From contig NZ_WJPO01000004.1 of the NCBI RefSeq assembly GCF_009649175.1, forward strand, positions 62,001 through 126,000: a DNA stretch of 64,000 bases. Reading direction: 5' to 3'. Under the pieces are notes generated by a model. It was given only the letters and a program-made list of their open reading frames with translations, was not told where the DNA came from and ran no database searches. The translations under genes were made by a program, and so were the position numbers. Numbering within the stretch: the first letter of the stretch is position 1; every line of letters begins with the position of its first letter. This document shows, one piece after another, positions 1-64,000 of the stretch. Source of the DNA: Rhodovulum strictum (GTDB taxonomy: Bacteria; Pseudomonadota; Alphaproteobacteria; Rhodobacterales; Rhodobacteraceae).

Positions 1-122
1 AGGACGGGATCGAGATGCTGCGTGCCGCAACGCTGGCGCTGGGCGGCCGCCACGCGCCCCGGGTCAGCCTGTTGCAGGTCACACGCCGGCCGGGCCGGGT
101 GAAGACGACGGTTCCGGGCTAG
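1..122 (+). CDS. C-terminal end of an unidentified protein (partial)
   Basis: The window opens inside a reading frame whose codons begin at position 3 and which ends at a TAG at 120-122. Only about 39 residues are visible, ending in R-V-K-T-T-V-P-G; the stretch is basic and shows no diagnostic motif. I do not recognise the family. The frame is supported by its position ahead of a GC-rich inverted repeat and by codon use like that of the neighbours. Confidence 0.5.
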   Translation, partial: DGIEMLRAATLALGGRHAPRVSLLQVTRRPGRVKTTVPG

Positions 123-130
123 GGTCGGGG

Positions 131-156
131 CGCGCGGGCGGGACCGATCCCGCGCG
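131..156 (+). terminator. GC-rich hairpin after the partial first gene
   Basis: CGCGCGGG (131-138) and CCCGCGCG (149-156) form a perfect 8-bp stem beginning 8 nt after the stop codon of the upstream gene. There is no clear T run after the stem, so it is a weak candidate for an intrinsic terminator. Confidence 0.35.
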
Positions 157-241
157 CGGCCCGGCTTTGCGGCCCCGAGGCGTCGACAATCCGCCGGGCC
201 GCCCCTACCTTTCTCGTGGAACCGCAAGGGAGGATGCCGAC

Positions 242-1564
242 ATGGCCGATGGAACCCCGAAGACGACCGCCGCCTGCCGCAGCGTGGTGGTGCATGGCTT
301 CACCAACAGCGTGCTCGATCCCGACGCGCCGATGCTGGGTCCGCTCGAGAATGGCGGCACGATCATCGCCAACACGGCACCGGGCTGCTGGGGGCCGATG
401 ATCACGCCCAGCCTGCGCGGCGGGCATGAGGTGACGCAACCCGTCGCGGTCGCGGGGGCCGAGCCCGGTGATGCCGTGGCAATCCGCATCCGCGACATTA
501 CCGTGACCTCGATTGCCACCGCCTCGGGCCATGACAGCTCGCCCGAGGGGTTCTGCCTGGGCGATCCCTATGTCGCCGCGCGCTGCCCGACCTGCGACCG
601 GGTCTGGCCCGAAACCCATGTCGAGGGGATCGGCCAGGACGCGGTGAAATGCGATGGCTGCGGCAATCCGATGACGCCCTTCCGCATCGTGCATGGCTAT
701 ACCGTCACCTTCGACGAAACCCGCGCGGTCGGCCTGACCCTGCCGCAACCCGCGGCCGAGAAGATCGCGCATGCGGCTGACCATTACGCCGCGCTGCCCG
801 ACGAAAGCCGCCAGCATTCGATCCTGGTCTATGCGCCCTCCGACATGCCCGGCGCGCTGGTGCGGATGCGGCCCTTTCTGGGTCAACTGGGCACCTGCCC
901 GTCCAAGGCGATGCCCGACAGCCACAATGCGGGCGATTTCGGCGCGTTCCTCGTGGGGGCGCCGCATGCCTATGCGATCACGGCCGAGGAACTGGCGCAG
1001 CACAAGACCGACGGGCACATGGATATCGACGCGGTGCGCCCCGGCGCGATCCTGGTCTGCCCGGTCAAGGTGCCGGGCGCGGGCATCTACATGGGCGACA
1101 TGCATGCCGGTCAGGGCGATGGCGAGATCGCGGGCCACACGATGGATGTGGCGGGCAGCGTGACCTTGCAGGTCGAACTGGTCAAGGACTACCCCATCGA
1201 CGGGCCGGTGCTGTTCCCGCTGGTCGAGGATCTGCCGCCGCTTGCCCGCCCCTTCACGACCGAGGAAAAGGCCAAGGGCGCGCGGCTTGCCGCGCAATGG
1301 GGCGTCGAGCGGCTGGAAGAGGTCGCGCCGGTCTCGGTGATCGGGACGGCGGCGAACCTGAACGACGCGATTGCGAACGGGCTTGAGCGGGCGGCGAAAC
1401 TGCTGGGGCTGAGCGTGCCCGAGATACGCAACCGCGCCACGATCAACGGCGCGATCGAGATCGGCCGCGCGCCCGGCGTGATCCAGGTGACCTTCCTTGC
1501 CCCGCTCGACCGGCTCGACGCGGTGGGGCTGGGCGGCTACGCGCGCGAACAATACAACCTCTGA
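242..1564 (+). CDS. Acetamidase/formamidase family amidase (FmdA/AmdA-like)
   Basis: The 440-residue protein resembles the acetamidase/formamidase (FmdA_AmdA) family, enzymes that release ammonia from short amides in the cytoplasm. The start at 242 is chosen because AAGGGAGGA lies 7 nt before it; an in-frame start at 167 has no such site. Conserved-looking glycine-rich segments sit near residues 45-60 and 300-330. An unusual feature is two CxxC pairs, C115-P-T-C118 and C137-D-G-C140, which look like a small zinc ribbon inserted in the N-terminal half. The exact amide substrate cannot be read from the sequence. The gene stands alone, followed 90 nt later by a thioesterase gene. Confidence 0.85.
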   Translation: MADGTPKTTAACRSVVVHGFTNSVLDPDAPMLGPLENGGTIIANTAPGCWGPMITPSLRGGHEVTQPVAVAGAEPGDAVAIRIRDITVTSIATASGHDSSPEGFCLGDPYVAARCPTCDRVWPETHVEGIGQDAVKCDGCGNPMTPFRIVHGYTVTFDETRAVGLTLPQPAAEKIAHAADHYAALPDESRQHSILVYAPSDMPGALVRMRPFLGQLGTCPSKAMPDSHNAGDFGAFLVGAPHAYAITAEELAQHKTDGHMDIDAVRPGAILVCPVKVPGAGIYMGDMHAGQGDGEIAGHTMDVAGSVTLQVELVKDYPIDGPVLFPLVEDLPPLARPFTTEEKAKGARLAAQWGVERLEEVAPVSVIGTAANLNDAIANGLERAAKLLGLSVPEIRNRATINGAIEIGRAPGVIQVTFLAPLDRLDAVGLGGYAREQYNL

Positions 1565-1654
1565 TCCGATGCGGCCGCGCGGGGCGTCTTTTCCCCGCGC
1601 GGTCCAGCCGCTATAGGGCGCGAAAGCCTGCCAGCCAGAAGGAGAGCGCGCCCC

Positions 1655-2053
1655 ATGCCAGACCTGAGCCCCGAAAACGGCGAGCCGGTGATCCGGACCA
1701 TCGCCATGCCGGCCGATACCAACCCCTCGGGCGACATCTTCGGCGGCTGGCTGATGGCGCAGATGGACCTTGCCGCAGGCAGCGTGGCCGCCCGCGTGGC
1801 CCGCGGCCGCGCCGCAACCATCGCGGTGGACGGGATGCAGTTCCTCAAGCCCGTGAAGGTCGGCGACGAGGTGACGCTTTACGCCAAGCTCGTCGCGGTC
1901 GGGCGCAGTTCGATGAAGATCGAGGTCCGCGCCTGGCACCGCCCGCGCTGCCAGGAATGGAGCGAACAGGTCACCAAGGGCATCTTCACCTTCGTCGCCA
2001 TCGACGAAACCGGCCGGGCACGCCCCGTGCCGACCCAGGATATCGAGGTCTGA
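1655..2053 (+). CDS. Acyl-CoA thioesterase, YciA-like hotdog fold
   Basis: The 132-residue protein has the hotdog thioesterase pattern of the YciA/BFIT group: an N-terminal P-x-D-T-N-P-S-G-D-I-F-G-G-W-L motif at about residues 20-35 carrying the catalytic Asn/Asp region, followed by a segment with V-D-G-M-x-F and K-P-V-K-V-G-D. Such enzymes hydrolyse acyl-CoA in the cytoplasm. A clear ribosome site (AAGGAG, 1639-1644) precedes the ATG. It converges with the Lrp-type gene 18 nt downstream. Confidence 0.88.
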   Translation: MPDLSPENGEPVIRTIAMPADTNPSGDIFGGWLMAQMDLAAGSVAARVARGRAATIAVDGMQFLKPVKVGDEVTLYAKLVAVGRSSMKIEVRAWHRPRCQEWSEQVTKGIFTFVAIDETGRARPVPTQDIEV

Positions 2054-2071
2054 GGCCCGCCGCGCCCCGTC

Positions 2072-2311
2072 TCAGAACGCCTTGAAGGTCAGCGTCGTCA
2101 GCGAGCGTTCGATCCCCGGCACGTCAAGTAGCCGGTCATTGATGAACTTGCCCACATCCTCGCCCTCGGGGATGTAGAGCTTCAGCAGCAGGTCATAGAC
2201 CCCGCTGGTCGAGTAAAGCTCGGAATGGATCTCGCGCAGGACGATCTCCTCGGCCACCTCATAGGTCTTGCCCGGGCGGCAGCGCAGTTGCACGAAGACA
2301 CAGGTGGACAT
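2072..2311 (-). CDS. Stand-alone Lrp/AsnC ligand-binding (RAM) domain protein
   Basis: At 79 residues this is only the effector-binding (RAM/SAM-like) half of an Lrp/AsnC regulator, without the helix-turn-helix. The sequence alternates hydrophobic strands (residues 3-10, 37-50 and 68-78) in the usual beta-alpha-beta-beta-alpha-beta order and has G-V-Y-D-L-L in the ligand-gate position. Family members of this kind bind amino acids as oligomers and may modulate full-length Lrp proteins. It is transcribed divergently from hisB with about 137 nt between them. Confidence 0.85.
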   Translation of the reverse strand: MSTCVFVQLRCRPGKTYEVAEEIVLREIHSELYSTSGVYDLLLKLYIPEGEDVGKFINDRLLDVPGIERSLTTLTFKAF

Positions 2312-2392
2312 CTTTCGGCTCCTCTCGGCGTGGTGGCCAGACCCTATTGAGGCCGCCCCGCCCCGGCAAGCGGCAAAAGCCGCGCCCGGGGC

Positions 2393-2421
2393 TTGGACAG
2401 GACGGGGCCGCGGTGTAAGGG
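2393..2421 (+). promoter_or_regulatory. Possible hisB promoter
   Basis: TTGGAC (2393-2398) is followed after 17 bp by TAAGGG (2416-2421), about 28 nt before the hisB start. The -10 match is poor, so this is only a candidate. Confidence 0.3.
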
Positions 2422-2448
2422 AGGCGCGACAAGCCTAGGGAGGCCCCG

Positions 2449-3036
2449 ATGCGGACAGCGACGATCACGCGCAAGACCGCCGAGACCGATATCTCGGTCG
2501 CGGTCAATCTGGACGGCAGCGGCGCCTATCACATGGCGACGGGCGTGGGCTTTTTCGACCACATGCTGGACCAGCTCGCGCGCCATTCGCTGATCGACAT
2601 GAATGTGCGCTGCGCGGGCGACACCCATATCGACGACCACCATTCGGTCGAGGATGTGGGCATCGCGCTGGGCCAGGCGCTGGCGCAGGCGCTGGGCGAC
2701 AAGCGCGGCATCCGCCGCTATGGCGCCTGCCTGTTGCCGATGGACGACGCGCTGGTGCGCGCCGCGCTCGATCTGTCGGGGCGGCCTTATCTGGTGTGGA
2801 ACGTCGACTTCCCGACCGCGAAGATCGGCAGTTTCGACACCGAACTGGTGCGCGAGTTCTTTCAGGCGCTCTCGACCCATGGCGGCATCACGCTGCATGT
2901 CGATGCGCTGCACGGGATCAACAGCCACCACATAGCGGAAGCCGCCTTCAAGGCCGTGGCACGCGCCCTGCGCGAGGCGGTCGAGACCGATCCGCGCAAG
3001 GCCGACGCGATTCCGTCCACCAAGGGGGCGTTGTAA
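2449..3036 (+). CDS. hisB: Imidazoleglycerol-phosphate dehydratase
   Basis: The 195-residue monofunctional HisB converts imidazole glycerol phosphate to imidazole acetol phosphate, step six of histidine synthesis. The family's metal-binding repeats are visible: G-F-F-D-H-M-L (residues 34-40), H-H-S-V-E-D-V-G (64-71), and the second half with T-H-G-G and the [10 protein letters not shown] block. Length fits the family. GGGAGG lies just upstream of the ATG. hisH follows 4 nt after the stop, so the two are an operon. There is no fused histidinol-phosphatase domain. Confidence 0.97.
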
Positions 3037-3040
3037 GCGG

Positions 3041-3679
3041 ATGCTGACCGCCATCGTCGATTACGAGTCGGGCAACCTGCACTCGGCTCAGAAGGCATTC
3101 GAGCGGGTCGCGCGCGAAACCGGCGCGGGCGAGGTGATCGTCACCGCCGATCCCGACAGGGTGCGCCGCGCCGACCGCGTGGTGCTGCCGGGCGACGGGG
3201 CGTTCCCGGCCTGCCGCCGCGCCCTGTTCGACCATCGCGGCGTCTTCGAGGCGATCGAGGAAGCCGTGGTGACCGGGGGGCGCCCGTTCCTCGGCATCTG
3301 CATCGGGATGCAGATGATGGCGGATCGCGGGCTTGAATACGAGGAAACGCCGGGCTTCGGCTGGATCGGCGGCGAGGTGGTGCGCATCGCGCCCGGGGAC
3401 CGCGCGCTCAAGGTGCCGCATATGGGCTGGAACGATCTGGTGATCGACCGGGCGCATCCGGTGCTGGACGGCATCGCGACCGGCGATCACGCCTATTTCG
3501 TCCACTCCTACCATTTCCGCGTGGCCGACCCCGCCGATCTGCTGGCGCATGTCGATTACGCCGGTCCCGTCACCGCCATCGTGGGCCGGGGCACCATGGT
3601 CGGCACCCAGTTCCACCCCGAGAAAAGCCAGGCCACCGGGCTTCGGCTGATCGCGAATTTCCTGACCTGGACCCCCTGA
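3041..3679 (+). CDS. hisH: Imidazole glycerol phosphate synthase, glutamine amidotransferase subunit
   Basis: The 212-residue class I glutamine amidotransferase supplies ammonia to HisF for making imidazole glycerol phosphate and AICAR. The nucleophile C87 lies in G-I-C-I-G-M, and the H192/E194 pair lies in F-H-P-E-K-S. It starts 4 nt after hisB. The partner genes hisF and hisA do not follow: the next gene is cckA on the other strand, ending 7 nt further on. The stop codon lies inside a hairpin shared with the end of cckA. Confidence 0.97.
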
Positions 3680-3687
3680 CGGGGGTC
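3670..3687. terminator. Bidirectional hairpin spanning the hisH and cckA stop codons
   Basis: GACCCCC (3670-3676) and GGGGGTC (3681-3687) form a perfect 7-bp stem with a TGAC loop. The loop carries the hisH stop, and the right arm overlaps the cckA stop read on the other strand. It sits exactly at the junction of two convergent genes. There is no strong T run, so termination efficiency is uncertain. Confidence 0.5.
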
Positions 3688-6034
3688 ACGCCCCGCGCAT
3701 CGCATCCTCGCCGGGTGGGGGCGTGGGGCCGGGCCGGATGGCGGGTGCGCGCAACTGACGCTGGACGGTGGCGGTCAGGTCGGCCAGCGAAAAGGGCTTT
3801 GGCAGGTAGACCGAATTCGGGATGCGCGCGCGGATCTCGCCGAAACTGTCCTCGGCATAGCCCGAGACGAAGACCACCTTGGTCCCCGGCCTGCCCTTCA
3901 GTGCCTCGCTGACCCAACCCGGCCCGTCCAGCCCGGGCATCACCACGTCGGTCACGAAGACATCGACCTCCAGCGTCGGATCGGCCAGTATTTCCAGCGC
4001 CTCCTCGCCGCTTTCGGCCTCGAGCACGGTATGCCCGCGCATCGCCAGCGCCCGCGACGCAAAGGACCGCACCGGCGCCTCGTCCTCGACCAGAAGCACC
4101 ACGCCGATATCGCGCGTCTCGTCCTCGGCCTCGGGTGAAGGCGCTGCCGCTTCGTCCTCGGTACCGCGATAGCCGGGCAGATAGAGCGTGAAGGTCGAGC
4201 CCTTGCCCACTTCGCTGTCGACAAAGATGAAGCCGCCGGTCTGCTTGACGATGCCGTAAACCGTCGACAGGCCAAGCCCGGTCCCCTCGCCCGGCCGCTT
4301 GGTGGTGAAGAACGGCTCGAAGATCTTGGTCAGCCGGTCGGGCGGAATGCCATCGCCCTTGTCGATCACGCGCACCACCGCATATGTCCCCGCAGGCACC
4401 ACGGCCCGGTCCCGCCGAAGCTCGCTGCGCAATTCGACCGCCTCGGTCTCAAGCCGGATCTCGCCGCCCCTCGGCATCGCGTCACGGGCATTGACGACAA
4501 GGTTCATCACCACCTGTTCAAGCTTGCGCTTGTCGGCACGGATGCGCGGCAGCCCCTCGCCATGGCGGATGCGCAGCCGCACCCGTTCGCCCACCAGACG
4601 GTCCAGCAGATGCGCAAGCTCGCCCATCGTGTCGCGCAGGTCCAGCACCTCGGGGCTGAGCGTCTGCTTGCGCGAGAACGCAAGCAACTGGCCCACAAGA
4701 CTGGCCGCGCGGTTGGCGTTCTGGTGGATCTGCACAAGGTCGCCATAATCGGGATCGCCCGGATCGTGGCGCAGCATCAACAGGTCGCAATGGCCCGAGA
4801 TCGCGGTCAGCAGGTTGTTGAAATCATGCGCGACCCCGCCCGCAAGCTGGCCGATCGCCTGCATCTTCTGGCTCTGGGTGAATTGCGCTTCAAGTGTCTT
4901 CATCTCGGTCACGTCATGCAGCACCGCGACCAGCCCGCCGCCCGACATCCGCGCCAGCGCCACCTGCACGAACAGTTCGCGGTCGTCGCGCGCCACGCGC
5001 AGCACCTCGGCCATGTTGCTGGCCCGCCCCTCGGCCGCCTCGGCCAGCCAGTCGCTGACCGGACGGCCCAGCCCTTCGAGCCGCTCGCACAGATTGAGCG
5101 GCCCGCTGCCCGTGCTGACGCCCGTGCTGCCCAGAAGTTCCCGCGCGCGCATGTTGGCCAGCCGCACCGTTCCGTCGGTGTCGAGTTGCAGGATCGCCAC
5201 CGGCAGCGCGTCCAGCAGCCCCTCGGGCGGATGCGCCACACCCGCCATCGCGCCCGCCGGCAGGATGTAAAGCTCGCGCAGCCCGTCCCGGCCCGGCAGC
5301 GTCATCAGGCGTCGGCGCAACAGACCCTGGGCGGTCTCGATCGCGATTTCCTCGCCATCGGGATGGGCGGCTGGCGGCAGCCCGCGGCGCAGCGCGTCCA
5401 GGCTTGCCGGGACATGCCCCAGCAATTCGCGCGCGGCGGGGTTCAGCGACAGCACCTTGTCATCGGCGTCGATCCGCAGCATCGGCAGCGCGCTGTCGGG
5501 CGCGGGCGGTTCGCCGCCGTCCAGATGCCAGACAAAGACGCCATGGGCGGCCCGCTCGACCCGCAGCCGCAGCGCACCCTCGGCGCCGGGGCGGACATGG
5601 GTTGCGCTTTCGCCCCGCGCGGCAGCCGAAATCAGGTTCTCGACCGCGCGCTCGGGATCGGCGAAGACGGCGGCGAAAGCCGCAGCCACCGGCTGGCCCC
5701 GACTTGCGGGCACGCGGCGCAGTGCCTGCGGGTTGGCCAGCAGCACCTCCCCGCGCGTATCTGTCAGTATGCAGGAGCCGGGTGCCGCGGCACAAAGCCG
5801 TCTCAGCCGCCCGGCGGGCAGGCGGCGGCCCCAGAGATCCGCAACCCGGATGAAGGTCGCCAGCGCCGCCAGCGTCGCCCCCGCCGAAAGCAAGAGAACC
5901 GCCAGCCAAGGGACCGGCACCGCCCGCGCGATCAGCGCAAGGACGACACCGCACAACAGGATGGCCCAGGCCCGCTCTGCGTAAGCGGCGGCATTCTGGC
6001 CAAGGCTGGACAAGACGGGGGAAAGGCGCGGCAA
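3686..6034 (-). CDS. cckA: Cell-cycle hybrid histidine kinase CckA
   Basis: This 782-residue inner-membrane hybrid kinase feeds phosphate through ChpT to CtrA, which in Rhodobacterales governs motility and gene-transfer-agent release. Two membrane helices occupy about residues 22-62. PAS-like sensor regions follow (about 80-380). The dimerisation helix carries H403 in G-V-A-H-D-F-N-N. The ATPase has an N box and the G-E-G-T-G-L-G-L box. A C-terminal receiver carries the phosphoacceptor D696 in T-D-V-V-M-P-G, and domain order and length match CckA. A perfect CtrA box lies 52-67 bp upstream of the start, suggesting feedback from the end of the relay. Confidence 0.93.
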
Positions 6035-6085
6035 GGCGGGCTCCGGCGGATTCGCATGGGCGGTGTCAGTCTGGCGGCAGCGCGG

Positions 6086-6101
6086 TTAACCATGTGTTAA
6101 C
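6086..6101 (-). promoter_or_regulatory. Perfect CtrA binding box upstream of cckA
   Basis: TTAA (6086-6089), seven bases, then TTAAC (6097-6101) matches the CtrA consensus TTAA-N7-TTAAC exactly. It lies between the cckA start (6034) and the end of the methyltransferase gene at 6128. TTAA is scarce in this GC-rich window, which makes a chance match unlikely. Confidence 0.7.
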
Positions 6102-6127
6102 AAAGCGCGCCCGTGTCTACTCTTGCG

Positions 6128-7294
6128 TCAGTTCCGCCGCAGAATTGCCGCGAAGAAACCGTCGCCACCGTCAAGCGGTGTCAGGCGGCGCTCGGTCACG
6201 CATGCCCAGCCCGGATGGCGCGCCAGGAATGCCGCGATCTGGGCGCCGTTCTCGGCCTCGATCAGCGAACAGGTGGCATAGCCAAGCGCACCGCCCGGTG
6301 CGACCAGCGCCGACGCGCGATCGAGGATCCCGGCCTGAATCCCGACCAGCCGCGCCAGATCGTCGGGCCCGGTGCGCCACTTTGCTTCGGGGCTGCGCCG
6401 CCACGCCCCGCTGCCCGTACAGGGCACGTCGCACAGCACCAGATCGAACGGCTCGGTCCCCGCCAGATCGCCGGGCCCCAGCAGCGTCACCGCAACCCCT
6501 GCGCGCCCGGCCCGCGCGGGCAGATCGCGCATCCGCTCGGGCGCCGCGTCATGCGCAAGGAACCGCGCCGCCACACGGCCGGCCAGTGCCAGCGTCTTGC
6601 CCCCGCCCCCGGCGCAGAAGTCGAGCACGCGCCCCCCCTCGGGCACCGGCATCATGTCGGCCACGGCCTGCGAGGCGGCATCCTGCAACTCCACCAGACC
6701 TTCGAGCCAGGCCCGCGATTGCTGGATGCGGCGGGCATTCGCGGTCACCTCCAGCGCGCTGGGCGAAAGCCGATGTGGCTGCGTCCCGATCCCCTCGGCC
6801 GCCAGCGCGGCGGCGGCCTCGTCGCGCGTGGACAGGCGCAGGTTGGCGCGCAGGAAGACCGGCGCACGCTGGCGCAGCGCCTGCATCACGGGGACGAAAT
6901 CGGCGCCAAGGCTGCCCCGCAGCACCGGGGCCAGCGCCGCGGGGCAGTCGCAGGCAACCTCCTCGGGCAGATCGGCGGGCGCGGGGGCCAGTTCGGCTTG
7001 CGTCAGGGGCGGCGGGGCATGGCCCGCGCCGGTGAACAGCGTCCCGGGATCCGTGCCCGCAGCGCGCAAGAGCCCCAGCATCAGCCCGCGCCCGGTCTCG
7101 GCGCCGCCCAGCGCGGCAAGGGACCGGCGGCAGCGCAGCGCGTCGAAGACCAGATCGCGGATCGCGGCGCGGTCCTTGGCACCGGCATAGCGGTTCTGCC
7201 GCCCCCAGGTGGTCAGCAGACGTTCCACCGGCGCACCCGCCAGCCAGGCATCCAGCAGGCCGATCGCGGCGGCGATGCGGGCGGCGGGCGTCAT
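6128..7294 (-). CDS. RsmB/NOP family RNA cytosine-C5 methyltransferase
   Basis: The 388-residue protein is a SAM-dependent RNA m5C methyltransferase of the RsmB/NOP2 group, acting on rRNA or tRNA. The N-terminal 120 residues are helical and RsmB-like. The Rossmann domain follows, with the two family cysteines: C292 in D-V-P-C-T-G-S-G and C342 in Y-A-T-C-S-L. The ATG at 7294 is preferred over one at 7333 because it begins the conserved helical domain; the longer form is possible. It lies 67 nt downstream of guaB on the same strand and is probably co-transcribed. The precise target base is not deducible. Confidence 0.88.
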   Translation of the reverse strand: MTPAARIAAAIGLLDAWLAGAPVERLLTTWGRQNRYAGAKDRAAIRDLVFDALRCRRSLAALGGAETGRGLMLGLLRAAGTDPGTLFTGAGHAPPPLTQAELAPAPADLPEEVACDCPAALAPVLRGSLGADFVPVMQALRQRAPVFLRANLRLSTRDEAAAALAAEGIGTQPHRLSPSALEVTANARRIQQSRAWLEGLVELQDAASQAVADMMPVPEGGRVLDFCAGGGGKTLALAGRVAARFLAHDAAPERMRDLPARAGRAGVAVTLLGPGDLAGTEPFDLVLCDVPCTGSGAWRRSPEAKWRTGPDDLARLVGIQAGILDRASALVAPGGALGYATCSLIEAENGAQIAAFLARHPGWACVTERRLTPLDGGDGFFAAILRRN

Positions 7295-7361
7295 CGGCGC
7301 GCGCCCGGACAGAACGCGAGGATCACCGCGCAACCTCCTGCGGCAAGGGGCTTTCGCCGGT

Positions 7362-9020
<1,659 letters not shown>

Positions 9021-9299
9021 TCAGCAGCAGGTCTGTTCGAGATTCCACAGAAGATCCTGCGCGGCCTTGTCGCCGGTTTCCTCGAAGAATGCCATGAGCG
9101 CGTTGACCTGGCTGCCGACGAAATGCAGGTTGTCCGCCCCCATCCGCGTCTTTTCGGCAAGCTTGCGCTCGAAATAGCCGACCCAGCGCGAGTCGGTCCC
9201 GTCCATATGGGCGGCAAGCATCTCCATCAGGCGGTCGGCCTTGCCGGTGCAGTCGAGCCCGAGGAAGCTGACATAGCGGTCGGGGGTCTGGTCGGTCAT
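9021..9299 (-). CDS. cowN: N2-fixation sustaining protein CowN
   Basis: The 92-residue protein matches CowN, the small cytoplasmic protein that lets molybdenum nitrogenase work in the presence of carbon monoxide. Visible family features are the N-terminal D-R-Y-V-S-F-x-G-x-D-C (residues 7-17), the central L-H-F-V-G-x-Q-V-N-x-L-x-x-F-F-E-E and the C-terminal L-x-Q-T-C-C. It follows the CooA-like regulator gene by 96 nt on the same strand. That gap holds a perfect Crp-type palindrome and a -10 candidate, but no sigma-54 -24/-12 element is visible, unlike R. capsulatus where NifA and CooA are both reported to act. No nif genes are in the window. Confidence 0.88.
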   Translation of the reverse strand: MTDQTPDRYVSFLGLDCTGKADRLMEMLAAHMDGTDSRWVGYFERKLAEKTRMGADNLHFVGSQVNALMAFFEETGDKAAQDLLWNLEQTCC

Positions 9300-9366
9300 G
9301 TCGTCATCGTCCCGGTTGGGGCGTCCGGCGCGGGGGGCCGGATCCTGTGAATCCTGAATGCCGAGC

Positions 9367-9372
9367 GTTCTA
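9367..9372 (-). promoter_or_regulatory. Predicted -10 element of cowN
   Basis: Read on the minus strand, TAGAAC at 9372-9367 would place the transcription start at about 9360. The palindrome centre (9401.5) is then at -41.5, the standard class II geometry for Crp/Fnr-type activators. This is inference from spacing. Confidence 0.45.
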
Positions 9373-9392
9373 GTCGGAAATCTGCCGCCTGT

Positions 9393-9410
9393 CTGTCAGC
9401 CAGATGACAG
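9393..9410. promoter_or_regulatory. CooA/Crp-type operator upstream of cowN
   Basis: CTGTCA-N6-TGACAG is a perfect palindrome with 6-bp arms. It matches the TGTCA-N6-(T/C)GACA form recognised by CooA of Rhodospirillum rubrum. It overlaps the stop codon of the regulator gene and ends about 94 bp before cowN. The same bases also fit TGT-N10-ACA, the NifA upstream element, but no sigma-54 promoter accompanies it. Confidence 0.7.
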
Positions 9411-10040
9411 CTCGGCAAGATCGGCAAGACGCTCGGGGCGCAGAAGCCGCAGCTGGCGTCGTCCCGCGCGTTCGATCAGCCCCTCGCGGATCAGCTGGTT
9501 CAAGAGCGTCGAGAGCGTCTGGCGCGAGGTGCCGAGCGCGGTGGCCAGCGCCTCGGTGCTGTCGGCGAGGCGGATCGTGGCGCTGTTCTGGCGGGCGGCC
9601 TCGGCCAGCAGGAAGCGGGCAAGGCGTGCGCCGACCGGGCGGAAGGCCAGATCCTCGATCAGGTCGAGCGCACCGGCCAGCAGAAGCCCGATCTCGCGGA
9701 AGGCGGCGAGGCCCAGATCGGGTTGGCGGGCGATCAGGCGCAGCATCTCGCCGACGGGCCAGGCGACCAAGGTGCAGGGTTCCAGCGCCTCGACCCGGGC
9801 GCGGGTATGGGTGACAAAGACGCCGCCCGGATGCAGATGGCCCAGCGTCAGATCGCGCCCCGCCCCGCTGAGGCAGATCCGGGCGCGGCCTTCGTCCAGA
9901 ACGAACAGCCGGTCGGGACCGTCGCCGGGCTCTGCGATGGTGGCGCCAGCCGGGTAATGGCGCCGGGTGCCGCCATCGAGCCCGGCAAGCCAGTCGGCAT
10001 GGGCGCCGGGGGATGGCCGGCGGTCAGACCCGGGCGGCAT
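9396..10040 (-). CDS. CooA-like CO-sensing Crp/Fnr family regulator
   Basis: The 214-residue Crp/Fnr protein aligns with R. rubrum CooA from end to end. It begins M-P-P, keeping the Pro2 that is an axial heme ligand in CooA. H78 in G-V-F-V-T-H sits where CooA has the ligand His77, next to the shared V-E-A. The hinge helix I-E-D-L-A-F is shared, and the recognition helix reads T-S-R-Q-T-L-S-T. The redox ligand Cys75 of CooA is Val here, as in CooA proteins reported without it. The start is supported by overlap with the preceding gene (stop at 10024). Position directly before cowN supports a CO-response role. Heme binding is inferred. Confidence 0.8.
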   Translation of the reverse strand: MPPGSDRRPSPGAHADWLAGLDGGTRRHYPAGATIAEPGDGPDRLFVLDEGRARICLSGAGRDLTLGHLHPGGVFVTHTRARVEALEPCTLVAWPVGEMLRLIARQPDLGLAAFREIGLLLAGALDLIEDLAFRPVGARLARFLLAEAARQNSATIRLADSTEALATALGTSRQTLSTLLNQLIREGLIERAGRRQLRLLRPERLADLAELSSG

Positions 10041-10995
10041 TGGTCCGGGCCCCGAGCCCGCCGCGCGCCCAGGCCCTGAGGATCGCGACCAGGATCGGCG
10101 GGATTGCCAGCGTGGCCGCGACCAGAACGATCCCGCCCGCGATCCCGATGGCCGTGCCCTGCCCCGGCGCCAGGCCCAGCAGCAGGTTGGCCAGGGCCGC
10201 CAGCGGGAAGGTGAAGGCGCCCCAGAGCGGCGAGAAGCCCGCCTTGATGAGCCAGGGCAGACGGATCAGCAGCCCCGCGCCCAGCAGTCCGGCAAACAGC
10301 GTTGCGGCCCAGCCAAGGCCGGGGTTGTCCAGCGCCAGCGCCACGCTGCCGAGCAGGCAGGCAGGCGCAAGGTGAATGGCAAGCAGCGGGCGCAGGGGCG
10401 CGGGCACATCCTCGCGCAGGAATTGGACAAGGCTCGCGCCCCAGATCGCCAGCGCCGCCGCGCCGGTCACATGAAGCAGCACGCTCGCCAGCGGGGCGAA
10501 ACCCAGCGCCTGCGCGGGCAGCGCGGCGAGGATGAAACCGACGAATTGCAGGTGCCAGACCGGCGTCACGCGGCGCTGTTCGGCCGGGCCACGGATCAGC
10601 GCAGCCAGAACCAGCGCGACAAGACCGGCATGCAGCGCGAGCGCCGCGCCAAGGACGCCCAGCGCCGCCCCCGGGGCAAGGGGCACAAGCGCCGCGGAAA
10701 CGAGATAGGCCGACAGCACCATCGCCGAAAGCCCGGCGCGCCCCGGCAGCACGCGCAGATCCTCGGGCAGGACGCCGGGGCGGCGCACGACTTTCAGCGC
10801 ATAGGACGCCACGCAGAACAGGTAAAGCAGCGTGACCGCGCCCAGGATCAGCTCGCCCACCGCCGGCGGGGCGGCAAGGATGTCCGCGCTCTGGCGCCAG
10901 GCCAGCCCAAGCGCAAGTGCGCCCAGAACGGGCGGAAAGATCGCGGGCGGCGTCTGATCGCCGAAGCGCGGGCGGGGGGCAAGGGGGCGCGACAT
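10024..10995 (-). CDS. TehA/SLAC1-family channel or TDT transporter
   Basis: The 323-residue protein is almost entirely hydrophobic with about ten membrane helices, as in the tellurite-resistance/dicarboxylate (TDT, TehA, SLAC1) family of anion channels. The marker segment W-G-A-F-T-F-P-L-A-A-L-A lies in the C-terminal third. The ATG at 10995 (M-S-R-P-L) is preferred over one at 11073, which would overlap the upstream gene. The stop overlaps the start of the CooA-like gene by 17 nt, implying translational coupling. The transported substrate is unknown. Confidence 0.75.
   Translation of the reverse strand: MSRPLAPRPRFGDQTPPAIFPPVLGALALGLAWRQSADILAAPPAVGELILGAVTLLYLFCVASYALKVVRRPGVLPEDLRVLPGRAGLSAMVLSAYLVSAALVPLAPGAALGVLGAALALHAGLVALVLAALIRGPAEQRRVTPVWHLQFVGFILAALPAQALGFAPLASVLLHVTGAAALAIWGASLVQFLREDVPAPLRPLLAIHLAPACLLGSVALALDNPGLGWAATLFAGLLGAGLLIRLPWLIKAGFSPLWGAFTFPLAALANLLLGLAPGQGTAIGIAGGIVLVAATLAIPPILVAILRAWARGGLGARTNAARV
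10978..10990 (+). repeat. 13-bp dispersed repeat, copy 2
   Basis: An exact GGCAAGGGGGCGC, here lying within the first codons of the TehA/SLAC1-type gene on the opposite strand. Confidence 0.55.
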
Positions 10996-11054
10996 GGGTC
11001 CGATCTGCCATGGCGCGCGCGGCGGGGCAAGCGCGCAGGCCCCGCGGGGAACCG

Positions 11055-12668
11055 TCAGGCGCCGGGCGGCCATTCCGCGCCGCGGGCCTCCATATAGGGA
11101 CGGAAATATTCGCGGAAGGCGGGGAAACCCTCGGCCAGCATCAGGAATTCCTCGCGGTTCAGCACCAGAACCCGTGTGTCCTCGACGGCGCGCACGGTGG
11201 TCTTGCGCCGCGTCGCCCCAAGGATCAGCCGTTCGCCGAAATGCCCGCCGGGGCCGATGCGGCGCAGATGCGTCTGGCCGGTGACGGGATCCTTGCGCTC
11301 CATCTCGACCGCGCCCGAGATCACCGAATAGAACCCGTCAGACCGGTGCCCGGCCTCATAGACGATATCGCCCGCACGGAAATGGGCATAGCGCATCGGC
11401 GGGCGGGGCAGCGCGCGCAATTGCACGACGCTGCGCGCACCCAGCATGTCCAGCGTCCAGTTCACCATCACCTTGATCCGCGTGCCCATCCCCGGCAGCA
11501 GCGCCAGGTAATAGGACCGCCAGAGCACCCAGGCCGGAAATCCGGTCAGTTGCAGCCCGAAGACCTCGGCCACACCCCGATGCGCGCCGAGCGAGGCCAG
11601 CGACCCGCGCGAGCGATAGGCAAAGGGCTGCACCGTCTTGCCCTTGACGGCGGCGGCGATGTTGCGGGCGATAAGCTTGGCCTCGCGCACAGCGAATTGC
11701 GCGGTGGGGGGGGCGTAATCGGCGCGCGCCTCGGCGCCCTCCTTCAGCGGGATCAGTGCGCAATCGCCCAGCGCCCAGACATTCTCGTGCCCCCTGACGC
11801 GCAGCGCGCGGTCCACCGCGATCCGCCCATGCTGGCTGGGCAGGCCCATGCGCGCGACGACCGGCAGGGGCGAATTGCCGATGGTGGCAACGATGGTGCG
11901 GGTGTCGATCACCTCGCCATTGGTGGTGACAAGCTGGGTGGCCGTGGCCGAGGCGACGCCGGTGTTCAGCTTCAGTTCGACCCCGTGGCGGGTCAGGTGA
12001 TCGGCGGCATAGCGCGCCAGCCGCTCGGGCATCTCGTTCAGGATGCGGGGGGCGAATTCGACCAGTTGCACCCGCACCTCCGACGGGTCGATGCGCGGAT
12101 AGAATTTCAGCGAGCGGTCGATCAGTTCCTTCATCTCGCCCACCGTCTCGACGCCCGAGAAGCCGCCGCCGATCACGGTGAAGGTCAGCGCGCCGCGCTT
12201 GGTTTCGGGCACCTGGCTGACCTGGGCATGTTCAAGCTGTTCGATCACATGCTCGCGCAGGCGCCGGGCATCCTCCAGCGTCTTCATCTTGAGCGCATGT
12301 TCCTCAAGCCCCGGGCTGCGCGACAGATCCACCCCCTGCCCCAACGCGATCACGAGATGGTCATAGCGAACCTCGGTCGGGCGGCGCTGGATGCCCTGAA
12401 ACACGGTGACGATGCGGCGTTCGAAATCCACGCTGTCGATCAGCGCCTTGCGCACGAACACGCCCCTGAGCAGGAAGCGCAGCGGCGACACCGCATGGCC
12501 GGGCGTGATCGAGCCCGCGCCGACCTCGGGCAGAAGCGGCTGGAAGACGAAATAGTTGTCGGCATTGATCAACTCGACCCGCACCGACTTGCCCAGCCGC
12601 TTGCGCAGTGCGCGCGCCGCATACATGCCGCCGAAGCCGCCCCCCAGAACGACGATCCGATCCGCCAT
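11055..12668 (-). CDS. Type II NADH dehydrogenase fused to a cyclic-nucleotide-binding domain
   Basis: The 537-residue fusion begins with an NDH-2-like flavoprotein. An FAD motif G-G-G-F-G-G lies at residues 8-13, the NAD motif I-G-G-G-F-S-G near 165, and the A-L-G-D-C-A box that binds FAD near 290. NDH-2 passes electrons from NADH to quinone at the membrane without pumping protons. From about residue 426 to the end is a Crp-type cNMP-binding beta-roll with F-R-A-G-D, G-x-F-Y-x-V-x-x-G and H-F-G-E-R, but no HTH. The start at 12668 is set by the family N-terminus M-A-D-R-I-V-V-L. It heads the minus-strand block leading to cowN. Confidence 0.85.
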   Translation of the reverse strand: MADRIVVLGGGFGGMYAARALRKRLGKSVRVELINADNYFVFQPLLPEVGAGSITPGHAVSPLRFLLRGVFVRKALIDSVDFERRIVTVFQGIQRRPTEVRYDHLVIALGQGVDLSRSPGLEEHALKMKTLEDARRLREHVIEQLEHAQVSQVPETKRGALTFTVIGGGFSGVETVGEMKELIDRSLKFYPRIDPSEVRVQLVEFAPRILNEMPERLARYAADHLTRHGVELKLNTGVASATATQLVTTNGEVIDTRTIVATIGNSPLPVVARMGLPSQHGRIAVDRALRVRGHENVWALGDCALIPLKEGAEARADYAPPTAQFAVREAKLIARNIAAAVKGKTVQPFAYRSRGSLASLGAHRGVAEVFGLQLTGFPAWVLWRSYYLALLPGMGTRIKVMVNWTLDMLGARSVVQLRALPRPPMRYAHFRAGDIVYEAGHRSDGFYSVISGAVEMERKDPVTGQTHLRRIGPGGHFGERLILGATRRKTTVRAVEDTRVLVLNREEFLMLAEGFPAFREYFRPYMEARGAEWPPGA

Positions 12669-12780
12669 GGCGATCCCTTTCTTGCTGCGGCGCAGCATAG
12701 CGCATCCGGCGCCGCGGGCCAGCGTCATTCGCCGCATGCCGCGATTGCCCTTTTCGCAAGGCTGTGGCAAGGCCCGCCCG

Positions 12781-13287
12781 ATGACACTATCTCGACCCCT
12801 TTCCGCCTATCTGGCGCTTTGCCGCTGGCTTGACCGCGCCGCACTGGCGCTGTGCATCAGCGCGGGTCTGTTCCTGACTGGCGCGGTGCTGGCCATCGTG
12901 GTGCTGCGCTACGGCTTCGGCCTGGGCTTCATCCAGTTGCAGGACGCCGCCGGTTATGCCTTTGCGGTGCTGGTGGCGTTCAGCCTGCCGGTGACGCTGG
13001 CCAGGGGCGGCCATGTCCGGGTCGAGGTGATCTCGGAACAATTGCCCCCGGGCTATCTGCGCGCGGCCGATGCGGTGGCGCTGGTGCTGTTCCTGATCCC
13101 CGTCTTCGGGCTGCTGATCCGCGCCTACTGGCCGGAGCTGGCCTATTCCTGGTCGATCCGCGAAAGCTCGGTCGAGACGGGGGGGATGCAGGGGCTTTAC
13201 CTGGTCAAGACCGCGCTGCCGGTGGCGGCGGCGATGATGATCCTGCAAGGCATCGCGCAGGTTCTGGCCCCGAGGGTGCGGAAATGA
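12781..13287 (+). CDS. TRAP transporter small permease (DctQ type)
   Basis: The 168-residue protein has four predicted membrane helices (about residues 18-38, 50-70, 97-117 and 140-160) and the G-G-H-V-R-V-E motif typical of DctQ. It is the small membrane subunit of a tripartite TRAP importer. The last bases overlap the start of the large permease (ATGA), indicating coupled translation. The ribosome site is weak. Confidence 0.9.
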   Translation: MTLSRPLSAYLALCRWLDRAALALCISAGLFLTGAVLAIVVLRYGFGLGFIQLQDAAGYAFAVLVAFSLPVTLARGGHVRVEVISEQLPPGYLRAADAVALVLFLIPVFGLLIRAYWPELAYSWSIRESSVETGGMQGLYLVKTALPVAAAMMILQGIAQVLAPRVRK

Positions 13288-14828
13288 CCGGGGCCGAGGC
13301 GTTCCTGCTGGCGATGGGCCTTGGGCTGTTCGCGGGCATCCTCAGCGGCATCCCGGCCATGCTGGCAATTGCGGGCGTGCCGCTGGTCACTGCGCTGGCG
13401 GGTGCGGCATTCGGGGTGTTCGACCTGTCCTTCCTGAACTTCTATCCCGCCCGGGTCTGGGGGGTGATGTCGAACCGGCTGTTGATGGCGGTGCCGCTGT
13501 TCATCCTGATGGGCGTGCTGCTGGAACGCGCGCGTCTGGCCGAACGGATGCTTGGCGTGCTGGCGCGGCTGACCGGCGGATCGTCGCGTGGCATGGCGCT
13601 GAGCGTTCTGGCCTTCTCGGCGCTGATCGCCGCCTCGACCGGCATCATCGGGGCAACCGTGGTGATGCTGGTGCTGATCGGCCTGCCCGCGATGCGCGCG
13701 GCGGGCGTGGACAAGCGGCTGGCGGCGGGGCTGATCTGCGCCGCCGGAACCCTGGGCCAGGTGATCCCGCCCTCGATCGTGCTGGTGCTGCTGGGCGACC
13801 AGATCGGCAATGTCTATCTCGAGGCGCAGCAACGGGCGGGCAATTTCGCCCCCGATGCCGTCTCGGTCGGCGATCTGTTCGCGGGCGCGCTGATCCCCGG
13901 GCTGATGCTGGTGGCGTTTTACGCGCTTTACGTCGCGCTGCGGCTGAAACCCGCGCCGCTGACCGCACCCCACGCCCCGCGCGATCCCGTGCCCGCGGCC
14001 GAGGTGCTGTTCACCTTCCTGCCGCCGGTCCTGCTGATCCTTGCGGTGCTGGGCTCGATCCTTGCGGGTGTCGCAACCACGACCGAAGCCGCGGGGCTGG
14101 GCGCGGTCGGTGCGCTGCTGCTGGCCGCTCATGCCGCCGAACCGCTCCGCGCGGGCCGCTGGCTGATCGCGGGGGCCGGGTTCGCGGCGCTGGCGCTGGT
14201 GGGCATCGGCATGGGCGGCATGGGCCGCGCAGCAGCGGGCAGCCCTGCGGCGCTGGCCGCATTGGCGGCCGCGCTGGTGATCGGGCTGGGCACGCTCTGG
14301 GGCGCGCTGCGGCTCTGGGCGGCGGGGCTTCTGCAAGGTGCTATGACCGAGACGATCCGCATCTCGGGCATGGTCTTCGGCATCGTGGTCGCGGCCTCGC
14401 TTCTGGCTCTGGTGTTCCGCGGCTTCGGCGGCGACCGGATGGTGGCCGAGATGATGGCCGCCCTGCCCGGCGGAACCTATGGCGCGATCGCGCTGGTGAT
14501 GGTGCTGATCTTCCTCTTGGGCTTCCTGCTGGAAGCGGTCGAGATCATCTATATCGTGGTTCCCCTGCTGGGCCCGCCGATCCTGGGCACCGACATATCG
14601 CCGATCTGGTTCGCCATCCTGATCGCGATGAACCTGCAAACCTCGTTCCTGACGCCACCGTTCGGATTCGCGCTGTTCTATTTCCGCTCGGTCGCGCCGC
14701 GCGACATCACCACGTTCGACACCTATCGGGGCGTTGTCCCCTTTGTCATGTTGCAGCTTGCGGCCCTTGCGGTTCTGATAGCCTGGCCCGGGCTTGCCAC
14801 ATGGCTGCCGCACCAGATTTTCCGCTGA
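13284..14828 (+). CDS. TRAP transporter large permease (DctM type)
   Basis: The 514-residue DctM subunit has about 12-13 membrane helices and forms the sodium-driven transport channel. Conserved stretches include A-S-T-G-I-I-G-A-T-V-V near residue 115 and the C-terminal T-S-F-L-T-P-P-F-G. The start overlaps the DctQ stop by ATGA, and the substrate-binding protein gene follows after 17 nt, completing a QMP transporter operon. Confidence 0.93.
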   Translation: MTGAEAFLLAMGLGLFAGILSGIPAMLAIAGVPLVTALAGAAFGVFDLSFLNFYPARVWGVMSNRLLMAVPLFILMGVLLERARLAERMLGVLARLTGGSSRGMALSVLAFSALIAASTGIIGATVVMLVLIGLPAMRAAGVDKRLAAGLICAAGTLGQVIPPSIVLVLLGDQIGNVYLEAQQRAGNFAPDAVSVGDLFAGALIPGLMLVAFYALYVALRLKPAPLTAPHAPRDPVPAAEVLFTFLPPVLLILAVLGSILAGVATTTEAAGLGAVGALLLAAHAAEPLRAGRWLIAGAGFAALALVGIGMGGMGRAAAGSPAALAALAAALVIGLGTLWGALRLWAAGLLQGAMTETIRISGMVFGIVVAASLLALVFRGFGGDRMVAEMMAALPGGTYGAIALVMVLIFLLGFLLEAVEIIYIVVPLLGPPILGTDISPIWFAILIAMNLQTSFLTPPFGFALFYFRSVAPRDITTFDTYRGVVPFVMLQLAALAVLIAWPGLATWLPHQIFR

Positions 14829-14845
14829 GACCCGAGAGGACCGAC

Positions 14846-15910
14846 ATGGACCGCAGAACCTTCCTGACCACTGGCGCCGGTGTCGCCACCGCAGGCACGC
14901 TGGCCGCCCCGGCCATTGCGCAGGGCAAGATCACCTGGAACCTGCCCACCGCCTTTCCCAAGAACGCTCCCGCCGTCGGCACCAATGTCGTGAGCTTCGC
15001 CGAAAAGGTCGCGGCGATGTCGGACGGGCGGCTCAGCTTTACCGTGCATGGCGCGGGCGAACTGGTGCCCGCCTTTGCGGTCGAGGATGCGGTGCAGGCG
15101 GGCAACGCGCCGGTGGGCCATGGCCCGACCTATTATGCCGCGGGCAAGAACCCGGCGATCCACTGGTTCACCGGCGTTCCCTTCGGGATGACCTCGAACG
15201 AGCATTTCGCCTGGCTGCGCTGGGGCGACGGGCAGGCGATCTGGGACGAGATCTATGCCCAGCGCAACCTCAAGCCGTTCTACTCGGGCAATTCCAACAC
15301 GCAGTCCGGCGGCTGGTTCAAGCGGCCCATCGACAGCGTCGACAGCCTGCGCGGCATGAACATGCGCATCGCGGGGCTGGGCGGCGAGATCTATCGCAAG
15401 CTTGGCGTGAACGCCGTTCTGATGCCCCCGCCCGAGATTTTCCAGGCGCTGCAATCGGGCGCGATCGACGCCGCCGAATGGGTCGGGCCGATGCTGGATC
15501 AGGCGTTCGGACTGCAAAAGCTGACCAACCTGTGCTACGTGCCCGCCTTCAACGAGCCGGGCGCGGGGCTGGCCATCGTGTTCAATGCCGATGCCTGGGC
15601 CGAGCTGTCCCCCGACCTTCAGGCGATCTGCGAGGCGGCAGCTTATGCCGCAGCGCTCGAAGTTCAGGCGCAGTTCGACTATTACAACGCCAGGGCCATG
15701 GCCGACCTCAAGGCGCAGGGCGTGCAGTTCCTGCCCTTCCCCGAAGACGTGATCGCCGCGCTGCGCAATGCCTGGGCCGAGGTTCAGGACGAGCTGAGCG
15801 CCGCAAGCGCCGATGTGGCGAAGGTGCGCGAAAGCTATGACACCTATCTGGCCCAGGCGCGCGACTATGCCGCCGAGATGACGCTGCCGCTGCTGGCTGG
15901 CCGGATCTGA
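14846..15910 (+). CDS. TRAP substrate-binding protein, 2-oxoacid/monocarboxylate type (DctP)
   Basis: The 354-residue periplasmic solute receptor completes the TRAP operon. The N-terminus D-R-R-T-F-L with a hydrophobic stretch and A-I-A-Q at about residue 25 looks like a Tat signal peptide. Blocks G-E-L-V-P (about 72-76), G-G-W-F-K-R-P-I and D-A-A-E-W-V-G-P resemble TakP of Rhodobacter sphaeroides and lactate/pyruvate-binding relatives, so a 2-oxoacid or similar monocarboxylate is the likely ligand. The ATG at 14846 follows GAGAGGA. Confidence 0.88.
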   Translation: MDRRTFLTTGAGVATAGTLAAPAIAQGKITWNLPTAFPKNAPAVGTNVVSFAEKVAAMSDGRLSFTVHGAGELVPAFAVEDAVQAGNAPVGHGPTYYAAGKNPAIHWFTGVPFGMTSNEHFAWLRWGDGQAIWDEIYAQRNLKPFYSGNSNTQSGGWFKRPIDSVDSLRGMNMRIAGLGGEIYRKLGVNAVLMPPPEIFQALQSGAIDAAEWVGPMLDQAFGLQKLTNLCYVPAFNEPGAGLAIVFNADAWAELSPDLQAICEAAAYAAALEVQAQFDYYNARAMADLKAQGVQFLPFPEDVIAALRNAWAEVQDELSAASADVAKVRESYDTYLAQARDYAAEMTLPLLAGRI

Positions 15911-15941
15911 GCACCGGGGCCGGTCGCGCAGGCGGCCGGCC

Positions 15942-16796
15942 CTAATCATTGCCAGCCTCGGCTTCGAGGATCGCGGCCAGCCCCGCCCGGTAATCGGGGT
16001 GGCGCAGATGGATGCCAAGCTCGGTCTTGATACGGTCGTTGCGCACCCGCTTGGATTCCGCATAGAAGCTGGCCGCCATCGGGCCAAGACCGGCCTCCTC
16101 GAACGCGATCTCGGGCGGCAGCGGCAGGCCCAGCATCCTTGCGGCAAAGGCGATCACGTCCTGCGCGGGCGCGGGTTCGTCATCTGCGACATTGTAGATG
16201 GCACCGGGATTCGGCCGCGCCATCGAGGCCGCCAGCACCTGCGCGATATCCTCGACATGGATGCGCGAAAAGACCTGCCCCTGTTTCACGATCCGCCGCG
16301 CCGTTCCGTCGCGCAGCCGATCCAGCGCCGAGCGGCCCGGCCCATAGATACCCGGCAGCCGGAAGATGTGCAGCGGCAGGCCCAGCCCCGCCCATTCCGC
16401 CTCGGCGGCCACCCGCGCCGCACCGCGCCCCGTGGCGGGCGTCAGCGCCGTCGTCTCGTCGACCCAGCCGCCCTGATGATCGCCATAGACGCCGGTGGTG
16501 GACAGATAGCCGACCCAGACCAGATGCCGGGCGTCGCGCAGTGCATCGCCCAGCGCGGCCACCACCGGATCGCCCCCCGCACCGGGCGGCACCGAACTCA
16601 GGACATGGCTGGCCGCGGCCAGCGCCGGGCGCAGATCGTCGCCGGGCCAGATCACCGGCTCGACCCCCTCGGCGCGCAACTCGTCCGCACGTTCGGAGCT
16701 GCGGGTGGTGCCGATGACGCGCCAGCCCGGGCCAAGAACCCGGCCCAGCTCGCGCGCGGAATAGCCATGTCCGATGGAAAGAAGCGTTCCTGTCAT
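15942..16796 (-). CDS. NAD(P)-dependent epimerase/SDR-like oxidoreductase (YeeZ-like)
   Basis: The 284-residue protein has an extended SDR layout: an N-terminal nucleotide motif I-G-H-G-Y-S-A-R near residue 8, L-S-T-T-G-V-Y-G-D in the catalytic region, and R-L-P-G-I-Y-G-P-G with a V-E-D-I-A motif later. It resembles YeeZ-type epimerases. The substrate is unknown. The start at 16796 matches the first conserved strand. It is divergent from the AMP nucleosidase gene. Confidence 0.8.
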   Translation of the reverse strand: MTGTLLSIGHGYSARELGRVLGPGWRVIGTTRSSERADELRAEGVEPVIWPGDDLRPALAAASHVLSSVPPGAGGDPVVAALGDALRDARHLVWVGYLSTTGVYGDHQGGWVDETTALTPATGRGAARVAAEAEWAGLGLPLHIFRLPGIYGPGRSALDRLRDGTARRIVKQGQVFSRIHVEDIAQVLAASMARPNPGAIYNVADDEPAPAQDVIAFAARMLGLPLPPEIAFEEAGLGPMAASFYAESKRVRNDRIKTELGIHLRHPDYRAGLAAILEAEAGND

Positions 16797-16826
16797 GGCC
16801 CCAGCATCGCGCGCCCGGCGCCGCGC

Positions 16827-16839
16827 GGCAAGGGGGCGC
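16827..16839 (+). repeat. 13-bp dispersed repeat, copy 3
   Basis: An exact GGCAAGGGGGCGC in the space between the divergent SDR and AMP nucleosidase genes. Confidence 0.55.
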
Positions 16840-16907
16840 GCGCAGGGCTTGCGCCGGGCGGCCAAAGCGTGAAACCTGTCCCGGCACAGCCCGGGGATAC
16901 CGCGAAC

Positions 16908-18392
16908 ATGCAGGACCACGCCGACGAACTGCCGCTTCTCAGCCCCGATCTGCCCGGAGCCGAGGCATTCACCGATGCCGGGGCGGCGGTCGCGCGGCTG
17001 GTCGAGATCTATGACATCTCGCGCAGCTTCCTGTGCACGCGGTTCCGCCAGACGCTGGCGGGCGAGGCGCCGAAGGCCCGGTTCCGCGCGGTCTATCCGC
17101 AGGTGCGCTTTGCCACCGCCACCCATGCCCAGGTCGACAGCCGTCTGTCCTTTGGCCATGTCGCCGAGCCGGGAACCTATGGCGCAACCATCACCCGGCC
17201 GGACCTGTTCGCCAATTACCTGCGCCAGCAGATCGGCCTGTTGATCGCCAATCATGGCCAGCCGGTGCTGATCGGCCCCTCGGACACCCCGATCCCGGTG
17301 CATTTCGCCGTTGCTGGCGAAACCGGGCTGTCCGTCCCGCAAGAGGGGGTACTGGATTATCCGCTGCGCGACCTGTTCGACGTGCCCGATCTGAACACCA
17401 CGAACGACGACATCGTGAACGGCACGCTGGCGCTGGCCGAGGGCGCCGCACGCCCGCTGGCCCCCTTTACCGCGCAGCGGGTGGATTATTCGCTGGCGCG
17501 GCTCGAACATTACACCGCCACCGCGCCCGAGCATTTCCAGAACCACGTCCTGTTCACGAACTACCAGTTCTATGTCGAGGAATTCGAGGCTTTCGCCCGC
17601 GCCGCGCTGGCCGATCCAGCCTCGGGCTATACCGCGCTGGTGGGCCCCGGGAATGCGCTGATCGCCACCCCCGACGCCGCCCTGCCCGCGCCCGCCAAGC
17701 TGCCGCAGATGCCCAGCTATCACCTCAAGCGCGCCGATGGTCAGGGCATCACGCTGGTCAATATCGGCGTCGGCCCCTCGAACGCCAAGACCGCGACCGA
17801 TCATATCGCGGTCCTGCGCCCGCATGCCTGGATCATGGTCGGCCATTGCGCGGGGCTGAGGAATTCGCAGCGTCTGGGCGATTTCGTGCTGGCCCATGGC
17901 TATCTGCGCGAGGATCACGTTCTGGACGACGATCTGCCGGTCTGGGTGCCCATCCCGGCACTGGCCGAGATTCAGGTCGCGATGGAAGAGGCGGTGGCCG
18001 AGATCACGCAGCTTCAGGGCTTCGAACTGAAACGCATCATGCGCACCGGCACCGTGGCCACCATCGACAACCGCAACTGGGAATTGCGCGACCAGTCCGG
18101 CCCGGTGCAGCGGCTGTCGCAATCGCGCGCCATCGCGCTGGACATGGAAAGCGCGACCATCGCGGCCAACGGCTTTCGCTTCCGGGTGCCCTATGGCACG
18201 CTTCTATGCGTGTCCGACAAGCCGCTGCATGGCGAATTGAAGCTGCCGGGCATGGCCAGCGACTTCTACAAGACCCAGGTCTCGCGCCATCTGGCCATCG
18301 GAATCCGCGCGATGGAGCGGCTGCGCGAGATGCCGCTTGAGCGGATTCACAGCCGAAAGCTGCGCAGCTTCGAGGAAACGGCCTTCCTCTAG
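16908..18392 (+). CDS. amn: AMP nucleosidase
   Basis: The 494-residue enzyme hydrolyses AMP to adenine and ribose 5-phosphate, controlling adenylate levels in the cytoplasm. Length and order match bacterial Amn: an N-terminal regulatory region, then a phosphorylase-fold catalytic half with the G-H-C-A-G-L segment and the M-E-S-A-T-I motif of nucleoside phosphorylases near residue 410. The chosen ATG gives the family length. It is followed by a 127-nt promoter region for the HU gene. Confidence 0.93.
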   Translation: MQDHADELPLLSPDLPGAEAFTDAGAAVARLVEIYDISRSFLCTRFRQTLAGEAPKARFRAVYPQVRFATATHAQVDSRLSFGHVAEPGTYGATITRPDLFANYLRQQIGLLIANHGQPVLIGPSDTPIPVHFAVAGETGLSVPQEGVLDYPLRDLFDVPDLNTTNDDIVNGTLALAEGAARPLAPFTAQRVDYSLARLEHYTATAPEHFQNHVLFTNYQFYVEEFEAFARAALADPASGYTALVGPGNALIATPDAALPAPAKLPQMPSYHLKRADGQGITLVNIGVGPSNAKTATDHIAVLRPHAWIMVGHCAGLRNSQRLGDFVLAHGYLREDHVLDDDLPVWVPIPALAEIQVAMEEAVAEITQLQGFELKRIMRTGTVATIDNRNWELRDQSGPVQRLSQSRAIALDMESATIAANGFRFRVPYGTLLCVSDKPLHGELKLPGMASDFYKTQVSRHLAIGIRAMERLREMPLERIHSRKLRSFEETAFL

Positions 18393-18445
18393 GCGGAAAT
18401 CGACCACAAAATGCGTGAAAATTGGCCGTTTCATTCCACAAATCG

Positions 18446-18474
18446 TTGTGTGTTGCCGCAATATCGAGTTTAAT
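18446..18474 (+). promoter_or_regulatory. Predicted promoter of the HU gene
   Basis: TTGTGT (18446-18451), 17 bp, then TTTAAT (18469-18474) gives a sigma-70-type promoter about 45 nt before the start codon. The surrounding 127-nt space is notably A+T rich for this genome. Confidence 0.5.
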
Positions 18475-18519
18475 CCCCGAGATGAGCCCCCAAAGAGGGC
18501 ACGAACGAGGAGACCCTAG

Positions 18520-18807
18520 ATGGCGAAACCGATGACCAAGACCCAGCTCGTCGCGGCCCTGGCCGAGGAGATGGGCGCGGACAAGAAAACCGCGACGGCG
18601 GCGCTGGACGCGGTGACCAATATCATCACCCGCGAAGTGGCTGCGGGCGGTTCGGTGACCCTGCCGGGCGTGGGCAAGATCTCTTGCCGCGAGCGTCCCG
18701 AGCGCATGGTGCGCAACCCCGCCACCGGCGAACAGTTCAAGAAGCCCTCGGACAAGGTTGTCAAGATGACCATTGCCAAGGCGCTGAAGGACAGCGTGAA
18801 CGGCTGA
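18520..18807 (+). CDS. HU family DNA-binding protein
   Basis: The 95-residue nucleoid protein has the HU/IHF fold: an N-terminal helical part (M-T-K-T-Q-L-V-A-A-L-A), the turn G-x-V-T-L-P-G-V-G-K, and the DNA-clasping arm R-N-P-A-T-G-E near residues 65-71. It binds and bends DNA without strong sequence preference. GAGGAG lies 10-14 nt before the ATG. A strong hairpin follows the gene, so it is probably monocistronic. Confidence 0.93.
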   Translation: MAKPMTKTQLVAALAEEMGADKKTATAALDAVTNIITREVAAGGSVTLPGVGKISCRERPERMVRNPATGEQFKKPSDKVVKMTIAKALKDSVNG

Positions 18808-18842
18808 GGCCCGCGCCTTTCCGCAGTGCCGGAAACGGTTCA

Positions 18843-18872
18843 GGGTCGCCCGCGTGGCGGCCCTTTCGCTTT
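18843..18872 (+). terminator. Intrinsic terminator after the HU gene
   Basis: GGGTCGCC (18843-18850) and GGCGGCCC (18856-18863) form an 8-bp stem with one G-T pair, followed by the T-rich TTTCGCTTT (18864-18872). It lies 36 nt after the HU stop and before the transporter start at 18884. Confidence 0.7.
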
Positions 18873-18883
18873 GTGGGGTCGCC

Positions 18884-19792
18884 ATGGATCTGCGCGCGCT
18901 GGCGATGGGCCTTGCCTTCGCCTTCATCTGGGCCTCGGCCTTCACCTCGGCGCGGATCATCGTTGCCGATGCGCCGCCCTTGGGCGCGCTGGCGCTGCGC
19001 TTCCTGCTGTCGGGGCTGCTGGGCGTCGGCATCGCGCTGGCGCTGGGGCAAAGCTGGCGGCTGACGCGCGAGCAATGGCGCGCCACGCTGATCTTCGGCA
19101 TCAGCCAGAACGCGCTGTATCTTGGCCTCAACTTCGTCGCGATGCAGACCCTCGAAGCCTCTATGGCGGCGATCATCGCCTCGACCATGCCGCTTCTGGT
19201 GGCGCTGTTCGGCTGGCTGGTGCTGCGCGAAAAGGTGCGGCCGCTGGGTACGCTGGGGCTGGTGATCGGCTTTGCCGGGGTCGCGATCATCATGGGCAGC
19301 CGGATCACCGGCGGCGTCGATCTCTACGGGCTCATGCTGTGCGTCGGGGGCGTGTTCGCGCTGACCACGGCGACGCTGGCGGTGCGCAGCGCCTCGTCGG
19401 GCGGCAATGTGCTGATGATCGTCGGGCTTCAGATGCTGGTGGGCGCAGCGGCGCTGGCCGTGGCCTCGGTCGTCGCGGGCGAAAGCCCCGAGGTGCGCTG
19501 GAGCTGGCCGCTGATCCTGGCCTTTGCCTACACGACGATCTTCCCCGGCCTCGTCGCCACGCTGATCTGGTTCCTGCTGGTGCGCCGGATCGGCGCGGTG
19601 CGGGCGGCAACCTTCCACTTCCTCAGCCCGTTCTTCGGTGTGTCCATCGCTGCGCTGTTGCTGGGCGAAACGCTGGGGCCGCTGGACGTGGCGGGCGTTG
19701 GCGTCATCATGGCGGGCATCCTGGCGGTGCAACTGTCGAAACAGGTCCGACCGGCCGCCCAGACCGCACATCCGCGGGATCGTTCGCCCTAG
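18884..19792 (+). CDS. DMT superfamily (EamA) transporter
   Basis: The 302-residue inner-membrane protein has ten predicted helices in two EamA repeats. It begins with W-A-S-A-F-T and has the family pattern L-G-E-x-L-G near residue 265. Such proteins export amino acids or other metabolites; the substrate is not predictable. The ATG at 18884 is chosen because an upstream GTG at 18854 lies inside the HU terminator. Confidence 0.87.
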   Translation: MDLRALAMGLAFAFIWASAFTSARIIVADAPPLGALALRFLLSGLLGVGIALALGQSWRLTREQWRATLIFGISQNALYLGLNFVAMQTLEASMAAIIASTMPLLVALFGWLVLREKVRPLGTLGLVIGFAGVAIIMGSRITGGVDLYGLMLCVGGVFALTTATLAVRSASSGGNVLMIVGLQMLVGAAALAVASVVAGESPEVRWSWPLILAFAYTTIFPGLVATLIWFLLVRRIGAVRAATFHFLSPFFGVSIAALLLGETLGPLDVAGVGVIMAGILAVQLSKQVRPAAQTAHPRDRSP

Positions 19793-19832
19793 GGCGTTGG
19801 ATTGCGCCGCCCCACCCCCTATGCTTGTGCCC

Positions 19833-20495
19833 ATGACCCCCTTGGACGTGCCGCAACCCCTGCCCCCCGCCCCGCAAGCCATCGGGCCGGATCTGGCCGC
19901 GCTGATCGCCTGTCCGCGCTGCGATGCGGTCTATCGCGCGGTCCAGCCCGGGCCGGGCGAACGCGCGGTCTGCGCGCGCTGCAACACGGTGCTGATCGCG
20001 CCGCGCCGCCGGGCGGGCCAGCAGCTGATCGCGGTCGCCGTGGCGGTGGTGGTGCTGGTGGTGGCGGCGACGCTGGCCCCCTTTCTCGCCATCGAGGTCG
20101 CCGGGCGCAGCAATGCCAGTTCGGTACTGGACGCCGCGCTGGCCTTTGCCGCGGCGGGGCCGGTCGCCATGCTTGCGCTGGCGGTGGCGGCGCTGATCGT
20201 GTTCATCCCGGTGCTGCGCGCGCTGCTGGTGATCTATGTGCTCGGCCCCGTCGTGCTGGACCGCCCGCCCGCGCCCCACGCCGCCGCCGCTTTCCGGCTC
20301 TCCGAAGAGCTGCGGCCCTGGTCGATGGCCGAGATCTTTGTCATCGGCTGCGCGATCGCGCTGGTCAAGATCGCCGATCTGGCGCAGGTCCATTTCGGCC
20401 CCGCCTTCTGGATGTTCGCCGCCCTCGTCGTGCTGGTGGTGGTGCAGGACGGATTCATGTGCAGGTATTCGGTATGGAAATCGCTGGAACGCTGA
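19833..20495 (+). CDS. PqiA-like membrane protein, first half
   Basis: The 220-residue protein corresponds to the N-terminal half of E. coli PqiA. A rubredoxin-like pair C-P-R-C and C-A-R-C near residues 30-55 is followed by four membrane helices, ending with W-S-M-A-E-I-F and a C-terminal helix. PqiA works with PqiB/PqiC in moving lipids between membranes. An ATG at 19821 is also possible. The second half is a separate gene overlapping by 22 nt, so PqiA is split here. Confidence 0.82.
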   Translation: MTPLDVPQPLPPAPQAIGPDLAALIACPRCDAVYRAVQPGPGERAVCARCNTVLIAPRRRAGQQLIAVAVAVVVLVVAATLAPFLAIEVAGRSNASSVLDAALAFAAAGPVAMLALAVAALIVFIPVLRALLVIYVLGPVVLDRPPAPHAAAAFRLSEELRPWSMAEIFVIGCAIALVKIADLAQVHFGPAFWMFAALVVLVVVQDGFMCRYSVWKSLER

Positions 20496-21103
20496 GAACC
20501 GCGCGCGAGATGGGGCTGGTGGCCTGCACAAGCTGCACCCGGGTCTGGCCCGCGGGAACGGACCGCTGCGGGCGCTGCGGGCATCGGCTGCACACCCGCG
20601 CGCCGCTGGCGCTGCAACGGGTCTGGGCGTGGTGGCTGGTCGGCGTGATCGCCTATGTGCCCGCCAATCTCTACCCGATGCTGTCCACCCGCACGCTGGT
20701 CGCCTCACAGGAGGCCACGATCGTCGGCGGCGCGATCGAGATTGCCCGGCACGGCAACTGGGGCATCGCGCTGGTGATCCTGACCGCCTCGGTCGCGATC
20801 CCGCTGGGCAAGTTCCTGGCCATTGCCATGCTAGCGCTGGGCGTGCGCCATGGCAGCGCCCTGTCCGGCAGCCGCCGCCAGCAGCTTTACCAGGTGGTGG
20901 AATATATCGGCCGCTGGTCGATGATAGACGTCTTCGTGGTCGCGATCCTGGCCTCGCTGGTGCAGCTTGGCGCCGTCGCCTCGGTCAGTCCGGGCCCGGC
21001 CAGCCTGTTCTTTGCGCTGTCTGTGATCTTCACCATGCTCTCGGCGCAAAGCTTCGACAGCCGCCTGATCTGGGACGCCGAGCGGGAGGGCCGCCGCGCA
21101 TGA
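20474..21103 (+). CDS. PqiA-like membrane protein, second half
   Basis: The 209-residue protein matches the C-terminal half of PqiA. C-T-S-C and C-G-R-C pairs near residues 17-37 precede four membrane helices with the family motif E-Y-I-G-R-W-S-M-I-D-V-F-V. The ATG at 20474 overlaps the end of the first half. An internal ATG at 20510 would still keep the cysteines. The stop overlaps the pqiB start (ATGA). Both halves being intact, with coupled start and stop codons, argues for a genuine two-gene arrangement and not a frameshift. Confidence 0.85.
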   Translation: MEIAGTLRTAREMGLVACTSCTRVWPAGTDRCGRCGHRLHTRAPLALQRVWAWWLVGVIAYVPANLYPMLSTRTLVASQEATIVGGAIEIARHGNWGIALVILTASVAIPLGKFLAIAMLALGVRHGSALSGSRRQQLYQVVEYIGRWSMIDVFVVAILASLVQLGAVASVSPGPASLFFALSVIFTMLSAQSFDSRLIWDAEREGRRA

Positions 21104-23184
21104 CCGACCTGCCGCCCGAAACCCCCATCGAGCCCGCCCGCCGCAGCCTGCTGGAACGGCTGTCCATCGTCTGGGTGATTCCGGCCGCGGCGCTGGTGAT
21201 CGCGCTGGGGGTGGCGTGGAACAGTTACATGGAACGCGGGCCGCTTCTGGAACTGGTGTTCGAGACCGCCTCGGGCATCCGCGCGGGCGAAACCGAGCTG
21301 CGCTATCGCGACGTGACCGTGGGCATCGTGGAAAGCGTCGCCTTTACCGAAGGGCTGGGCAAGGTGCTGGTCGGTGTGCGGCTGGATCGCGACGTGGCCG
21401 ACTTCGTGGACGACGACGCGCAATTCTGGGTGGTCCGCCCCGAGGTGACGCCGCGTGGCGTGTCGGGGCTGGAAACCGTGCTGTCGGGCACCTTCATCGA
21501 GGGGATCTGGGACGACACCCCCGGCGGCTTCGTCCAGCGCCACGACGCCTCGACCACCGCGCCGCTGAACCGCGAGGGGCGCCCGGCGCTCAGGCTGCGG
21601 TTGCGCGCGGCAGGCTCGGCCGCGCTGACGGCCGAGGCGCCCATCGTCTATCGCGGCATCGAGGTCGGCCGGATCGGCCGCGCCGAAGTGTCCGAGGACG
21701 GCGCCACGGTCGAGGCGGAAGCGATCATCTTTGCCCCTCATGACCGGCTGATCTCGTCGGCGACGCGGTTCTGGGATACCTCGGGCTTCCGGTTCTCGCT
21801 GGGGCCCGGCGGCGCGCGGCTGGATTTCGACTCGCTCGCCTCGCTGGTGTCGGGCGGGATCACCTTTCGCACCGTGGTCTCGGGGGGGGCGCCGGTGGAG
21901 CCGGGCACGCAGTTCAACGTCTATCCCGACGAGGCCGCGGCGCGCGCCAGCCTGTTCGGCCCGGACGAGGGCGAATTGCTGAGCCTGTCCGCGGTCTTCG
22001 AGGAAAATGTCAGCGGCCTTGCGGTGGATGCGCCGGTCGATCTGGGCGGCATCCGCATCGGCCGGGTGACGGCGCTGGGCGGGATCGTGGATGCCGCGCG
22101 CTTCGGGGACGAGCGCGTTCGGCTGGCAGCGACTCTGGCGATCCGGCCCCGCCAGTTGGGCCTTGAGGGCACGCCCGACCCGGAGGCGGCGCTTGACTAC
22201 CTTGCCGCCCGCGTGGACGAGGGGTTGCGCGCGCGGCTGGCCACGGCCTCGTTGCTGACCGGCGGGCTCAAGGTCGAACTGGTCGAACTGGCCGAGGCGC
22301 CGCCCGCCGCGCTGGATCGCGACGCAAGCCCGAACCCCGCGATCCCCACCGCACCCGCCGAGATCGCCGATGCCGCCGCCACCGCCGAGGGGATCTATAA
22401 CCGCATCAGCGCCCTGCCCATCGAGCAGGTGATGGAAAGCACCATCGCCGCGCTGGACAACATCGCCCGGCTGGCCGGCAGCGAGGATATCCGCGCCGTA
22501 CCGGGCGAGGTGCGCGCCCTGCTGGGCGAGGCGCGTGGGCTTGTCGGCACCGACGAGGCGCAGGCGTTGCCCGGGCGGCTCTCGGCCGCGGTGGGCGAAC
22601 TGGAAACGCTGGTCGCGCGGCTGAACGAAAGCGACGCCGCCGGGCGACTGGGCGCGGCCATCGACGCCGCCGCGGCCGCCGCCGCCCGCGTCGAAAGCAC
22701 GGTCGAGGGGGTGCCCGATCTGATCGCCCGCCTGACCGGCATCGCCGAGAATGCCGAGGCCGTGCCGCTGGACGAACTGGCCGCCCGGCTTTCGGCGCTG
22801 CTCGACGCCGCGGCGCGGCTGGTCGATACCGATGACGCACGCGCCCTGCCCGCCGATCTGTCCGCTGCGCTGGGCGAGTTGCGCGCGGTGCTGGCCGATC
22901 TGCGCGATGGCGGCGTGATCGAGAATGCGAACGCCACGCTGGCTTCGGCCCGGGCCGCCGCCGACGGGTTTTCAGCCGCCGCCGAAGACCTGCCCGCCCT
23001 TCTGAACCGCGCCCGCAGCGTGCTGGACGAGGCCGCCGCGACGATCCGCGACTATGACGCGACACGCGGGGTCGGCCGCGATCTTGGCCCCGCCATCCGC
23101 GAGGTCGAACGCGCCGCCCGCGCCGTATCGGCGCTGGCGCGGACGCTGGAACGCAACCCCAATTCGATCCTGTTCGGACGCTAG
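21100..23184 (+). CDS. pqiB: PqiB-type MCE-domain lipid transport protein
   Basis: The 694-residue protein has one N-terminal membrane anchor (about residues 20-40) and three MCE/MlaD domains in the first 400 residues, each starting with a G-I-R-x-G-x-x-x-x-Y-R-like turn. In E. coli PqiB the MCE rings plus a long helical needle form a tunnel across the periplasm. Here the last 270 residues are Ala/Glu/Asp-rich heptad-like helices, consistent with the needle. It starts inside the preceding stop codon. Confidence 0.9.
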   Translation: MTDLPPETPIEPARRSLLERLSIVWVIPAAALVIALGVAWNSYMERGPLLELVFETASGIRAGETELRYRDVTVGIVESVAFTEGLGKVLVGVRLDRDVADFVDDDAQFWVVRPEVTPRGVSGLETVLSGTFIEGIWDDTPGGFVQRHDASTTAPLNREGRPALRLRLRAAGSAALTAEAPIVYRGIEVGRIGRAEVSEDGATVEAEAIIFAPHDRLISSATRFWDTSGFRFSLGPGGARLDFDSLASLVSGGITFRTVVSGGAPVEPGTQFNVYPDEAAARASLFGPDEGELLSLSAVFEENVSGLAVDAPVDLGGIRIGRVTALGGIVDAARFGDERVRLAATLAIRPRQLGLEGTPDPEAALDYLAARVDEGLRARLATASLLTGGLKVELVELAEAPPAALDRDASPNPAIPTAPAEIADAAATAEGIYNRISALPIEQVMESTIAALDNIARLAGSEDIRAVPGEVRALLGEARGLVGTDEAQALPGRLSAAVGELETLVARLNESDAAGRLGAAIDAAAAAAARVESTVEGVPDLIARLTGIAENAEAVPLDELAARLSALLDAAARLVDTDDARALPADLSAALGELRAVLADLRDGGVIENANATLASARAAADGFSAAAEDLPALLNRARSVLDEAAATIRDYDATRGVGRDLGPAIREVERAARAVSALARTLERNPNSILFGR

Positions 23185-23195
23185 GGACGCCAGAG

Positions 23196-23765
23196 ATGAA
23201 ACACGCCCCCCTTCTCGCCTTTGCGCTGGTCGCCCTTGCCGCAGGCTGCGCCAGCACCCCGCCGCTGCGCTACACCGTGCCCGAGTCGCCGGTCGCAGGC
23301 CCGCGCCTGCCCTCGGCTTTTGCCACCGTGGCGCTGCGCGAGGTTGCGCTGCCTGCCTATGCCGCCTCTGACGAAATCCATATCCGCACCGCGGACGGGG
23401 CGCTGGCGCCCGCGCCCGCGGTGCTTTGGGCCGACGATCCGGCCCGCGCGATCACCGCCGATCTGGCGCGCTATCTGGGCCGGATGACGGGGGCCACCGT
23501 CGCCGCCGAACCCTGGCCCTTCTTCGAGCGCGCCGCCGCCACGCTGGAGGTGCGCGTCTCGGACATGCTGGCCGAGGCGGATGGCCGGTTCCGGTTGTCG
23601 GGCCAGTATTTCGTGGCGCCCGAACAGGGGCGGCGCGGGCGTTCTGGCAGCTTCGCCATCACCACCCGGATCGCCCCCGGCGGCGGCCCGGCTGCCATCG
23701 CCGCGGCCCGCGGCGAGGCGCTGCGCGACCTGGCCGCGCTGATTGCGCGCGAGGGGCTGCGCTGA
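23196..23765 (+). CDS. pqiC: PqiC-type outer-membrane lipoprotein
   Basis: The 189-residue protein has a lipoprotein signal (lipobox L-A-A-G-C, Cys at residue 18) and the fold of the ABC-type transport auxiliary lipoprotein (PqiC/YmbA) family, which docks the PqiB needle at the outer membrane. It follows pqiB by 11 nt and closes the pqiA-pqiA-pqiB-pqiC operon. Confidence 0.85.
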   Translation: MKHAPLLAFALVALAAGCASTPPLRYTVPESPVAGPRLPSAFATVALREVALPAYAASDEIHIRTADGALAPAPAVLWADDPARAITADLARYLGRMTGATVAAEPWPFFERAAATLEVRVSDMLAEADGRFRLSGQYFVAPEQGRRGRSGSFAITTRIAPGGGPAAIAAARGEALRDLAALIAREGLR

Positions 23766-23802
23766 TCGGACCGAGTCGCGCGCGCCGGACTGTGGCGGTG
23801 GC

Positions 23803-23831
23803 GCGGCAACCCGCCCATGACGGATTGCCGC
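23803..23831. terminator. Weak inverted repeat between convergent genes
   Basis: GCGGCAA (23803-23809) and TTGCCGC (23825-23831) are complementary across a 15-nt loop, between the end of pqiC and the end of the minus-strand dehydrogenase. No T run is present. Confidence 0.3.
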
Positions 23832-23842
23832 AGCGCCCGGAC

Positions 23843-24715
23843 TCAGCCCATGGCGCGCAGGCGGCGGATCAGGCTTGAGGTGTCCCAGCGCCCGCCGCCC
23901 AGCTTCTGGACATCCTTGTAGAACTGATCGACCAGCGCCGTCACCGGCAGGCTGGCGCCGGTCTCGTTGGCGGTGGCAAGACAGATGCCCAGATCCTTGC
24001 GCATCCAGTCGACGGCGAAGCCGAAATCGAAGCGGTCCTCGATCATCGGCTCGTAGCGGTTCATCATCTGCCAGCTTCCGGCCGCGCCGCCGCCGATCAC
24101 CTCGACAACCGCGCGCCCGTCAAGCCCTGCCTTCTCGGCGAAGTGAAGCCCCTCGGCCAGACCCTGAACCAGCCCGGCGATGCAGATCTGGTTGACCATC
24201 TTGGTCAATTGCCCCGCCCCGCTTGCGCCCAGCAGGCGGCAGGCCTTGGCATAGGACGCGATCACCGGCTCGGCGCGGGCATATATGGCCTCCTCGCCGC
24301 CGCACATCACCACAAGCTGGCCGTTCTCGGCCCCGGCCTGCCCGCCCGACACCGGCGCATCGACAAAACCGATGCCCCCGGCGGCTGCGGCGGCATGCAT
24401 CTCGCGCGTCACGGCCGCCGAAACGGTGGTGTGATCGACAAAGACCGTGCCCGCCGCCATGCCCGCAAAGGCCCCGTCCGCCCCGGTGCAGACCGCGCGC
24501 AGGTCGTCGTCATTGCCGACACAGGCCATCACGAATTCCGCCCCGGCCGCCGCTTCGGCGGGCGTCGCGGCAGCCCGGCCGCCATGCTGCGCCACCCACG
24601 CCCCGGACTTGGCGGCGGTGCGGTTGTAGACCGTGACCTCATGGCCCCTGGCCGCCAGATGCCCCGCCATCGGGTAGCCCATCACCCCAAGCCCCAGAAA
24701 CGCGACCTTTGCCAT
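23843..24715 (-). CDS. 3-hydroxyisobutyrate dehydrogenase family oxidoreductase
   Basis: The 290-residue NAD(P)-dependent beta-hydroxyacid dehydrogenase has the N-terminal G-L-G-V-M-G nucleotide motif (residues 8-13), the substrate loop D-A-P-V-S-G-G (119-125) and the catalytic Lys K172 in Q-L-T-K-M-V-N-Q. The family includes 3-hydroxyisobutyrate dehydrogenase, tartronate-semialdehyde reductase and glyoxylate/succinic-semialdehyde reductase; the substrate is unresolved. It is divergent from the penicillin-acylase-like gene. Confidence 0.9.
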   Translation of the reverse strand: MAKVAFLGLGVMGYPMAGHLAARGHEVTVYNRTAAKSGAWVAQHGGRAAATPAEAAAGAEFVMACVGNDDDLRAVCTGADGAFAGMAAGTVFVDHTTVSAAVTREMHAAAAAGGIGFVDAPVSGGQAGAENGQLVVMCGGEEAIYARAEPVIASYAKACRLLGASGAGQLTKMVNQICIAGLVQGLAEGLHFAEKAGLDGRAVVEVIGGGAAGSWQMMNRYEPMIEDRFDFGFAVDWMRKDLGICLATANETGASLPVTALVDQFYKDVQKLGGGRWDTSSLIRRLRAMG

Positions 24716-24795
24716 CGGATCTTCCCCCTCGTTGCAGTCTTTGGCGTTTGCCCCTAACTAACGGCCGCATCGGGGGCGTCAACAATGGTGCGGAC

Positions 24796-27264
24796 ATGGC
24801 CGGGCTTTTCCGCTGGCTTCTGCGGCTTTTCACGGCCGCGGTGATCCTGGCCTTCCTAGCCGGTGTCACAATCTATTACCTCGCGTCGCGGTCGCTGCCC
24901 GAATACGAGGCCACGCACAGCGTCGCCCGGATCTCGGCGCCGGTCGAGATCGTGCGCGACAACGCCAATGTCCCGCATATCTTCGGCGAAACGGATGCCG
25001 ACGTGTTCTTCGGGCTGGGCTTTGCCCATGCGCAGGACCGGCTGTGGCAGATGACGATGCTGCGGCGCACCGCGCAGGGGCGGCTGTCCGAGATCTTTGG
25101 CACGCGGACGCTGGCGATCGACGAGCTGGTGCGGCGGCTGGACCTTTACGGTCAGTCGCAAAGCTCGGTCGATGTGCAGGATCCCTATACGGCCGCCGCC
25201 TTGCGGGCCTATTCGGACGGGGTCAATGCCTGGATCGCCCGGGTCAATGCCGATGCCCGCGGCCGCGGCGCGCCGGAATTCTTCCTGTTCCCGCCCGAGG
25301 TCGCGCTGTGGCAGCCCGCCGATTCCATTGCCATCATCAAGGTGATGGGCCTGCGGCTGTCGACGCATCTGGAAACCGAGGTGCTGCGCGCGCGCCTGTC
25401 GCTGCTGATCGGGGCCGAGCGGGTGGGCGATCTGATGCCCGACGCACCCGGTCCGGGGCTGACGGCCCTGCCCGATTATGCCGCGCTCGCCCCCGGGATC
25501 CTGCCCTCGGCCGCGCCGCTGGAACGGATGGCCGAGGGGCCGCTGTCGCCCTTTGCCCCGCGCGCCTTCGCCTCGGCCTCGAATGTCTTTGCCGCGGCGC
25601 CCAACCGCTCGGCCGCGGGCGGCACGCTTCTGGCCAGCGACCCGCATCTGGGCTTTACCGCGCCGTCGATCTGGTATCTCGCGCGGCTGGAGCTGGCCTC
25701 GGGCGGTGTGATCGGCGGCACGATCCCGGGCCTGCCGGTGATCCTGGGGGGGCGGTCGGCCAATCTGGGATGGGGCATGACCACCGCCTATCTGGACGAT
25801 CAGGACGTGTTCCTGGAACAGATCAACCCCGACAATCCCGAGGAATACCGCACCCCGGACGGGTTCAAGCCGTTCGAGACGCGCCGTTCGATCATCCGGG
25901 TCGCGGATGCCGAACCGGTCACGATCACGATGCGCTGGACCGAGAATGGCCCGGTGCTGCCCGGCGGGCATTACGGGCTGGGCTCGATCACGCCGCCGGG
26001 CCATGTGACGGCGCTGGGCTGGACGCTGCTGAACGGCGCCGATACCTCGCTCAGCGCGGCGATGAGCCTGATGCGGTCTCGCGATATCGACGAGGCGCTG
26101 GAGGCGGGCCGCTTCTACATTGCGCCCGCGCAGAACCTCGTGGTGGCCGATCAGAAGACCATCGCGTTGCAGACCGTGGGCGCCATGCCCCGCCGTCTGG
26201 CCGAGCACCAGAGCCAGGGGCGCCTGCCGGTGCCGGGCTGGCGCGAGGAGAACCGCTGGCAGGGCTGGCTGAACTATGCCGCCAACCCGCGTTTCCGTGC
26301 GCCCGAAAGCGGCATCCTGGGCAACACCAACAACAAGCTTCTGGACCGGCCGTTTCCGCTGCATGTCAGTTTCGACTGGGGCGACACCCAGCGGATCGAG
26401 CGCTGGAAGACGCTGATGACGCGCCGCTCGGTGCATACCCGCGAAAGCTTCATCGAGGCGCAGCTTGATACCGTGTCCTTCACCGCGCAGTCGCTTCTGC
26501 CGCTGATCGCGCGCGATCTTTGGTTCACCGGCGAGCCCGCCCCCGCAGGCAGCCCCGAGCGGCGGCGCCAGCGCGCGCTGGAACTGCTGGCGGCCTGGAA
26601 CGGCGAGATGAACGAGCATCTGCCCGAGCCGCTGATCTATGCCGCCTGGCTTCGGAATCTTCAGAACCGACTGATCCGCGACGAGCTGGGTCCGCTGGCC
26701 GACGAGTTCATCCATGTCGAGCCGCTTTTCATCGAACGGGTATTCCGTGACATCGACGGCGCCGCCATCTGGTGCGACATCCGCCAGTCGGGCACCGTCG
26801 AGACCTGTACCGAGATCGCCCGTCTTGCGCTGGACGAGGCACTTCTGTGGCTGGCCGAGACCTATGGCGGATCGCTCGAATCGCTGCGCTGGGGCGCGGC
26901 GCATCAAGCCTGGCACGATCATCCGGTGCTGGGCGAGGTGCCGTTCCTGAAATGGTTCGTCAATATCCGCCAGCCGACCTCGGGCGGCGACAACACGCTG
27001 AACCGCGGGCTGACGCGCGGCCGCGATCCCGAGCCCTTCGCCAGCATCCACGGCGCGGGCTATCGCGGGGTCTATGATTTCGCCGATCCCGACAGTTCGG
27101 TGTTCGTGATCTCGACCGGGCAATCGGGCCACCCGCTCAGCCGCCATTACGACGATCTGGGCGAGTTGTGGCGGCGCGGCGAATATATCCCGATGTCGCT
27201 TGACCCTGCGCTGGCGCGCGCGGCAGCGGTGGGCGTCACGCGGCTGATCCCGGCACCCGAATAG
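24796..27264 (+). CDS. Penicillin acylase family N-terminal nucleophile hydrolase
   Basis: The 822-residue protein is a self-cleaving Ntn hydrolase. After an N-terminal hydrophobic segment (about 10-30, signal or anchor) comes the alpha region with H-I-F-G-E-T and G-F-A-H-A-Q-D-R. The predicted beta-subunit nucleophile is Ser262 in S-A-S-N-V-F, preceded by Ala as in penicillin G acylase. S-D-P-H-L-G-F follows and T-N-N-K lies further on. Members cleave beta-lactam side chains, acyl-homoserine lactones or other amides in the periplasm; the substrate is unknown. The start at 24796 opens directly into the hydrophobic segment. Confidence 0.88.
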   Translation: MAGLFRWLLRLFTAAVILAFLAGVTIYYLASRSLPEYEATHSVARISAPVEIVRDNANVPHIFGETDADVFFGLGFAHAQDRLWQMTMLRRTAQGRLSEIFGTRTLAIDELVRRLDLYGQSQSSVDVQDPYTAAALRAYSDGVNAWIARVNADARGRGAPEFFLFPPEVALWQPADSIAIIKVMGLRLSTHLETEVLRARLSLLIGAERVGDLMPDAPGPGLTALPDYAALAPGILPSAAPLERMAEGPLSPFAPRAFASASNVFAAAPNRSAAGGTLLASDPHLGFTAPSIWYLARLELASGGVIGGTIPGLPVILGGRSANLGWGMTTAYLDDQDVFLEQINPDNPEEYRTPDGFKPFETRRSIIRVADAEPVTITMRWTENGPVLPGGHYGLGSITPPGHVTALGWTLLNGADTSLSAAMSLMRSRDIDEALEAGRFYIAPAQNLVVADQKTIALQTVGAMPRRLAEHQSQGRLPVPGWREENRWQGWLNYAANPRFRAPESGILGNTNNKLLDRPFPLHVSFDWGDTQRIERWKTLMTRRSVHTRESFIEAQLDTVSFTAQSLLPLIARDLWFTGEPAPAGSPERRRQRALELLAAWNGEMNEHLPEPLIYAAWLRNLQNRLIRDELGPLADEFIHVEPLFIERVFRDIDGAAIWCDIRQSGTVETCTEIARLALDEALLWLAETYGGSLESLRWGAAHQAWHDHPVLGEVPFLKWFVNIRQPTSGGDNTLNRGLTRGRDPEPFASIHGAGYRGVYDFADPDSSVFVISTGQSGHPLSRHYDDLGELWRRGEYIPMSLDPALARAAAVGVTRLIPAPE

Positions 27265-27272
27265 GCGCCGGC

Positions 27273-27860
27273 CTAGCTGCCCCAGATCCGCCGGACATAG
27301 GTCTGCGTCTCGGCATAGGGCGGCACGCCGCCATGCCGCTCGACCGCGCCGGGACCGGCGTTATAGGCCGCCAGCGCCAGCCGCCAGGACTGGAACTTTT
27401 CATACTGGCGGCGCAGATAGCGGGCGCCGCCGTCAAGGTTCTGGTGCGGATCGCGCGGATCCACGCCCAGAAGCCGCGCGGTTTCGGGCATCAGTTGGGC
27501 CAGCCCGATCGCCCCCTTGTGAGACACAGCCCCCGGGTTCCAGCCCGATTCCTGCTGCACGAGGCGCAGGAACAGATCCTCGGGCACGCCATGGCGCCGG
27601 GCGGCGGCGCGGGCATGTTCGAGATATTCTCCGCGATACTTGCCAGCATAGGGCAGCGTGCCGCCCGCCGAGGGGGTGACGAAGCGGTGCGGCTGAAGCC
27701 GCACGGAATTGGCATATTGCTGCGCCGCACGGCCATCGAGCACGCGGGTCTGCGACTGGAAGATCACCGCCCGCGCCTTGGAGGATACGGTCATATCGGC
27801 CGCAACGGGATATGCACCGAGCCCAAGCAGCGCCAGGGCGGTCGTGAAGTTGCGAAGCAC
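27273..27860 (-). CDS. Periplasmic lytic transglycosylase, SLT domain
   Basis: The 195-residue protein has a signal peptide (about 1-21) and a soluble lytic transglycosylase domain from about residue 75. The catalytic Glu E104 lies in Q-Q-E-S-G-W-N-P-G, followed by [10 protein letters not shown] and the A-Y-N-A-G-P motif. It cleaves peptidoglycan glycan strands. The GTG at 27860 is chosen because GAGGGA precedes it and it gives a proper signal peptide; a longer ATG form from 28022 is unlikely. Confidence 0.87.
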
Positions 27861-28055
27861 TGTCCCTCGTCCGATCTTCTTTCGCGTCGGCGGGACTATA
27901 GAAAAAAACCGCCGCCCGCGCCAGCCTTGAGCACCGCCTTGCGTCACCCCGGCCCGGAGCGCCGAGGCAAGGGCGGATTTTGACCTTCCCTTGGCGGTGA
28001 CGGGGTGGTGTAAACAGGACAACGCGACATCTCAGAATCGACAGGGGGAACGCAT

Positions 28056-28547
28056 ATGGCGGGTTCGGTCAACAAGGTCATCCTTATCGGCAATCTGGGC
28101 CGCGACCCCGAGGTGCGCAGCTTTCCAGACGGCGGCAAGATCTGCACTCTCCGGATTGCGACCTCGGAAACCTGGAAGGACCGCAATACCGGCGAGCGGC
28201 GCGAGCGGACCGAATGGCACAATGTCGTTCTCAGGGGCGATGGTCTGGTGCGCGTTGCTGAACAATATCTCCGCAAGGGGTCTAAGGTCTATGTCGAAGG
28301 GTCGCTTCAGACCCGAAAATGGCAGGATCAATCTGGACAAGACCGCTATTCCACCGATGTTGTCGTGGCTGGAATCGGTGGAGCGCTCACCATGCTTGAC
28401 GGCCGCGGCGAAGGCGGCGGCAGCGGCGGCGGCGGAAACTATGGCGGCGGCGGGTATGGCGATTACGACCAGGGCCGCGGCGACGATTATGGCAGCCGGC
28501 CGGGCCCGGCCCCGGCGGCCGATCTCGACGACGAGATCCCGTTCTGA
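28056..28547 (+). CDS. ssb: Single-stranded DNA-binding protein
   Basis: The 163-residue SSB has the OB-fold core (about residues 1-110; [13 protein letters not shown] and W-H-N-V-V), a glycine-rich flexible linker (118-150) and the acidic tip D-D-E-I-P-F that recruits replication and repair proteins. AGGGGGAA lies upstream of the ATG. No LexA box is recognisable in the 195-nt space shared with the divergent transglycosylase gene. Confidence 0.96.
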
Positions 28548-28585
28548 CAAGGCCGCGGCCCGGCCCGCGCCCAGAGGCATAGGCG

Positions 28586-29674
28586 ATGACCTGGTCCTTT
28601 CCCATCGGCCGCCTGTTAGGCTCGGAACTGAGGGTGCATGCCACCTTCTTCCTGCTGCTGGCCTGGATCGGGGCGGCAAGCTGGATCGCCGATGGCCCCG
28701 CGACGGCCGCGATCAACGTGGTCTTCGTGCTGGCGCTGTTTGCCTGCGTGGTGGCGCATGAGTTCGGCCATGCACTGATGGCGCGCCGCTTCGGCATCGC
28801 GACGCCCGACATCACGCTTCTGCCGATCGGCGGGCTGGCGCGGCTGGACCGGATGCCCGAGCAGCCCGGGCAGGAAATCGCCGTGGCGCTGGCCGGGCCT
28901 GCGGTGAACGTGGTGATCTGGGCGGTGCTGGTGGGGCTGGGCGCCCAGACCGATTTCGCCAATCTCGCGAAACTCGGCGAGGGCGGCGCGGCGGCGTTCT
29001 GGGGCAATCTGGCCGCGATCAACCTGTTTCTGGTGCTGTTCAACATGATCCCCGCCTTCCCGATGGATGGCGGGCGGGTGTTCCGCGCGGCGCTGTCCTA
29101 CGGCATGGGGCGGGTTGCGGCGACCCGGCTGGCGGCGCGCTCGGGACAGGCGCTGGCTTTCCTGTTCGGCTTTCTCGGCCTGACCTCGGGCAGCCCGCTT
29201 CTGGTGCTGATCGCGATCTTCGTCTTTGTCGCCGCGGGCGCCGAAAGCGCCGATGTCTCGCTGCGCGACATGGCCCGGCATCTGCGGGCGCGCGATGCGA
29301 TGATTACCCATTTCGAGACGCTCAGGCCCTCTGACACGCTTCAGGTGGCCTCGAACGCGGTGATCCGCACGACCCAGCACGAATTCCCGGTCGTCGATGC
29401 CGGGGGCGGGCTGCGCGGCTTCCTGACCCGCAACGCGCTGTTCGCCGCACTGGCCGAGGGCAACCCGATGCGGCCCGTGGCCGAATCGATGACCGAAGGC
29501 ATCCCGACCGTGGCGCTGTCCGCACCGCTGGATGCCGCGCTGGATGCCTTGCAGGACAGCGGCGCCCCGGCCGTTGCGGTGACCGAGCCGACGGGGCGGA
29601 TGATCGGCTACATCACGCGCGAGAATATCGGCGAGCTGATGGTCATCTCGGGACGCGAGCGGCGCATGGCCTGA
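28586..29674 (+). CDS. Site-2 protease family metalloprotease with CBS domains
   Basis: The 362-residue intramembrane metalloprotease has H58-E-F-G-H62 and the second active-site motif N-M-I-P-A-F-P-M-D161-G-G-R, with about six membrane helices, followed by a C-terminal CBS pair (about residues 235-355). This is the SpoIVFB-like CBS subgroup, which cleaves membrane-bound substrates and may respond to adenine nucleotides. It follows ssb by 38 nt on the same strand. Confidence 0.92.
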   Translation: MTWSFPIGRLLGSELRVHATFFLLLAWIGAASWIADGPATAAINVVFVLALFACVVAHEFGHALMARRFGIATPDITLLPIGGLARLDRMPEQPGQEIAVALAGPAVNVVIWAVLVGLGAQTDFANLAKLGEGGAAAFWGNLAAINLFLVLFNMIPAFPMDGGRVFRAALSYGMGRVAATRLAARSGQALAFLFGFLGLTSGSPLLVLIAIFVFVAAGAESADVSLRDMARHLRARDAMITHFETLRPSDTLQVASNAVIRTTQHEFPVVDAGGGLRGFLTRNALFAALAEGNPMRPVAESMTEGIPTVALSAPLDAALDALQDSGAPAVAVTEPTGRMIGYITRENIGELMVISGRERRMA

Positions 29675-29775
29675 GCCGCGCCTGCGGTAGCCGTTACGAC
29701 GCGACCAAAGCGCGACGGATTTCCTGTTCGCCCTCAACAGGCTGCGGTCCGGTTCCCGCAACCTGCGCCGCAAGC

Positions 29776-30552
29776 TCAGCCCGGAAAGATGCGGTCCATA
29801 TGGGCCGAGAACTGCGCCCAGCTCATCGTTGCGCTGTTGCCGGCATAGCCGTGGTAATGCGACTTGCCGCTGGAATTGGGAAAGCCCGCCCAGATCCTGG
29901 CAAGGTTGTTCATGAAGCTGCGCCGGTCCATCCGGCCCGCCAGAAACTCGCCCATGCCCGCCTCTTCAAGCAACAGGTCCGCCAGCCGGTTCTGCACCTC
30001 GGGCGAAAAGCGCGTGCGTTCGTCGATGCCAAGCTCGTTGACCAGGCGGCGCAGGGTCGAGGGGATGAACTGGTAGCGACCGATGGCATGGGGCTGGCGC
30101 GGGGTCGCCTTGATCCAGGCATAGATCTCGCCGATGGTCATTTCGGTCGGGCGCCGTGGCGGGGGGATGCGTGCACCGTGTTGCACCGCGTCATAGCCCT
30201 TGGACCCGGCCTCGGCGCGGGCGATCAGGTCGCGGACCGCCTCGGCGAAAAAGGCCGACGTGCCCGACAGCCGCAACCCCGAAGGCCCGCGGCCCAGCCC
30301 GCTGCTCCGCGACCGCTCTGCCCGCGGCGTTCCGGGGGCGAACAGGCTCGCCCCCTCCCGACCGGCGAACAGGCTGGGACCGGCCCCTTCGTCCATGTCG
30401 GGAGGCGTGTGCATCACCGGCACCAATGCACTGCGCGCGCCGAAAATCCCGCCTTCGCCCAACAGCGACACGGCCTGCGCCGCAGCCATGCTGGCCAGAC
30501 CATTGCAGACCGCCAGCAGGGCAAGCGCGAGGATCTGTCTGCGCAGCGGCAT
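29776..30552 (-). CDS. Secreted lysozyme-like protein of unknown role
   Basis: The 258-residue protein has a signal peptide (about 1-26). A lysozyme-like segment comes late: A-E-A-G-S-K-G-Y-D-A-V near residue 115 and G-R-Y-Q-F-I-P-S-T-L near 165, as in phage-type muramidases that hold the catalytic Glu in the first segment. The ATG at 30552 is chosen because GAGAGG precedes it. The region between signal and catalytic part is Gly/Arg/Ser rich. Peptidoglycan cleavage is likely but not proven. Confidence 0.65.
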   Translation of the reverse strand: MPLRRQILALALLAVCNGLASMAAAQAVSLLGEGGIFGARSALVPVMHTPPDMDEGAGPSLFAGREGASLFAPGTPRAERSRSSGLGRGPSGLRLSGTSAFFAEAVRDLIARAEAGSKGYDAVQHGARIPPPRRPTEMTIGEIYAWIKATPRQPHAIGRYQFIPSTLRRLVNELGIDERTRFSPEVQNRLADLLLEEAGMGEFLAGRMDRRSFMNNLARIWAGFPNSSGKSHYHGYAGNSATMSWAQFSAHMDRIFPG

Positions 30553-30683
30553 GCGCCTCTCGTTCTGAGTCGGTGACATCGCGGCGAGGATGGGTGCAGA
30601 AGGTTCACATTCGGTTGCCCTCTGCACAGAAGACGCGGCCACCCCGGATTGCCACCGCGGCGCGCCTGCCCCATATCTGGCCC

Positions 30684-31379
30684 ATGCTGAAATTCACGCC
30701 GATCCTTCTGGCCGTTCTCTATGCACTTGCGATGTATCGCTTTTCCGCCTGGCGCACCTCGCGCGAGCTGGATGCGCGTTCGACCGAACTGGCGGATGCG
30801 CGGCTCAAGCGGCTGACCGACCGGATGGCCGAGGCGCTCGATCTGCCGCGGATTCGCGTTCACATCTACGAGATCGCGCCGGTGAACGGGCTGGCCGCCC
30901 CCGACGGGCGCATCTTCCTGACCCGCGGATTCCACGACCGTTACCGGGCGGGCGAGGTCAGCGCCGAGGAACTGGCCAGCGTCATCGCGCATGAGATGGG
31001 CCATGTGGCGCTGGGCCATACGCGGCGGCGGATGATCGACTTCTCGGGGCAGAATGCGCTGCGCACGGCGCTGGCGATGGTGCTGGGCCGGTTCCTGCCG
31101 GGGCTGGGGGTCATGATCGCGAACATGCTGGCCTCTCTGCTGGCCGCGCGGCTGAGCCGTCAGGACGAATACGAGGCCGACGCCTATGCGGCTGCGCTGC
31201 TGACCAAGGCGGGCATCGGGACCGGGCCGCAAAAGGCACTGTTCCGGAAACTCGACCAACTGACCGCGGCGCCCGGCGGCACGATGCCCGCCTGGCTGAT
31301 GAGCCATCCGAAAACCGACGAGCGCATCCGGGCCATCGAGGCGCTGGAAGCCCGCTGGACGGCGGTCACCGGCGAGTGA
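30684..31379 (+). CDS. M48 family zinc metallopeptidase
   Basis: The 231-residue protein has an N-terminal membrane helix (about 4-22) and the zinc motif H103-E-M-G-H107, with the third-ligand region D-E-Y-E-A-D about 55 residues later, as in HtpX/Oma1-like M48 peptidases that degrade misfolded membrane proteins. It is divergent from the lysozyme-like gene and converges with the PIN gene. Confidence 0.9.
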   Translation: MLKFTPILLAVLYALAMYRFSAWRTSRELDARSTELADARLKRLTDRMAEALDLPRIRVHIYEIAPVNGLAAPDGRIFLTRGFHDRYRAGEVSAEELASVIAHEMGHVALGHTRRRMIDFSGQNALRTALAMVLGRFLPGLGVMIANMLASLLAARLSRQDEYEADAYAAALLTKAGIGTGPQKALFRKLDQLTAAPGGTMPAWLMSHPKTDERIRAIEALEARWTAVTGE

Positions 31380-31394
31380 GCGAAGGGCCGCGCC

Positions 31395-31934
31395 CTAGCC
31401 CAGCGCCTTGCCCAGTCGCGGCAGGCGCGCGCGCTTCATCAGGCCGCGCAAGGGCAGCGCCTCGCCCGACAGCCGCTCCGCCTCTTCATGCACCCGCGCC
31501 ACGACCGCCTCGATCGCGGTGGGATGCACCTGCCACAATTCGCGCAGAATCTGGTCGGGATCGACGCGCCGCAGCCCTTCGTCGGCAAGGGTCTGGCGCG
31601 GGAAATCCTGCGCGTTGAAGGTCACGATCAGGTCGGCCCCACCGGCAATGGCGGCGGCCAGAACGTGAATATCGTTCGGATCGGGCAGCCAGAGCCGCCC
31701 CTCGATCCCCGGTTTCGGCGCGACCTCTGCCCCCGGCCAGGCGGCTCGGACCAGCGCGATCTCGGCCCTGGCCTGCGCCTCGCCCGCCGGTCCCAGCTTG
31801 CGCGCGGCGCGGGCCCATTCTTCCAGGATGCGGGCCGACCAGAGCGGGGTGAACACCCCCTCGGCCGCCACGCCCAGCAGGATCTGCCGCAGCACGGTGG
31901 GATAAAGAACGCAGGCGTCCAGCAGGGCCTTCAC
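31395..31934 (-). CDS. PIN domain protein (putative ribonuclease)
   Basis: The 179-residue protein begins K-A-L-L-D-A-C-V-L, with the first PIN acidic residue at D6, and has D-P-N-D-x-H-V-L-A-A-A and F-N-A-Q-D-F downstream, giving the acidic set of a PIN nuclease. The GTG start (31934) overlaps the stop of the upstream rRNA methyltransferase (GTGA), so the two are translationally coupled. No antitoxin gene is adjacent, which argues against a standard VapBC module. Target RNA unknown. Confidence 0.75.
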   Translation of the reverse strand: MKALLDACVLYPTVLRQILLGVAAEGVFTPLWSARILEEWARAARKLGPAGEAQARAEIALVRAAWPGAEVAPKPGIEGRLWLPDPNDIHVLAAAIAGGADLIVTFNAQDFPRQTLADEGLRRVDPDQILRELWQVHPTAIEAVVARVHEEAERLSGEALPLRGLMKRARLPRLGKALG

Positions 31935-33142
31935 GGGGCCAGCCGGAAGACCAGCGCCTTGAGATAGCCCGACTCGGCCAGATGCGGCAGCACCGGATGG
32001 TCGGGTCCGGCAAATCCCGTGAACAGGATCTGCGACCGCCGCCCCGCCTTGCCGATGCCGCGGGCAGAGGCCGTGCGGAACCGCGTCAGATCGGCCGCAT
32101 GGGAACAGGAACACAGGCACAGGAACCCGCCCGGCGCCACCAGCCCCGCCGCCAGACGCGCCACCCGTTCATAGGCGCGCAACCCGGCCTCGAGCGCCTG
32201 TTTCGAGGGCGCGAAGGCAGGCGGGTCGCAGATGACGATGTCAAAGGCCGCCCCTTCCTCGGCCAGCGCGGCCATGGTGTCGAACGCATCGCCCCGGCGG
32301 GTGTCGAACCGATCCGCCGCCCCCATCGCCGCCGCACCCTGTTCGGCAAGGGCCAGCGCCGGGGCCGAGCCATCCACCGCCAGCGCATGCGCCGCGCCAC
32401 CGGCCAGCGCCGCCAGCGCAAAGCCCCCGACATGCGAAAAGACATCCAGCACCCGCGCGCCGCGCGACAGCCCCTGAACGAAGGCATGGTTCGGCCGCTG
32501 GTCATAGAACAGCCCCGTCTTCTGCCCGCCCAGCAGATCGGCCATGTAGACCGCCCCGTTCATCGGCACCGGAACCGGCCCCGCCAGCGCGCCGCGCAGC
32601 ACCAAGGTTTCCTCGACCAGCCCTTCCAGACCGCGGGCGCGGCCGGTGCCGTTCTTGACCACGGTCGCGACACCTGTCACCGCCACCAGCGCCTCGGCCA
32701 GCGCGTCCAGATGCGTCTCGGCCCAGGCGGCATTGGGCTGGATCACCGCCGCATCGCCAAAGCGGTCGATCACCACGCCGGGCAGCCCGTCTGCCTCGGC
32801 ATGGACCAGCCGGTAGAAGGGCGCATCATGCAGCCGCTCGCGCAGCGCCAGCGCGCGCGACAGCCGCGCCGCCAGCCAGTCAGGCCCGATCACGGCCCCG
32901 GGATCGGAATCCATCACCCGCGCGATGATCTTCGAGGCCGGGTTGACGGTGACAAGCGCCAGCGGCTGACGCTCGGCATCCTCGAGCCGGGCGAAACTGC
33001 CCGGCGCCAGCGCGCGGGTGCGCCGGTCTGTCACCAGTTCGTCGGCATAGATCCAGGGAAAGCCGTGGCGAATGGCGCGGGCCTCGGCATTGGGGCGCAG
33101 GCGGACAGTGGGAAGCGTGTCGGTGGGAAGCGTGTCGGTCAT
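31931..33142 (-). CDS. RlmI-like class I SAM-dependent 23S rRNA methyltransferase
   Basis: The 403-residue protein has an N-terminal PUA-like domain (about 10-90), a central linker, and a Rossmann methyltransferase with [17 protein letters not shown] and C-D-P-P-A-F, as in RlmI, which makes m5C1962 in 23S rRNA. The first codons contain a perfect 15-bp tandem duplication encoding T-D-T-L-P twice. It is divergent from edd. Confidence 0.88.
33108..33137 (-). repeat. 15-bp tandem duplication in the N-terminus of the rlmI-like gene
   Basis: GTGGGAAGCGTGTCG occurs twice in direct succession (33108-33122 and 33123-33137), adding five residues in frame. This looks like a recent replication-slippage event. 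Confidence 0.9.
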
Positions 33143-33196
33143 GCCCTCCCATACGCGCTTCGCCCGCGCGGGGAAAGAGGCGGCGCGGCCTTTCCA

Positions 33197-33210
33197 TGTT
33201 AGCGCTAACC
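33197..33210. promoter_or_regulatory. LacI/GntR-type operator upstream of edd
   Basis: GTTAGCGCTAAC (33198-33209) is a perfect 12-bp palindrome with the central CG/GC core typical of LacI-family operators. It lies 46-59 bp before the edd start, in the space shared with the rlmI-like gene. A LacI-family sugar-acid regulator is the likely binder; none is encoded in the window. Confidence 0.75.
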
Positions 33211-33255
33211 GGCTATATCCCAGGAACAGAGCGTTTCCCCAAAGGAGGCAGGCCC

Positions 33256-35061
33256 ATGGCGCTGAACCCCGTGCTGGCCGCGGTGACCGAGGCGATCGCC
33301 GCCCGCTCGCGCCCGACCCGCGCCGCCTATCTGGACCGGATCGCGCGCGCCGCCGAGCAGGGCCCGGCGCGCGCGCATCTGACCTGCGGCAACCAGGCCC
33401 ATGCCTATGCCGCGATGGGCGCGGCCAAGGACCGGCTGGCCGAGGGGCGCGCGCCCAATCTGGGCATCGTGACGGCGTATAACGACATGCTGTCGGCGCA
33501 TCAGCCGCTGGAACGCTTCCCCGACCTGATCCGCGCCGCCGCCCATGATGCGGGCGCCACGGCGCAGGTCGCAGGCGGCGTGCCCGCCATGTGCGACGGG
33601 GTCACCCAGGGCCAGCCGGGGATGGAACTGTCGCTGTTCTCGCGCGACGTGATCGCGATGGCCGCGGCGGTGGCGCTGTCGCATAACTGCTATGACGCGG
33701 CGGTGTTCCTGGGCGTCTGCGACAAGATCGTGCCGGGGCTGGTGATCGCGGCCGCCAGTTTCGGCCATGTTCCGGCGGTCTTCCTGCCCGCAGGACCGAT
33801 GACCAGCGGCCTGCCGAATGACGAGAAGGCGCGCATCCGCCAGCGCTTCGCCACCGGAGAGATCGGGCGCGAGGAATTGATGGCGGCCGAGATGGCGTCT
33901 TATCACGGACCGGGCACCTGCACCTTCTACGGGACCGCGAATTCCAACCAGATGCTGATGGAGGTGATGGGCCTGCACCTGCCCGGCGCGAGCTTCGTCA
34001 ATCCCGGCACGCCCTTGCGCGATGCGCTGACGGTGGCGGGGGCGAAACGCGCGCTGGAAATCACGGCGCTGGGCAACGCCTATACCCCTGCGGCCCATGT
34101 GCTGGACGAACGCGCCTTTGCAAACGGCATCGTGGGGCTGATGGCGACGGGCGGCTCGACCAATCTGGTCCTGCACCTGCCCGCGATGGCCCGGGCCGCG
34201 GGGATCATCCTCGATATCGAGGATTTCGCCCGGCTCTCCGAGGTGACGCCGCTGATGGCGCGGGTCTATCCCAACGGGCTGGCGGATGTGAACCATTTCC
34301 ACGCCGCGGGCGGGCTGGGCTACCTGATCGGCGAATTGCTGGGGGTCGGGCTTCTGCACCCCGGCACCCAGACCGTCGTGGGACCGGGCCTTGCCCGCTA
34401 TACGCAGGAGCCGCGCCTGATCGACGGCGCGCTGACCTGGGCTCCGGGCGCGGGCGCCAGCCTGAACGACGCGATCCTGCGCCCCGCCGCCTCACCGTTC
34501 CAGCCCAGCGGCGGGCTCAAGGCATTGTCGGGCAATCTGGGCCGCGGCATCGTCAAGACCTCGGCCGTCGCGCCCGAGCGCCACCTGATTGAGGCCCCCG
34601 CCCGCATCTTCGACAGCCAGGAGGCGGTCAAGGAGGCCTTCAAGCGCGGCGAGTTCACGTCCGATACCGTGGTCGTCGTCCGCTTCCAGGGGCCGCGCGC
34701 CAATGGCATGCCGGAACTGCATTCCCTTACCCCGACACTCGCCGTTCTTCAGGATCGCGGGCTCAAGGTGGCGCTGGTCACCGACGGACGGATGTCGGGG
34801 GCCAGCGGCAAGGTGCCCGCCGCCATCCACCTCACGCCCGAGGCGGCCGGGGGCGGACCGCTGGCGCGGCTGCGGGATGGCGACGTGATCCGGCTGGATG
34901 CCGTCGCGGGCAGGCTCGATGTCACGACCCAAGGCGCGCTCGACCGCCCGCCCGCAACCCCTGACCTTTCGGCCAATGCAACGGGGATGGGGCGCGAACT
35001 CTTCGCCGCCTTCCGCGCCCATGCCGGCCCCGCGACCGAGGGGGCAAGCCCGATCCTGTGA
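33256..35061 (+). CDS. edd: Phosphogluconate dehydratase
   Basis: The 601-residue iron-sulfur dehydratase converts 6-phosphogluconate to KDPG, the first committed step of the Entner-Doudoroff path. Family landmarks are [24 protein letters not shown], the cluster-region G-V-C-D-K-I-V-P-G and D-G-R-M-S-G-A-S-G. The ATG at 33256 follows AAAGGAGG. eda follows after 57 nt, so the pair is an operon controlled through the upstream palindrome. Confidence 0.97.
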
Positions 35062-35083
35062 CTTCTTCTTGGCACAAATACCC
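35061..35083 (-). repeat. Degenerate copy of the intergenic repeat after edd
   Basis: Read on the minus strand this is GGGTATTTGTG then CCAAGAAGAAG, a degenerate form of the core at 8980-9019. It begins at the last base of the edd stop codon, the same position that copy 1 holds relative to cowN. Confidence 0.5.
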
Positions 35084-35118
35084 ATGACCCGCCCTGCCAC
35101 CAAGCGAAAAGGCCCGCC

Positions 35119-35772
35119 ATGACGCCCCATGCCGCCAGCGAAATCCTCGAAACTCTCTGCCGCCGCGCCCCGGTGATCCCCGTCCTCGTGATCGAGGACG
35201 CCACCCAGGCCCGCCCGCTGGCCGAGGCGCTGGTGGCAGGCGGGTTGCCGGTGCTGGAGGTCACCCTGCGCACCGATGCCGCGCTCGAGGCGATCCGCCA
35301 GATGGCCAGCGTCGAGGGCGTTATCATCGGCGCGGGCACGCTCATCACGCCCGGCGATGTCGAGGCCGCGCAAGGCGCCGGTGCGCGGTTCGGCGTCTCG
35401 CCCGGGGCGACGCCGATGCTGCTGGACGCAGCGCGGGCGGGGGCGCTGCCGCTTCTGCCGGGGGCGGCCACGGCGACCGAGGCGATGGCGCTCATGGAAC
35501 GCGGCTTCACCGTGCAGAAATTCTTTCCCGCCGAGGCCGCGGGCGGGGTTGCGGCGCTCAGGGCGCTGGCCGGTCCCCTGCCCCATATCCGTTTCTGCCC
35601 CACGGGCGGGATCGGGCCCGGGAATGCAGCCGAGTATCTGGCCCTGCCGAACACGCTTTGCGTGGGCGGATCCTGGATCGCGCCCAAGGCGCTGACCGAG
35701 GCAGGGGCATGGGCAGAGATCACCGCGCTTGCCCGTGCCGCGGCTGCACTGGGAGCGCCTGGCATCAGGTGA
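35119..35772 (+). CDS. eda: KDPG/KHG aldolase
   Basis: The 217-residue class I aldolase splits KDPG into pyruvate and glyceraldehyde 3-phosphate. The Schiff-base Lys is K134 in V-Q-K-F-F-P-A-E, with the supporting Glu E47 in L-E-V-T-L-R. Length fits. It is the second gene of the edd-eda operon. Confidence 0.96.
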   Translation: MTPHAASEILETLCRRAPVIPVLVIEDATQARPLAEALVAGGLPVLEVTLRTDAALEAIRQMASVEGVIIGAGTLITPGDVEAAQGAGARFGVSPGATPMLLDAARAGALPLLPGAATATEAMALMERGFTVQKFFPAEAAGGVAALRALAGPLPHIRFCPTGGIGPGNAAEYLALPNTLCVGGSWIAPKALTEAGAWAEITALARAAAALGAPGIR

Positions 35773-35861
35773 TCGCGTTCACGGGCTCGCATCGGCCAGC
35801 AAAAGAGGACGCCCGGCATCCGGTAATCCCCCCATTTTCTAGCGGGGTGGATCCGTAGAAT

Positions 35862-35912
35862 TCACGCGGCCATTTTCAGTTTCTGTACGGGTGTGATGCC
35901 GCCGACGGCATG
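35862..35912 (-). pseudogene. 3' remnant of an IS3-family transposase
   Basis: The last 15 codons read on the minus strand, A-V-G-G-I-T-P-V-Q-K-L-K-M-A-A-stop, match the C-terminal end of IS3-family OrfB transposases. Upstream of this the similarity stops abruptly. After the stop, reading leftward to about 35824, comes GGATCCACCCC and GGGGGGATTACC, which looks like the end of the element. No other part of an IS is present. Confidence 0.6.
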
Positions 35913-36234
35913 ATCGCGCACCCCTCCGGGCGCAGCCCTCATTGTCCGGGATGGTCCGAAACCCGGGTCGGTTCCTCTGCCGTCGCAGCGCAAAGGCAAC
36001 CGGGTCGATTCCCACCGATACGCAGCGTCAGATGCGCGCCCGCTGCAATTCTTCGGCACAGGTTCGGGGCGAAGGACCGGGCGCGGCGCGCAAATAATCG
36101 GCGACGCCCGGAAGCCCGCATCGCGATGCCCACGCCAGCGACGCCCCGGAAACCCCGGTCGAACGGGGCGTTACACATCGACGTTACAGGAGGACGCTAG
36201 GCAGGCCCTGGCAGGCCACTTCATGTTGCGGGGC
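35913..36234. other. Intergenic stretch without a supported gene
   Basis: Between the IS3 remnant and the HNH promoter I see no open frame with plausible codon use or start signals, no tRNA and no strong hairpin. The base composition is like that of the rest of the window. Confidence 0.5.
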
Positions 36235-36262
36235 TTGCCAGGCGGGAAACGCCATATATAGT
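36235..36262 (+). promoter_or_regulatory. Promoter of the HNH nuclease gene
   Basis: TTGCCA (36235-36240), 16 bp, TATAGT (36257-36262). This is one of the best sigma-70-type matches in the window, about 75 nt before the start. Confidence 0.65.
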
Positions 36263-36336
36263 CTCTGACAGGCAGGGGGCGGGCGCTTCCCGCTCCGCGG
36301 CCGCAACAGGCAGACGGAGCGGAGGCCGAGTCTTTG

Positions 36337-36921
36337 ATGGATGGCGATTTTCGAAGTACCTTCGTTCGCGAGCCGGGCAGTCTGAAGAACAATCCCGCGC
36401 TCGTGCTGAACGCCGATTACCGCCCGCTTTCCTACTATCCCCTGTCGCTCTGGCCCTGGCAGGAGGCGGTCAAGGCGGCGGTGCTCGACCGGGTCGATAT
36501 CGTGGCGGAATACGACAAGGTGGTGCGCAGCCCCTCGCGGGAGATCCGAATACCCTCGGTCGTGGTTCTCAAGGATTTCGTCAAACCCCAGAAGCGCGTG
36601 GCCTTCACGCGCTTCAATCTTTTTCTGAGGGACGAGTTTTCCTGCCAGTATTGCGGCACCCGGGGCGATCTGACCTTCGACCATGTGGTGCCGCGCGCAA
36701 GAGGCGGCATCACGAGCTGGGAAAATGTCGTCGCCGCCTGTTCGCGCTGCAACCTCAAGAAAGGGTCGAAAAGCCTGCGTCAGGCCGGGATGAGCCTGCG
36801 CCGCGCCCCGCGGCGGCCCGGCGCCGAAGAACTGCGCGACACCGGCCGCAAATTCCCCCCGAACCACCTGCACGAGACCTGGATCGACTTCCTTTACTGG
36901 GACGCCGAACTCGAAGCCTGA
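36337..36921 (+). CDS. HNH endonuclease domain protein
   Basis: The 194-residue protein has an HNH nuclease fold in its second half. The zinc pairs are C-Q-Y-C (about residues 105-108) and C-S-R-C-N (about 136-140), with the catalytic stretch F-D-H-V-V-P between them and E-N-V-V-A-A ahead of the second pair. Such stand-alone proteins are common in alphaproteobacteria; their target is unknown. The ATG at 36337 has GCGGAGG upstream; a TTG at 36334 would add only one residue. Confidence 0.88.
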   Translation: MDGDFRSTFVREPGSLKNNPALVLNADYRPLSYYPLSLWPWQEAVKAAVLDRVDIVAEYDKVVRSPSREIRIPSVVVLKDFVKPQKRVAFTRFNLFLRDEFSCQYCGTRGDLTFDHVVPRARGGITSWENVVAACSRCNLKKGSKSLRQAGMSLRRAPRRPGAEELRDTGRKFPPNHLHETWIDFLYWDAELEA

Positions 36922-36946
36922 GAGATCCCGGCTGCGGTCCTTGCGC

Positions 36947-37213
36947 TCAGCTTCTGCGCCCTCGCGCGCCGCCGCGGCGGCGCGGGGGGGGCTGGTCGTC
37001 GAGACCGGCGCGCAGCACCGCGGTCATCGGGTGCGCAGGCGCTGCGCCGCCATATTCCGCCAATAGCCGCTTCAGCGCCGACCTTGTTCCGGCGCCCTCG
37101 GGCAGTGACAGCGCCCAGTCGAGGAAGATCGAGCGGCATTCCTCGGGGCCGATGCCCTCGATCCGATAGGCTTCGCGGATCAGGCCCTTGGGGTCGGCCG
37201 TCTCAATCCGCAT
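36947..37213 (-). CDS. Small hypothetical protein overlapping the glnE stop
   Basis: The 88-residue protein is of unknown function: a helical N-terminal part (residues 5-70) and a basic tail rich in Arg, Pro and Gly. The ATG lies 8 nt before the end of glnE, so it is translationally coupled to that gene and lies in the same transcript. It converges with the HNH gene. I do not recognise a family. Confidence 0.6.
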   Translation of the reverse strand: MRIETADPKGLIREAYRIEGIGPEECRSIFLDWALSLPEGAGTRSALKRLLAEYGGAAPAHPMTAVLRAGLDDQPPPRRRGGARGRRS

Positions 37214-40013
37214 CGCACGCCTCCAGAGGACCGCGCGCGATCACCGTCTCGATCACCTCTGCCGCCGCCCCCCGTGCACGGTCGAGCAGCGCCTGAAGCG
37301 TCGCGGCATCCTCGGCCCCGGTGCCGCGCAGCAGGAATGTCCGTCCGCTTTCGCCCAGCCGGGCCGGGTCGAGCGGGGCGTCCGAGATCAGCCGCGCCGC
37401 GCCCTGCACCTTGCGCGCCAGGGTGTAGCTGTCGGCCAGCACCCGCGCCTCTTCCTCGCGCAGCCAGCCCGCCGCCACGCCCGCCGCCAGTTGCCCGGCC
37501 ACCGCTGTCGCCGGGCTGGCCGCGATCAGCGCAGCGGCCGAGGCGATCAGCTCGATATCCTGCCCCCGCCCCGGCCCCTGCTTGCCGTCCCAGGCGGATT
37601 TCGCGGGCTTGGCCTCGGCCAGACGGCGGCGCATGTCCACGACACCGGCCAGCACGCGGCCCACATCCCCCTTGTCGGCCAGCAGGCGCTGCCGGAACGC
37701 CTCGACCTCATCGGCCAGCGCCGCCTCGCCCGCCACGGGGCGCGCGCGGGTCAGGGCCAGATGTTCCCAGATCCAGGCCTCGTTGCATTGGTAGTTGCGG
37801 AAACTCTGGATCGAGGTCGCCACCGGGCCCTGATTGCCCGAGGGGCGCAGGCGCATGTCGACCTCGTAAAGCTTGCCCTCGGCCATCGGCGCGGTCAGCG
37901 CGGTGACCAGCGCCTGGGTCAGCCGGGCGTAATAGGCCCGCGCGGCCAGCGGGCGGCGGCCCTCGGACGCCTCGACCCCGTCGGCATCGTAGATCACGAT
38001 CAGGTCCAGATCGGATTTCGCCGTCAGCGACCCCGCCCCCAGCGAGCCCATGCCCAGCACGACAGCTCCCTTGCCCGGCGCCGCCCCGTGCTTGGCCGCG
38101 AAACCCGCCACCACATGCGGCCAGAGCGCGGCCAGAACCGCCTCGGCCAGATCGGCATATTCGCGTCCCGCCTCGCCCGCGTCGATCAGCCCGCGCAGGA
38201 AATGCACCCCCACGCGGAAATGCCATTCCTTGGTCCAGGCACGGGCGGCATCAAGCTGGCGTTCGTAATCCTTCAGCGCCGCCAGACGCGCGGACAGCGC
38301 CGCCTGCAATGCCGCGCGCCCCGGCCAGGGCTGGAAGAAATCGCCGCCGATCACCGCGTCCAGCACGCCCGCATTGCGCGACAGATACTGGGCAAGCTCG
38401 GGCGAGACGCTGGTGATGTCGATGATCAGGTCGATAAGCTGCGGATTGGCCTGGAACAGCGAGAAAAGCTGCACCCCAGCAGGCAGTCCCGACAGGAAAC
38501 CGTCGAAGGCGGCGAAAGCCTCGATGGGCCGGGGGGCGGCGGTCAGGCGGGTCAGAAGGTCGGGTTTCAGCCGGTTGAAGATCTCGCGCGCGCGGGCCGA
38601 GCGCAGACAGGGGTAGTGCGGCCAGCGCTCGACAAACTCGCCTGCATTGTCGGGCAACTCGGGCAGGGACTGGTCCGTGCCGGGACGGCCGGGCTGAAAG
38701 AAACCCTCGGTCAGGCCCGAGACGCGGCCCAGCCGGGCGGTCAGGTCGGCGCGCCAGGCGGCAGGATCGCCCCAGCCGCAGAAATGCGCGATCCGGTCCA
38801 GCCCCTCGACAGTGGCGGGCAGCTTGTGGGTCTGGGCGTCGTTGACCATCTGCAAGCGGTGCTCGACCTCGCGATGGGCGCGGTAATCCGCGCTCAGCGT
38901 TTCGGCCACGTCCGGCGGCACCCAGCCCTTGGCGGACAGCCGCGCCAGCCCCTCGACCGTGCCGCGCACGCGCAGGTCGCCATCGCGACCGCCTGCGATC
39001 AACTGCCGGGTCTGGGTGAAGAATTCGATCTCGCGGATGCCGCCCTGCCCCAGCTTCATGTCATGGCCTTCCAGCGCCAGCGCGCCATGCAGCCCCTTGT
39101 GGTTGCGGATGCGCAGGCGCATGTCATGGGCATCCTGGATCGCGGCGAAATCCAGATGCTTGCGCCAGACGAAGGGACGCAGCCGGTCGAGATAGGCCCA
39201 GCCCGCCGCGATATCGCCCGCACAGGGCCGCGCCTTGATATGGGCCGCCCGCTCCCATGTCCGGCCAAGGCTTTCGTAATAGCGTTCGGCGGCCTCCATC
39301 GACATGCAGACCGGCGTCACGCTGGCATCGGGGCGCAGCCGCAGATCGGTGCGAAAGACGTAACCCTCGCCGGTCATCTCGGACAGAAGGGCGGTCAGCC
39401 GCCGCGTGATCTTGACGAAACCGGCGCGAACCTCGTGGAAATCGGCCTCGTCGAAACGGTCCTGATCGAACAGCATGATCAGGTCGATATCCGAGGAATA
39501 GTTCAACTCATGCGCGCCCTGCTTGCCCATCGCCAGCGCAACCATGCCGCCCGCGGCCTCGGCATCGGCCTCGGTCAGGCCGGGCAGCTTGCCGCGCGCG
39601 ATCTCGGCCGCGACCAGGCGTTTCAGCGCGGTATCGACGCAGAGATCCGCCAGATCGGTCAGCGCGCCGGTGACACGTTCCAGCGGCCAGGCCCCGCCCG
39701 CATCGGCCAGTGCGATCAGCAGCGCGGCGCGGCGCTTGGCCTGCCTGAGCCCCGATTTCAGCGCATCGAGCGGCAGCGCGCGGATCCCGTCCAGCAGCAC
39801 GGTGAACATGGCATCCGGGTCGGCGGCCAGCGCCTCCTCCAGCCAGGCGGTTTCCTGCACCATCAGCCCCCACAGATAGGGGCTGCACCCGGCGGTTCCG
39901 GCCAGCAAGTCTCGGATCTCGGGGGGCTGCGCGGCAAAACGCTCGGCCGCCTCGGCAGCGCGGTTGGGCTCGTGCGGAAGGGGCGAACGGGTCAGGCGGG
40001 CGGCTAGGGTCAT
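37203..40013 (-). CDS. glnE: Bifunctional glutamine synthetase adenylyltransferase/deadenylase
   Basis: The 936-residue enzyme adds or removes AMP on glutamine synthetase in response to PII, setting nitrogen assimilation. Two nucleotidyltransferase domains are visible: N-Y-S-S-D-I-D-L-I-M-L-F in the first half and G-A-G-S-L-T-A-K-S-D-L-D-L-I-V-I-Y in the second, each with the paired acidic metal ligands, separated by helical regulatory regions. The start at 40013 is the conserved M-T-L-A-A-R-L. Length matches the family. Confidence 0.96.
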   Translation of the reverse strand: MTLAARLTRSPLPHEPNRAAEAAERFAAQPPEIRDLLAGTAGCSPYLWGLMVQETAWLEEALAADPDAMFTVLLDGIRALPLDALKSGLRQAKRRAALLIALADAGGAWPLERVTGALTDLADLCVDTALKRLVAAEIARGKLPGLTEADAEAAGGMVALAMGKQGAHELNYSSDIDLIMLFDQDRFDEADFHEVRAGFVKITRRLTALLSEMTGEGYVFRTDLRLRPDASVTPVCMSMEAAERYYESLGRTWERAAHIKARPCAGDIAAGWAYLDRLRPFVWRKHLDFAAIQDAHDMRLRIRNHKGLHGALALEGHDMKLGQGGIREIEFFTQTRQLIAGGRDGDLRVRGTVEGLARLSAKGWVPPDVAETLSADYRAHREVEHRLQMVNDAQTHKLPATVEGLDRIAHFCGWGDPAAWRADLTARLGRVSGLTEGFFQPGRPGTDQSLPELPDNAGEFVERWPHYPCLRSARAREIFNRLKPDLLTRLTAAPRPIEAFAAFDGFLSGLPAGVQLFSLFQANPQLIDLIIDITSVSPELAQYLSRNAGVLDAVIGGDFFQPWPGRAALQAALSARLAALKDYERQLDAARAWTKEWHFRVGVHFLRGLIDAGEAGREYADLAEAVLAALWPHVVAGFAAKHGAAPGKGAVVLGMGSLGAGSLTAKSDLDLIVIYDADGVEASEGRRPLAARAYYARLTQALVTALTAPMAEGKLYEVDMRLRPSGNQGPVATSIQSFRNYQCNEAWIWEHLALTRARPVAGEAALADEVEAFRQRLLADKGDVGRVLAGVVDMRRRLAEAKPAKSAWDGKQGPGRGQDIELIASAAALIAASPATAVAGQLAAGVAAGWLREEEARVLADSYTLARKVQGAARLISDAPLDPARLGESGRTFLLRGTGAEDAATLQALLDRARGAAAEVIETVIARGPLEACDAD

Positions 40014-40106
40014 GGCGTCTTGATGCCGGGCGCGGGCGCGGGGGTCAACGGGGTTGCGCCCTGCCCTGCGCGCGGCTAGTCCGGCCGCAAGAACGGAGGG
40101 CAGCCG

Positions 40107-40574
40107 ATGAGCAAGAGCCTGAAACGGGTGCGCGCGGCGCTGGAGGCGGCGGGGCTGTCCGCCGATATCCGCGAACTGGGCCAGACCCGCACCGCGCAGG
40201 AGGCCGCCGATGCGGTGGGCTGCGCGCTGGACCAGATCGCCAAGTCGATCATCTTTCGTGGCGAGAACTCGGGCGAGGCGATCCTGTTCCTGACCGCGGG
40301 CGGCAACCGGGTATGCGATGCCAAGGCGTCCGCGCTGGCGGGCGAACCGCTGGGCAAGGCCGATGCCGAACTGATCCGCGCCCAGACCGGCTTTGCCATC
40401 GGCGGCGTGGCGCCGGTGGGCCATCTGACCCCGATCCGCGCCTTTCTGGACCCAAGGCTGCTGGAGTTCGACACGGTCTGGGCGGCGGCGGGCACGCCGC
40501 GCCATGTCTTTGCGCTGGACCCGCATGTGCTGCCCGCCCTGACCGGGGCAGGGCTGGCCGATTTCACGCTCTGA
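40107..40574 (+). CDS. YbaK/ProX-type aminoacyl-tRNA deacylase
   Basis: The 155-residue single-domain protein belongs to the YbaK/EbsC group that clears mischarged aminoacyl-tRNA. Landmarks are Q-I-A-K-S-I-I-F (about residues 42-49), the G-G-N-R-V motif, and G-F-A-I-G-G-V-A-P-V-G-H carrying the signature glycines. GGAGGGCAG lies upstream of the start. Which tRNA is edited is not predictable. Confidence 0.9.
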   Translation: MSKSLKRVRAALEAAGLSADIRELGQTRTAQEAADAVGCALDQIAKSIIFRGENSGEAILFLTAGGNRVCDAKASALAGEPLGKADAELIRAQTGFAIGGVAPVGHLTPIRAFLDPRLLEFDTVWAAAGTPRHVFALDPHVLPALTGAGLADFTL

Positions 40575-40581
40575 TCGCGGC

Positions 40582-40602
40582 CATGTGAAAAAGATTCACA
40601 TG
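40582..40602. promoter_or_regulatory. Palindromic operator, copy 1, upstream of the DUF2852 gene
   Basis: CATGTGAA-N5-TTCACATG, perfect 8-bp arms with spacer AAAGA. It lies 7 nt after the end of the ybaK-like gene. A second copy follows 59 bp further on. The arm spacing (TGTGA-N7-TCACA) is one base longer than a Crp site. Confidence 0.75.
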
Positions 40603-40640
40603 ACCCCTTGAAGGGGCCGGGCGGGATACCGATCTGCGTT

Positions 40641-40660
40641 CATGTGAAGGACATTCACAT
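40641..40660. promoter_or_regulatory. Palindromic operator, copy 2, upstream of the DUF2852 gene
   Basis: CATGTGAA-N5-TTCACAT with spacer GGACA. The arms are identical to copy 1 except for the last base. It ends 20 bp before the DUF2852 start codon, so binding would overlap the promoter or translation start region. Confidence 0.75.
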
Positions 40661-40680
40661 CGCGACCGAGGAGACCGCCC

Positions 40681-41091
40681 ATGACCACATTCGCCACCTG
40701 GCCCGGACGGGCCGAAAGCTGGCTCGACGAGCGCGGCAAGGGGGCCTGGATCGCCGCCATGGTGATCGGGTTCATCCTGTTCTGGCCTGTCGGCCTTGCC
40801 CTTCTTGCCTACATGATCTGGAGCAAACGCATGTTCAACGGAAAGTGCCATTCCCGTCACCGCCAGTTCCGCCAGGCGCGCGATGCGTTCCGGTCCTCGG
40901 GCAATGCCGCGTTTGACGCCTACAAGGCCGATACGCTGCACCGCCTGGAAGAGGAACAGCGCGCCTTCGAGGAGTTCTTGCACCGGCTGCGCGAGGCCAA
41001 GGACAAGGCCGAGTTCGACCAGTTCATGGAAGATCGCGCGCGCCGTGCCCGCGAGGCCCCGCCTGCCCCCGAGATGCCCGCGGGCGCCTGA
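40681..41091 (+). CDS. DUF2852 membrane protein
   Basis: The 136-residue protein has one membrane helix (about residues 22-46), then an Arg/His-rich turn and a long charged helix (about 60-125) that looks like a coiled coil. It matches DUF2852, an alphaproteobacterial family of unknown function. Two copies of a strong palindrome precede it, so it is probably under tight control by a dedicated regulator. The RDD gene follows after 65 nt. Confidence 0.82.
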   Translation: MTTFATWPGRAESWLDERGKGAWIAAMVIGFILFWPVGLALLAYMIWSKRMFNGKCHSRHRQFRQARDAFRSSGNAAFDAYKADTLHRLEEEQRAFEEFLHRLREAKDKAEFDQFMEDRARRAREAPPAPEMPAGA

Positions 41092-41122
41092 CAGAACGAC
41101 CCGCGCGCCCGGCCAGGGGCGC

Positions 41123-41135
41123 GCGCCCCCTTGCC
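41123..41135 (-). repeat. 13-bp dispersed repeat, copy 4 (inverted)
   Basis: GCGCCCCCTTGCC, the exact reverse complement of the other three copies, in the space between the DUF2852 and RDD genes. Confidence 0.55.
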
Positions 41136-41156
41136 CCGACAGAAAGACCTGCCCAA

Positions 41157-41624
41157 ATGAGCCAGATGACCGATGCGCCCGATCCCCTCTGGGGTCTGCC
41201 CGACCCCGCGCTGCATGCCGAGTTCTACAAGGACGTGCCTGCCAAGCGGCTGGTCGCCTGGGTCGTGGACACGGTCCTGATCCTGCTGATCGCGCTGCTC
41301 GCCCTGCCCTTCACCGCCTTTGCGGCTGTCTTCGTGCTGCCGCTGTTCGTGGCGGTGGTGGGCTTTGCCTATCGCACGGTCACGCTGGCGCGCGGCTCGG
41401 CGACCTGGGGCATGCGGCTTGTTGCGATCGAGATCCGCAATGGCCGGGGCGAGCGGCTGGACCTGCCCAGCGCGGCGCTGCACACGCTGCTCTATTCGCT
41501 CTCCATGGCCTTCGTGCTGCCGCAGGTGGCCTCGGTCGTGCTGATGCTGACCGGCGCGCGGGCGCAGGGGCTGCATGACCTGCTGCTGGGCACCGCCGCC
41601 ATTAACCGTCCTGCAAGGTTCTGA
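41157..41624 (+). CDS. RDD family membrane protein
   Basis: The 155-residue protein has three predicted membrane helices (about 33-53, 58-78 and 105-130). The RDD pattern is visible as K-R-L-V-A-W-V-V-D near residue 28, with T-W-G-M-R-L in the middle. Function is unknown for most members. It probably shares a transcript with the DUF2852 gene. Confidence 0.85.
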   Translation: MSQMTDAPDPLWGLPDPALHAEFYKDVPAKRLVAWVVDTVLILLIALLALPFTAFAAVFVLPLFVAVVGFAYRTVTLARGSATWGMRLVAIEIRNGRGERLDLPSAALHTLLYSLSMAFVLPQVASVVLMLTGARAQGLHDLLLGTAAINRPARF

Positions 41625-41667
41625 GCCCGTTCCCCTTGGCAGCGCGCGCAATCGGGTGTTAGCTTTG

Positions 41668-41683
41668 TGACGAAACCACGTCA
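41668..41683. promoter_or_regulatory. Short palindrome in the bpt promoter region
   Basis: TGACG-N6-CGTCA lies 25-40 bp before the bpt start and runs into CATAAA (41682-41687), a possible -10. The arms are only 5 bp, so it may be chance. Confidence 0.3.
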
Positions 41684-41707
41684 TAAATCTGTCCAACCCC
41701 GACCTTC

Positions 41708-42544
41708 ATGCGCCACACCCTTCCGCTTGCGCCGCAATTCTATGTGACGGCTCCCCAGCCCTGCCCCTATCTGGCACGCCGGATGGAGCGCAAGCTGTTC
41801 ACCGCGCTTCAGGGCGACAGTGCCGAAACGCTGAACGACGCGCTGTCGAAACAGGGGTTCCGCCGGTCGCAGAACGTGCTGTACCGCCCGGCCTGTGCCG
41901 ATTGCTCGGCCTGCCTGTCGGCCCGCATCCGGGTTGCCGATTTCCAGCCCAATCGCAGCCAGCGCAAGGCGATGGCGCGCAATGCCGATCTTCGCCGCCA
42001 ATCCAGCGCGCCCTGGGCCACCGAGGAACAATACGCGCTGTTCCGCCGCTATCTCGACAGCCGGCATGCCAATGGCGGGATGGCCGACATGGACATCTTC
42101 GAATTCGCCGCGATGATCGAGGAAACGCCGATCCGCTCGCGCGTGGTGGAATACAGCACCGACCCCGCCCCCGGCGACCGGCGGCGCACGCTGATTGCCG
42201 TCAGCCTGACCGATATCCTCGATGACGGGTTGTCGATGGTCTATTCCTTCTACGAACCCGACCGGGCGCGCAGTTCGCTGGGCTCCTACATCATCCTCGA
42301 TCATATCGAGATCGCGCGCGAGGCGCGTCTGCCCTACGTCTATCTGGGCTATTGGGTGCCGGGCAGCCCCAAGATGGGCTACAAGTCGAATTTCGACGCG
42401 CTGGAAATCTACAAGAACGGCCGTTGGCAGGATATCGGCGACCCGGATTCCCATAACGGCGAGACCCATCCGCTGTCGGTCGCGCCCATCGCCGAACAGG
42501 TCGCGCGCATCACCCTGCCCGACACCCAGCCGATCCGCGGCTGA
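41708..42544 (+). CDS. bpt: Aspartate/glutamate leucyltransferase
   Basis: The 278-residue leucyl/arginyl-tRNA-protein transferase of the Bpt type adds Leu to N-terminal Asp/Glu, marking proteins for ClpSAP degradation. Landmarks are C-P-Y-L near residue 19, [12 protein letters not shown] and C-S-A-C (cysteine cluster, about 50-70), and [13 protein letters not shown] in the GNAT-like C-terminal half. It converges with lipA. Confidence 0.93.
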
Positions 42545-42565
42545 GCCCAGGGCGCCCGCGTCCGG

Positions 42566-43537
42566 TCAGGATACGGGGTCGGGCCGGGGCGACTGCACCT
42601 TGTCCCGCGCGGCCCGAAGCCGGGCAAAATCCTCGCCCGCATGGTGGCTCGAGCGCGTCAGCGGGCTGGCCGAGACCATCAGGAACCCCTTGCCATAGGC
42701 CGCCCTCTCATACGCGGCGAATTCCTCGGGCGTCACGAAGCGATCGACGGCGTGATGCTTCGGGGTCGGCTGAAGATACTGCCCGATGGTCAGGAAATCG
42801 ACATCGGCCGCGCGCAGGTCGTCCATCACCTGAAGCACCGCCTGCCGCGTCTCGCCCAAGCCGACCATGATGCCCGACTTGGTGAACATCGCGGGGTCGA
42901 TCTCCTTGGCCCGTTGCAGCAGGCGCAGCGAATGGAAATAGCGCGCGCCGGGCCGCACCTCGGGGTAAAGGCCCGGCACGGTTTCCAGATTGTGGTTGAA
43001 CACGTCCGGCTTCGCCGCGATCACCGTCTCCAGTGCCGTGCCCGGGCATTTCAGGAAATCGGGCACCAGCACCTCGATCGTGGTGTCGGGGGCGCGGTGG
43101 CGGGTGGCGCGGATCGTTCGGGCGAAATGTTCGGCCCCGCCATCGTCCAGATCGTCGCGGTCGACCGAGGTGATGACCACATGCTTCAGCCCCAGCCGCG
43201 CCACCGCCTGGGCCACCCGTCCGGGCTCGAACGGGTCAAGCGGCTGGGGCTTGCCGGTCGCGACATTGCAGAAGGTGCAGCCGCGGGTGCAGATCTCGCC
43301 CATGATCATCATCGTGGCGTGGCCCTGCGACCAGCATTCGCCCACATTCGGACAGCCCGCCTCCTCGCAGACCGTGGCAAGCCCGTGTTCGCGGATGATC
43401 CTGTGGGTGTCCTGATAGCCCTGCCCGCCGGGCGCGCGCACGCGGATCCATGCGGGTTTCTTCGGCTGGGCGGTGTCGGGGCGGTTGACCTTTTCGGGGT
43501 GACGCTCGCCGGGATTCCTGAGGTCGCGCTGGCGCAT
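42566..43537 (-). CDS. lipA: Lipoyl synthase
   Basis: The 323-residue radical-SAM enzyme inserts two sulfurs into octanoylated lipoyl domains of 2-oxoacid dehydrogenases and the glycine cleavage system. Both clusters are visible: the auxiliary C-x4-C-x5-C set in [12 protein letters not shown] and the radical-SAM C-T-R-G-C-T-F-C. The C-terminal R-S-S-H-H-A-G-E supplies the Ser ligand. An ATG at 43537 gives the usual length. Confidence 0.97.
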
Positions 43538-43663
43538 GGGGTCTCCTGTAGCAGACGCCCATATTAGGCTGTTCCGGCAGGATTTCCAATGCCGTCCGCA
43601 GCCGCGCGCGTAACGGCACCCGGTTACCCGGATGCCGTGCCGGTTCCGCGCCCGGGGGCGGGC

Positions 43664-44265
43664 TCAGAACTCAAGCCAATCCTCGGCACCGGCGGCACGC
43701 TTGAGGCGGCCGGACCGGATCGGATCCGCGGCGGCTTTCGGTTGGCTGGGCGGCGCGGGGCGGGTGGGGGTGGCCAGGCTACGCTCAACCGCCGCGGAAT
43801 CCGAACTGTCGAACGCGGCGATCCCGGCTTTCGGGACCACACGGAACTCGATCTGGACACCGCTTTCAGCGACCAGCGCATTCGGGAACTCGTCATCAAG
43901 GCTCAGCCCGAACTCGACGGTGCCGACATGCGCGCCGTCATGGGCAATCGGGGCGATCACGCGCACCGTCGCCCGCGTCGCGTTGGCCCGAACCACCGTC
44001 TCACGAAAGCCCGACAGATCGTCGCCAAAGGTATCGGGCTGGTTCACCCGAAAGAACGATACCGAGCCGGGCGTATGGAAATGGAACTGGCGCACGCCCT
44101 GTTGATCGCGCAATTCGGCAAAGCCGGGCACGAACAACGCATCCAGCGACGCACGATCCCCGCTGGCCACGGCCGCCTGAACCTGCGGCATGCGCGCCAC
44201 CAGCGTCGCCATCGACAGCGCATTGTGGCAGTGATCGACAGGATGAGCCTGGCACGGAGGGACAT
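43664..44265 (-). pseudogene. Decayed methyl-accepting chemotaxis protein: sensor joined to C-terminal tail
   Basis: The natural start at 44265 reads M-S-L-R-A-R-L-I-L-S-I-T-A, a typical receptor signal anchor, but the frame must shift by one near 44220 to continue into S-M-A-T-L-V-A-R-M-P-Q-V and the sensor F-H-T-P-G-S-V-S-F-F-R-V-N-Q-P-D-T-F-G-D-D-L (Cache-type domain). After V-E-F-G-L-S-L-D and a short stretch, the frame jumps through a Pro/Ala linker to R-L-K-R-A-A-G-A-E-D-W-L-E-F-stop, resembling the receptor-methylation tail pentapeptide. The HAMP, methylation and CheA-contact regions are absent. About 13 residues also seem missing inside the sensor. Confidence 0.65.
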
Positions 44266-44291
44266 GAAACTCGCCCTTGAGTTGTAAAAAA

Positions 44292-44311
44292 TTGAATTTT
44301 CTTGAATTTTC
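44292..44311. repeat. 10-bp A+T-rich tandem repeat
   Basis: TTGAATTTTC occurs twice in direct succession, directly upstream of the chemoreceptor remnant and after a run of A residues. The local A+T content is far above the genome level. Confidence 0.7.
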
Positions 44312-44706
44312 AGGCGTGGCTTCTGCGCCGGGAAACTGGCCAAAATGCGTGAAGATGGCCCCAAGAAACGCACGAATTCTGGGCAAGATCGGGCAAAGGC
44401 TTATCGCACGCCGACAATCAACGCGATGACGGGGGAATAGCCGTCCGTCTGGAAACATGTCCGGGTCAATGGAATGGGAAGGGATGGATGCTTGTCCGCT
44501 GGTGCCGACGCTCTATTTCCATGCCGGTCGAAAAGGCCCACTCATCCTGCCCGCTCCGCCCCGTCCGGCAATGCCGGACCCGGGGAGTCCTCTGGCAGAT
44601 CGTCTTCGAAGGGCAAGGTGGGCGCGTCACCACCGTCGCCTTGGCGGTCTTGCTGGCGCCCGCAAGGGGCAGTCTATGTCATGGGATTGGCAGAAGGGGC
44701 CAGCAC
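44312..44706. other. Intergenic stretch without a supported gene
   Basis: No frame here has a convincing start, length and family match. A 300-nt plus-strand frame from 44457 runs into the 3' end of the DUF6456 gene and looks like a shadow. The stretch may be decayed sequence associated with the chemoreceptor remnant. Confidence 0.45.
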
Positions 44707-45801
44707 CTAGCCGATCAGACCGGCACGTTCGCCCAGTTGTTCATAATGCCGCTTGAGTCGTTGCAGCGCGATCCTGAGCACGATCTTGCCCGAGCGCGCC
44801 GACCAGCCCAGATGTTGTTCGACCTGCTCCATGCCTTCGAGAAAGCAGCAGCAGCGCAGCACCACATCGCCCAGCCCCGGCCCCAGATCACGCAGCGCCG
44901 AGGCCACACGCTCACGCGCGCCCATCGGCCCGTCACAGGGACCGGCGCCGGGCTGGAATCCGCCCCGCTCGCCGCCGGTCAGGAACCGGTCCCAGTTCTG
45001 CGCGACCCGCGGTCCCATCTGGGCCACCTCGAAATCCTCGCGCAGCCGTTCGCCCGCGGCGACCAGATCGGGGGGCAGGAACGGCTTGCCATCCTTGTCG
45101 CGCCGCCGGCCAAGGATCGACAGCGGCGACTCGGCGCGGTTGTAGCGGATGCGCTCGGCCCTCTCGTCGCTTACCGTTTCCCAGTCGCGATGCTGGGCGG
45201 CAAAGGGCGCCGCGGCCTCGGCAAAGCCCGGCTGGCGCGGCTCGTCATCGGCAAGAATCCGCTTAAGTGCGGCCCGCCCTGCCTGCGTGATCTCGTATAT
45301 CGTGACGCGGCCCCGGCTGCGGCAACCGATCCAGTCCTTCAGCGCAAAGATCTCGGCCACGGAACGGTCCACCACCGCGACTCGGCTGGTCTGCCCGTCC
45401 GGTCCCTCGCGCAGCACCGCCGCCTTTTCCATGTCGTTTGCAACGGCAAGAAAGGCACCGGGTTCGTTCATGCGGCGCAGGATGCGGCGTGCCTCGCGCT
45501 GGAGGGCGGGATCCTCCGCCGCGGGCTTTTCCAGGCGCATCGTCGCTGTCATCGGGGGGGTCTCCTTTCGCGGAAGGGAAGTCCGGGAATGCGCGCCAAG
45601 CCGGGCAAGCGCTTCATCGACAAGGGGATCGTCACGCCGCGTCTCGACCCGCCGCACCTGACGCAGTACGGTCGAGGGATGGCAGCCTTCACTGCGCGCA
45701 AGTTCACGCAACGAACAGCCGCCCTCGGTATGGGCGAGATACCATCGCGCCGCCTGTGGCAGCCAGGCGGGAGAGGTTTCCGACGGTTTGACGCAATCCA
45801 T
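44707..45801 (-). CDS. DUF6456 helix-turn-helix protein, candidate gene-transfer-agent activator GafA
   Basis: The 364-residue protein has an N-terminal HTH (about residues 30-50, S-L-R-E-L-A-R-S-E-G-C-H-P-S-T-V-L-R-Q-V), a middle winged-helix-like block (about 90-175), and a C-terminal DUF6456 region with S-P-L-S-I-L-G-R-R-R near 220. The end resembles sigma factor region 4 (about 305-360). That layout recalls GafA of Rhodobacter capsulatus, which activates the gene-transfer-agent cluster; the match is from memory of architecture, so moderate. The ATG at 45801 has GAGGGA upstream. A near-consensus CtrA box lies 81-96 bp upstream, fitting CtrA control. Confidence 0.6.
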   Translation of the reverse strand: MDCVKPSETSPAWLPQAARWYLAHTEGGCSLRELARSEGCHPSTVLRQVRRVETRRDDPLVDEALARLGAHSRTSLPRKETPPMTATMRLEKPAAEDPALQREARRILRRMNEPGAFLAVANDMEKAAVLREGPDGQTSRVAVVDRSVAEIFALKDWIGCRSRGRVTIYEITQAGRAALKRILADDEPRQPGFAEAAAPFAAQHRDWETVSDERAERIRYNRAESPLSILGRRRDKDGKPFLPPDLVAAGERLREDFEVAQMGPRVAQNWDRFLTGGERGGFQPGAGPCDGPMGARERVASALRDLGPGLGDVVLRCCCFLEGMEQVEQHLGWSARSGKIVLRIALQRLKRHYEQLGERAGLIG

Positions 45802-45881
45802 GTCTAGACTTCCCTCTGGTCCTGATGTACCCGGGTGGATCTTTTGCCCCCAAAGTCGGATACAATCCAAGGTTGAATTGG

Positions 45882-45897
45882 TTACCGTCCGGTTAAC
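45882..45897 (-). promoter_or_regulatory. Near-consensus CtrA box upstream of the GafA-like gene
   Basis: TTAC (45882-45885), seven bases, TTAAC (45893-45897): one mismatch to TTAA-N7-TTAAC. It lies in the 230-nt space between the divergent GafA-like and DUF6477 genes and could serve either. Confidence 0.55.
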
Positions 45898-45959
45898 AAC
45901 AATCGCGATGCTGAGTATTGTTTCTAAACGGTAAAGATTTCTGACCCCTCCGTACGCAG

Positions 45960-45968
45960 TTATCCACA
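45960..45968 (+). promoter_or_regulatory. Perfect DnaA box
   Basis: TTATCCACA matches the strong DnaA-box consensus exactly. It is the only copy I find in the window. It is single, so it is not an origin, but DnaA could tie the adjacent genes to the replication cycle. Confidence 0.5.
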
Positions 45969-46031
45969 ATCGCGCAACACCCGTCAGGGTTGTGCGATGT
46001 TGCCTGCGATCGACATATCGGAGGTTCTGCC

Positions 46032-46334
46032 ATGACCCGTCTTCCCGCCCAGCTCGCCCGGCTCCGTCGCCCCCGCCTGATGATTCAGGCCGCGCGCTTC
46101 GGACTTGCGGACTATCGCCGCGACCGAGACCTTGCCCGGCTGCTGCAAGGCCAGCGCCACGGCAGCCCGGCAGCGGTGATCGACCGGCTGATCGAGATCG
46201 AGGCCGGCATGGACGAACGGCGCCGCAGCGGCGACGCCGGGTATTCCTATCCCCGCCATGTCGAGGCCCTGATCGCGCTCATGGCCGAAGCGCGCGCCCT
46301 TGCCACCCCCCAACCGTTCAGCGAGGCGGCCTGA
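46032..46334 (+). CDS. DUF6477 family protein
   Basis: The 100-residue protein is mostly helical: R-L-R-R-P-R-L-M-I-Q-A-A-R-F-G-L near residues 9-24, then R-D-R-D-L-A-R-L-L and a conserved E-x-x-M-D-E-R-R-R-x-G-D-A-x-Y. It fits DUF6477, a Rhodobacteraceae family of unknown role. TCGGAGG precedes the ATG. It is divergent from the GafA-like gene, sharing the CtrA-like and DnaA boxes. Confidence 0.75.
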   Translation: MTRLPAQLARLRRPRLMIQAARFGLADYRRDRDLARLLQGQRHGSPAAVIDRLIEIEAGMDERRRSGDAGYSYPRHVEALIALMAEARALATPQPFSEAA

Positions 46335-46340
46335 GCAGGA

Positions 46341-47903
46341 TCACACGAAGGCGTCGGGCATCTCGGTCTTGCGCCGCGCGATATAGTCCTCCAGACCCTC
46401 GCGTATCCCCTCGTCCAGCGAAGGCGGCTCGTACTGCGCCAGCAGCACCCGGGCGCGCTCGGCGGCAAGGGACGCGGTGTCGCGCGCGCCTTCCTCTTCC
46501 CAGGTCTCGTAAGGCTTGTAGTCAAGGACATCCGAGCGCCAGAACGCCTCCCGGAAATGGGCCTGTGTATGCGCGCAGCCCAGGAAATGGCCGCCGGGTC
46601 CGACCTCGCGCAGCGCCTCCATCGCCTGCGCCTGTGGATCCATCGCCACGCCCTGCGCCATGCGGTGCAGCGCGCCCAGCTGATCGGCATCCATCACGAA
46701 TTTCTCGACGCTGGCGACCAGCCCGCCCTCCAGCCAGCCGCAGGCATGCAGCATGAAGTTGACGCCCGCCAGCAGCGCGGTGTTCAGCGTGTTCGCGCTT
46801 TCATAGGCGGCCTGGGCATCGGGCAGCTTCGAGCCGCACAGCCCCCCGCCCGACCGGAACGGCAGCCCCAGCCGCCGGGCCAGCTGGCCCGCCCCGAACA
46901 GGATCTGGCTGGCCTCGGGCGTGCCGAAGGTGGGCGCCCCCGAATTCATGTCGATCGAGGTGACGAACGCCCCGAAGATCACCGGCGCGCCCGGCCGCAC
47001 AAGCTGGGAATAGGCCACGCCCGCCAGCACCTCGGCCAGAACCTGGGTCAACGTGCCCGCCACCGTCACCGGCGCCATCGCACCGCCGACGATGAAGGGC
47101 GACACGATGCATGCCTGGTTCGCCGCCGCATAGACCTCGAGCGCCCCCATCATCGTCGCGTCGAAGGTCAGCGGCGAGTTGATGTTGATGAGCGAGGTCA
47201 TCACCGCGTTCGATGCAACGAAGTCCCGGCCGAACAGGATCTCGCACATCTCGACGGAATCCCGCGCACGCGACGGTTCGGTGACCGAACCCATGAACGG
47301 CTTGTCGCTCAGGGTCATGTGCGCCAGCAGCATGTCCAGATGGCGCTTGTTCACGGCCACGTCGGTCGGCTCGCAAACCGTGCCGCCGGAATGATGCAGC
47401 CATTTCGACATCTGGCCCAGCCGCACGAAGCGGCGGAAATCCTCGATCGTGGCATAGCGCCGCCCGCCCTCCAGATCGCGCACGAAGGGCGGCCCGTAGA
47501 CCGGTGCCAGCACCAGGCTGCGCCCGCCGATCTCGACGTTGCGCGCCGGGTTGCGGGCATGCTGGGTGAAGCGCGCGGGCGCGGTGGCGCAAAGCTTGCG
47601 GGCCAGACCGCGCGGGATGCGCACCCGCTCGCCCTGCACATCGGCACCGGCCTCGCGCCAGCGCGCCAGCGCGGCCGGGTTCTCGACGAAACTGACGCCG
47701 ATCTCCTCCAGAACGCGCTCGGCATTCTCCTCGATGATCTCCAGCGCCTCGGCATTCAGAAGCTCGAAATCGGGAATGTTGCGTTCGATGAAGCGCGCCG
47801 TCTCGATGGCGATGCCCGAGCGCGCCGCCCGCCGTGCCGCGCCGCCGCCGCCACGGCCCCGCCCGGTGGCCCCCGCCCCCTGCCGCGCATCCACGTCGCC
47901 CAT
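46341..47903 (-). CDS. MttB-family methyltransferase, non-pyrrolysine
   Basis: The 520-residue protein belongs to the trimethylamine methyltransferase (MttB) superfamily, which transfers methyl groups from quaternary or tertiary amines to a corrinoid protein. The barrel landmarks G-G-T-V-C-E-P-T-D and N-I-N-S-P-L are present. The frame contains no internal UAG, so there is no pyrrolysine and the likely substrate is a betaine-type quaternary amine, not trimethylamine. GGGAGAGGG lies before the ATG. No corrinoid-protein gene is adjacent. Confidence 0.85.
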   Translation of the reverse strand: MGDVDARQGAGATGRGRGGGGAARRAARSGIAIETARFIERNIPDFELLNAEALEIIEENAERVLEEIGVSFVENPAALARWREAGADVQGERVRIPRGLARKLCATAPARFTQHARNPARNVEIGGRSLVLAPVYGPPFVRDLEGGRRYATIEDFRRFVRLGQMSKWLHHSGGTVCEPTDVAVNKRHLDMLLAHMTLSDKPFMGSVTEPSRARDSVEMCEILFGRDFVASNAVMTSLININSPLTFDATMMGALEVYAAANQACIVSPFIVGGAMAPVTVAGTLTQVLAEVLAGVAYSQLVRPGAPVIFGAFVTSIDMNSGAPTFGTPEASQILFGAGQLARRLGLPFRSGGGLCGSKLPDAQAAYESANTLNTALLAGVNFMLHACGWLEGGLVASVEKFVMDADQLGALHRMAQGVAMDPQAQAMEALREVGPGGHFLGCAHTQAHFREAFWRSDVLDYKPYETWEEEGARDTASLAAERARVLLAQYEPPSLDEGIREGLEDYIARRKTEMPDAFV

Positions 47904-48051
47904 GCCCCTCTCCCGTCGCCAGCCCATAGTGTCCGCGCGCGGTTTACGCCAGTTTCCCATGCGGTTGCGTGCGGTTTCCGCCGCTTCCGCCGCCATGTGC
48001 GACATCGCGGCATGACACCGCCGTTTTGCCCGATCCTGATCGCGCGCCAAC

Positions 48052-48142
48052 GGGTATTTTTTCCAGGAAGAAGATGCAGACGCCGCCCCGTCTTCTTCTG
48101 GCCTCAAATATCCCCGCCGGAGGCAGCCCGCGAACGCGGGCT
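48052..48142 (-). repeat. Composite intergenic repeat, copies 2 and 3, in inverted arrangement
   Basis: On the minus strand, 48142-48125 forms a perfect hairpin AGCCCGCG/CGCGGGCT with a 2-nt loop, followed directly by the conserved core (48124-48086), which differs from the core at 8980-9019 by one substitution and one missing base. A degenerate core on the plus strand (GGGTATTTTTT then CCAGGAAGAAG, 48052-48073) faces it, making an imperfect inverted pair. All of it lies between the divergent mttB-type and MFS genes. Confidence 0.72.
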
Positions 48143-48183
48143 CCCTCTTTCCTGACCGCCTGCGCCGCGCTAGGGGAAAGGAC

Positions 48184-49410
48184 ATGACCGATACGCCCAT
48201 GTCCCCGCCATCCTCCCGGACCCGCGCCCGGCGCAATGTTGCCGTGCTGGTCGCGGCGCAGGCGCTGATCGGCGCGCAGATGCCGATGATCTTCACCATC
48301 GGCGGGCTTGCCGGGCAGACACTGGCGCCCAATCCCTGCTGGGCCACCTTGCCGATCTCGCTGATCGTGCTCGGCTCGATGCTCAGCGCGGCGCCGCTGT
48401 CGAGCCTGATGCAGCGCTACGGGCGGCGCGCGGGGTTCCTGGTGGGCACGCTGGGCGGCGCGGCGGGCGGTGCCGTTGGCGCGGCGGGGCTGGTCGAGGG
48501 GTCGTTCGCGCTGTTCCTCGCAGGCTCGTTCCTGACCGGCATCTACCTGTCGGCCCAGGGTTTCTACCGCTTTGCCGCCGCCGATACCGCCGTGGGCGAT
48601 TTCCAGCCCAAGGCGATCTCCTATGTGCTGGCGGGCGGGCTGGTCGCGGCGATCCTCGGCCCGCAACTGGTCAAGGTCACCGCCGAGGCGATGGTCGTGC
48701 CCTTTCTCGGCAGCTATCTGGCGGTGATCGCGATCAACCTTGCCGGGCCGGTTCTGTTCGCCTTCCTCGACATTCCCGCGCCGCCCCGGCGCGTGCCCGG
48801 CCAGCCGGGCGGGCGCGGCCGGGCCGAGCTGTTGCGTGACCCGGTCATCGCCGTTGCGATCATCTGCGCGATGGTGTCCTATGCGCTGATGAACCTGGTG
48901 ATGACCTCGGCGCCTCTGGCTGTGGTGGGCTGCGGCTTCGATACCGGGATCGCGGCGGATATCGTCACCGCGCATGTGCTGGCGATGTATGTCCCGAGCT
49001 TCTTCACCGGCCATCTGATCGCGCGGTTCGGCGCCCGCCCCGTCGTGGCGGCGGGTCTGGCGATCCTGGCTCTGGCGGGCGGGGTGGCGCTGACCGGTGT
49101 CGAGCTGGAGCAGTTCTTTGCCGCGATGGTCCTTCTGGGCATCGGCTGGAATTTCGGCTTCATCGGGGCGACCGCCATGCTGGCGCGCGCCCATGGCCCC
49201 GAGGAGCGGGGCGCGGTTCAGGGGTTGAACGACATGCTGGTGTTCGGCGGGGTGACGGTGGCCTCGCTGGGCTCTGGCGGGCTAATGAACTGCGCGGGCG
49301 GCTCGGCGGCCGAGGGCTGGGCGGCGGTCAACCTGCTGATGGTGCCCTTCCTCGCGCTGGCGGGCGCGGCCCTGATCTGGCTGGCGCTGCGGCCCGCGGC
49401 GGAGCGCTGA
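48184..49410 (+). CDS. MFS transporter
   Basis: The 408-residue protein has about 12 predicted membrane helices and the MFS loop R-Y-G-R-R-A-G-F between helices 2 and 3 (about residue 80). The second half repeats the pattern with R-F-G-A-R-P. Substrate unknown. It stands alone between the repeat region and rpmF. Confidence 0.88.
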   Translation: MTDTPMSPPSSRTRARRNVAVLVAAQALIGAQMPMIFTIGGLAGQTLAPNPCWATLPISLIVLGSMLSAAPLSSLMQRYGRRAGFLVGTLGGAAGGAVGAAGLVEGSFALFLAGSFLTGIYLSAQGFYRFAAADTAVGDFQPKAISYVLAGGLVAAILGPQLVKVTAEAMVVPFLGSYLAVIAINLAGPVLFAFLDIPAPPRRVPGQPGGRGRAELLRDPVIAVAIICAMVSYALMNLVMTSAPLAVVGCGFDTGIAADIVTAHVLAMYVPSFFTGHLIARFGARPVVAAGLAILALAGGVALTGVELEQFFAAMVLLGIGWNFGFIGATAMLARAHGPEERGAVQGLNDMLVFGGVTVASLGSGGLMNCAGGSAAEGWAAVNLLMVPFLALAGAALIWLALRPAAER

Positions 49411-49472
49411 GCCCGGCCGCGCACGCGCCTTCCCCCACGTCAGGGGCTGCCGGGGCGGCGCCAGAAAAAGAC

Positions 49473-49500
49473 TTGCGCCCGGTCAGAATCGCAGTATGTT
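49473..49500 (+). promoter_or_regulatory. Predicted promoter of rpmF-plsX-fabH
   Basis: TTGCGC (49473-49478), 16 bp, TATGTT (49495-49500). The C before TTG and the position, about 107 nt before rpmF, fit strong alphaproteobacterial ribosomal promoters. Confidence 0.5.
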
Positions 49501-49607
49501 CCCGGCCTCGCTGACACGATGGGTTACGCCGCGCGGCCACGCGCCAAAAGACGCGCTTTCCCAGGAAAGAACACCGGGCGCAGGCCCAGAAGGATCGAGG
49601 TTGAGAC

Positions 49608-49817
49608 ATGGCTGTCCCTCAGAATAAAGTCACGCGGTCGCGTCGCAACATGCGCCGGTCCCACGATGCGCTGGTGCCGGGCAACCCGGCCGAATGCTCG
49701 AATTGCGGCGAGCTGAAGCGCCCGCATCACGTCTGCTCGGCCTGTGGCCATTACGACGACCGCGAAGTGGTTGCGCAGGCCCAGGAATTCGACCTGGACG
49801 AAGACGACGCGGCCTAA
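49608..49817 (+). CDS. rpmF: 50S ribosomal protein L32
   Basis: The 69-residue L32 begins [12 protein letters not shown] and carries the zinc pairs C-S-N-C and C-S-A-C (about residues 30-47). It is the first gene of the conserved rpmF-plsX-fabH cluster that links ribosome and lipid synthesis. Confidence 0.97.
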
Positions 49818-49848
49818 GGCCCCCGGCCGCACGTCCGCCGCGTCGCAC

Positions 49849-50952
49849 ATGATCAAGGATCACTGTCAGGAGCCGCGCGCCAGCGCCCCGCGGACCGTCA
49901 TTTCGGTCGATGCGATGGGTGGGGATCGCGGCCCCTCTGCTGTCGTCGCCGGCCTGGTCAAGGCCGCGACCAAGAACCCCGAGATCCGCTTCATCCTGCA
50001 TGGCCGGCGGGGTGAGCTTGAACCGTTGCTCGCGCGCAAGCGCGTTCTCGAAGGCCGGGTCGAAATCCGCGACGCTGCCGATGTGGTGACGATGGAGGCC
50101 AAGCCCAGCCAGGTCATGCGCCATGGCCAGGCGACCTCGATGTGGTCGGCCATCGACAGCGTGCGCAATGGCGAGGCGCCGGTCTGTGTCTCCTGCGGCA
50201 ATACCGGCGCGCTGATGCTGTTGTCGATCATGCGGCTGCGCAAGCTGCCCGGCGTGAACCGGCCTGCCATTGCCTGTCTGTGGCCCTCGCGCAATCCGCA
50301 GGGGTTCAACGTGATGCTGGATGTCGGCGCCGATGTCCGTGCCGACGAACATGACCTGCTGCAATACGCGCTGATGGGCTCGTCCTATGCGCGCAACGGG
50401 TTGGGGCTGGTGCGGCCACGGGTCGGCATCCTGAATGTCGGCACCGAGGAGAACAAGGGCCGGGCCGAGCTCAAAGCCGCCCATGACCTGATCGAAGCCG
50501 CGACCGAGGCCGGGCAGTTCGACTTCGTGGGCTTCGTCGAGGGCGGCGACATCCCCTCGGACCATGTCGATGTGATCGTGACCGACGGCTTCACCGGCAA
50601 TGTCGCGCTCAAGACCGGCGAGGGCACCGCCCGGCTGATCGGCGATTTCCTGCGCGAGGCGTTCGCCGCAACGCCCCTGTCGCGGATCGCGGCACTTCTG
50701 GCGTTGACCTCGCTCAGGCGGTTCAAGAAGCGGATCGACCCGCGCCGGGTGAATGGCGGGGTCTTCCTGGGGCTAAACGGAACGGTTGTGAAATCGCACG
50801 GCTCATCCGATGCCACCGGGGTTGCTGCGGCGGTGAAGCTGGCCTGGGAACTGGCGCAATCGGGCTTTACCGAACGGCTTGCGGCCCGGGTGGCAACCGC
50901 CTCTGGGCCAGCGCCCGAGGCATTCAGGGACGTGGCCGGAGGCGAGCGGTAA
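49849..50952 (+). CDS. plsX: Phosphate acyltransferase
   Basis: The 367-residue PlsX makes acyl-phosphate from acyl-ACP for phospholipid synthesis. It has the N-terminal S-V-D-A-M-G-G-D-R-G-P motif (about residues 19-29) and V-T-D-G-F-T-G-N-V-A-L-K later. The ATG at 49849 gives a short leader before the conserved motif. fabH follows after 2 nt. Confidence 0.96.
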   Translation: MIKDHCQEPRASAPRTVISVDAMGGDRGPSAVVAGLVKAATKNPEIRFILHGRRGELEPLLARKRVLEGRVEIRDAADVVTMEAKPSQVMRHGQATSMWSAIDSVRNGEAPVCVSCGNTGALMLLSIMRLRKLPGVNRPAIACLWPSRNPQGFNVMLDVGADVRADEHDLLQYALMGSSYARNGLGLVRPRVGILNVGTEENKGRAELKAAHDLIEAATEAGQFDFVGFVEGGDIPSDHVDVIVTDGFTGNVALKTGEGTARLIGDFLREAFAATPLSRIAALLALTSLRRFKKRIDPRRVNGGVFLGLNGTVVKSHGSSDATGVAAAVKLAWELAQSGFTERLAARVATASGPAPEAFRDVAGGER

Positions 50953-50954
50953 TC

Positions 50955-51926
50955 ATGGTGACACGGGCCATTGTCAGGGGTGTCGGGCATTACCTGCCCG
51001 CGCGCGTGGTCGAGAATGCCGAGTTCGAGGCCAGTCTCGACACCTCGGACGAGTGGATTCGCAGCCGCTCGGGGATCGAGCGGCGCCATTTCGCCGCCGA
51101 GACCGAGACGACCTCGGACATGGCGATCCGCGCGGCACGCGCGGCGCTGGCGGATGCGGGGCTGGCCCCCGACGAGGTGGACGCGATCATACTGGCGACC
51201 TCGACCGCCGATCTGACCTTCCCCTCCGCCGCAACGATGGTGCAGGCGGGCCTCGGCATGACCCGCGGCTTTGCCTTCGATGTGCAGGCGGTCTGTGCGG
51301 GCTTCGTCTTTGCGTTGGCCAATGCGAATGCGCTGATCGCCACCGGCATGGCGCGCCGCGTGCTGGTGATCGGCGCCGAAAGCTTCAGCCGGATCCTCGA
51401 CTGGACCGATCGCGGCACCTGTGTCCTGTTCGGCGATGGCGCGGGTGCGCTGCTGCTCGAGGCAGGCCAGGGCGAGGGCAATTCGGATGACCGCGGCGTG
51501 CTGGCGGTCGATCTGAATTCGGACGGGCGGCATCGCGACATCCTTTATGTCGATGGCGGCACCTCGACGGGCAGCACCGGTTATCTGCGGATGCTGGGCA
51601 AGGAAGTGTTCCGCCACGCCGTCGAAAAGCTTGCCGATACCGCCCATGCGGCGCTGGAAAAGGCGGGGCTGACGGGCGCGGATGTGGACTGGCTGGTGCC
51701 GCATCAGGCCAATCTGCGGATCATCAAGGCCACCGCGCAGCGCATGCAACTGCCGATGGATCGGGTGATCGTCACCGTGCAGGACCACGGTAACACCTCG
51801 GCCGCCTCGATTCCGCTGGCGCTGTCGGTCGGCAAGGCGCAGGGCCGGATCCAGCCGGGCCAGCTTGTCGTGATCGAGGCGATCGGCGGCGGGCTCGCCT
51901 GGGGGGCGGTGGTTTTGCGCTGGTAA
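50955..51926 (+). CDS. fabH: Beta-ketoacyl-ACP synthase III
   Basis: The 323-residue FabH starts fatty-acid synthesis by condensing acetyl-CoA with malonyl-ACP. The catalytic triad is visible: C114 in A-V-C-A-G-F, H250 in V-P-H-Q-A-N and N280 in H-G-N-T-S-A-A-S. It begins 2 nt after plsX. Confidence 0.97.
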
Positions 51927-51962
51927 CCCGGCGTGCAAGACCCGCCGCACAAGCCGTTGTTA

Positions 51963-51990
51963 TTGACTCGGAAATCCGTTTCTCTCTAAG
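51963..51990 (+). promoter_or_regulatory. Predicted promoter of ihfA-merR
   Basis: TTGACT (51963-51968), 16 bp, TCTAAG (51985-51990), about 43 nt before ihfA. The -35 is near consensus. Confidence 0.55.
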
Positions 51991-52033
51991 GTTTTGCGCA
52001 GTCGGGGATTGCGGTATCACAGGAGGGGGCGCC

Positions 52034-52345
52034 ATGTCGGGCAACACGCTGACACGTATGGATTTGACCGAGGCCGTCTTCCGCGAGGTGGGCCTGTCGC
52101 GCAACGAATCCGCCGATCTGGTGGAAAGCGTCCTTCAGCACATGTCGGATGCGCTGGTGCGTGGCGAGACGGTCAAGATCTCGTCCTTCGGCACCTTCTC
52201 GGTGCGTGAAAAGGCCGCAAGGGTCGGCCGCAACCCCAAGACCGGCGAAGAGGTTCCTATCCTGCCGCGCCGGGTGCTGACCTTTCGGCCCTCGCATCTG
52301 ATGAAGGACCGCGTCGCCGCGGGAAATGCCGAGCGGATGGACTAA
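52034..52345 (+). CDS. ihfA: Integration host factor subunit alpha
   Basis: The 103-residue IhfA has the HU/IHF fold with [11 protein letters not shown] at the start, G[11 protein letters not shown] in the middle and the DNA-wedging arm [12 protein letters not shown]. With IhfB it bends DNA at specific sites and acts in replication, recombination and, in some alphaproteobacteria, gene-transfer-agent activation. ACAGGAGGG precedes the ATG; a MerR gene follows after 12 nt. Confidence 0.95.
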
Positions 52346-52357
52346 GGTCCGTATTTC

Positions 52358-53407
52358 ATGGAAAAATCACCGGAAGCCTTCCGCACGATCAGCGAAGTGG
52401 CGGCGTGGCTCGACACGCCGGCGCATGTTCTGCGCTTCTGGGAAAGCCGATTTTCCCAGATCAAGCCGGTGAAACGCGCGGGCGGGCGGCGCTATTACCG
52501 CCCCGCCGACATGATGCTGCTGGGCGGGATCAAGAAGCTTCTGCACGAAGACGGGCTGACCATTCGCGGCGTGCAGAAGATCCTGCGCGAGGAGGGGGTG
52601 AAATTCGTCTCGTCGCTGTCGCCCGCGCTAGACGAAGGCGCGGACGGGCTGCTGATCGAGGGCCAGGCGGAACCCGCCAAGACAGAGGTGGCAACCGCCC
52701 TGCCCCCAGCCGAGTCGCTTTCCGGGCCCGCGCCCGAGGCGCCGATGCAGGAAGATGCCGAATCCGAGGCAGCAGAAATCGTGCCGCTGACCCGCCGCCC
52801 CCGGCCCGAACCGGACGAGGCGATGATCCTGCCGGGGCTCGACCTGGCCGCCGCAGCACCACCGCCCGCGCCGGAACCGGCCGAGCCCGACGCGGCGGCG
52901 ATCCCCAGTTTCCGCCGCCACGCCCGCCCGCCGCTGGACGCCGAACCCGCCGCTACCCTGCCGCTTGAACCCGCGCCGGCCGAGCCCGAACCGGTCTTCA
53001 TGCCACAGGCAGAGCCAGAGCCCGAACCGGCGATGGCCCTTGAGGAACCCGAGGAACTGGCAGCGCCGGAACCCGTGTTCGAGCAGGCCCCTGCCTGGAC
53101 AGAACCCGAGTCCGAGGCAGAACCCGAAGAATTCACGCTCGAAGCCGAACCCGCCGCCCTTCCCGAACCGGAACCCGAGCCCGCCCCGCCGCAACCGCTG
53201 GGCACCGCAATTGCCGCGACCGATCCCGACGATGACGACCCGGATTTTACCCCGGTCGAAACGCCGCCGCGCGCATTGATCCGCACCCCGGCGCTGCGTC
53301 AGGCGCTGGCCGCCGACCCCGATCTGGCCCGGCAGGCGCTGGCCCGGCTTTCTGCGCTTGGCGACCGGATCACCTCTGGCGGGTCCGGGACCGATCTGCG
53401 TGGTTGA
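52358..53407 (+). CDS. MerR-family regulator with a long acidic Pro/Glu/Ala tail
   Basis: The 349-residue protein has a MerR winged helix at residues 8-75 ([24 protein letters not shown]). Roughly residues 100-315 are low-complexity E-P/A-E-P-rich sequence, followed by a conserved-looking helical end ([17 protein letters not shown]). It follows ihfA in the same operon, a pairing common in alphaproteobacteria. Targets and effector are unknown; there is no effector-binding Cys cluster. Confidence 0.9.
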
Positions 53408-53462
53408 AACGGGTTTTTGCCGCTTGCCCCCACCGTCAGACATGCTAAGAACGCCCCCGTGT

Positions 53463-53539
53463 CGGGCTATGGCGCAGTCTGGTAGCGCGTCCGTCTGGGG
53501 GGCGGAAGGTCGCAGGTTCAAGTCCTGCTAGCCCGACCA
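53463..53539 (+). tRNA. tRNA-Pro (anticodon GGG)
   Basis: This 77-nt gene folds into a full cloverleaf. The acceptor arms are CGGGCTA (53463-53469) and TAGCCCG (53529-53535), with CCA encoded at 53537-53539. The D arm reads GCGCAGTCTGGTAGCGC, the anticodon stem is TCCGT/GCGGA, the anticodon GGG is at 53497-53499, and the T arm contains GGTTCAAGTCC. It reads codons CCC and CCT. A strong hairpin follows. Confidence 0.96.
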
Positions 53540-53545
53540 AAATCA

Positions 53546-53587
53546 CACCGCCCGCGTGCCCCTTCCGGGCCGCGGGCGGTGGTGTTT
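53546..53587 (+). terminator. Terminator after tRNA-Pro
   Basis: CACCGCCCGCG (53546-53556) and CGCGGGCGGTG (53571-53581) form a perfect 11-bp stem with a 14-nt loop, followed by GTGTTT. It starts 7 nt after the tRNA. Confidence 0.75.
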
Positions 53588-53636
53588 CAGGCGACTGCCC
53601 TGCATCACGCGACGGGGCGTCAATCAGGGGGATGCG

Positions 53637-54722
53637 ATGACCGGAACCGGCGTGTTGCCCGCCCAGGAGATCCGCGCGCTGATCGACAGCGGCGCGATCG
53701 AACTGGACGCGCCGCTGGCCGAGGGTCAGGTTCAGCCCGCCTCGCTCGATCTGCGGCTGGGCGATGTGGCCTATCGGGTGCGCGCCTCGGTACTGGCGGG
53801 GGCGGGACGCACGGTGGCCGGGCGGCTTGCGGATTTCGAGATGCACCGCATCGACCTGAAGCCCGGCGCCGTTCTGGAAAAGGGCTGCGTCTATGTCGTG
53901 CCGCTGATGGAACGGCTGCGCCTGCCCGCCGACATCCACGCCGTCGCCAATGCCAAAAGCTCGACCGGCCGGCTGGACCTTCTGACCCGCGCGATCACCG
54001 ATGGCGGGGTCGAGTTCGACCGCATCCGCGCAGGCTATGACGGCCCGCTCTACGCCGAGATCTGCCCCCGCTCCTTCTCGGTGCTGGTCCGGCCGGGCCA
54101 GCGGCTGAACCAGATCCGCTTTCGCCGCGGGCAGGCCGTGCTGCGCGATCCGGAACTGCGCGCGCTGCATGACGCGGTCGGGCTGGTGGCAGGCGGACCG
54201 GCGGTGATTTCCGAGGGGCTGGGTTTTTCGGTCGGTCTGGAGCCCGACAATGGCGATCTGGTCGGCTATCGCGCCAAGCCCCATGCCGATGTGATCGACC
54301 TGGACCGGATCGGCGGCCATGACCCGGCCGAGTTCTGGGAGGAGATCCGCACCGACAAGGGCCGGATCATCCTCGACCCTGGCGCCTTCTACATCCTTGT
54401 CAGCCGCGAGTCGGTGCATATCCCGCCCGATTACGCCGCCGAGATGGCGCCCTATCTGGCCATGGTGGGCGAGTTCCGCGTGCATTACGCCGGTTTCTTC
54501 GATCCCGGCTTCGGCCATGACGCGGCAGGCGGCACCGGCTCGAAAGGCGTGCTCGAGGTGCGCTGCCACGAGGTTCCCTTCGTGCTGGAACACGGGCAGG
54601 TCGTGGGGCGGCTGGTCTATGAACGCATGGCCGCGCGGCCCGAAACGCTTTACGGGGCGGGGATCGCGTCGAATTACCAGGGCCAGGGGCTGAAGCTGTC
54701 CAAGCATTTCCGCGCGCCCTGA
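53637..54722 (+). CDS. dcd: Double-length dCTP deaminase family protein
   Basis: The 361-residue protein has two dUTPase-like barrels in tandem, unlike the roughly 190-residue E. coli Dcd. The first half has Q-V-Q-P-A-S-L-D-L-R-L-G (about 31-42) and A-N-A-K-S-S-T-G-R; the second has Y-I-L-V-S-R-E-S-V-H-I-P and G-F-F-D-P-G-F. This matches the extended 2'-deoxycytidine 5'-triphosphate deaminase family of alphaproteobacteria, which supplies dUTP for thymidylate synthesis. An ATG at 53637 follows CAGGGGG. An overlapping ATG at 53632 is out of frame. Confidence 0.88.
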   Translation: MTGTGVLPAQEIRALIDSGAIELDAPLAEGQVQPASLDLRLGDVAYRVRASVLAGAGRTVAGRLADFEMHRIDLKPGAVLEKGCVYVVPLMERLRLPADIHAVANAKSSTGRLDLLTRAITDGGVEFDRIRAGYDGPLYAEICPRSFSVLVRPGQRLNQIRFRRGQAVLRDPELRALHDAVGLVAGGPAVISEGLGFSVGLEPDNGDLVGYRAKPHADVIDLDRIGGHDPAEFWEEIRTDKGRIILDPGAFYILVSRESVHIPPDYAAEMAPYLAMVGEFRVHYAGFFDPGFGHDAAGGTGSKGVLEVRCHEVPFVLEHGQVVGRLVYERMAARPETLYGAGIASNYQGQGLKLSKHFRAP

Positions 54723-54727
54723 GCGGC

Positions 54728-55696
54728 CTACAGCACCCGCAGATCCGCGCGCAGCCAGGGCAGGCGCGCCGCCGCCGCCTCGACCACCGCGGCACGCAGC
54801 AGCGGGCGCAGCCGGTCCGCCATCCGCCCCGGCATGTCGCCCAGCACCCCCGCCCGCGCGATCAGCGCGATCCGGCGCGACAGTGGCGCCAGCGGCAGCG
54901 GCAGCACCTCGACCGCATCCAGAAACCGGCTTGCGTGCAACAGCCCCAGCGGTGTCAGGATCGTCCAGCCCGCCCCGCCCGCGACCATGGCAAGGATCGC
55001 GTTATAGCTGTCCAGCTCGAACCGGCAGGGCGGGTGCAGCGCCTCGGCGGCCAGATGCGTGGCGATCTGGCGGCCCATCTGGTGGCGCTGGGTGTAATGC
55101 ACCAGCGGCAGCGCCCTCAGCTGGGCAAGCGTATCACCCCCGGCCGTCACGGCACCGCGCGGCGCGGCGACCACAAAGGGCTCGACCAGCAGCGGATGCA
55201 GTTCCATCCAGCCCGCCGCCTGCCCCGGATCGGCCGCCACCACCATGTCAAGCGCGCGGTCATCCAGCAGCCCCAGAAGCCGGTGGCTTGGCCCGGTCTC
55301 AAGCTGGAACCGCGAGCGGGTAAGCTCCCCCGCCATCTCGGATAACAGCCGCGGCGTCACATCGGCCTCGAAATCCTCGATCATGCCCAGCCGCATCAGC
55401 GCCAGCCCCGACAGATCGCGCGCTGCAATCTCGGCGCGGGCCTGATCGGCCTCGGCCAGCATCGCGCGCGCCCGGCGCAGGAACAGCATGCCCGCCGGGG
55501 TCGGCACCAGCGGCCGGGCGCCCCGGTCCAGAAGCGGCGCCCCCAGCGCGGTTTCCAGCGCTGCAAGCTGCTGCGACACCGCCGAAACACTGGCCCCCAG
55601 CCGCCGTGCCGCGGCCGACAGCGTGCCTTCCTCGGCGGCGGCAACGAAGATCTCTGCGCCCCAAAGCGTGATCCGGCCGGGCGGGTTCTGGGCCAT
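54728..55696 (-). CDS. LysR-type transcriptional regulator
   Basis: The 322-residue LysR protein has an N-terminal winged HTH (about residues 15-70; G-T-L-S-A-A-A-R-R-L-G-A-S-V-S-A-V-S-Q-Q-L) and a periplasmic-binding-like effector domain. It is divergent from a class III aminotransferase gene and probably controls it. A 12-bp inverted repeat brackets the shared promoter space symmetrically. Confidence 0.9.
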   Translation of the reverse strand: MAQNPPGRITLWGAEIFVAAAEEGTLSAAARRLGASVSAVSQQLAALETALGAPLLDRGARPLVPTPAGMLFLRRARAMLAEADQARAEIAARDLSGLALMRLGMIEDFEADVTPRLLSEMAGELTRSRFQLETGPSHRLLGLLDDRALDMVVAADPGQAAGWMELHPLLVEPFVVAAPRGAVTAGGDTLAQLRALPLVHYTQRHQMGRQIATHLAAEALHPPCRFELDSYNAILAMVAGGAGWTILTPLGLLHASRFLDAVEVLPLPLAPLSRRIALIARAGVLGDMPGRMADRLRPLLRAAVVEAAAARLPWLRADLRVL

Positions 55697-55717
55697 TGTC
55701 GCGGTCCCCCTGGTTCG

Positions 55718-55794
55718 GCGCCGACGCTACGGCGCGGGGGGCGCACAGGCAACGCGCGATTGCACCCGGCCGGGGGCGGCGATAGCGTCGGCGC
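55718..55794. promoter_or_regulatory. Symmetric 12-bp inverted repeat in the lysR/aminotransferase divergent promoter
   Basis: GCGCCGACGCTA (55718-55729) and TAGCGTCGGCGC (55783-55794) are perfect reverse complements, 53 bp apart. Each arm ends about 22 nt before the start codon of the gene on its side, so both genes carry TAGCGTCGGCGC at the same distance. The arms may be LysR half-sites or matching promoter/leader elements. Confidence 0.6.
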
Positions 55795-55816
55795 GACATT
55801 GCCGAAGGATCTGCCC

Positions 55817-57190
55817 ATGCCCGACACCGCCGCCAACAGCTGGGACGCCCGCGCCGGGGCGCATATGCTTTACGGTTTCACCGACCTGCCCTCGGTGCAG
55901 GCACGCGGCGCGGTCGTGCTGACCCATGGCGAGGGGCCCTATGTCGTGGATGTCGCGGGGCGGCGCTATCTGGACGCCAATTCCGGGCTCTGGAACATGG
56001 TCGCGGGCTTCGATCACCCCGGCCTCGCCGCCGCGGCCAAGGCGCAATATGACCGCTTTCCGGGCTATCACGCCTTTTTCGGGCGGGTATCGGACCAGAC
56101 CGTGATGCTCAGCGAAAAGCTGATCGAGGTCTCGCCCTTCGCCCGCGGCAAGGTGTTCTATACCAATTCGGGCTCCGAGGCGAACGATACGCTGGTCAAG
56201 ATGCTGTGGTTCCTGGCCCGTGCCGAGGGCCAGCCCGAGCGGCGCAAGATCCTGACGCGCTGGAACGGCTATCACGGGGTCACGGTCGCCGCTGCCTCGA
56301 TGACGGGCAAGGCGTATAACGCGCTGTTCGGCCTGCCCCTGCCCGGTTTCATCCACCTGACCTGCCCGCATTACTGGCGCGAGGGGCGGCCCGATGAAAC
56401 CGAGGCCGCCTTTACCGCCCGGCTGGCGGCCGAACTGGATGAGGTCATTGCGCGCGAGGGGGCCGAGACCATCGCGGGCTTCTTTGCCGAGCCGGTGATC
56501 GGCGCGGGCGGCGTGATCCCGCCATCAGCGGGCTATTTCCAGGCAATCCAGCCGATCCTGAAACGCCACAACATCCCCCTGATCGCGGACGAGGTGATCT
56601 GCGGCTTCGGCCGGACGGGCGCGGTCTGGGGCTGCCAGAGCTACGATTTCATCCCCGATGCGATCATCAGTTCCAAGGCGCTGACGGCGGGCTATTTCCC
56701 GATGGGCGCCGTGATCCTTGGCCCAGATCTGTCCGACCGCTTGCAGGCGGCCGCCGAGGCGGTCGAGGAATTTCCGCATGGCTTCACCGCCTCGGGCCAT
56801 CCGGTCGGCTGCGCCATCGCGCTGAAGGCGATCGACGTGATCCTGAACGAGGGGCTTCTGGACAATGTCCGCGCCCTGACCCCGCGCTTCGAGGCGGGGC
56901 TGAGCCGGCTGGCCGAACATCCCCATATCGGCGAATGGCGCGGCAAGGGATTGATGGGGGCGCTGGAAGCGGTGGCCGACAAGCCGACGAAGACGCCCTT
57001 CCCTTCGACGCTGTCGGTCAGCGAACGCATCGCCAATACCTGCACCGATCACGGGCTGATCTGCCGCCCGCTGGGCCAGTCCATCGTGCTCTGCCCGCCC
57101 TTCATCCTGACCGAGGCGCAGATGGACGAGATGTTCGACAAGCTCGAAGCCGCGCTGACCCGCGTCTTTTCCGAGATCGGCGCGGGCTGA
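55817..57190 (+). CDS. Class III PLP-dependent aminotransferase (omega-transaminase type)
   Basis: The 457-residue enzyme belongs to the class III aminotransferases. The PLP-Lys is K287 in I-S-S-K-A-L-T-A-G-Y, the D258-E259 pair lies in A-D-E-V-I-C-G-F-G-R-T-G, and the cofactor-phosphate loop is S-G-S-E-A-N-D. It resembles omega-amino acid:pyruvate or taurine-type transaminases; the amino donor is not determined. It is divergent from, and probably controlled by, the LysR gene. Confidence 0.9.
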   Translation: MPDTAANSWDARAGAHMLYGFTDLPSVQARGAVVLTHGEGPYVVDVAGRRYLDANSGLWNMVAGFDHPGLAAAAKAQYDRFPGYHAFFGRVSDQTVMLSEKLIEVSPFARGKVFYTNSGSEANDTLVKMLWFLARAEGQPERRKILTRWNGYHGVTVAAASMTGKAYNALFGLPLPGFIHLTCPHYWREGRPDETEAAFTARLAAELDEVIAREGAETIAGFFAEPVIGAGGVIPPSAGYFQAIQPILKRHNIPLIADEVICGFGRTGAVWGCQSYDFIPDAIISSKALTAGYFPMGAVILGPDLSDRLQAAAEAVEEFPHGFTASGHPVGCAIALKAIDVILNEGLLDNVRALTPRFEAGLSRLAEHPHIGEWRGKGLMGALEAVADKPTKTPFPSTLSVSERIANTCTDHGLICRPLGQSIVLCPPFILTEAQMDEMFDKLEAALTRVFSEIGAG

Positions 57191-57200
57191 TCCGGGCAGC

Positions 57201-57392
57201 CTAGAAGCGGCCGATCCGCCTGGCCAGCCGCGTCGCCTGACGCGCGCGCTTCGCCGTTTCGCGCGCCTGTGCCTGCGCCCGCGGGTCGGGATCGGCCCCC
57301 GTCGACACGCGCGCGGCCGCGTCGATGCCCTTGTGCATCAGCTTCCGCATCAGGATGCGGGTGGCCATGGCGATCAACCGGTCGGTTTTCAT
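57201..57392 (-). CDS. Small basic hypothetical protein downstream of scpB
   Basis: The 63-residue, strongly basic protein (M-K-T-D-R-L-I-A-M-A-T-R-I-L-M-R-K-L-M-H-K-G at the start, Arg-rich end R-L-A-R-R-I-G-R-F) has an N-terminal amphipathic helix. It begins 16 nt after the scpB stop and is probably the last gene of that operon. Function unknown. Confidence 0.6.
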   Translation of the reverse strand: MKTDRLIAMATRILMRKLMHKGIDAAARVSTGADPDPRAQAQARETAKRARQATRLARRIGRF

Positions 57393-57408
57393 CCTGTCGT
57401 CTTCCCCG

Positions 57409-58053
57409 TCAGCTTTCGTCCTCGAACATGTCGCCCTGCCGGCCCTCGTCGGCATCCTCGTCCGTCTCGGTGCCGGGCATCGGGCGGCTGTCCAGCAGCC
57501 CCGCAGAGCGCAGTTCCTTGAGCCCGGGCAGGTCGCGCGCGCTTTCCAGCCCGAAATGGTCAAGGAATTCCTCGGTCACGACATAGGTGACGGGACGTCC
57601 CGGCGTCATCCGCCGCCGACCGAAGCGGATCCAGTCCAGTTCCAGCAACTGGTCGACCGTGCCCCGGCTGACCGAGACGCCGCGAATTTCCTCGATCTCG
57701 GCACGCGTCACCGGCTGGTGATAGGCGATGATCGCCAGCGTCTCGATCGCGGCGCGGCTGAGCTTGCGCAGCTCGACCGTCTCCTTCTGCATCAGGAATC
57801 CCAGATCTGGCGCGGTGCGAAACGCCCACCCCTCGCCCACGCGCACCAGTCGCACGCCGCGCCCTTCATAGCGGCGGGCAAGATGGGCAAGGGCGGCGGC
57901 GGCATCACAGCCATGCGGCATCCGGGCGTTCAGTTCGGCCACGCGCAGCGGCTCGGCCGAGGCGAACAGGATCGCCTCGACCATGCGCTCCTGCTCGCCG
58001 ATGGGCGGCGCCTCGAAAAGGCTTTCCTCCTGCTCGGGCGGGGTCCGGGTCAT
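57409..58053 (-). CDS. scpB: Segregation and condensation protein B
   Basis: The 214-residue ScpB has tandem winged helices (A-I-L-F-A-S-A-E-P-L near residue 27, and R-A-A-I-E-T-L-A-I-I-A-Y-H-Q-P-V-T-R-A-E-I near 98). It binds ScpA and SMC to form the condensin that organises and separates chromosomes. It overlaps the scpA stop by 4 nt. Confidence 0.94.
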   Translation of the reverse strand: MTRTPPEQEESLFEAPPIGEQERMVEAILFASAEPLRVAELNARMPHGCDAAAALAHLARRYEGRGVRLVRVGEGWAFRTAPDLGFLMQKETVELRKLSRAAIETLAIIAYHQPVTRAEIEEIRGVSVSRGTVDQLLELDWIRFGRRRMTPGRPVTYVVTEEFLDHFGLESARDLPGLKELRSAGLLDSRPMPGTETDEDADEGRQGDMFEDES

Positions 58054-58853
58054 GCGCGGGGTTTCCGCCGGATATGGATGGGCGCAAAGGTGTCGGACTG
58101 TCGGATCTCGATCTGGCCCTGTTTGGCCAGTTCAAGGCTGGCGGCGAAATGCGCCGCGGTGGCGGTGCGGCGGCGCACGGGGTCGGTCTGCCAGCCCTCG
58201 GGCAGCCAGCTTGACAGATCGATCCATTCGCCCGCATAGCCCAGCAGCCCGCGCATCCGCTCCAGCGCCTCTTCCATCGTGTAAAGCGCATCGCGATCAA
58301 GGACATAGGGACGAAACTCGTCCTTGGTGCGGATCCTTGCATAGGCCTGCATCAGATCCAGAAGCGTTGCGGTATACTGCACCCGGCGCACCCGCTGCAC
58401 ATCCTCTGGGATGCCGCGCACGAAGAAGTCGCGCCCCTTCTGGTCACGCCCCAGAAGCCGCGCCGCCACCGCCCGCATCGCTTCGAGCCGTTCAAGCTGG
58501 AACGCCAGATGCGCGGCCAGATCCTCGCCCGAGGGCCCCTCGTCGGTGGGATCGGGCGGCAGCAGCAGGCGCGACTTGAGATAGGCAAGCCAGGCCGCCA
58601 TCACCAGGTAATCGGCCGCAAGCTCGATGCGCAGCGTCCGGGCCTGTTCGACAAAGGCCAGGTATTGCTCGGCCAGATGCAGCACCGAGATGCGGCGCAG
58701 GTCGACCTTCTGGCTGCGGGCCAGCGTCAGCAGCATGTCAAGCGGCCCCTCGAAGCCCTCGACATCCACGATCAGCGCCTCGGCAGCAAGCCGCGCGGCC
58801 ACCGGGTCCCGCGCGGGGCCCTCGGTGAAACTGTCGGCCCCCTGTTCAGGCAT
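58050..58853 (-). CDS. scpA: Segregation and condensation protein A (kleisin)
   Basis: The 267-residue kleisin bridges SMC heads. Landmarks are F-E-G-P-L-D-M-L-L-x-L-A-R-S-Q-K-V-D-L near residue 35 and Y-L-V-M-A-A-W-L-A-Y-L-K-S-R-L-L-L-P. The ATG at 58853 is preferred to one at 58880 because AAAGG precedes it and the overlap with nagZ is smaller. Confidence 0.94.
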   Translation of the reverse strand: MPEQGADSFTEGPARDPVAARLAAEALIVDVEGFEGPLDMLLTLARSQKVDLRRISVLHLAEQYLAFVEQARTLRIELAADYLVMAAWLAYLKSRLLLPPDPTDEGPSGEDLAAHLAFQLERLEAMRAVAARLLGRDQKGRDFFVRGIPEDVQRVRRVQYTATLLDLMQAYARIRTKDEFRPYVLDRDALYTMEEALERMRGLLGYAGEWIDLSSWLPEGWQTDPVRRRTATAAHFAASLELAKQGQIEIRQSDTFAPIHIRRKPRA

Positions 58854-59859
58854 GGCGCCTTTGCCCCGGCATCGCGTCAAGTTCGGCCATCAGCGCCGGT
58901 CCATCGCCCGGCACCGGCGGGCGGCGGCATTCCAGCGCCCGCGCGGCCCGTATCGCGGCCTCGTCGGTCAGCGTGCCGCTGGCCTCGGCCACCTGTTCCA
59001 TCTCGGCCAGGTCGCCATTGCAATGCAAGACCACATCGCATCCCGCGCGGATACTGGCCTCGCTGCGCGCGGCGATGCTGCCCGACAGCGCCTGCATCGA
59101 GATGTCATCGCTCATCAAGAGGCCCTGAAAGCCAAGCGCATCCCGCACATACCGGATCGCCGCGCGCGAGGTGGTGACCGGCGCCCCGGCGTCGAGCGCA
59201 TCATAGACCACATGGGCCGTCATCCCCAGAGGCAGGTCCGACAGCGCCCGGAAGGCGGCGAAATCGGTGGCCTCAAGCTCGGAAAGCGGGGTTGTCACGC
59301 GCGGCAGGTCAAGATGGCTGTCCACCGTGGCGCGGCCATGGCCGGGGATATGCTTCAGCACCGGCAGCACCCCCTCGTCCAGCAGCCCGTCGGCCACCGC
59401 GCGGGCGATGCCGGCGACCGTGGCGGGATCGGTCCCATAGCAGCGATCCTTGAGGATCGCGTGGGTTTCGGGTCGCGCCAGATCGCCAAGCGGCGCGCAA
59501 TTGACGTCGATGCCCGCGCGGGCCAGTTCCTGCCCGATCAGCCGCGCGCGCAGATACATCGCGCGCGCGGCATTCTCTGGCCCCACCGCGGCAATCTGCG
59601 CCTCGGCGGTGTCCCATTGCCGCCAATGCGGCGCCGTCAGGCGCTGGACGCGGCCGCCCTCCTGGTCGATCAGGATCGGCGCGGCACGCCCCACGGCATC
59701 GCGCAGGCTGTCGGTCAGCGCGCGCAACTGGCCGGGGTCGCGGACATTGCGCGCAAACAGGATGAAGCCAAGCGGATTCGCCCCGGCAAAGAACCGCCGC
59801 TCGGCATCCGTCAGGATCGGGCCGGAACAGCCAAGGATACAGGCCCCGGCCCGCTGCAT
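58846..59859 (-). CDS. nagZ: Beta-N-acetylhexosaminidase
   Basis: The 337-residue GH3 enzyme removes GlcNAc from anhydromuropeptides in peptidoglycan recycling. The family motif K-H-I-P-G-H-G-R-A-T-V-D-S-H carries the catalytic His/Asp loop, and the nucleophile Asp is in S-D-D-I-S-M. The ATG at 59859 overlaps the stop of the upstream SPOR gene (TGATG), which favours it over a GTG at 59883. Confidence 0.95.
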   Translation of the reverse strand: MQRAGACILGCSGPILTDAERRFFAGANPLGFILFARNVRDPGQLRALTDSLRDAVGRAAPILIDQEGGRVQRLTAPHWRQWDTAEAQIAAVGPENAARAMYLRARLIGQELARAGIDVNCAPLGDLARPETHAILKDRCYGTDPATVAGIARAVADGLLDEGVLPVLKHIPGHGRATVDSHLDLPRVTTPLSELEATDFAAFRALSDLPLGMTAHVVYDALDAGAPVTTSRAAIRYVRDALGFQGLLMSDDISMQALSGSIAARSEASIRAGCDVVLHCNGDLAEMEQVAEASGTLTDEAAIRAARALECRRPPVPGDGPALMAELDAMPGQRRHA

Positions 59860-60800
59860 CAGCGCGCTACCACCGGGATGCACTCTGCCCCCTCGGCCAA
59901 CAGCGCGGCGCAGAACCGGCGCGCATCGGCGATATCGTCAAAGCCCGCGGCGCGCAGCCGGTAGAAGATGCGCCCGCCGCCCTCGGTGGCCTGGATGACG
60001 CGAGACTTGCGCTCGAAGAACCCGGCAAAGCGGCCCTGACCGGCCAGATCTTCCCAAGCCAGACGCGCCTCGTCGGCCTCGTCAAAGGCGCCAAGCTGAA
60101 CAAGCGCAGTCCCCGCCGCCACCTCGGTCGAGGCCAGTTCGGTCGCCGCGCGCGGCGCGAGCGAGGCAAGCGCCGCCTCGATGGCCACGCGGGTCGCCAG
60201 ATCCATGTCGTCGGGACGCGCAGGCGGGCGCGGCGAATGGCTGAGCGCGCCGGCAGGCAGTTGCATCAGAGGAACGACCTCGTCCGGCGCGGCCTCTTCG
60301 AAGGGAACCAGCATCCCATCTTCGGCATCGAGACCGGGCACGGATGCCATGTCCAGGGACGGCTCGGCAGTCTCCTCGGCATAGGGCGCGGCGGCATCGG
60401 CATATGGCGCGACGTAGTCCTGCCGGGGCAACTCGTGCGGGGCCAGTTCGGCGCGCGGCAGATCCTCGGGCGCAAGCGCCAGCGGGCGCGGGGCAAGGTG
60501 CAGCGTATCGGCGGGCGGTGCGGCTTCGCCATCGGCGGCGACGCGGTTCACCGCCAGCCCCTGATGCTCGGCCTGGCGGCCGCCCGGATCCTCGGGCGCG
60601 ATCCGCATCGGCCCTTCGAGCGCGCGCACAACGGGCACGCCGCTGACATCGCGCACGAGGATCTGGTAGCCCCAGACACAGAGCCCCGCCACCAGCGAAA
60701 GCGACAGCGCGCCGCCAGCCCAGTGCAGCGCGGTCTTGAGCCCCGGTCGGGCATCGCCCATCCCCGGCGCACGGAATGCGTCGTAATCGATCTCTGCCAT
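59859..60800 (-). CDS. SPOR domain protein
   Basis: The 313-residue protein has one membrane helix (about residues 28-48), a long Pro/Ala/Asp-rich periplasmic linker and a C-terminal SPOR domain (about 232-312; V-Q-L-G-A-F-D near the start, Y-R-L-R-A-A-G-F near the end) that binds denuded glycan at division sites. It lies between argS and nagZ, a conserved alphaproteobacterial arrangement. Confidence 0.9.
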   Translation of the reverse strand: MAEIDYDAFRAPGMGDARPGLKTALHWAGGALSLSLVAGLCVWGYQILVRDVSGVPVVRALEGPMRIAPEDPGGRQAEHQGLAVNRVAADGEAAPPADTLHLAPRPLALAPEDLPRAELAPHELPRQDYVAPYADAAAPYAEETAEPSLDMASVPGLDAEDGMLVPFEEAAPDEVVPLMQLPAGALSHSPRPPARPDDMDLATRVAIEAALASLAPRAATELASTEVAAGTALVQLGAFDEADEARLAWEDLAGQGRFAGFFERKSRVIQATEGGGRIFYRLRAAGFDDIADARRFCAALLAEGAECIPVVAR

Positions 60801-60878
60801 TGCCGCCTCGTTTCCCGGGGCTCTATGTCCCCGGCTGGTTCTTGCCTGTCTCGGCCCGGGCGGGTTGCGCCTTGTTTT

Positions 60879-62630
60879 TCAGCGCATTTCCTCGACCGGA
60901 GTGACGCCGAGAATAGCAAGACCGGCGGAAATCACAACGGCCGTGGCGCGCGCCAGCGCGATTTTGGCCTGGCTTGTGGCCGCGTCGCCCTCTTGCAGGA
61001 AGCGCAGCGCAGGCAGATCGTTGCCGCGGTTCCACAGCGCATGGAACTCCGAGGCCAGCTCATAGAGGTAGAACGCGACCCGGTGCGGTTCATGGGTGCG
61101 TGCGGCGATCTCGACCAGACGCGGCCATTCGGCCAGCTTTTTCGCCACCGCGATCTCGGCCTCGTGGTCGAGCTTCGTCAGATCGGCCGCGGCAAGGGCT
61201 GCGTCATCGACGGCAATCCCGGCCTCGGCCGCCTTGCGCAACACGCTGCACACGCGGGCATGGGCATACTGGACATAGAAGACCGGATTGTCCTTGGACT
61301 GTTCCAGCACCTTGGCAAAGTCGAAATCCAGCGGCGCGTCGTTCTTGCGCGTCAGCATGTGGAACCGGGTCACGTCCGGCCCCACCTGATCGACCACATC
61401 GCGCAGCGTGACAAAGGTGCCCGCGCGCTTGGACATCTTGAAGGGTTCGCCGTTCTGGTAAAGCTTGACCAGTTGCGTCAGCCTGATGTCGAGCGGCACG
61501 CGGCCATCCGACAGCGCCGACACGACCGCCTTCATCCGCTTGACATAGCCGCCGTGATCCGCGCCGAACACATCAATAAGCGCGTCGAAACCTCTGGAAA
61601 TCTTGTCGAAATGATAGGCGATATCGGGCGCGAAATAGGTCCATGCGCCGTCCGATTTCATGATCGGCCGGTCCACGTCATCGCCATGTTCGGTCGACTT
61701 GAAAAGGGTCTGCTCGCGCGGCTCCCAGTCTTCGGGGGTCTTGCCCTTGGGTGGTTCCAGCACGCCCTGATAGATCAGCCCCTTTGCGCGCAGCGCCTCG
61801 ATCGCGGCCTCGATCCGGCCGGTGCCGTAAAGCGACTTCTCGGAATAGAACACATCCATCGCGACGCCCAGCGCGGCCAGATCGGCGCGGATCAGGTCCA
61901 TCATCCGGTCGGTGGCAAAGTCGCGCACCTCTGTCAGCCAGACGGCTTCGGGCTGGTCGAGATAGGCCGCGCCCACCTTGTCCTTCAGCGCCTGCCCGAC
62001 CTCGATCAGGTAATCGCCGGGATAGGTGCCGTCCTCGAACGCGACCTGCTGGCCATGCGCTTCGAGATAGCGCAGATAGACCGACCGGGCCAGCACATCG
62101 ACCTGCGCGCCGCCATCGTTGATGTAATATTCGCGCGTCACCTGATGGCCGGAATAGTCCAGAAGGTTCGCCAGCGCATCGCCAAAGACCGCGCCGCGGG
62201 TGTGGCCCACATGCAACGGGCCGGTGGGGTTGGCCGAGACATATTCGACATTGACCCGCGCACCCTGCCCCATCGCCGAGCGTCCGAAATCCCGCCCCTC
62301 GGCCAGAACCCGCCCGACAAGCCCCTGCCAGACGCCGGGCGCAAGCCGCAGGTTCAGAAAACCCGGCCCCGCCACCTCGGCCAGCGCCACGCGCGGATCG
62401 GCCATCAGCCGGACGGCCAGCGCCTCGGCGATGTCGCGGGGTTTCAGACCGGCGGGCTTGGCCAGCACCATCGCGGCATTGGTGGCCATGTCGCCATGCG
62501 CCGGATCGCGCGGCGGCTCGACCGCGACGGCCGCGTAGTCGAGCCCGGCGGGCAGCGCGCCCTCGGCGGCCATGGCGGTCAGGCTGTCGATCACCAGCGC
62601 GCGAAGATCGGTAAAGAGGTTCATGTCCAT
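60879..62630 (-). CDS. argS: Arginyl-tRNA synthetase
   Basis: The 583-residue class I synthetase has the N-terminal Add1 domain (L-F-T-D-L-R at the start), the HIGH-type motif as H-V-G-H-T-R-G (about residues 119-125), and K-M-S-K-R-A-G as the KMSKS loop. The C-terminal DALR anticodon domain is intact. A start two codons later (62624) is also possible. Confidence 0.97.
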
Positions 62631-62687
62631 CCCTTTCGGCTTGCCGGGCGGTTTACCACCGGGCGCGCGCGCGTCAACTGGCCCGGC

Positions 62688-63893
62688 TCAGCCCGTCGCC
62701 TGATGAAACGCGGCGGGCAGCGCGGCAACCTTGCCGGTCAGCCGGGCATGTTCCTGCAAGGCGAAGCGGTCGGTCATGCCCGCGATGTAATCGGCCACGA
62801 TCCGCGCCAGCGCCGTCACATCCGGCACGGCGGCCACATCCTCGCGCCATTTCGCGGGCAGATGGGCGGGATCGGCCAGATAGATCGGGAACAGTTCCTC
62901 GACCACGCGCGTCACCTCGGCCCGCACCGCCATCACGCTGGGCGCACGATACATCCGGCGGAACAGGAAGTCGCGGATCTGGCGCAGATCGGCCCAGAGC
63001 GGATCGCTGAACCGGATCACCGGGCGGCCCAGCCCACGCACCTCGGCGGCGCTGGCGGGGGCGGCCTCGGCCAGCAGGCGGCGGGCCTCGGCGATCACGT
63101 TCTCGACCATCACGCCGAAAAAGCGCCGCGTCGCCTCGTGGCGGCGGCGTTTCCAGTCGATCCGCGGCCAGGCGCGGTCGACCTCGGCATAGCAATCGGC
63201 AAGGATCGGCAGCGCGGCCAGATCCTCGTCGGTGAAAAGCCCCGCGCGCAGCCCGTCATGCAGGTCGTGATTGTTATAGGCGATGTCATCGGCCAGCGCG
63301 GCCACCTGCGCCTCGGCGCTGGCATGGGTGTGCAGTTCAAGGTCGTGGCGCGCGTCATATTCGGCCAGCGCATAGGGCAGCGCACCCGTCACCGGCCCGT
63401 TATGCTTGGCGATCCCCTCCAGCGCCTCCCATGTCAGGTTCAGCCCGTCGAACCCGGCATAGTGGCGTTCCAGCCGCGTGACGATGCGGATCGCCTGCGC
63501 GTTGTGGTCGAACCCGCCATAGGGGGCCATCGCCGCGGCCAGCGCATCCTCGCCGGTATGGCCGAAGGGCGTATGCCCCAGATCATGCGCCAGCGCCACC
63601 GCCTCGGCCAGTTCGCCGTTCAGGCCCAGGACGCCCGCGATGGTGCGCGCGACCTGCGCCACCTCGATCGAATGGGTCAGCCGGGTGCGGAAGCTGTCGC
63701 CCTCATGCACCACGAAGACCTGCGTCTTGTGCATCAGCCGCCGGAAGGCCGAGGAATGGATGATCCGGTCCCGGTCGCGCTGAAAGGCCGAGCGAAAGGC
63801 GCTTTCCTGCTCGGGATAAAGGCGCCCGCGGCTCTGGGCGGGGTCGCAGGCAAAGGGGGCCAGCATCCGGGAACTCTCGTTGCTTGTTCGCAT
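62688..63893 (-). CDS. dGTP triphosphohydrolase, HD domain
   Basis: The 401-residue HD-domain dNTPase is of the short dGTPase-like type. The metal-binding H-D is in A-V-A-L-A-H-D-L-G-H-T-P-F-G-H; S-A-F-R-R-L-M-H-K-T-Q-V-F and the R-L-T-H-S-I-E-V-A-Q block precede it. It hydrolyses dGTP or other dNTPs to nucleoside and triphosphate. The ATG at 63893 is nearest to the conserved region and leaves a 53-nt space to the divergent IscA-like gene. Confidence 0.93.
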   Translation of the reverse strand: MRTSNESSRMLAPFACDPAQSRGRLYPEQESAFRSAFQRDRDRIIHSSAFRRLMHKTQVFVVHEGDSFRTRLTHSIEVAQVARTIAGVLGLNGELAEAVALAHDLGHTPFGHTGEDALAAAMAPYGGFDHNAQAIRIVTRLERHYAGFDGLNLTWEALEGIAKHNGPVTGALPYALAEYDARHDLELHTHASAEAQVAALADDIAYNNHDLHDGLRAGLFTDEDLAALPILADCYAEVDRAWPRIDWKRRRHEATRRFFGVMVENVIAEARRLLAEAAPASAAEVRGLGRPVIRFSDPLWADLRQIRDFLFRRMYRAPSVMAVRAEVTRVVEELFPIYLADPAHLPAKWREDVAAVPDVTALARIVADYIAGMTDRFALQEHARLTGKVAALPAAFHQATG

Positions 63894-63946
63894 GTCTCGA
63901 CCCCATATATTCAGGCTCAGGCCGTTTGCACACAGGGGAATCCGCA

Positions 63947-64000
63947 ATGGAATTGACGCTGCCGCCGAAAGTCACCGACCGCGCCTTTGCCCGACTGGCC
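63947..64000 (+). CDS. Start of an IscA/ErpA-type iron-sulfur carrier (partial)
   Basis: Only 18 codons are visible: M-E-L-T-L-P-P-K-V-T-D-R-A-F-A-R-L-A. The beginning fits the HesB/IscA family, in which a beta strand leads into T-x-x-A. AGGGGA lies 10 nt before the ATG. Its divergence from dgt is a familiar alphaproteobacterial arrangement. The cysteines lie beyond the window. Confidence 0.6.
   Translation, partial: MELTLPPKVTDRAFARLA

Follow-up and report, generated by a model that had tools for sequence, protein, structure and literature searches.

A CooA-type regulator is encoded beside cowN

This locus of Rhodovulum strictum raises two linked questions: whether the Crp/Fnr-type regulator encoded next to cowN belongs to the CooA family and activates this gene directly in response to CO, and whether CO is the only signal involved. 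It lies in a window of 64 kb (the whole stretch of DNA analysed), in which the genes follow one another in the order NDH2-like, tehA-like, cooA, cowN, guaB and rsmB (Table 1).

Table 1. Coordinates and supporting evidence for the features of the cooA-cowN locus (window numbering)
Feature	Position	Strand	Evidence or remarks
cooA, putative CO-sensing Crp/Fnr activator, 214 aa	9396..10040	-	PDB sequence search, profile search, column counts
cowN, nitrogenase-protecting protein, 92 aa	9021..9299	-	NCBIfam NF033689, 108 bits (cut-off 48); Pfam CowN PF20543, 111.6 bits
SLAC1/TehA-like membrane protein gene	10024..11073	-	shares 17 nt with the start of cooA
NDH-2-like oxidoreductase (Pyr_redox_2, NDH2_C) with C-terminal cNMP-binding domain	11055..12770	-	
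Predicted CooA operator CTGTCA-N6-TGACAG	9393..9410		exact palindrome, spans the last cooA codons and stop
Predicted -10 of the cowN promoter, TAGAAC	9367..9372	-	fixed 20-nt TA spacing in 17/20 loci
Weak -35-like hexamer CAGACA	9390..9395	-	17 nt before the -10, overlaps the operator; 4/6 match to TTGACA

The first-pass annotation had described a 214-residue Crp/Fnr protein with His78 at the position of the heme ligand His77 of R. rubrum CooA (RrCooA), adjacent to cowN. Both features of the regulator were found again, and the neighbouring gene passes two curated CowN models. The Pfam domains of the regulator, PF00027 (45.8 bits) and PF13545 (54.8 bits), both score above their cut-offs and form the Crp/Fnr architecture of a cNMP-binding-like sensor followed by HTH_Crp. 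In a sequence search of the PDB the four top matches were CooA chains, with E-values of 1.6e-23 for CooA-1 of C. hydrogenoformans (ChCooA) and 1.8e-18 for RrCooA, against 8.2e-10 for the best non-CooA match, a global nitrogen regulator. A profile built from 11 relatives widened this lead (3.4e-36 and 1.5e-27 for CooA, 8.1e-14 for the best non-CooA protein). The window regulator is 28% identical to RrCooA and 30% to ChCooA, which share 32% with each other. By structure, CooA occupied Foldseek ranks 1 to 3 and came top in VIA-align with a Z of 17.4, little separated from the FNR structures that followed at 16.4. Residues 1-13 of the AlphaFold model, where the second heme ligand would be situated, have a pLDDT below 50. 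Finally, forcing the 21 CooA rows of the tree into one clade was not rejected (p-AU 0.323), which is no proof of a clade; in the best tree one long-branch outgroup (L039) fell among the CooAs and the deep branching was poorly supported. The tree is thus compatible with CooA kinship and not decisive.

Among 19 cowN-linked regulators, His78, Gly118 (Gly117 of the RrCooA C-helix) and the recognition-helix residues Arg173-Gln174-Thr175 and Ser177 are kept in every one, the latter with identical letters in RrCooA and ChCooA. The position of RrCooA Cys75 is never Cys in this set; 18 proteins have Val there, among them the window protein (Val76), and one has Ser. Since the Cys75/His77 ligand exchange is called unique to RrCooA (PMC6955866, in excerpt), loss of Cys75 does not exclude CooA. 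According to the same source, the ligands of ChCooA are Ala2 and His82, and no such ligand transfer takes place there. With Val at this position, an R. rubrum-type Cys-to-His exchange upon reduction is not expected, and heme ligation in the window protein should resemble the C. hydrogenoformans type, for which no exchange is reported.

The N-terminal distal heme ligand is Pro2 in RrCooA and Ala2 in ChCooA (PMC6955866, in excerpt). The window regulator begins with MPPG, from an ATG that is the sole in-frame ATG, GTG or TTG start before the conserved domain. The letters MPP result, however, from reading in another frame the 3' end of the tehA-like gene, which overlaps cooA and is conserved there (ACC AAT GCC GCC), and Pro2 occurs in 6 of 20 loci, the window included (starts were picked by eye and several are unsure), the second residue varying among the relatives. 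Pro2 is therefore compatible with CooA, as weak and non-diagnostic evidence. Of the three residues that the annotation had singled out for comparison with characterised CooA proteins, His77 is conserved, Cys75 is replaced by Val, and Pro2 is present and poorly conserved in the subfamily.

A conserved palindrome is placed for class II activation of cowN

The 12-base palindrome that the annotation had located over the regulator stop is exact and occurs once in the 3.8-Mb genome, the reversed-pattern control giving 0. Its relaxed form, TGTCR-N6-YGACA, has no other match within the window. A palindrome of the form TGTC-N8-GACA(G) was present in all 20 cooA-cowN loci examined, with a TA exactly 20 nt after it in 17, at 21 nt in two and absent in one, Cereibacter changlensis. 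The -10 assignment of the annotation agrees with this spacing, from which we deduce a predicted cowN +1 at 9360 and a palindrome centre at 9401.5, that is -41.5, the class II position. In the 20 cooA-bearing loci the -35 region matches TTGACA at a mean of 2.25 of 6 positions.

Nineteen distinct loci were assembled by merging 15 loci from a regulator-profile scan of named genomes (two R. capsulatus strains and three Oceanospirillaceae among them) with the Rhodovulum loci. In these 19, TA stood at 20 nt in 16, whereas it occurs in the background at a rate of 0.009; the binomial value of 2.9e-30 is indicative only, as the loci are related and two are nearly identical. The twentieth, from Rhodobacter sp. 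CZR27, was found after the rule had been set, by a DNA query spanning the site and also by each protein alone, and fits the palindrome and the 20-nt TA exactly. Plasmid searches with each protein gave one record only.

TGTC-N8-GACA was found in every one of 11 loci in which cooA adjoins cowN, and in none of the six Rhodovulum cowN loci that lack cooA; a further sub-cut-off cowN-like match with no cooA (L015), left out of the six, is also devoid of it. The search of the class gave four more distant cowN loci, with no cooA match nearby; the three in which cowN or the strand could be placed (L059, L060 and L061) had no TGTC-N8-GACA either, this count leaving out L062, which tblastn did not align. 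In the 16 Rhodovulum genomes a composite operator/-10 pattern gave 12 matches (reversed control, 2). Nine of them lie at cowN, one in each of the nine genomes that carry cooA, and the other three are scattered (in G295, G296 and this genome), so CooA in Rhodovulum seems, from the distribution of these sites, to have one conserved target, cowN. The scattered match in this genome (G000:C5:42989-43028), away from cowN, may be due to chance or mark a further CooA target.

cooA and cowN are neighbours in nine of 16 Rhodovulum genomes

Of 16 Rhodovulum genomes, 15 carry cowN and the same 15 have nifD above cut-off. cooA is found in nine, each time adjoining cowN; a tenth regulator match (G298) was rejected, being a different Crp/Fnr protein that matches at 31%. 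CooS CO dehydrogenase was found in none of the 16. cowN also adjoins the regulator gene in each of the 15 loci that the profile scan brought up. Elsewhere both genes are rare: in the family 3 of 295 genomes carry cowN and in the class 5 of 385, and the regulator (E 1e-20 or better) was detected in 2 of 292 genomes of the order, this genome being counted each time.

The order tehA-cooA-cowN recurs in the eight other cooA-bearing Rhodovulum loci. In the window the NDH-2-like reading frame and the tehA-like gene also share 19 nt, and NDH2, tehA and cooA may therefore form one operon. In three loci with a gap between tehA and cooA (L045, L046 and L069), TAGGCT stands a few bases before the cooA ATG, which suggests leaderless cooA transcripts in these species. 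Two loci (L064 and L063) break the synteny tehA-cowN-guaB: in G296 cowN has no tehA match at its side, and in G295 guaB is without a match in the stretch. In this genome nifHD lies on another contig (C49) than cooA-cowN. A second nifH-like gene (G000:C5:71882-74997; 367 bits, under the nifH cut-off) has a weak nifD-like neighbour, and these genes possibly encode a nitrogenase-like reductase.

Sigma-54 sites and the question of nitrogen control

The annotation had seen no sigma-54 promoter and had concluded that cowN may answer to CO alone. We scanned for sigma-54 sites with our own position weights, set from the consensus; as controls, the nifH promoter of this genome scored 16.2 bits, and those of R. 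capsulatus nifH and fdxD 16.2 and 16.8. On the cooA-cowN strand of the window, from 13600 to 8901, no site above 11.1 bits was found, a score near background, as that strand has 9 sites per 64 kb at 10 bits or more. In two R. capsulatus strains the corresponding strand, taken from nifH to cowN, reached at best 8.1 and 8.5 bits. In this species NifA reportedly activates cooA, and CooA activates cowN directly. Its cowN has been published as "NifA- and CooA-coordinated" (a title in the reference list of PMC8047169). The negative scan therefore cannot separate control by CO only from control by NifA plus CO, and the conclusion drawn from it in the annotation is unsupported.

Within the palindrome, at 9394-9409, the TGT-N10-ACA pattern of NifA is present; this is a weak sign, as any TGTCA-N6-TGACA fits it. 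A scan reaching as far as 1.6 kb ahead of cooA in 18 loci gave three that reach 14 bits, from Mangrovicoccus, Poseidonocella and R. steppense. The site in the first two (L051 and L052) scores 14.8 bits directly before cooA, which suggests nitrogen control of cooA in these two. The R. steppense match, at -641 inside the tehA-like gene and with TGT-N10-ACA downstream of it, was not taken to be functional. In G. diazotrophicus, nitrogen-fixing conditions induce cowN and CO induces it further, whereas in cells replete with ammonium CowN did not rise with CO (PMC8047169, in excerpt).

Rhodovulum relatives that keep cowN and lack cooA

Six Rhodovulum genomes (G295, G296, G301, G304, G305 and G308) keep nifD and cowN, while cooA and the palindrome are absent. 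Before cowN, five of the six carry [CT][TA]GAC[AG]-N17/18-TA, with the TA at 17 nt in four and at 18 nt in one. In those five, [CT][TA]GAC[AG] is the sole copy within 150 nt before cowN, and the other spacings from 8 to 31 nt score none. None of 2000 shuffled sets reached five such loci, a figure that is overstated because the pattern was picked by eye after the loci had been viewed. G308, in which cowN starts 63 nt after the tehA-like gene, does not show the pattern. The -35 hexamers of the five loci match TTGACA at 3-5 of 6 positions, above the mean of the cooA-bearing loci, the window itself standing at 4; the -10 hexamers of the cooA-less loci are weak (2-3 of 6). General promoter scores beat those of shuffled sequences in none of the six (fractions 0.075 to 0.605).

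These sites raise the possibility, which we hold to be somewhat short of even, that CooA and its operator were lost in Rhodovulum while cowN and nitrogenase were kept, the cowN promoter, once of class II, activated by CO and poor in its -35, turning into a factor-independent sigma-70 promoter with a better one (CTGACA-N17-TA). With a pattern chosen by eye and general scores no better than shuffles, such a promoter conversion is put forward only as a hypothesis. On the nifD tree three changes of cooA state are needed, and monophyly of cooA within Rhodovulum was not rejected (p-AU 0.205), so loss and regain both fit its history. A four-base deletion turning a half-site into a -35 was also considered and set aside, as the in-place improvement of a CAGAAC-like hexamer is equally good.

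RcoM, considered as a substitute CO sensor, is not visible as one in the cooA-less genomes. LytTR proteins occur in 8 of the 16 Rhodovulum genomes, four with cooA and four lacking it, and by their coordinates none lies beside cowN. The cooA-less genomes have six of them, two with MHYT and LytTR domains and four with LytTR alone, none with PAS; none was found in G295 and G296. The MHYT-LytTR proteins (L105 and L106) are membrane regulators of G305 and G308, encoded away from cowN.

Proposed mechanism and alternative explanations

We consider it very probable that nitrogenase protection has a private CO switch at this locus, in which CooA directly activates cowN. The kinship to CooA, the heme histidine, the recognition helix, the operator, the -41.5 geometry and the single conserved target can all be read from the sequence. 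By analogy with its relatives, the window protein would bind heme, respond to CO and activate transcription. CooA would thus be a heme-containing Crp/Fnr dimer in which CO displaces the N-terminal heme ligand; the CO-bound form would bind the palindrome at -41.5 and recruit sigma-70 RNA polymerase to the cowN promoter by class II activation, and CowN would be made once CO threatens the Mo-nitrogenase.

This switch could itself be subordinate to nitrogen regulation: NifA, or a different nitrogen signal, would set the expression of cooA or cowN, and CO would then trigger cowN. Such a layering is compatible with a CooA switch, and we find the case for it evenly poised. It is the published pattern in R. 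capsulatus and G. diazotrophicus (PMC8047169, in excerpt), it agrees with the head-to-head position of R. capsulatus cooA with a ferredoxin-like gene, nifH and nifD and with the sigma-54 sites right before cooA in Mangrovicoccus and Poseidonocella, and the operator fits the NifA pattern. In the window, however, the cooA-cowN strand rises little above background in the sigma-54 scan, and cooA overlaps the tehA-like gene, on a contig that differs from that of nifHD. These last observations speak for the version of the annotation, in which cowN would be controlled by CO with no nitrogen input; yet the R. capsulatus strains are equally bare despite their NifA-coordinated promoter, which leaves the negative scan with little weight, and we regard control by CO alone as rather unlikely.

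That the regulator senses NO, redox state or heme itself instead of CO appears very improbable. HcpR, which is also among the PDB structure matches, is a heme-dependent NO regulator of the Crp/Fnr type (PMC12750200, in excerpt), and the loss of Cys75 and the variable Pro2 would allow another signal; but the searches place CooA first, far in front of the other Crp/Fnr members, the sole conserved target is a CO-protection gene, and CooA control of cowN is called "consistent with regulation in R. capsulatus" (PMC8047169, in excerpt). We also weighed whether the palindrome could be an accident of the conserved coding sequence at the cooA C-terminus (Leu-Ser-X-Gly-stop), since it overlaps the last cooA codons in most loci. 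The CAG past the stop is nevertheless conserved among the loci, the palindrome of Oceanobacter mangrovi stands clear of the cooA coding sequence, and the spacing to the downstream TA is fixed, so we give this explanation hardly any credence.

The CooA-cowN switch is real and well conserved, and of an ordinary, already-known type. Its architecture (operator, -41.5 spacing and one conserved target) is now described over 20 loci, including three from Oceanospirillaceae, and the cowN-linked CooAs examined share the absence of Cys75. Among the papers listed on CooA with cowN, on cowN with nitrogenase and on Rhodovulum nitrogen fixation with CO, no title or abstract opening describes the module in Rhodovulum. 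The parts worth following are the conserved geometry and the possible promoter conversion in the relatives. Rhodovulum offers a direct comparison, within one genus, of a CO-regulated and an apparently unregulated cowN, which bears on a role of CowN in the absence of external CO, a possibility raised in PMC8047169 (in excerpt). If the promoter conversion is true, the cooA-less species would form a natural series of a gas-inducible gene becoming constitutive, and CowN would perhaps be needed even when no CO comes from outside.

Comparison with known systems

The cooA-cowN pair of R. capsulatus, whose cooA we take to be RCC00574, has the same adjacent, same-strand order, with a regulator 60% identical to that of the window, an MPP start and Val at the Cys75 position. 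It also carries TGTCATCCGGCTGACAG over the cooA stop, with TATGAA exactly 20 nt on. It differs in that its cooA is head to head with the ferredoxin-like gene, presumably fdxD, and with nifH and nifD, whereas in the window cooA overlaps the tehA-like gene and guaB comes after cowN. RCC00574 is listed as a member of the Crp/Fnr family (PMC9603854, in excerpt). In the algH-cooA-cowN cluster of G. diazotrophicus a CooA site, tGTCg-N6-tGACa, similarly lies 60 bp before cowN and overlaps a TGT-N10-ACA NifA site; the differences are the algH gene in the cluster and a cooA that is likely RpoN dependent there (PMC8047169, in excerpt). The CooA proteins of R. rubrum and C. hydrogenoformans share with the window protein the fold, the heme His, the C-helix Gly and the RQT and S of the recognition helix, but both have Cys where the window protein has Val. 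RrCooA differs further in targeting CO dehydrogenase and hydrogenase genes (PMC9603854 and PMC4257681, in excerpt), whereas the 16 Rhodovulum genomes gave no CooS. In Rubrivivax gelatinosus, which unlike the present case also oxidises CO through its coo genes and has rcoM in the cluster, the adjacency of cooA and cowN has likewise been taken to suggest CooA control of cowN (PMC4257681, in excerpt).
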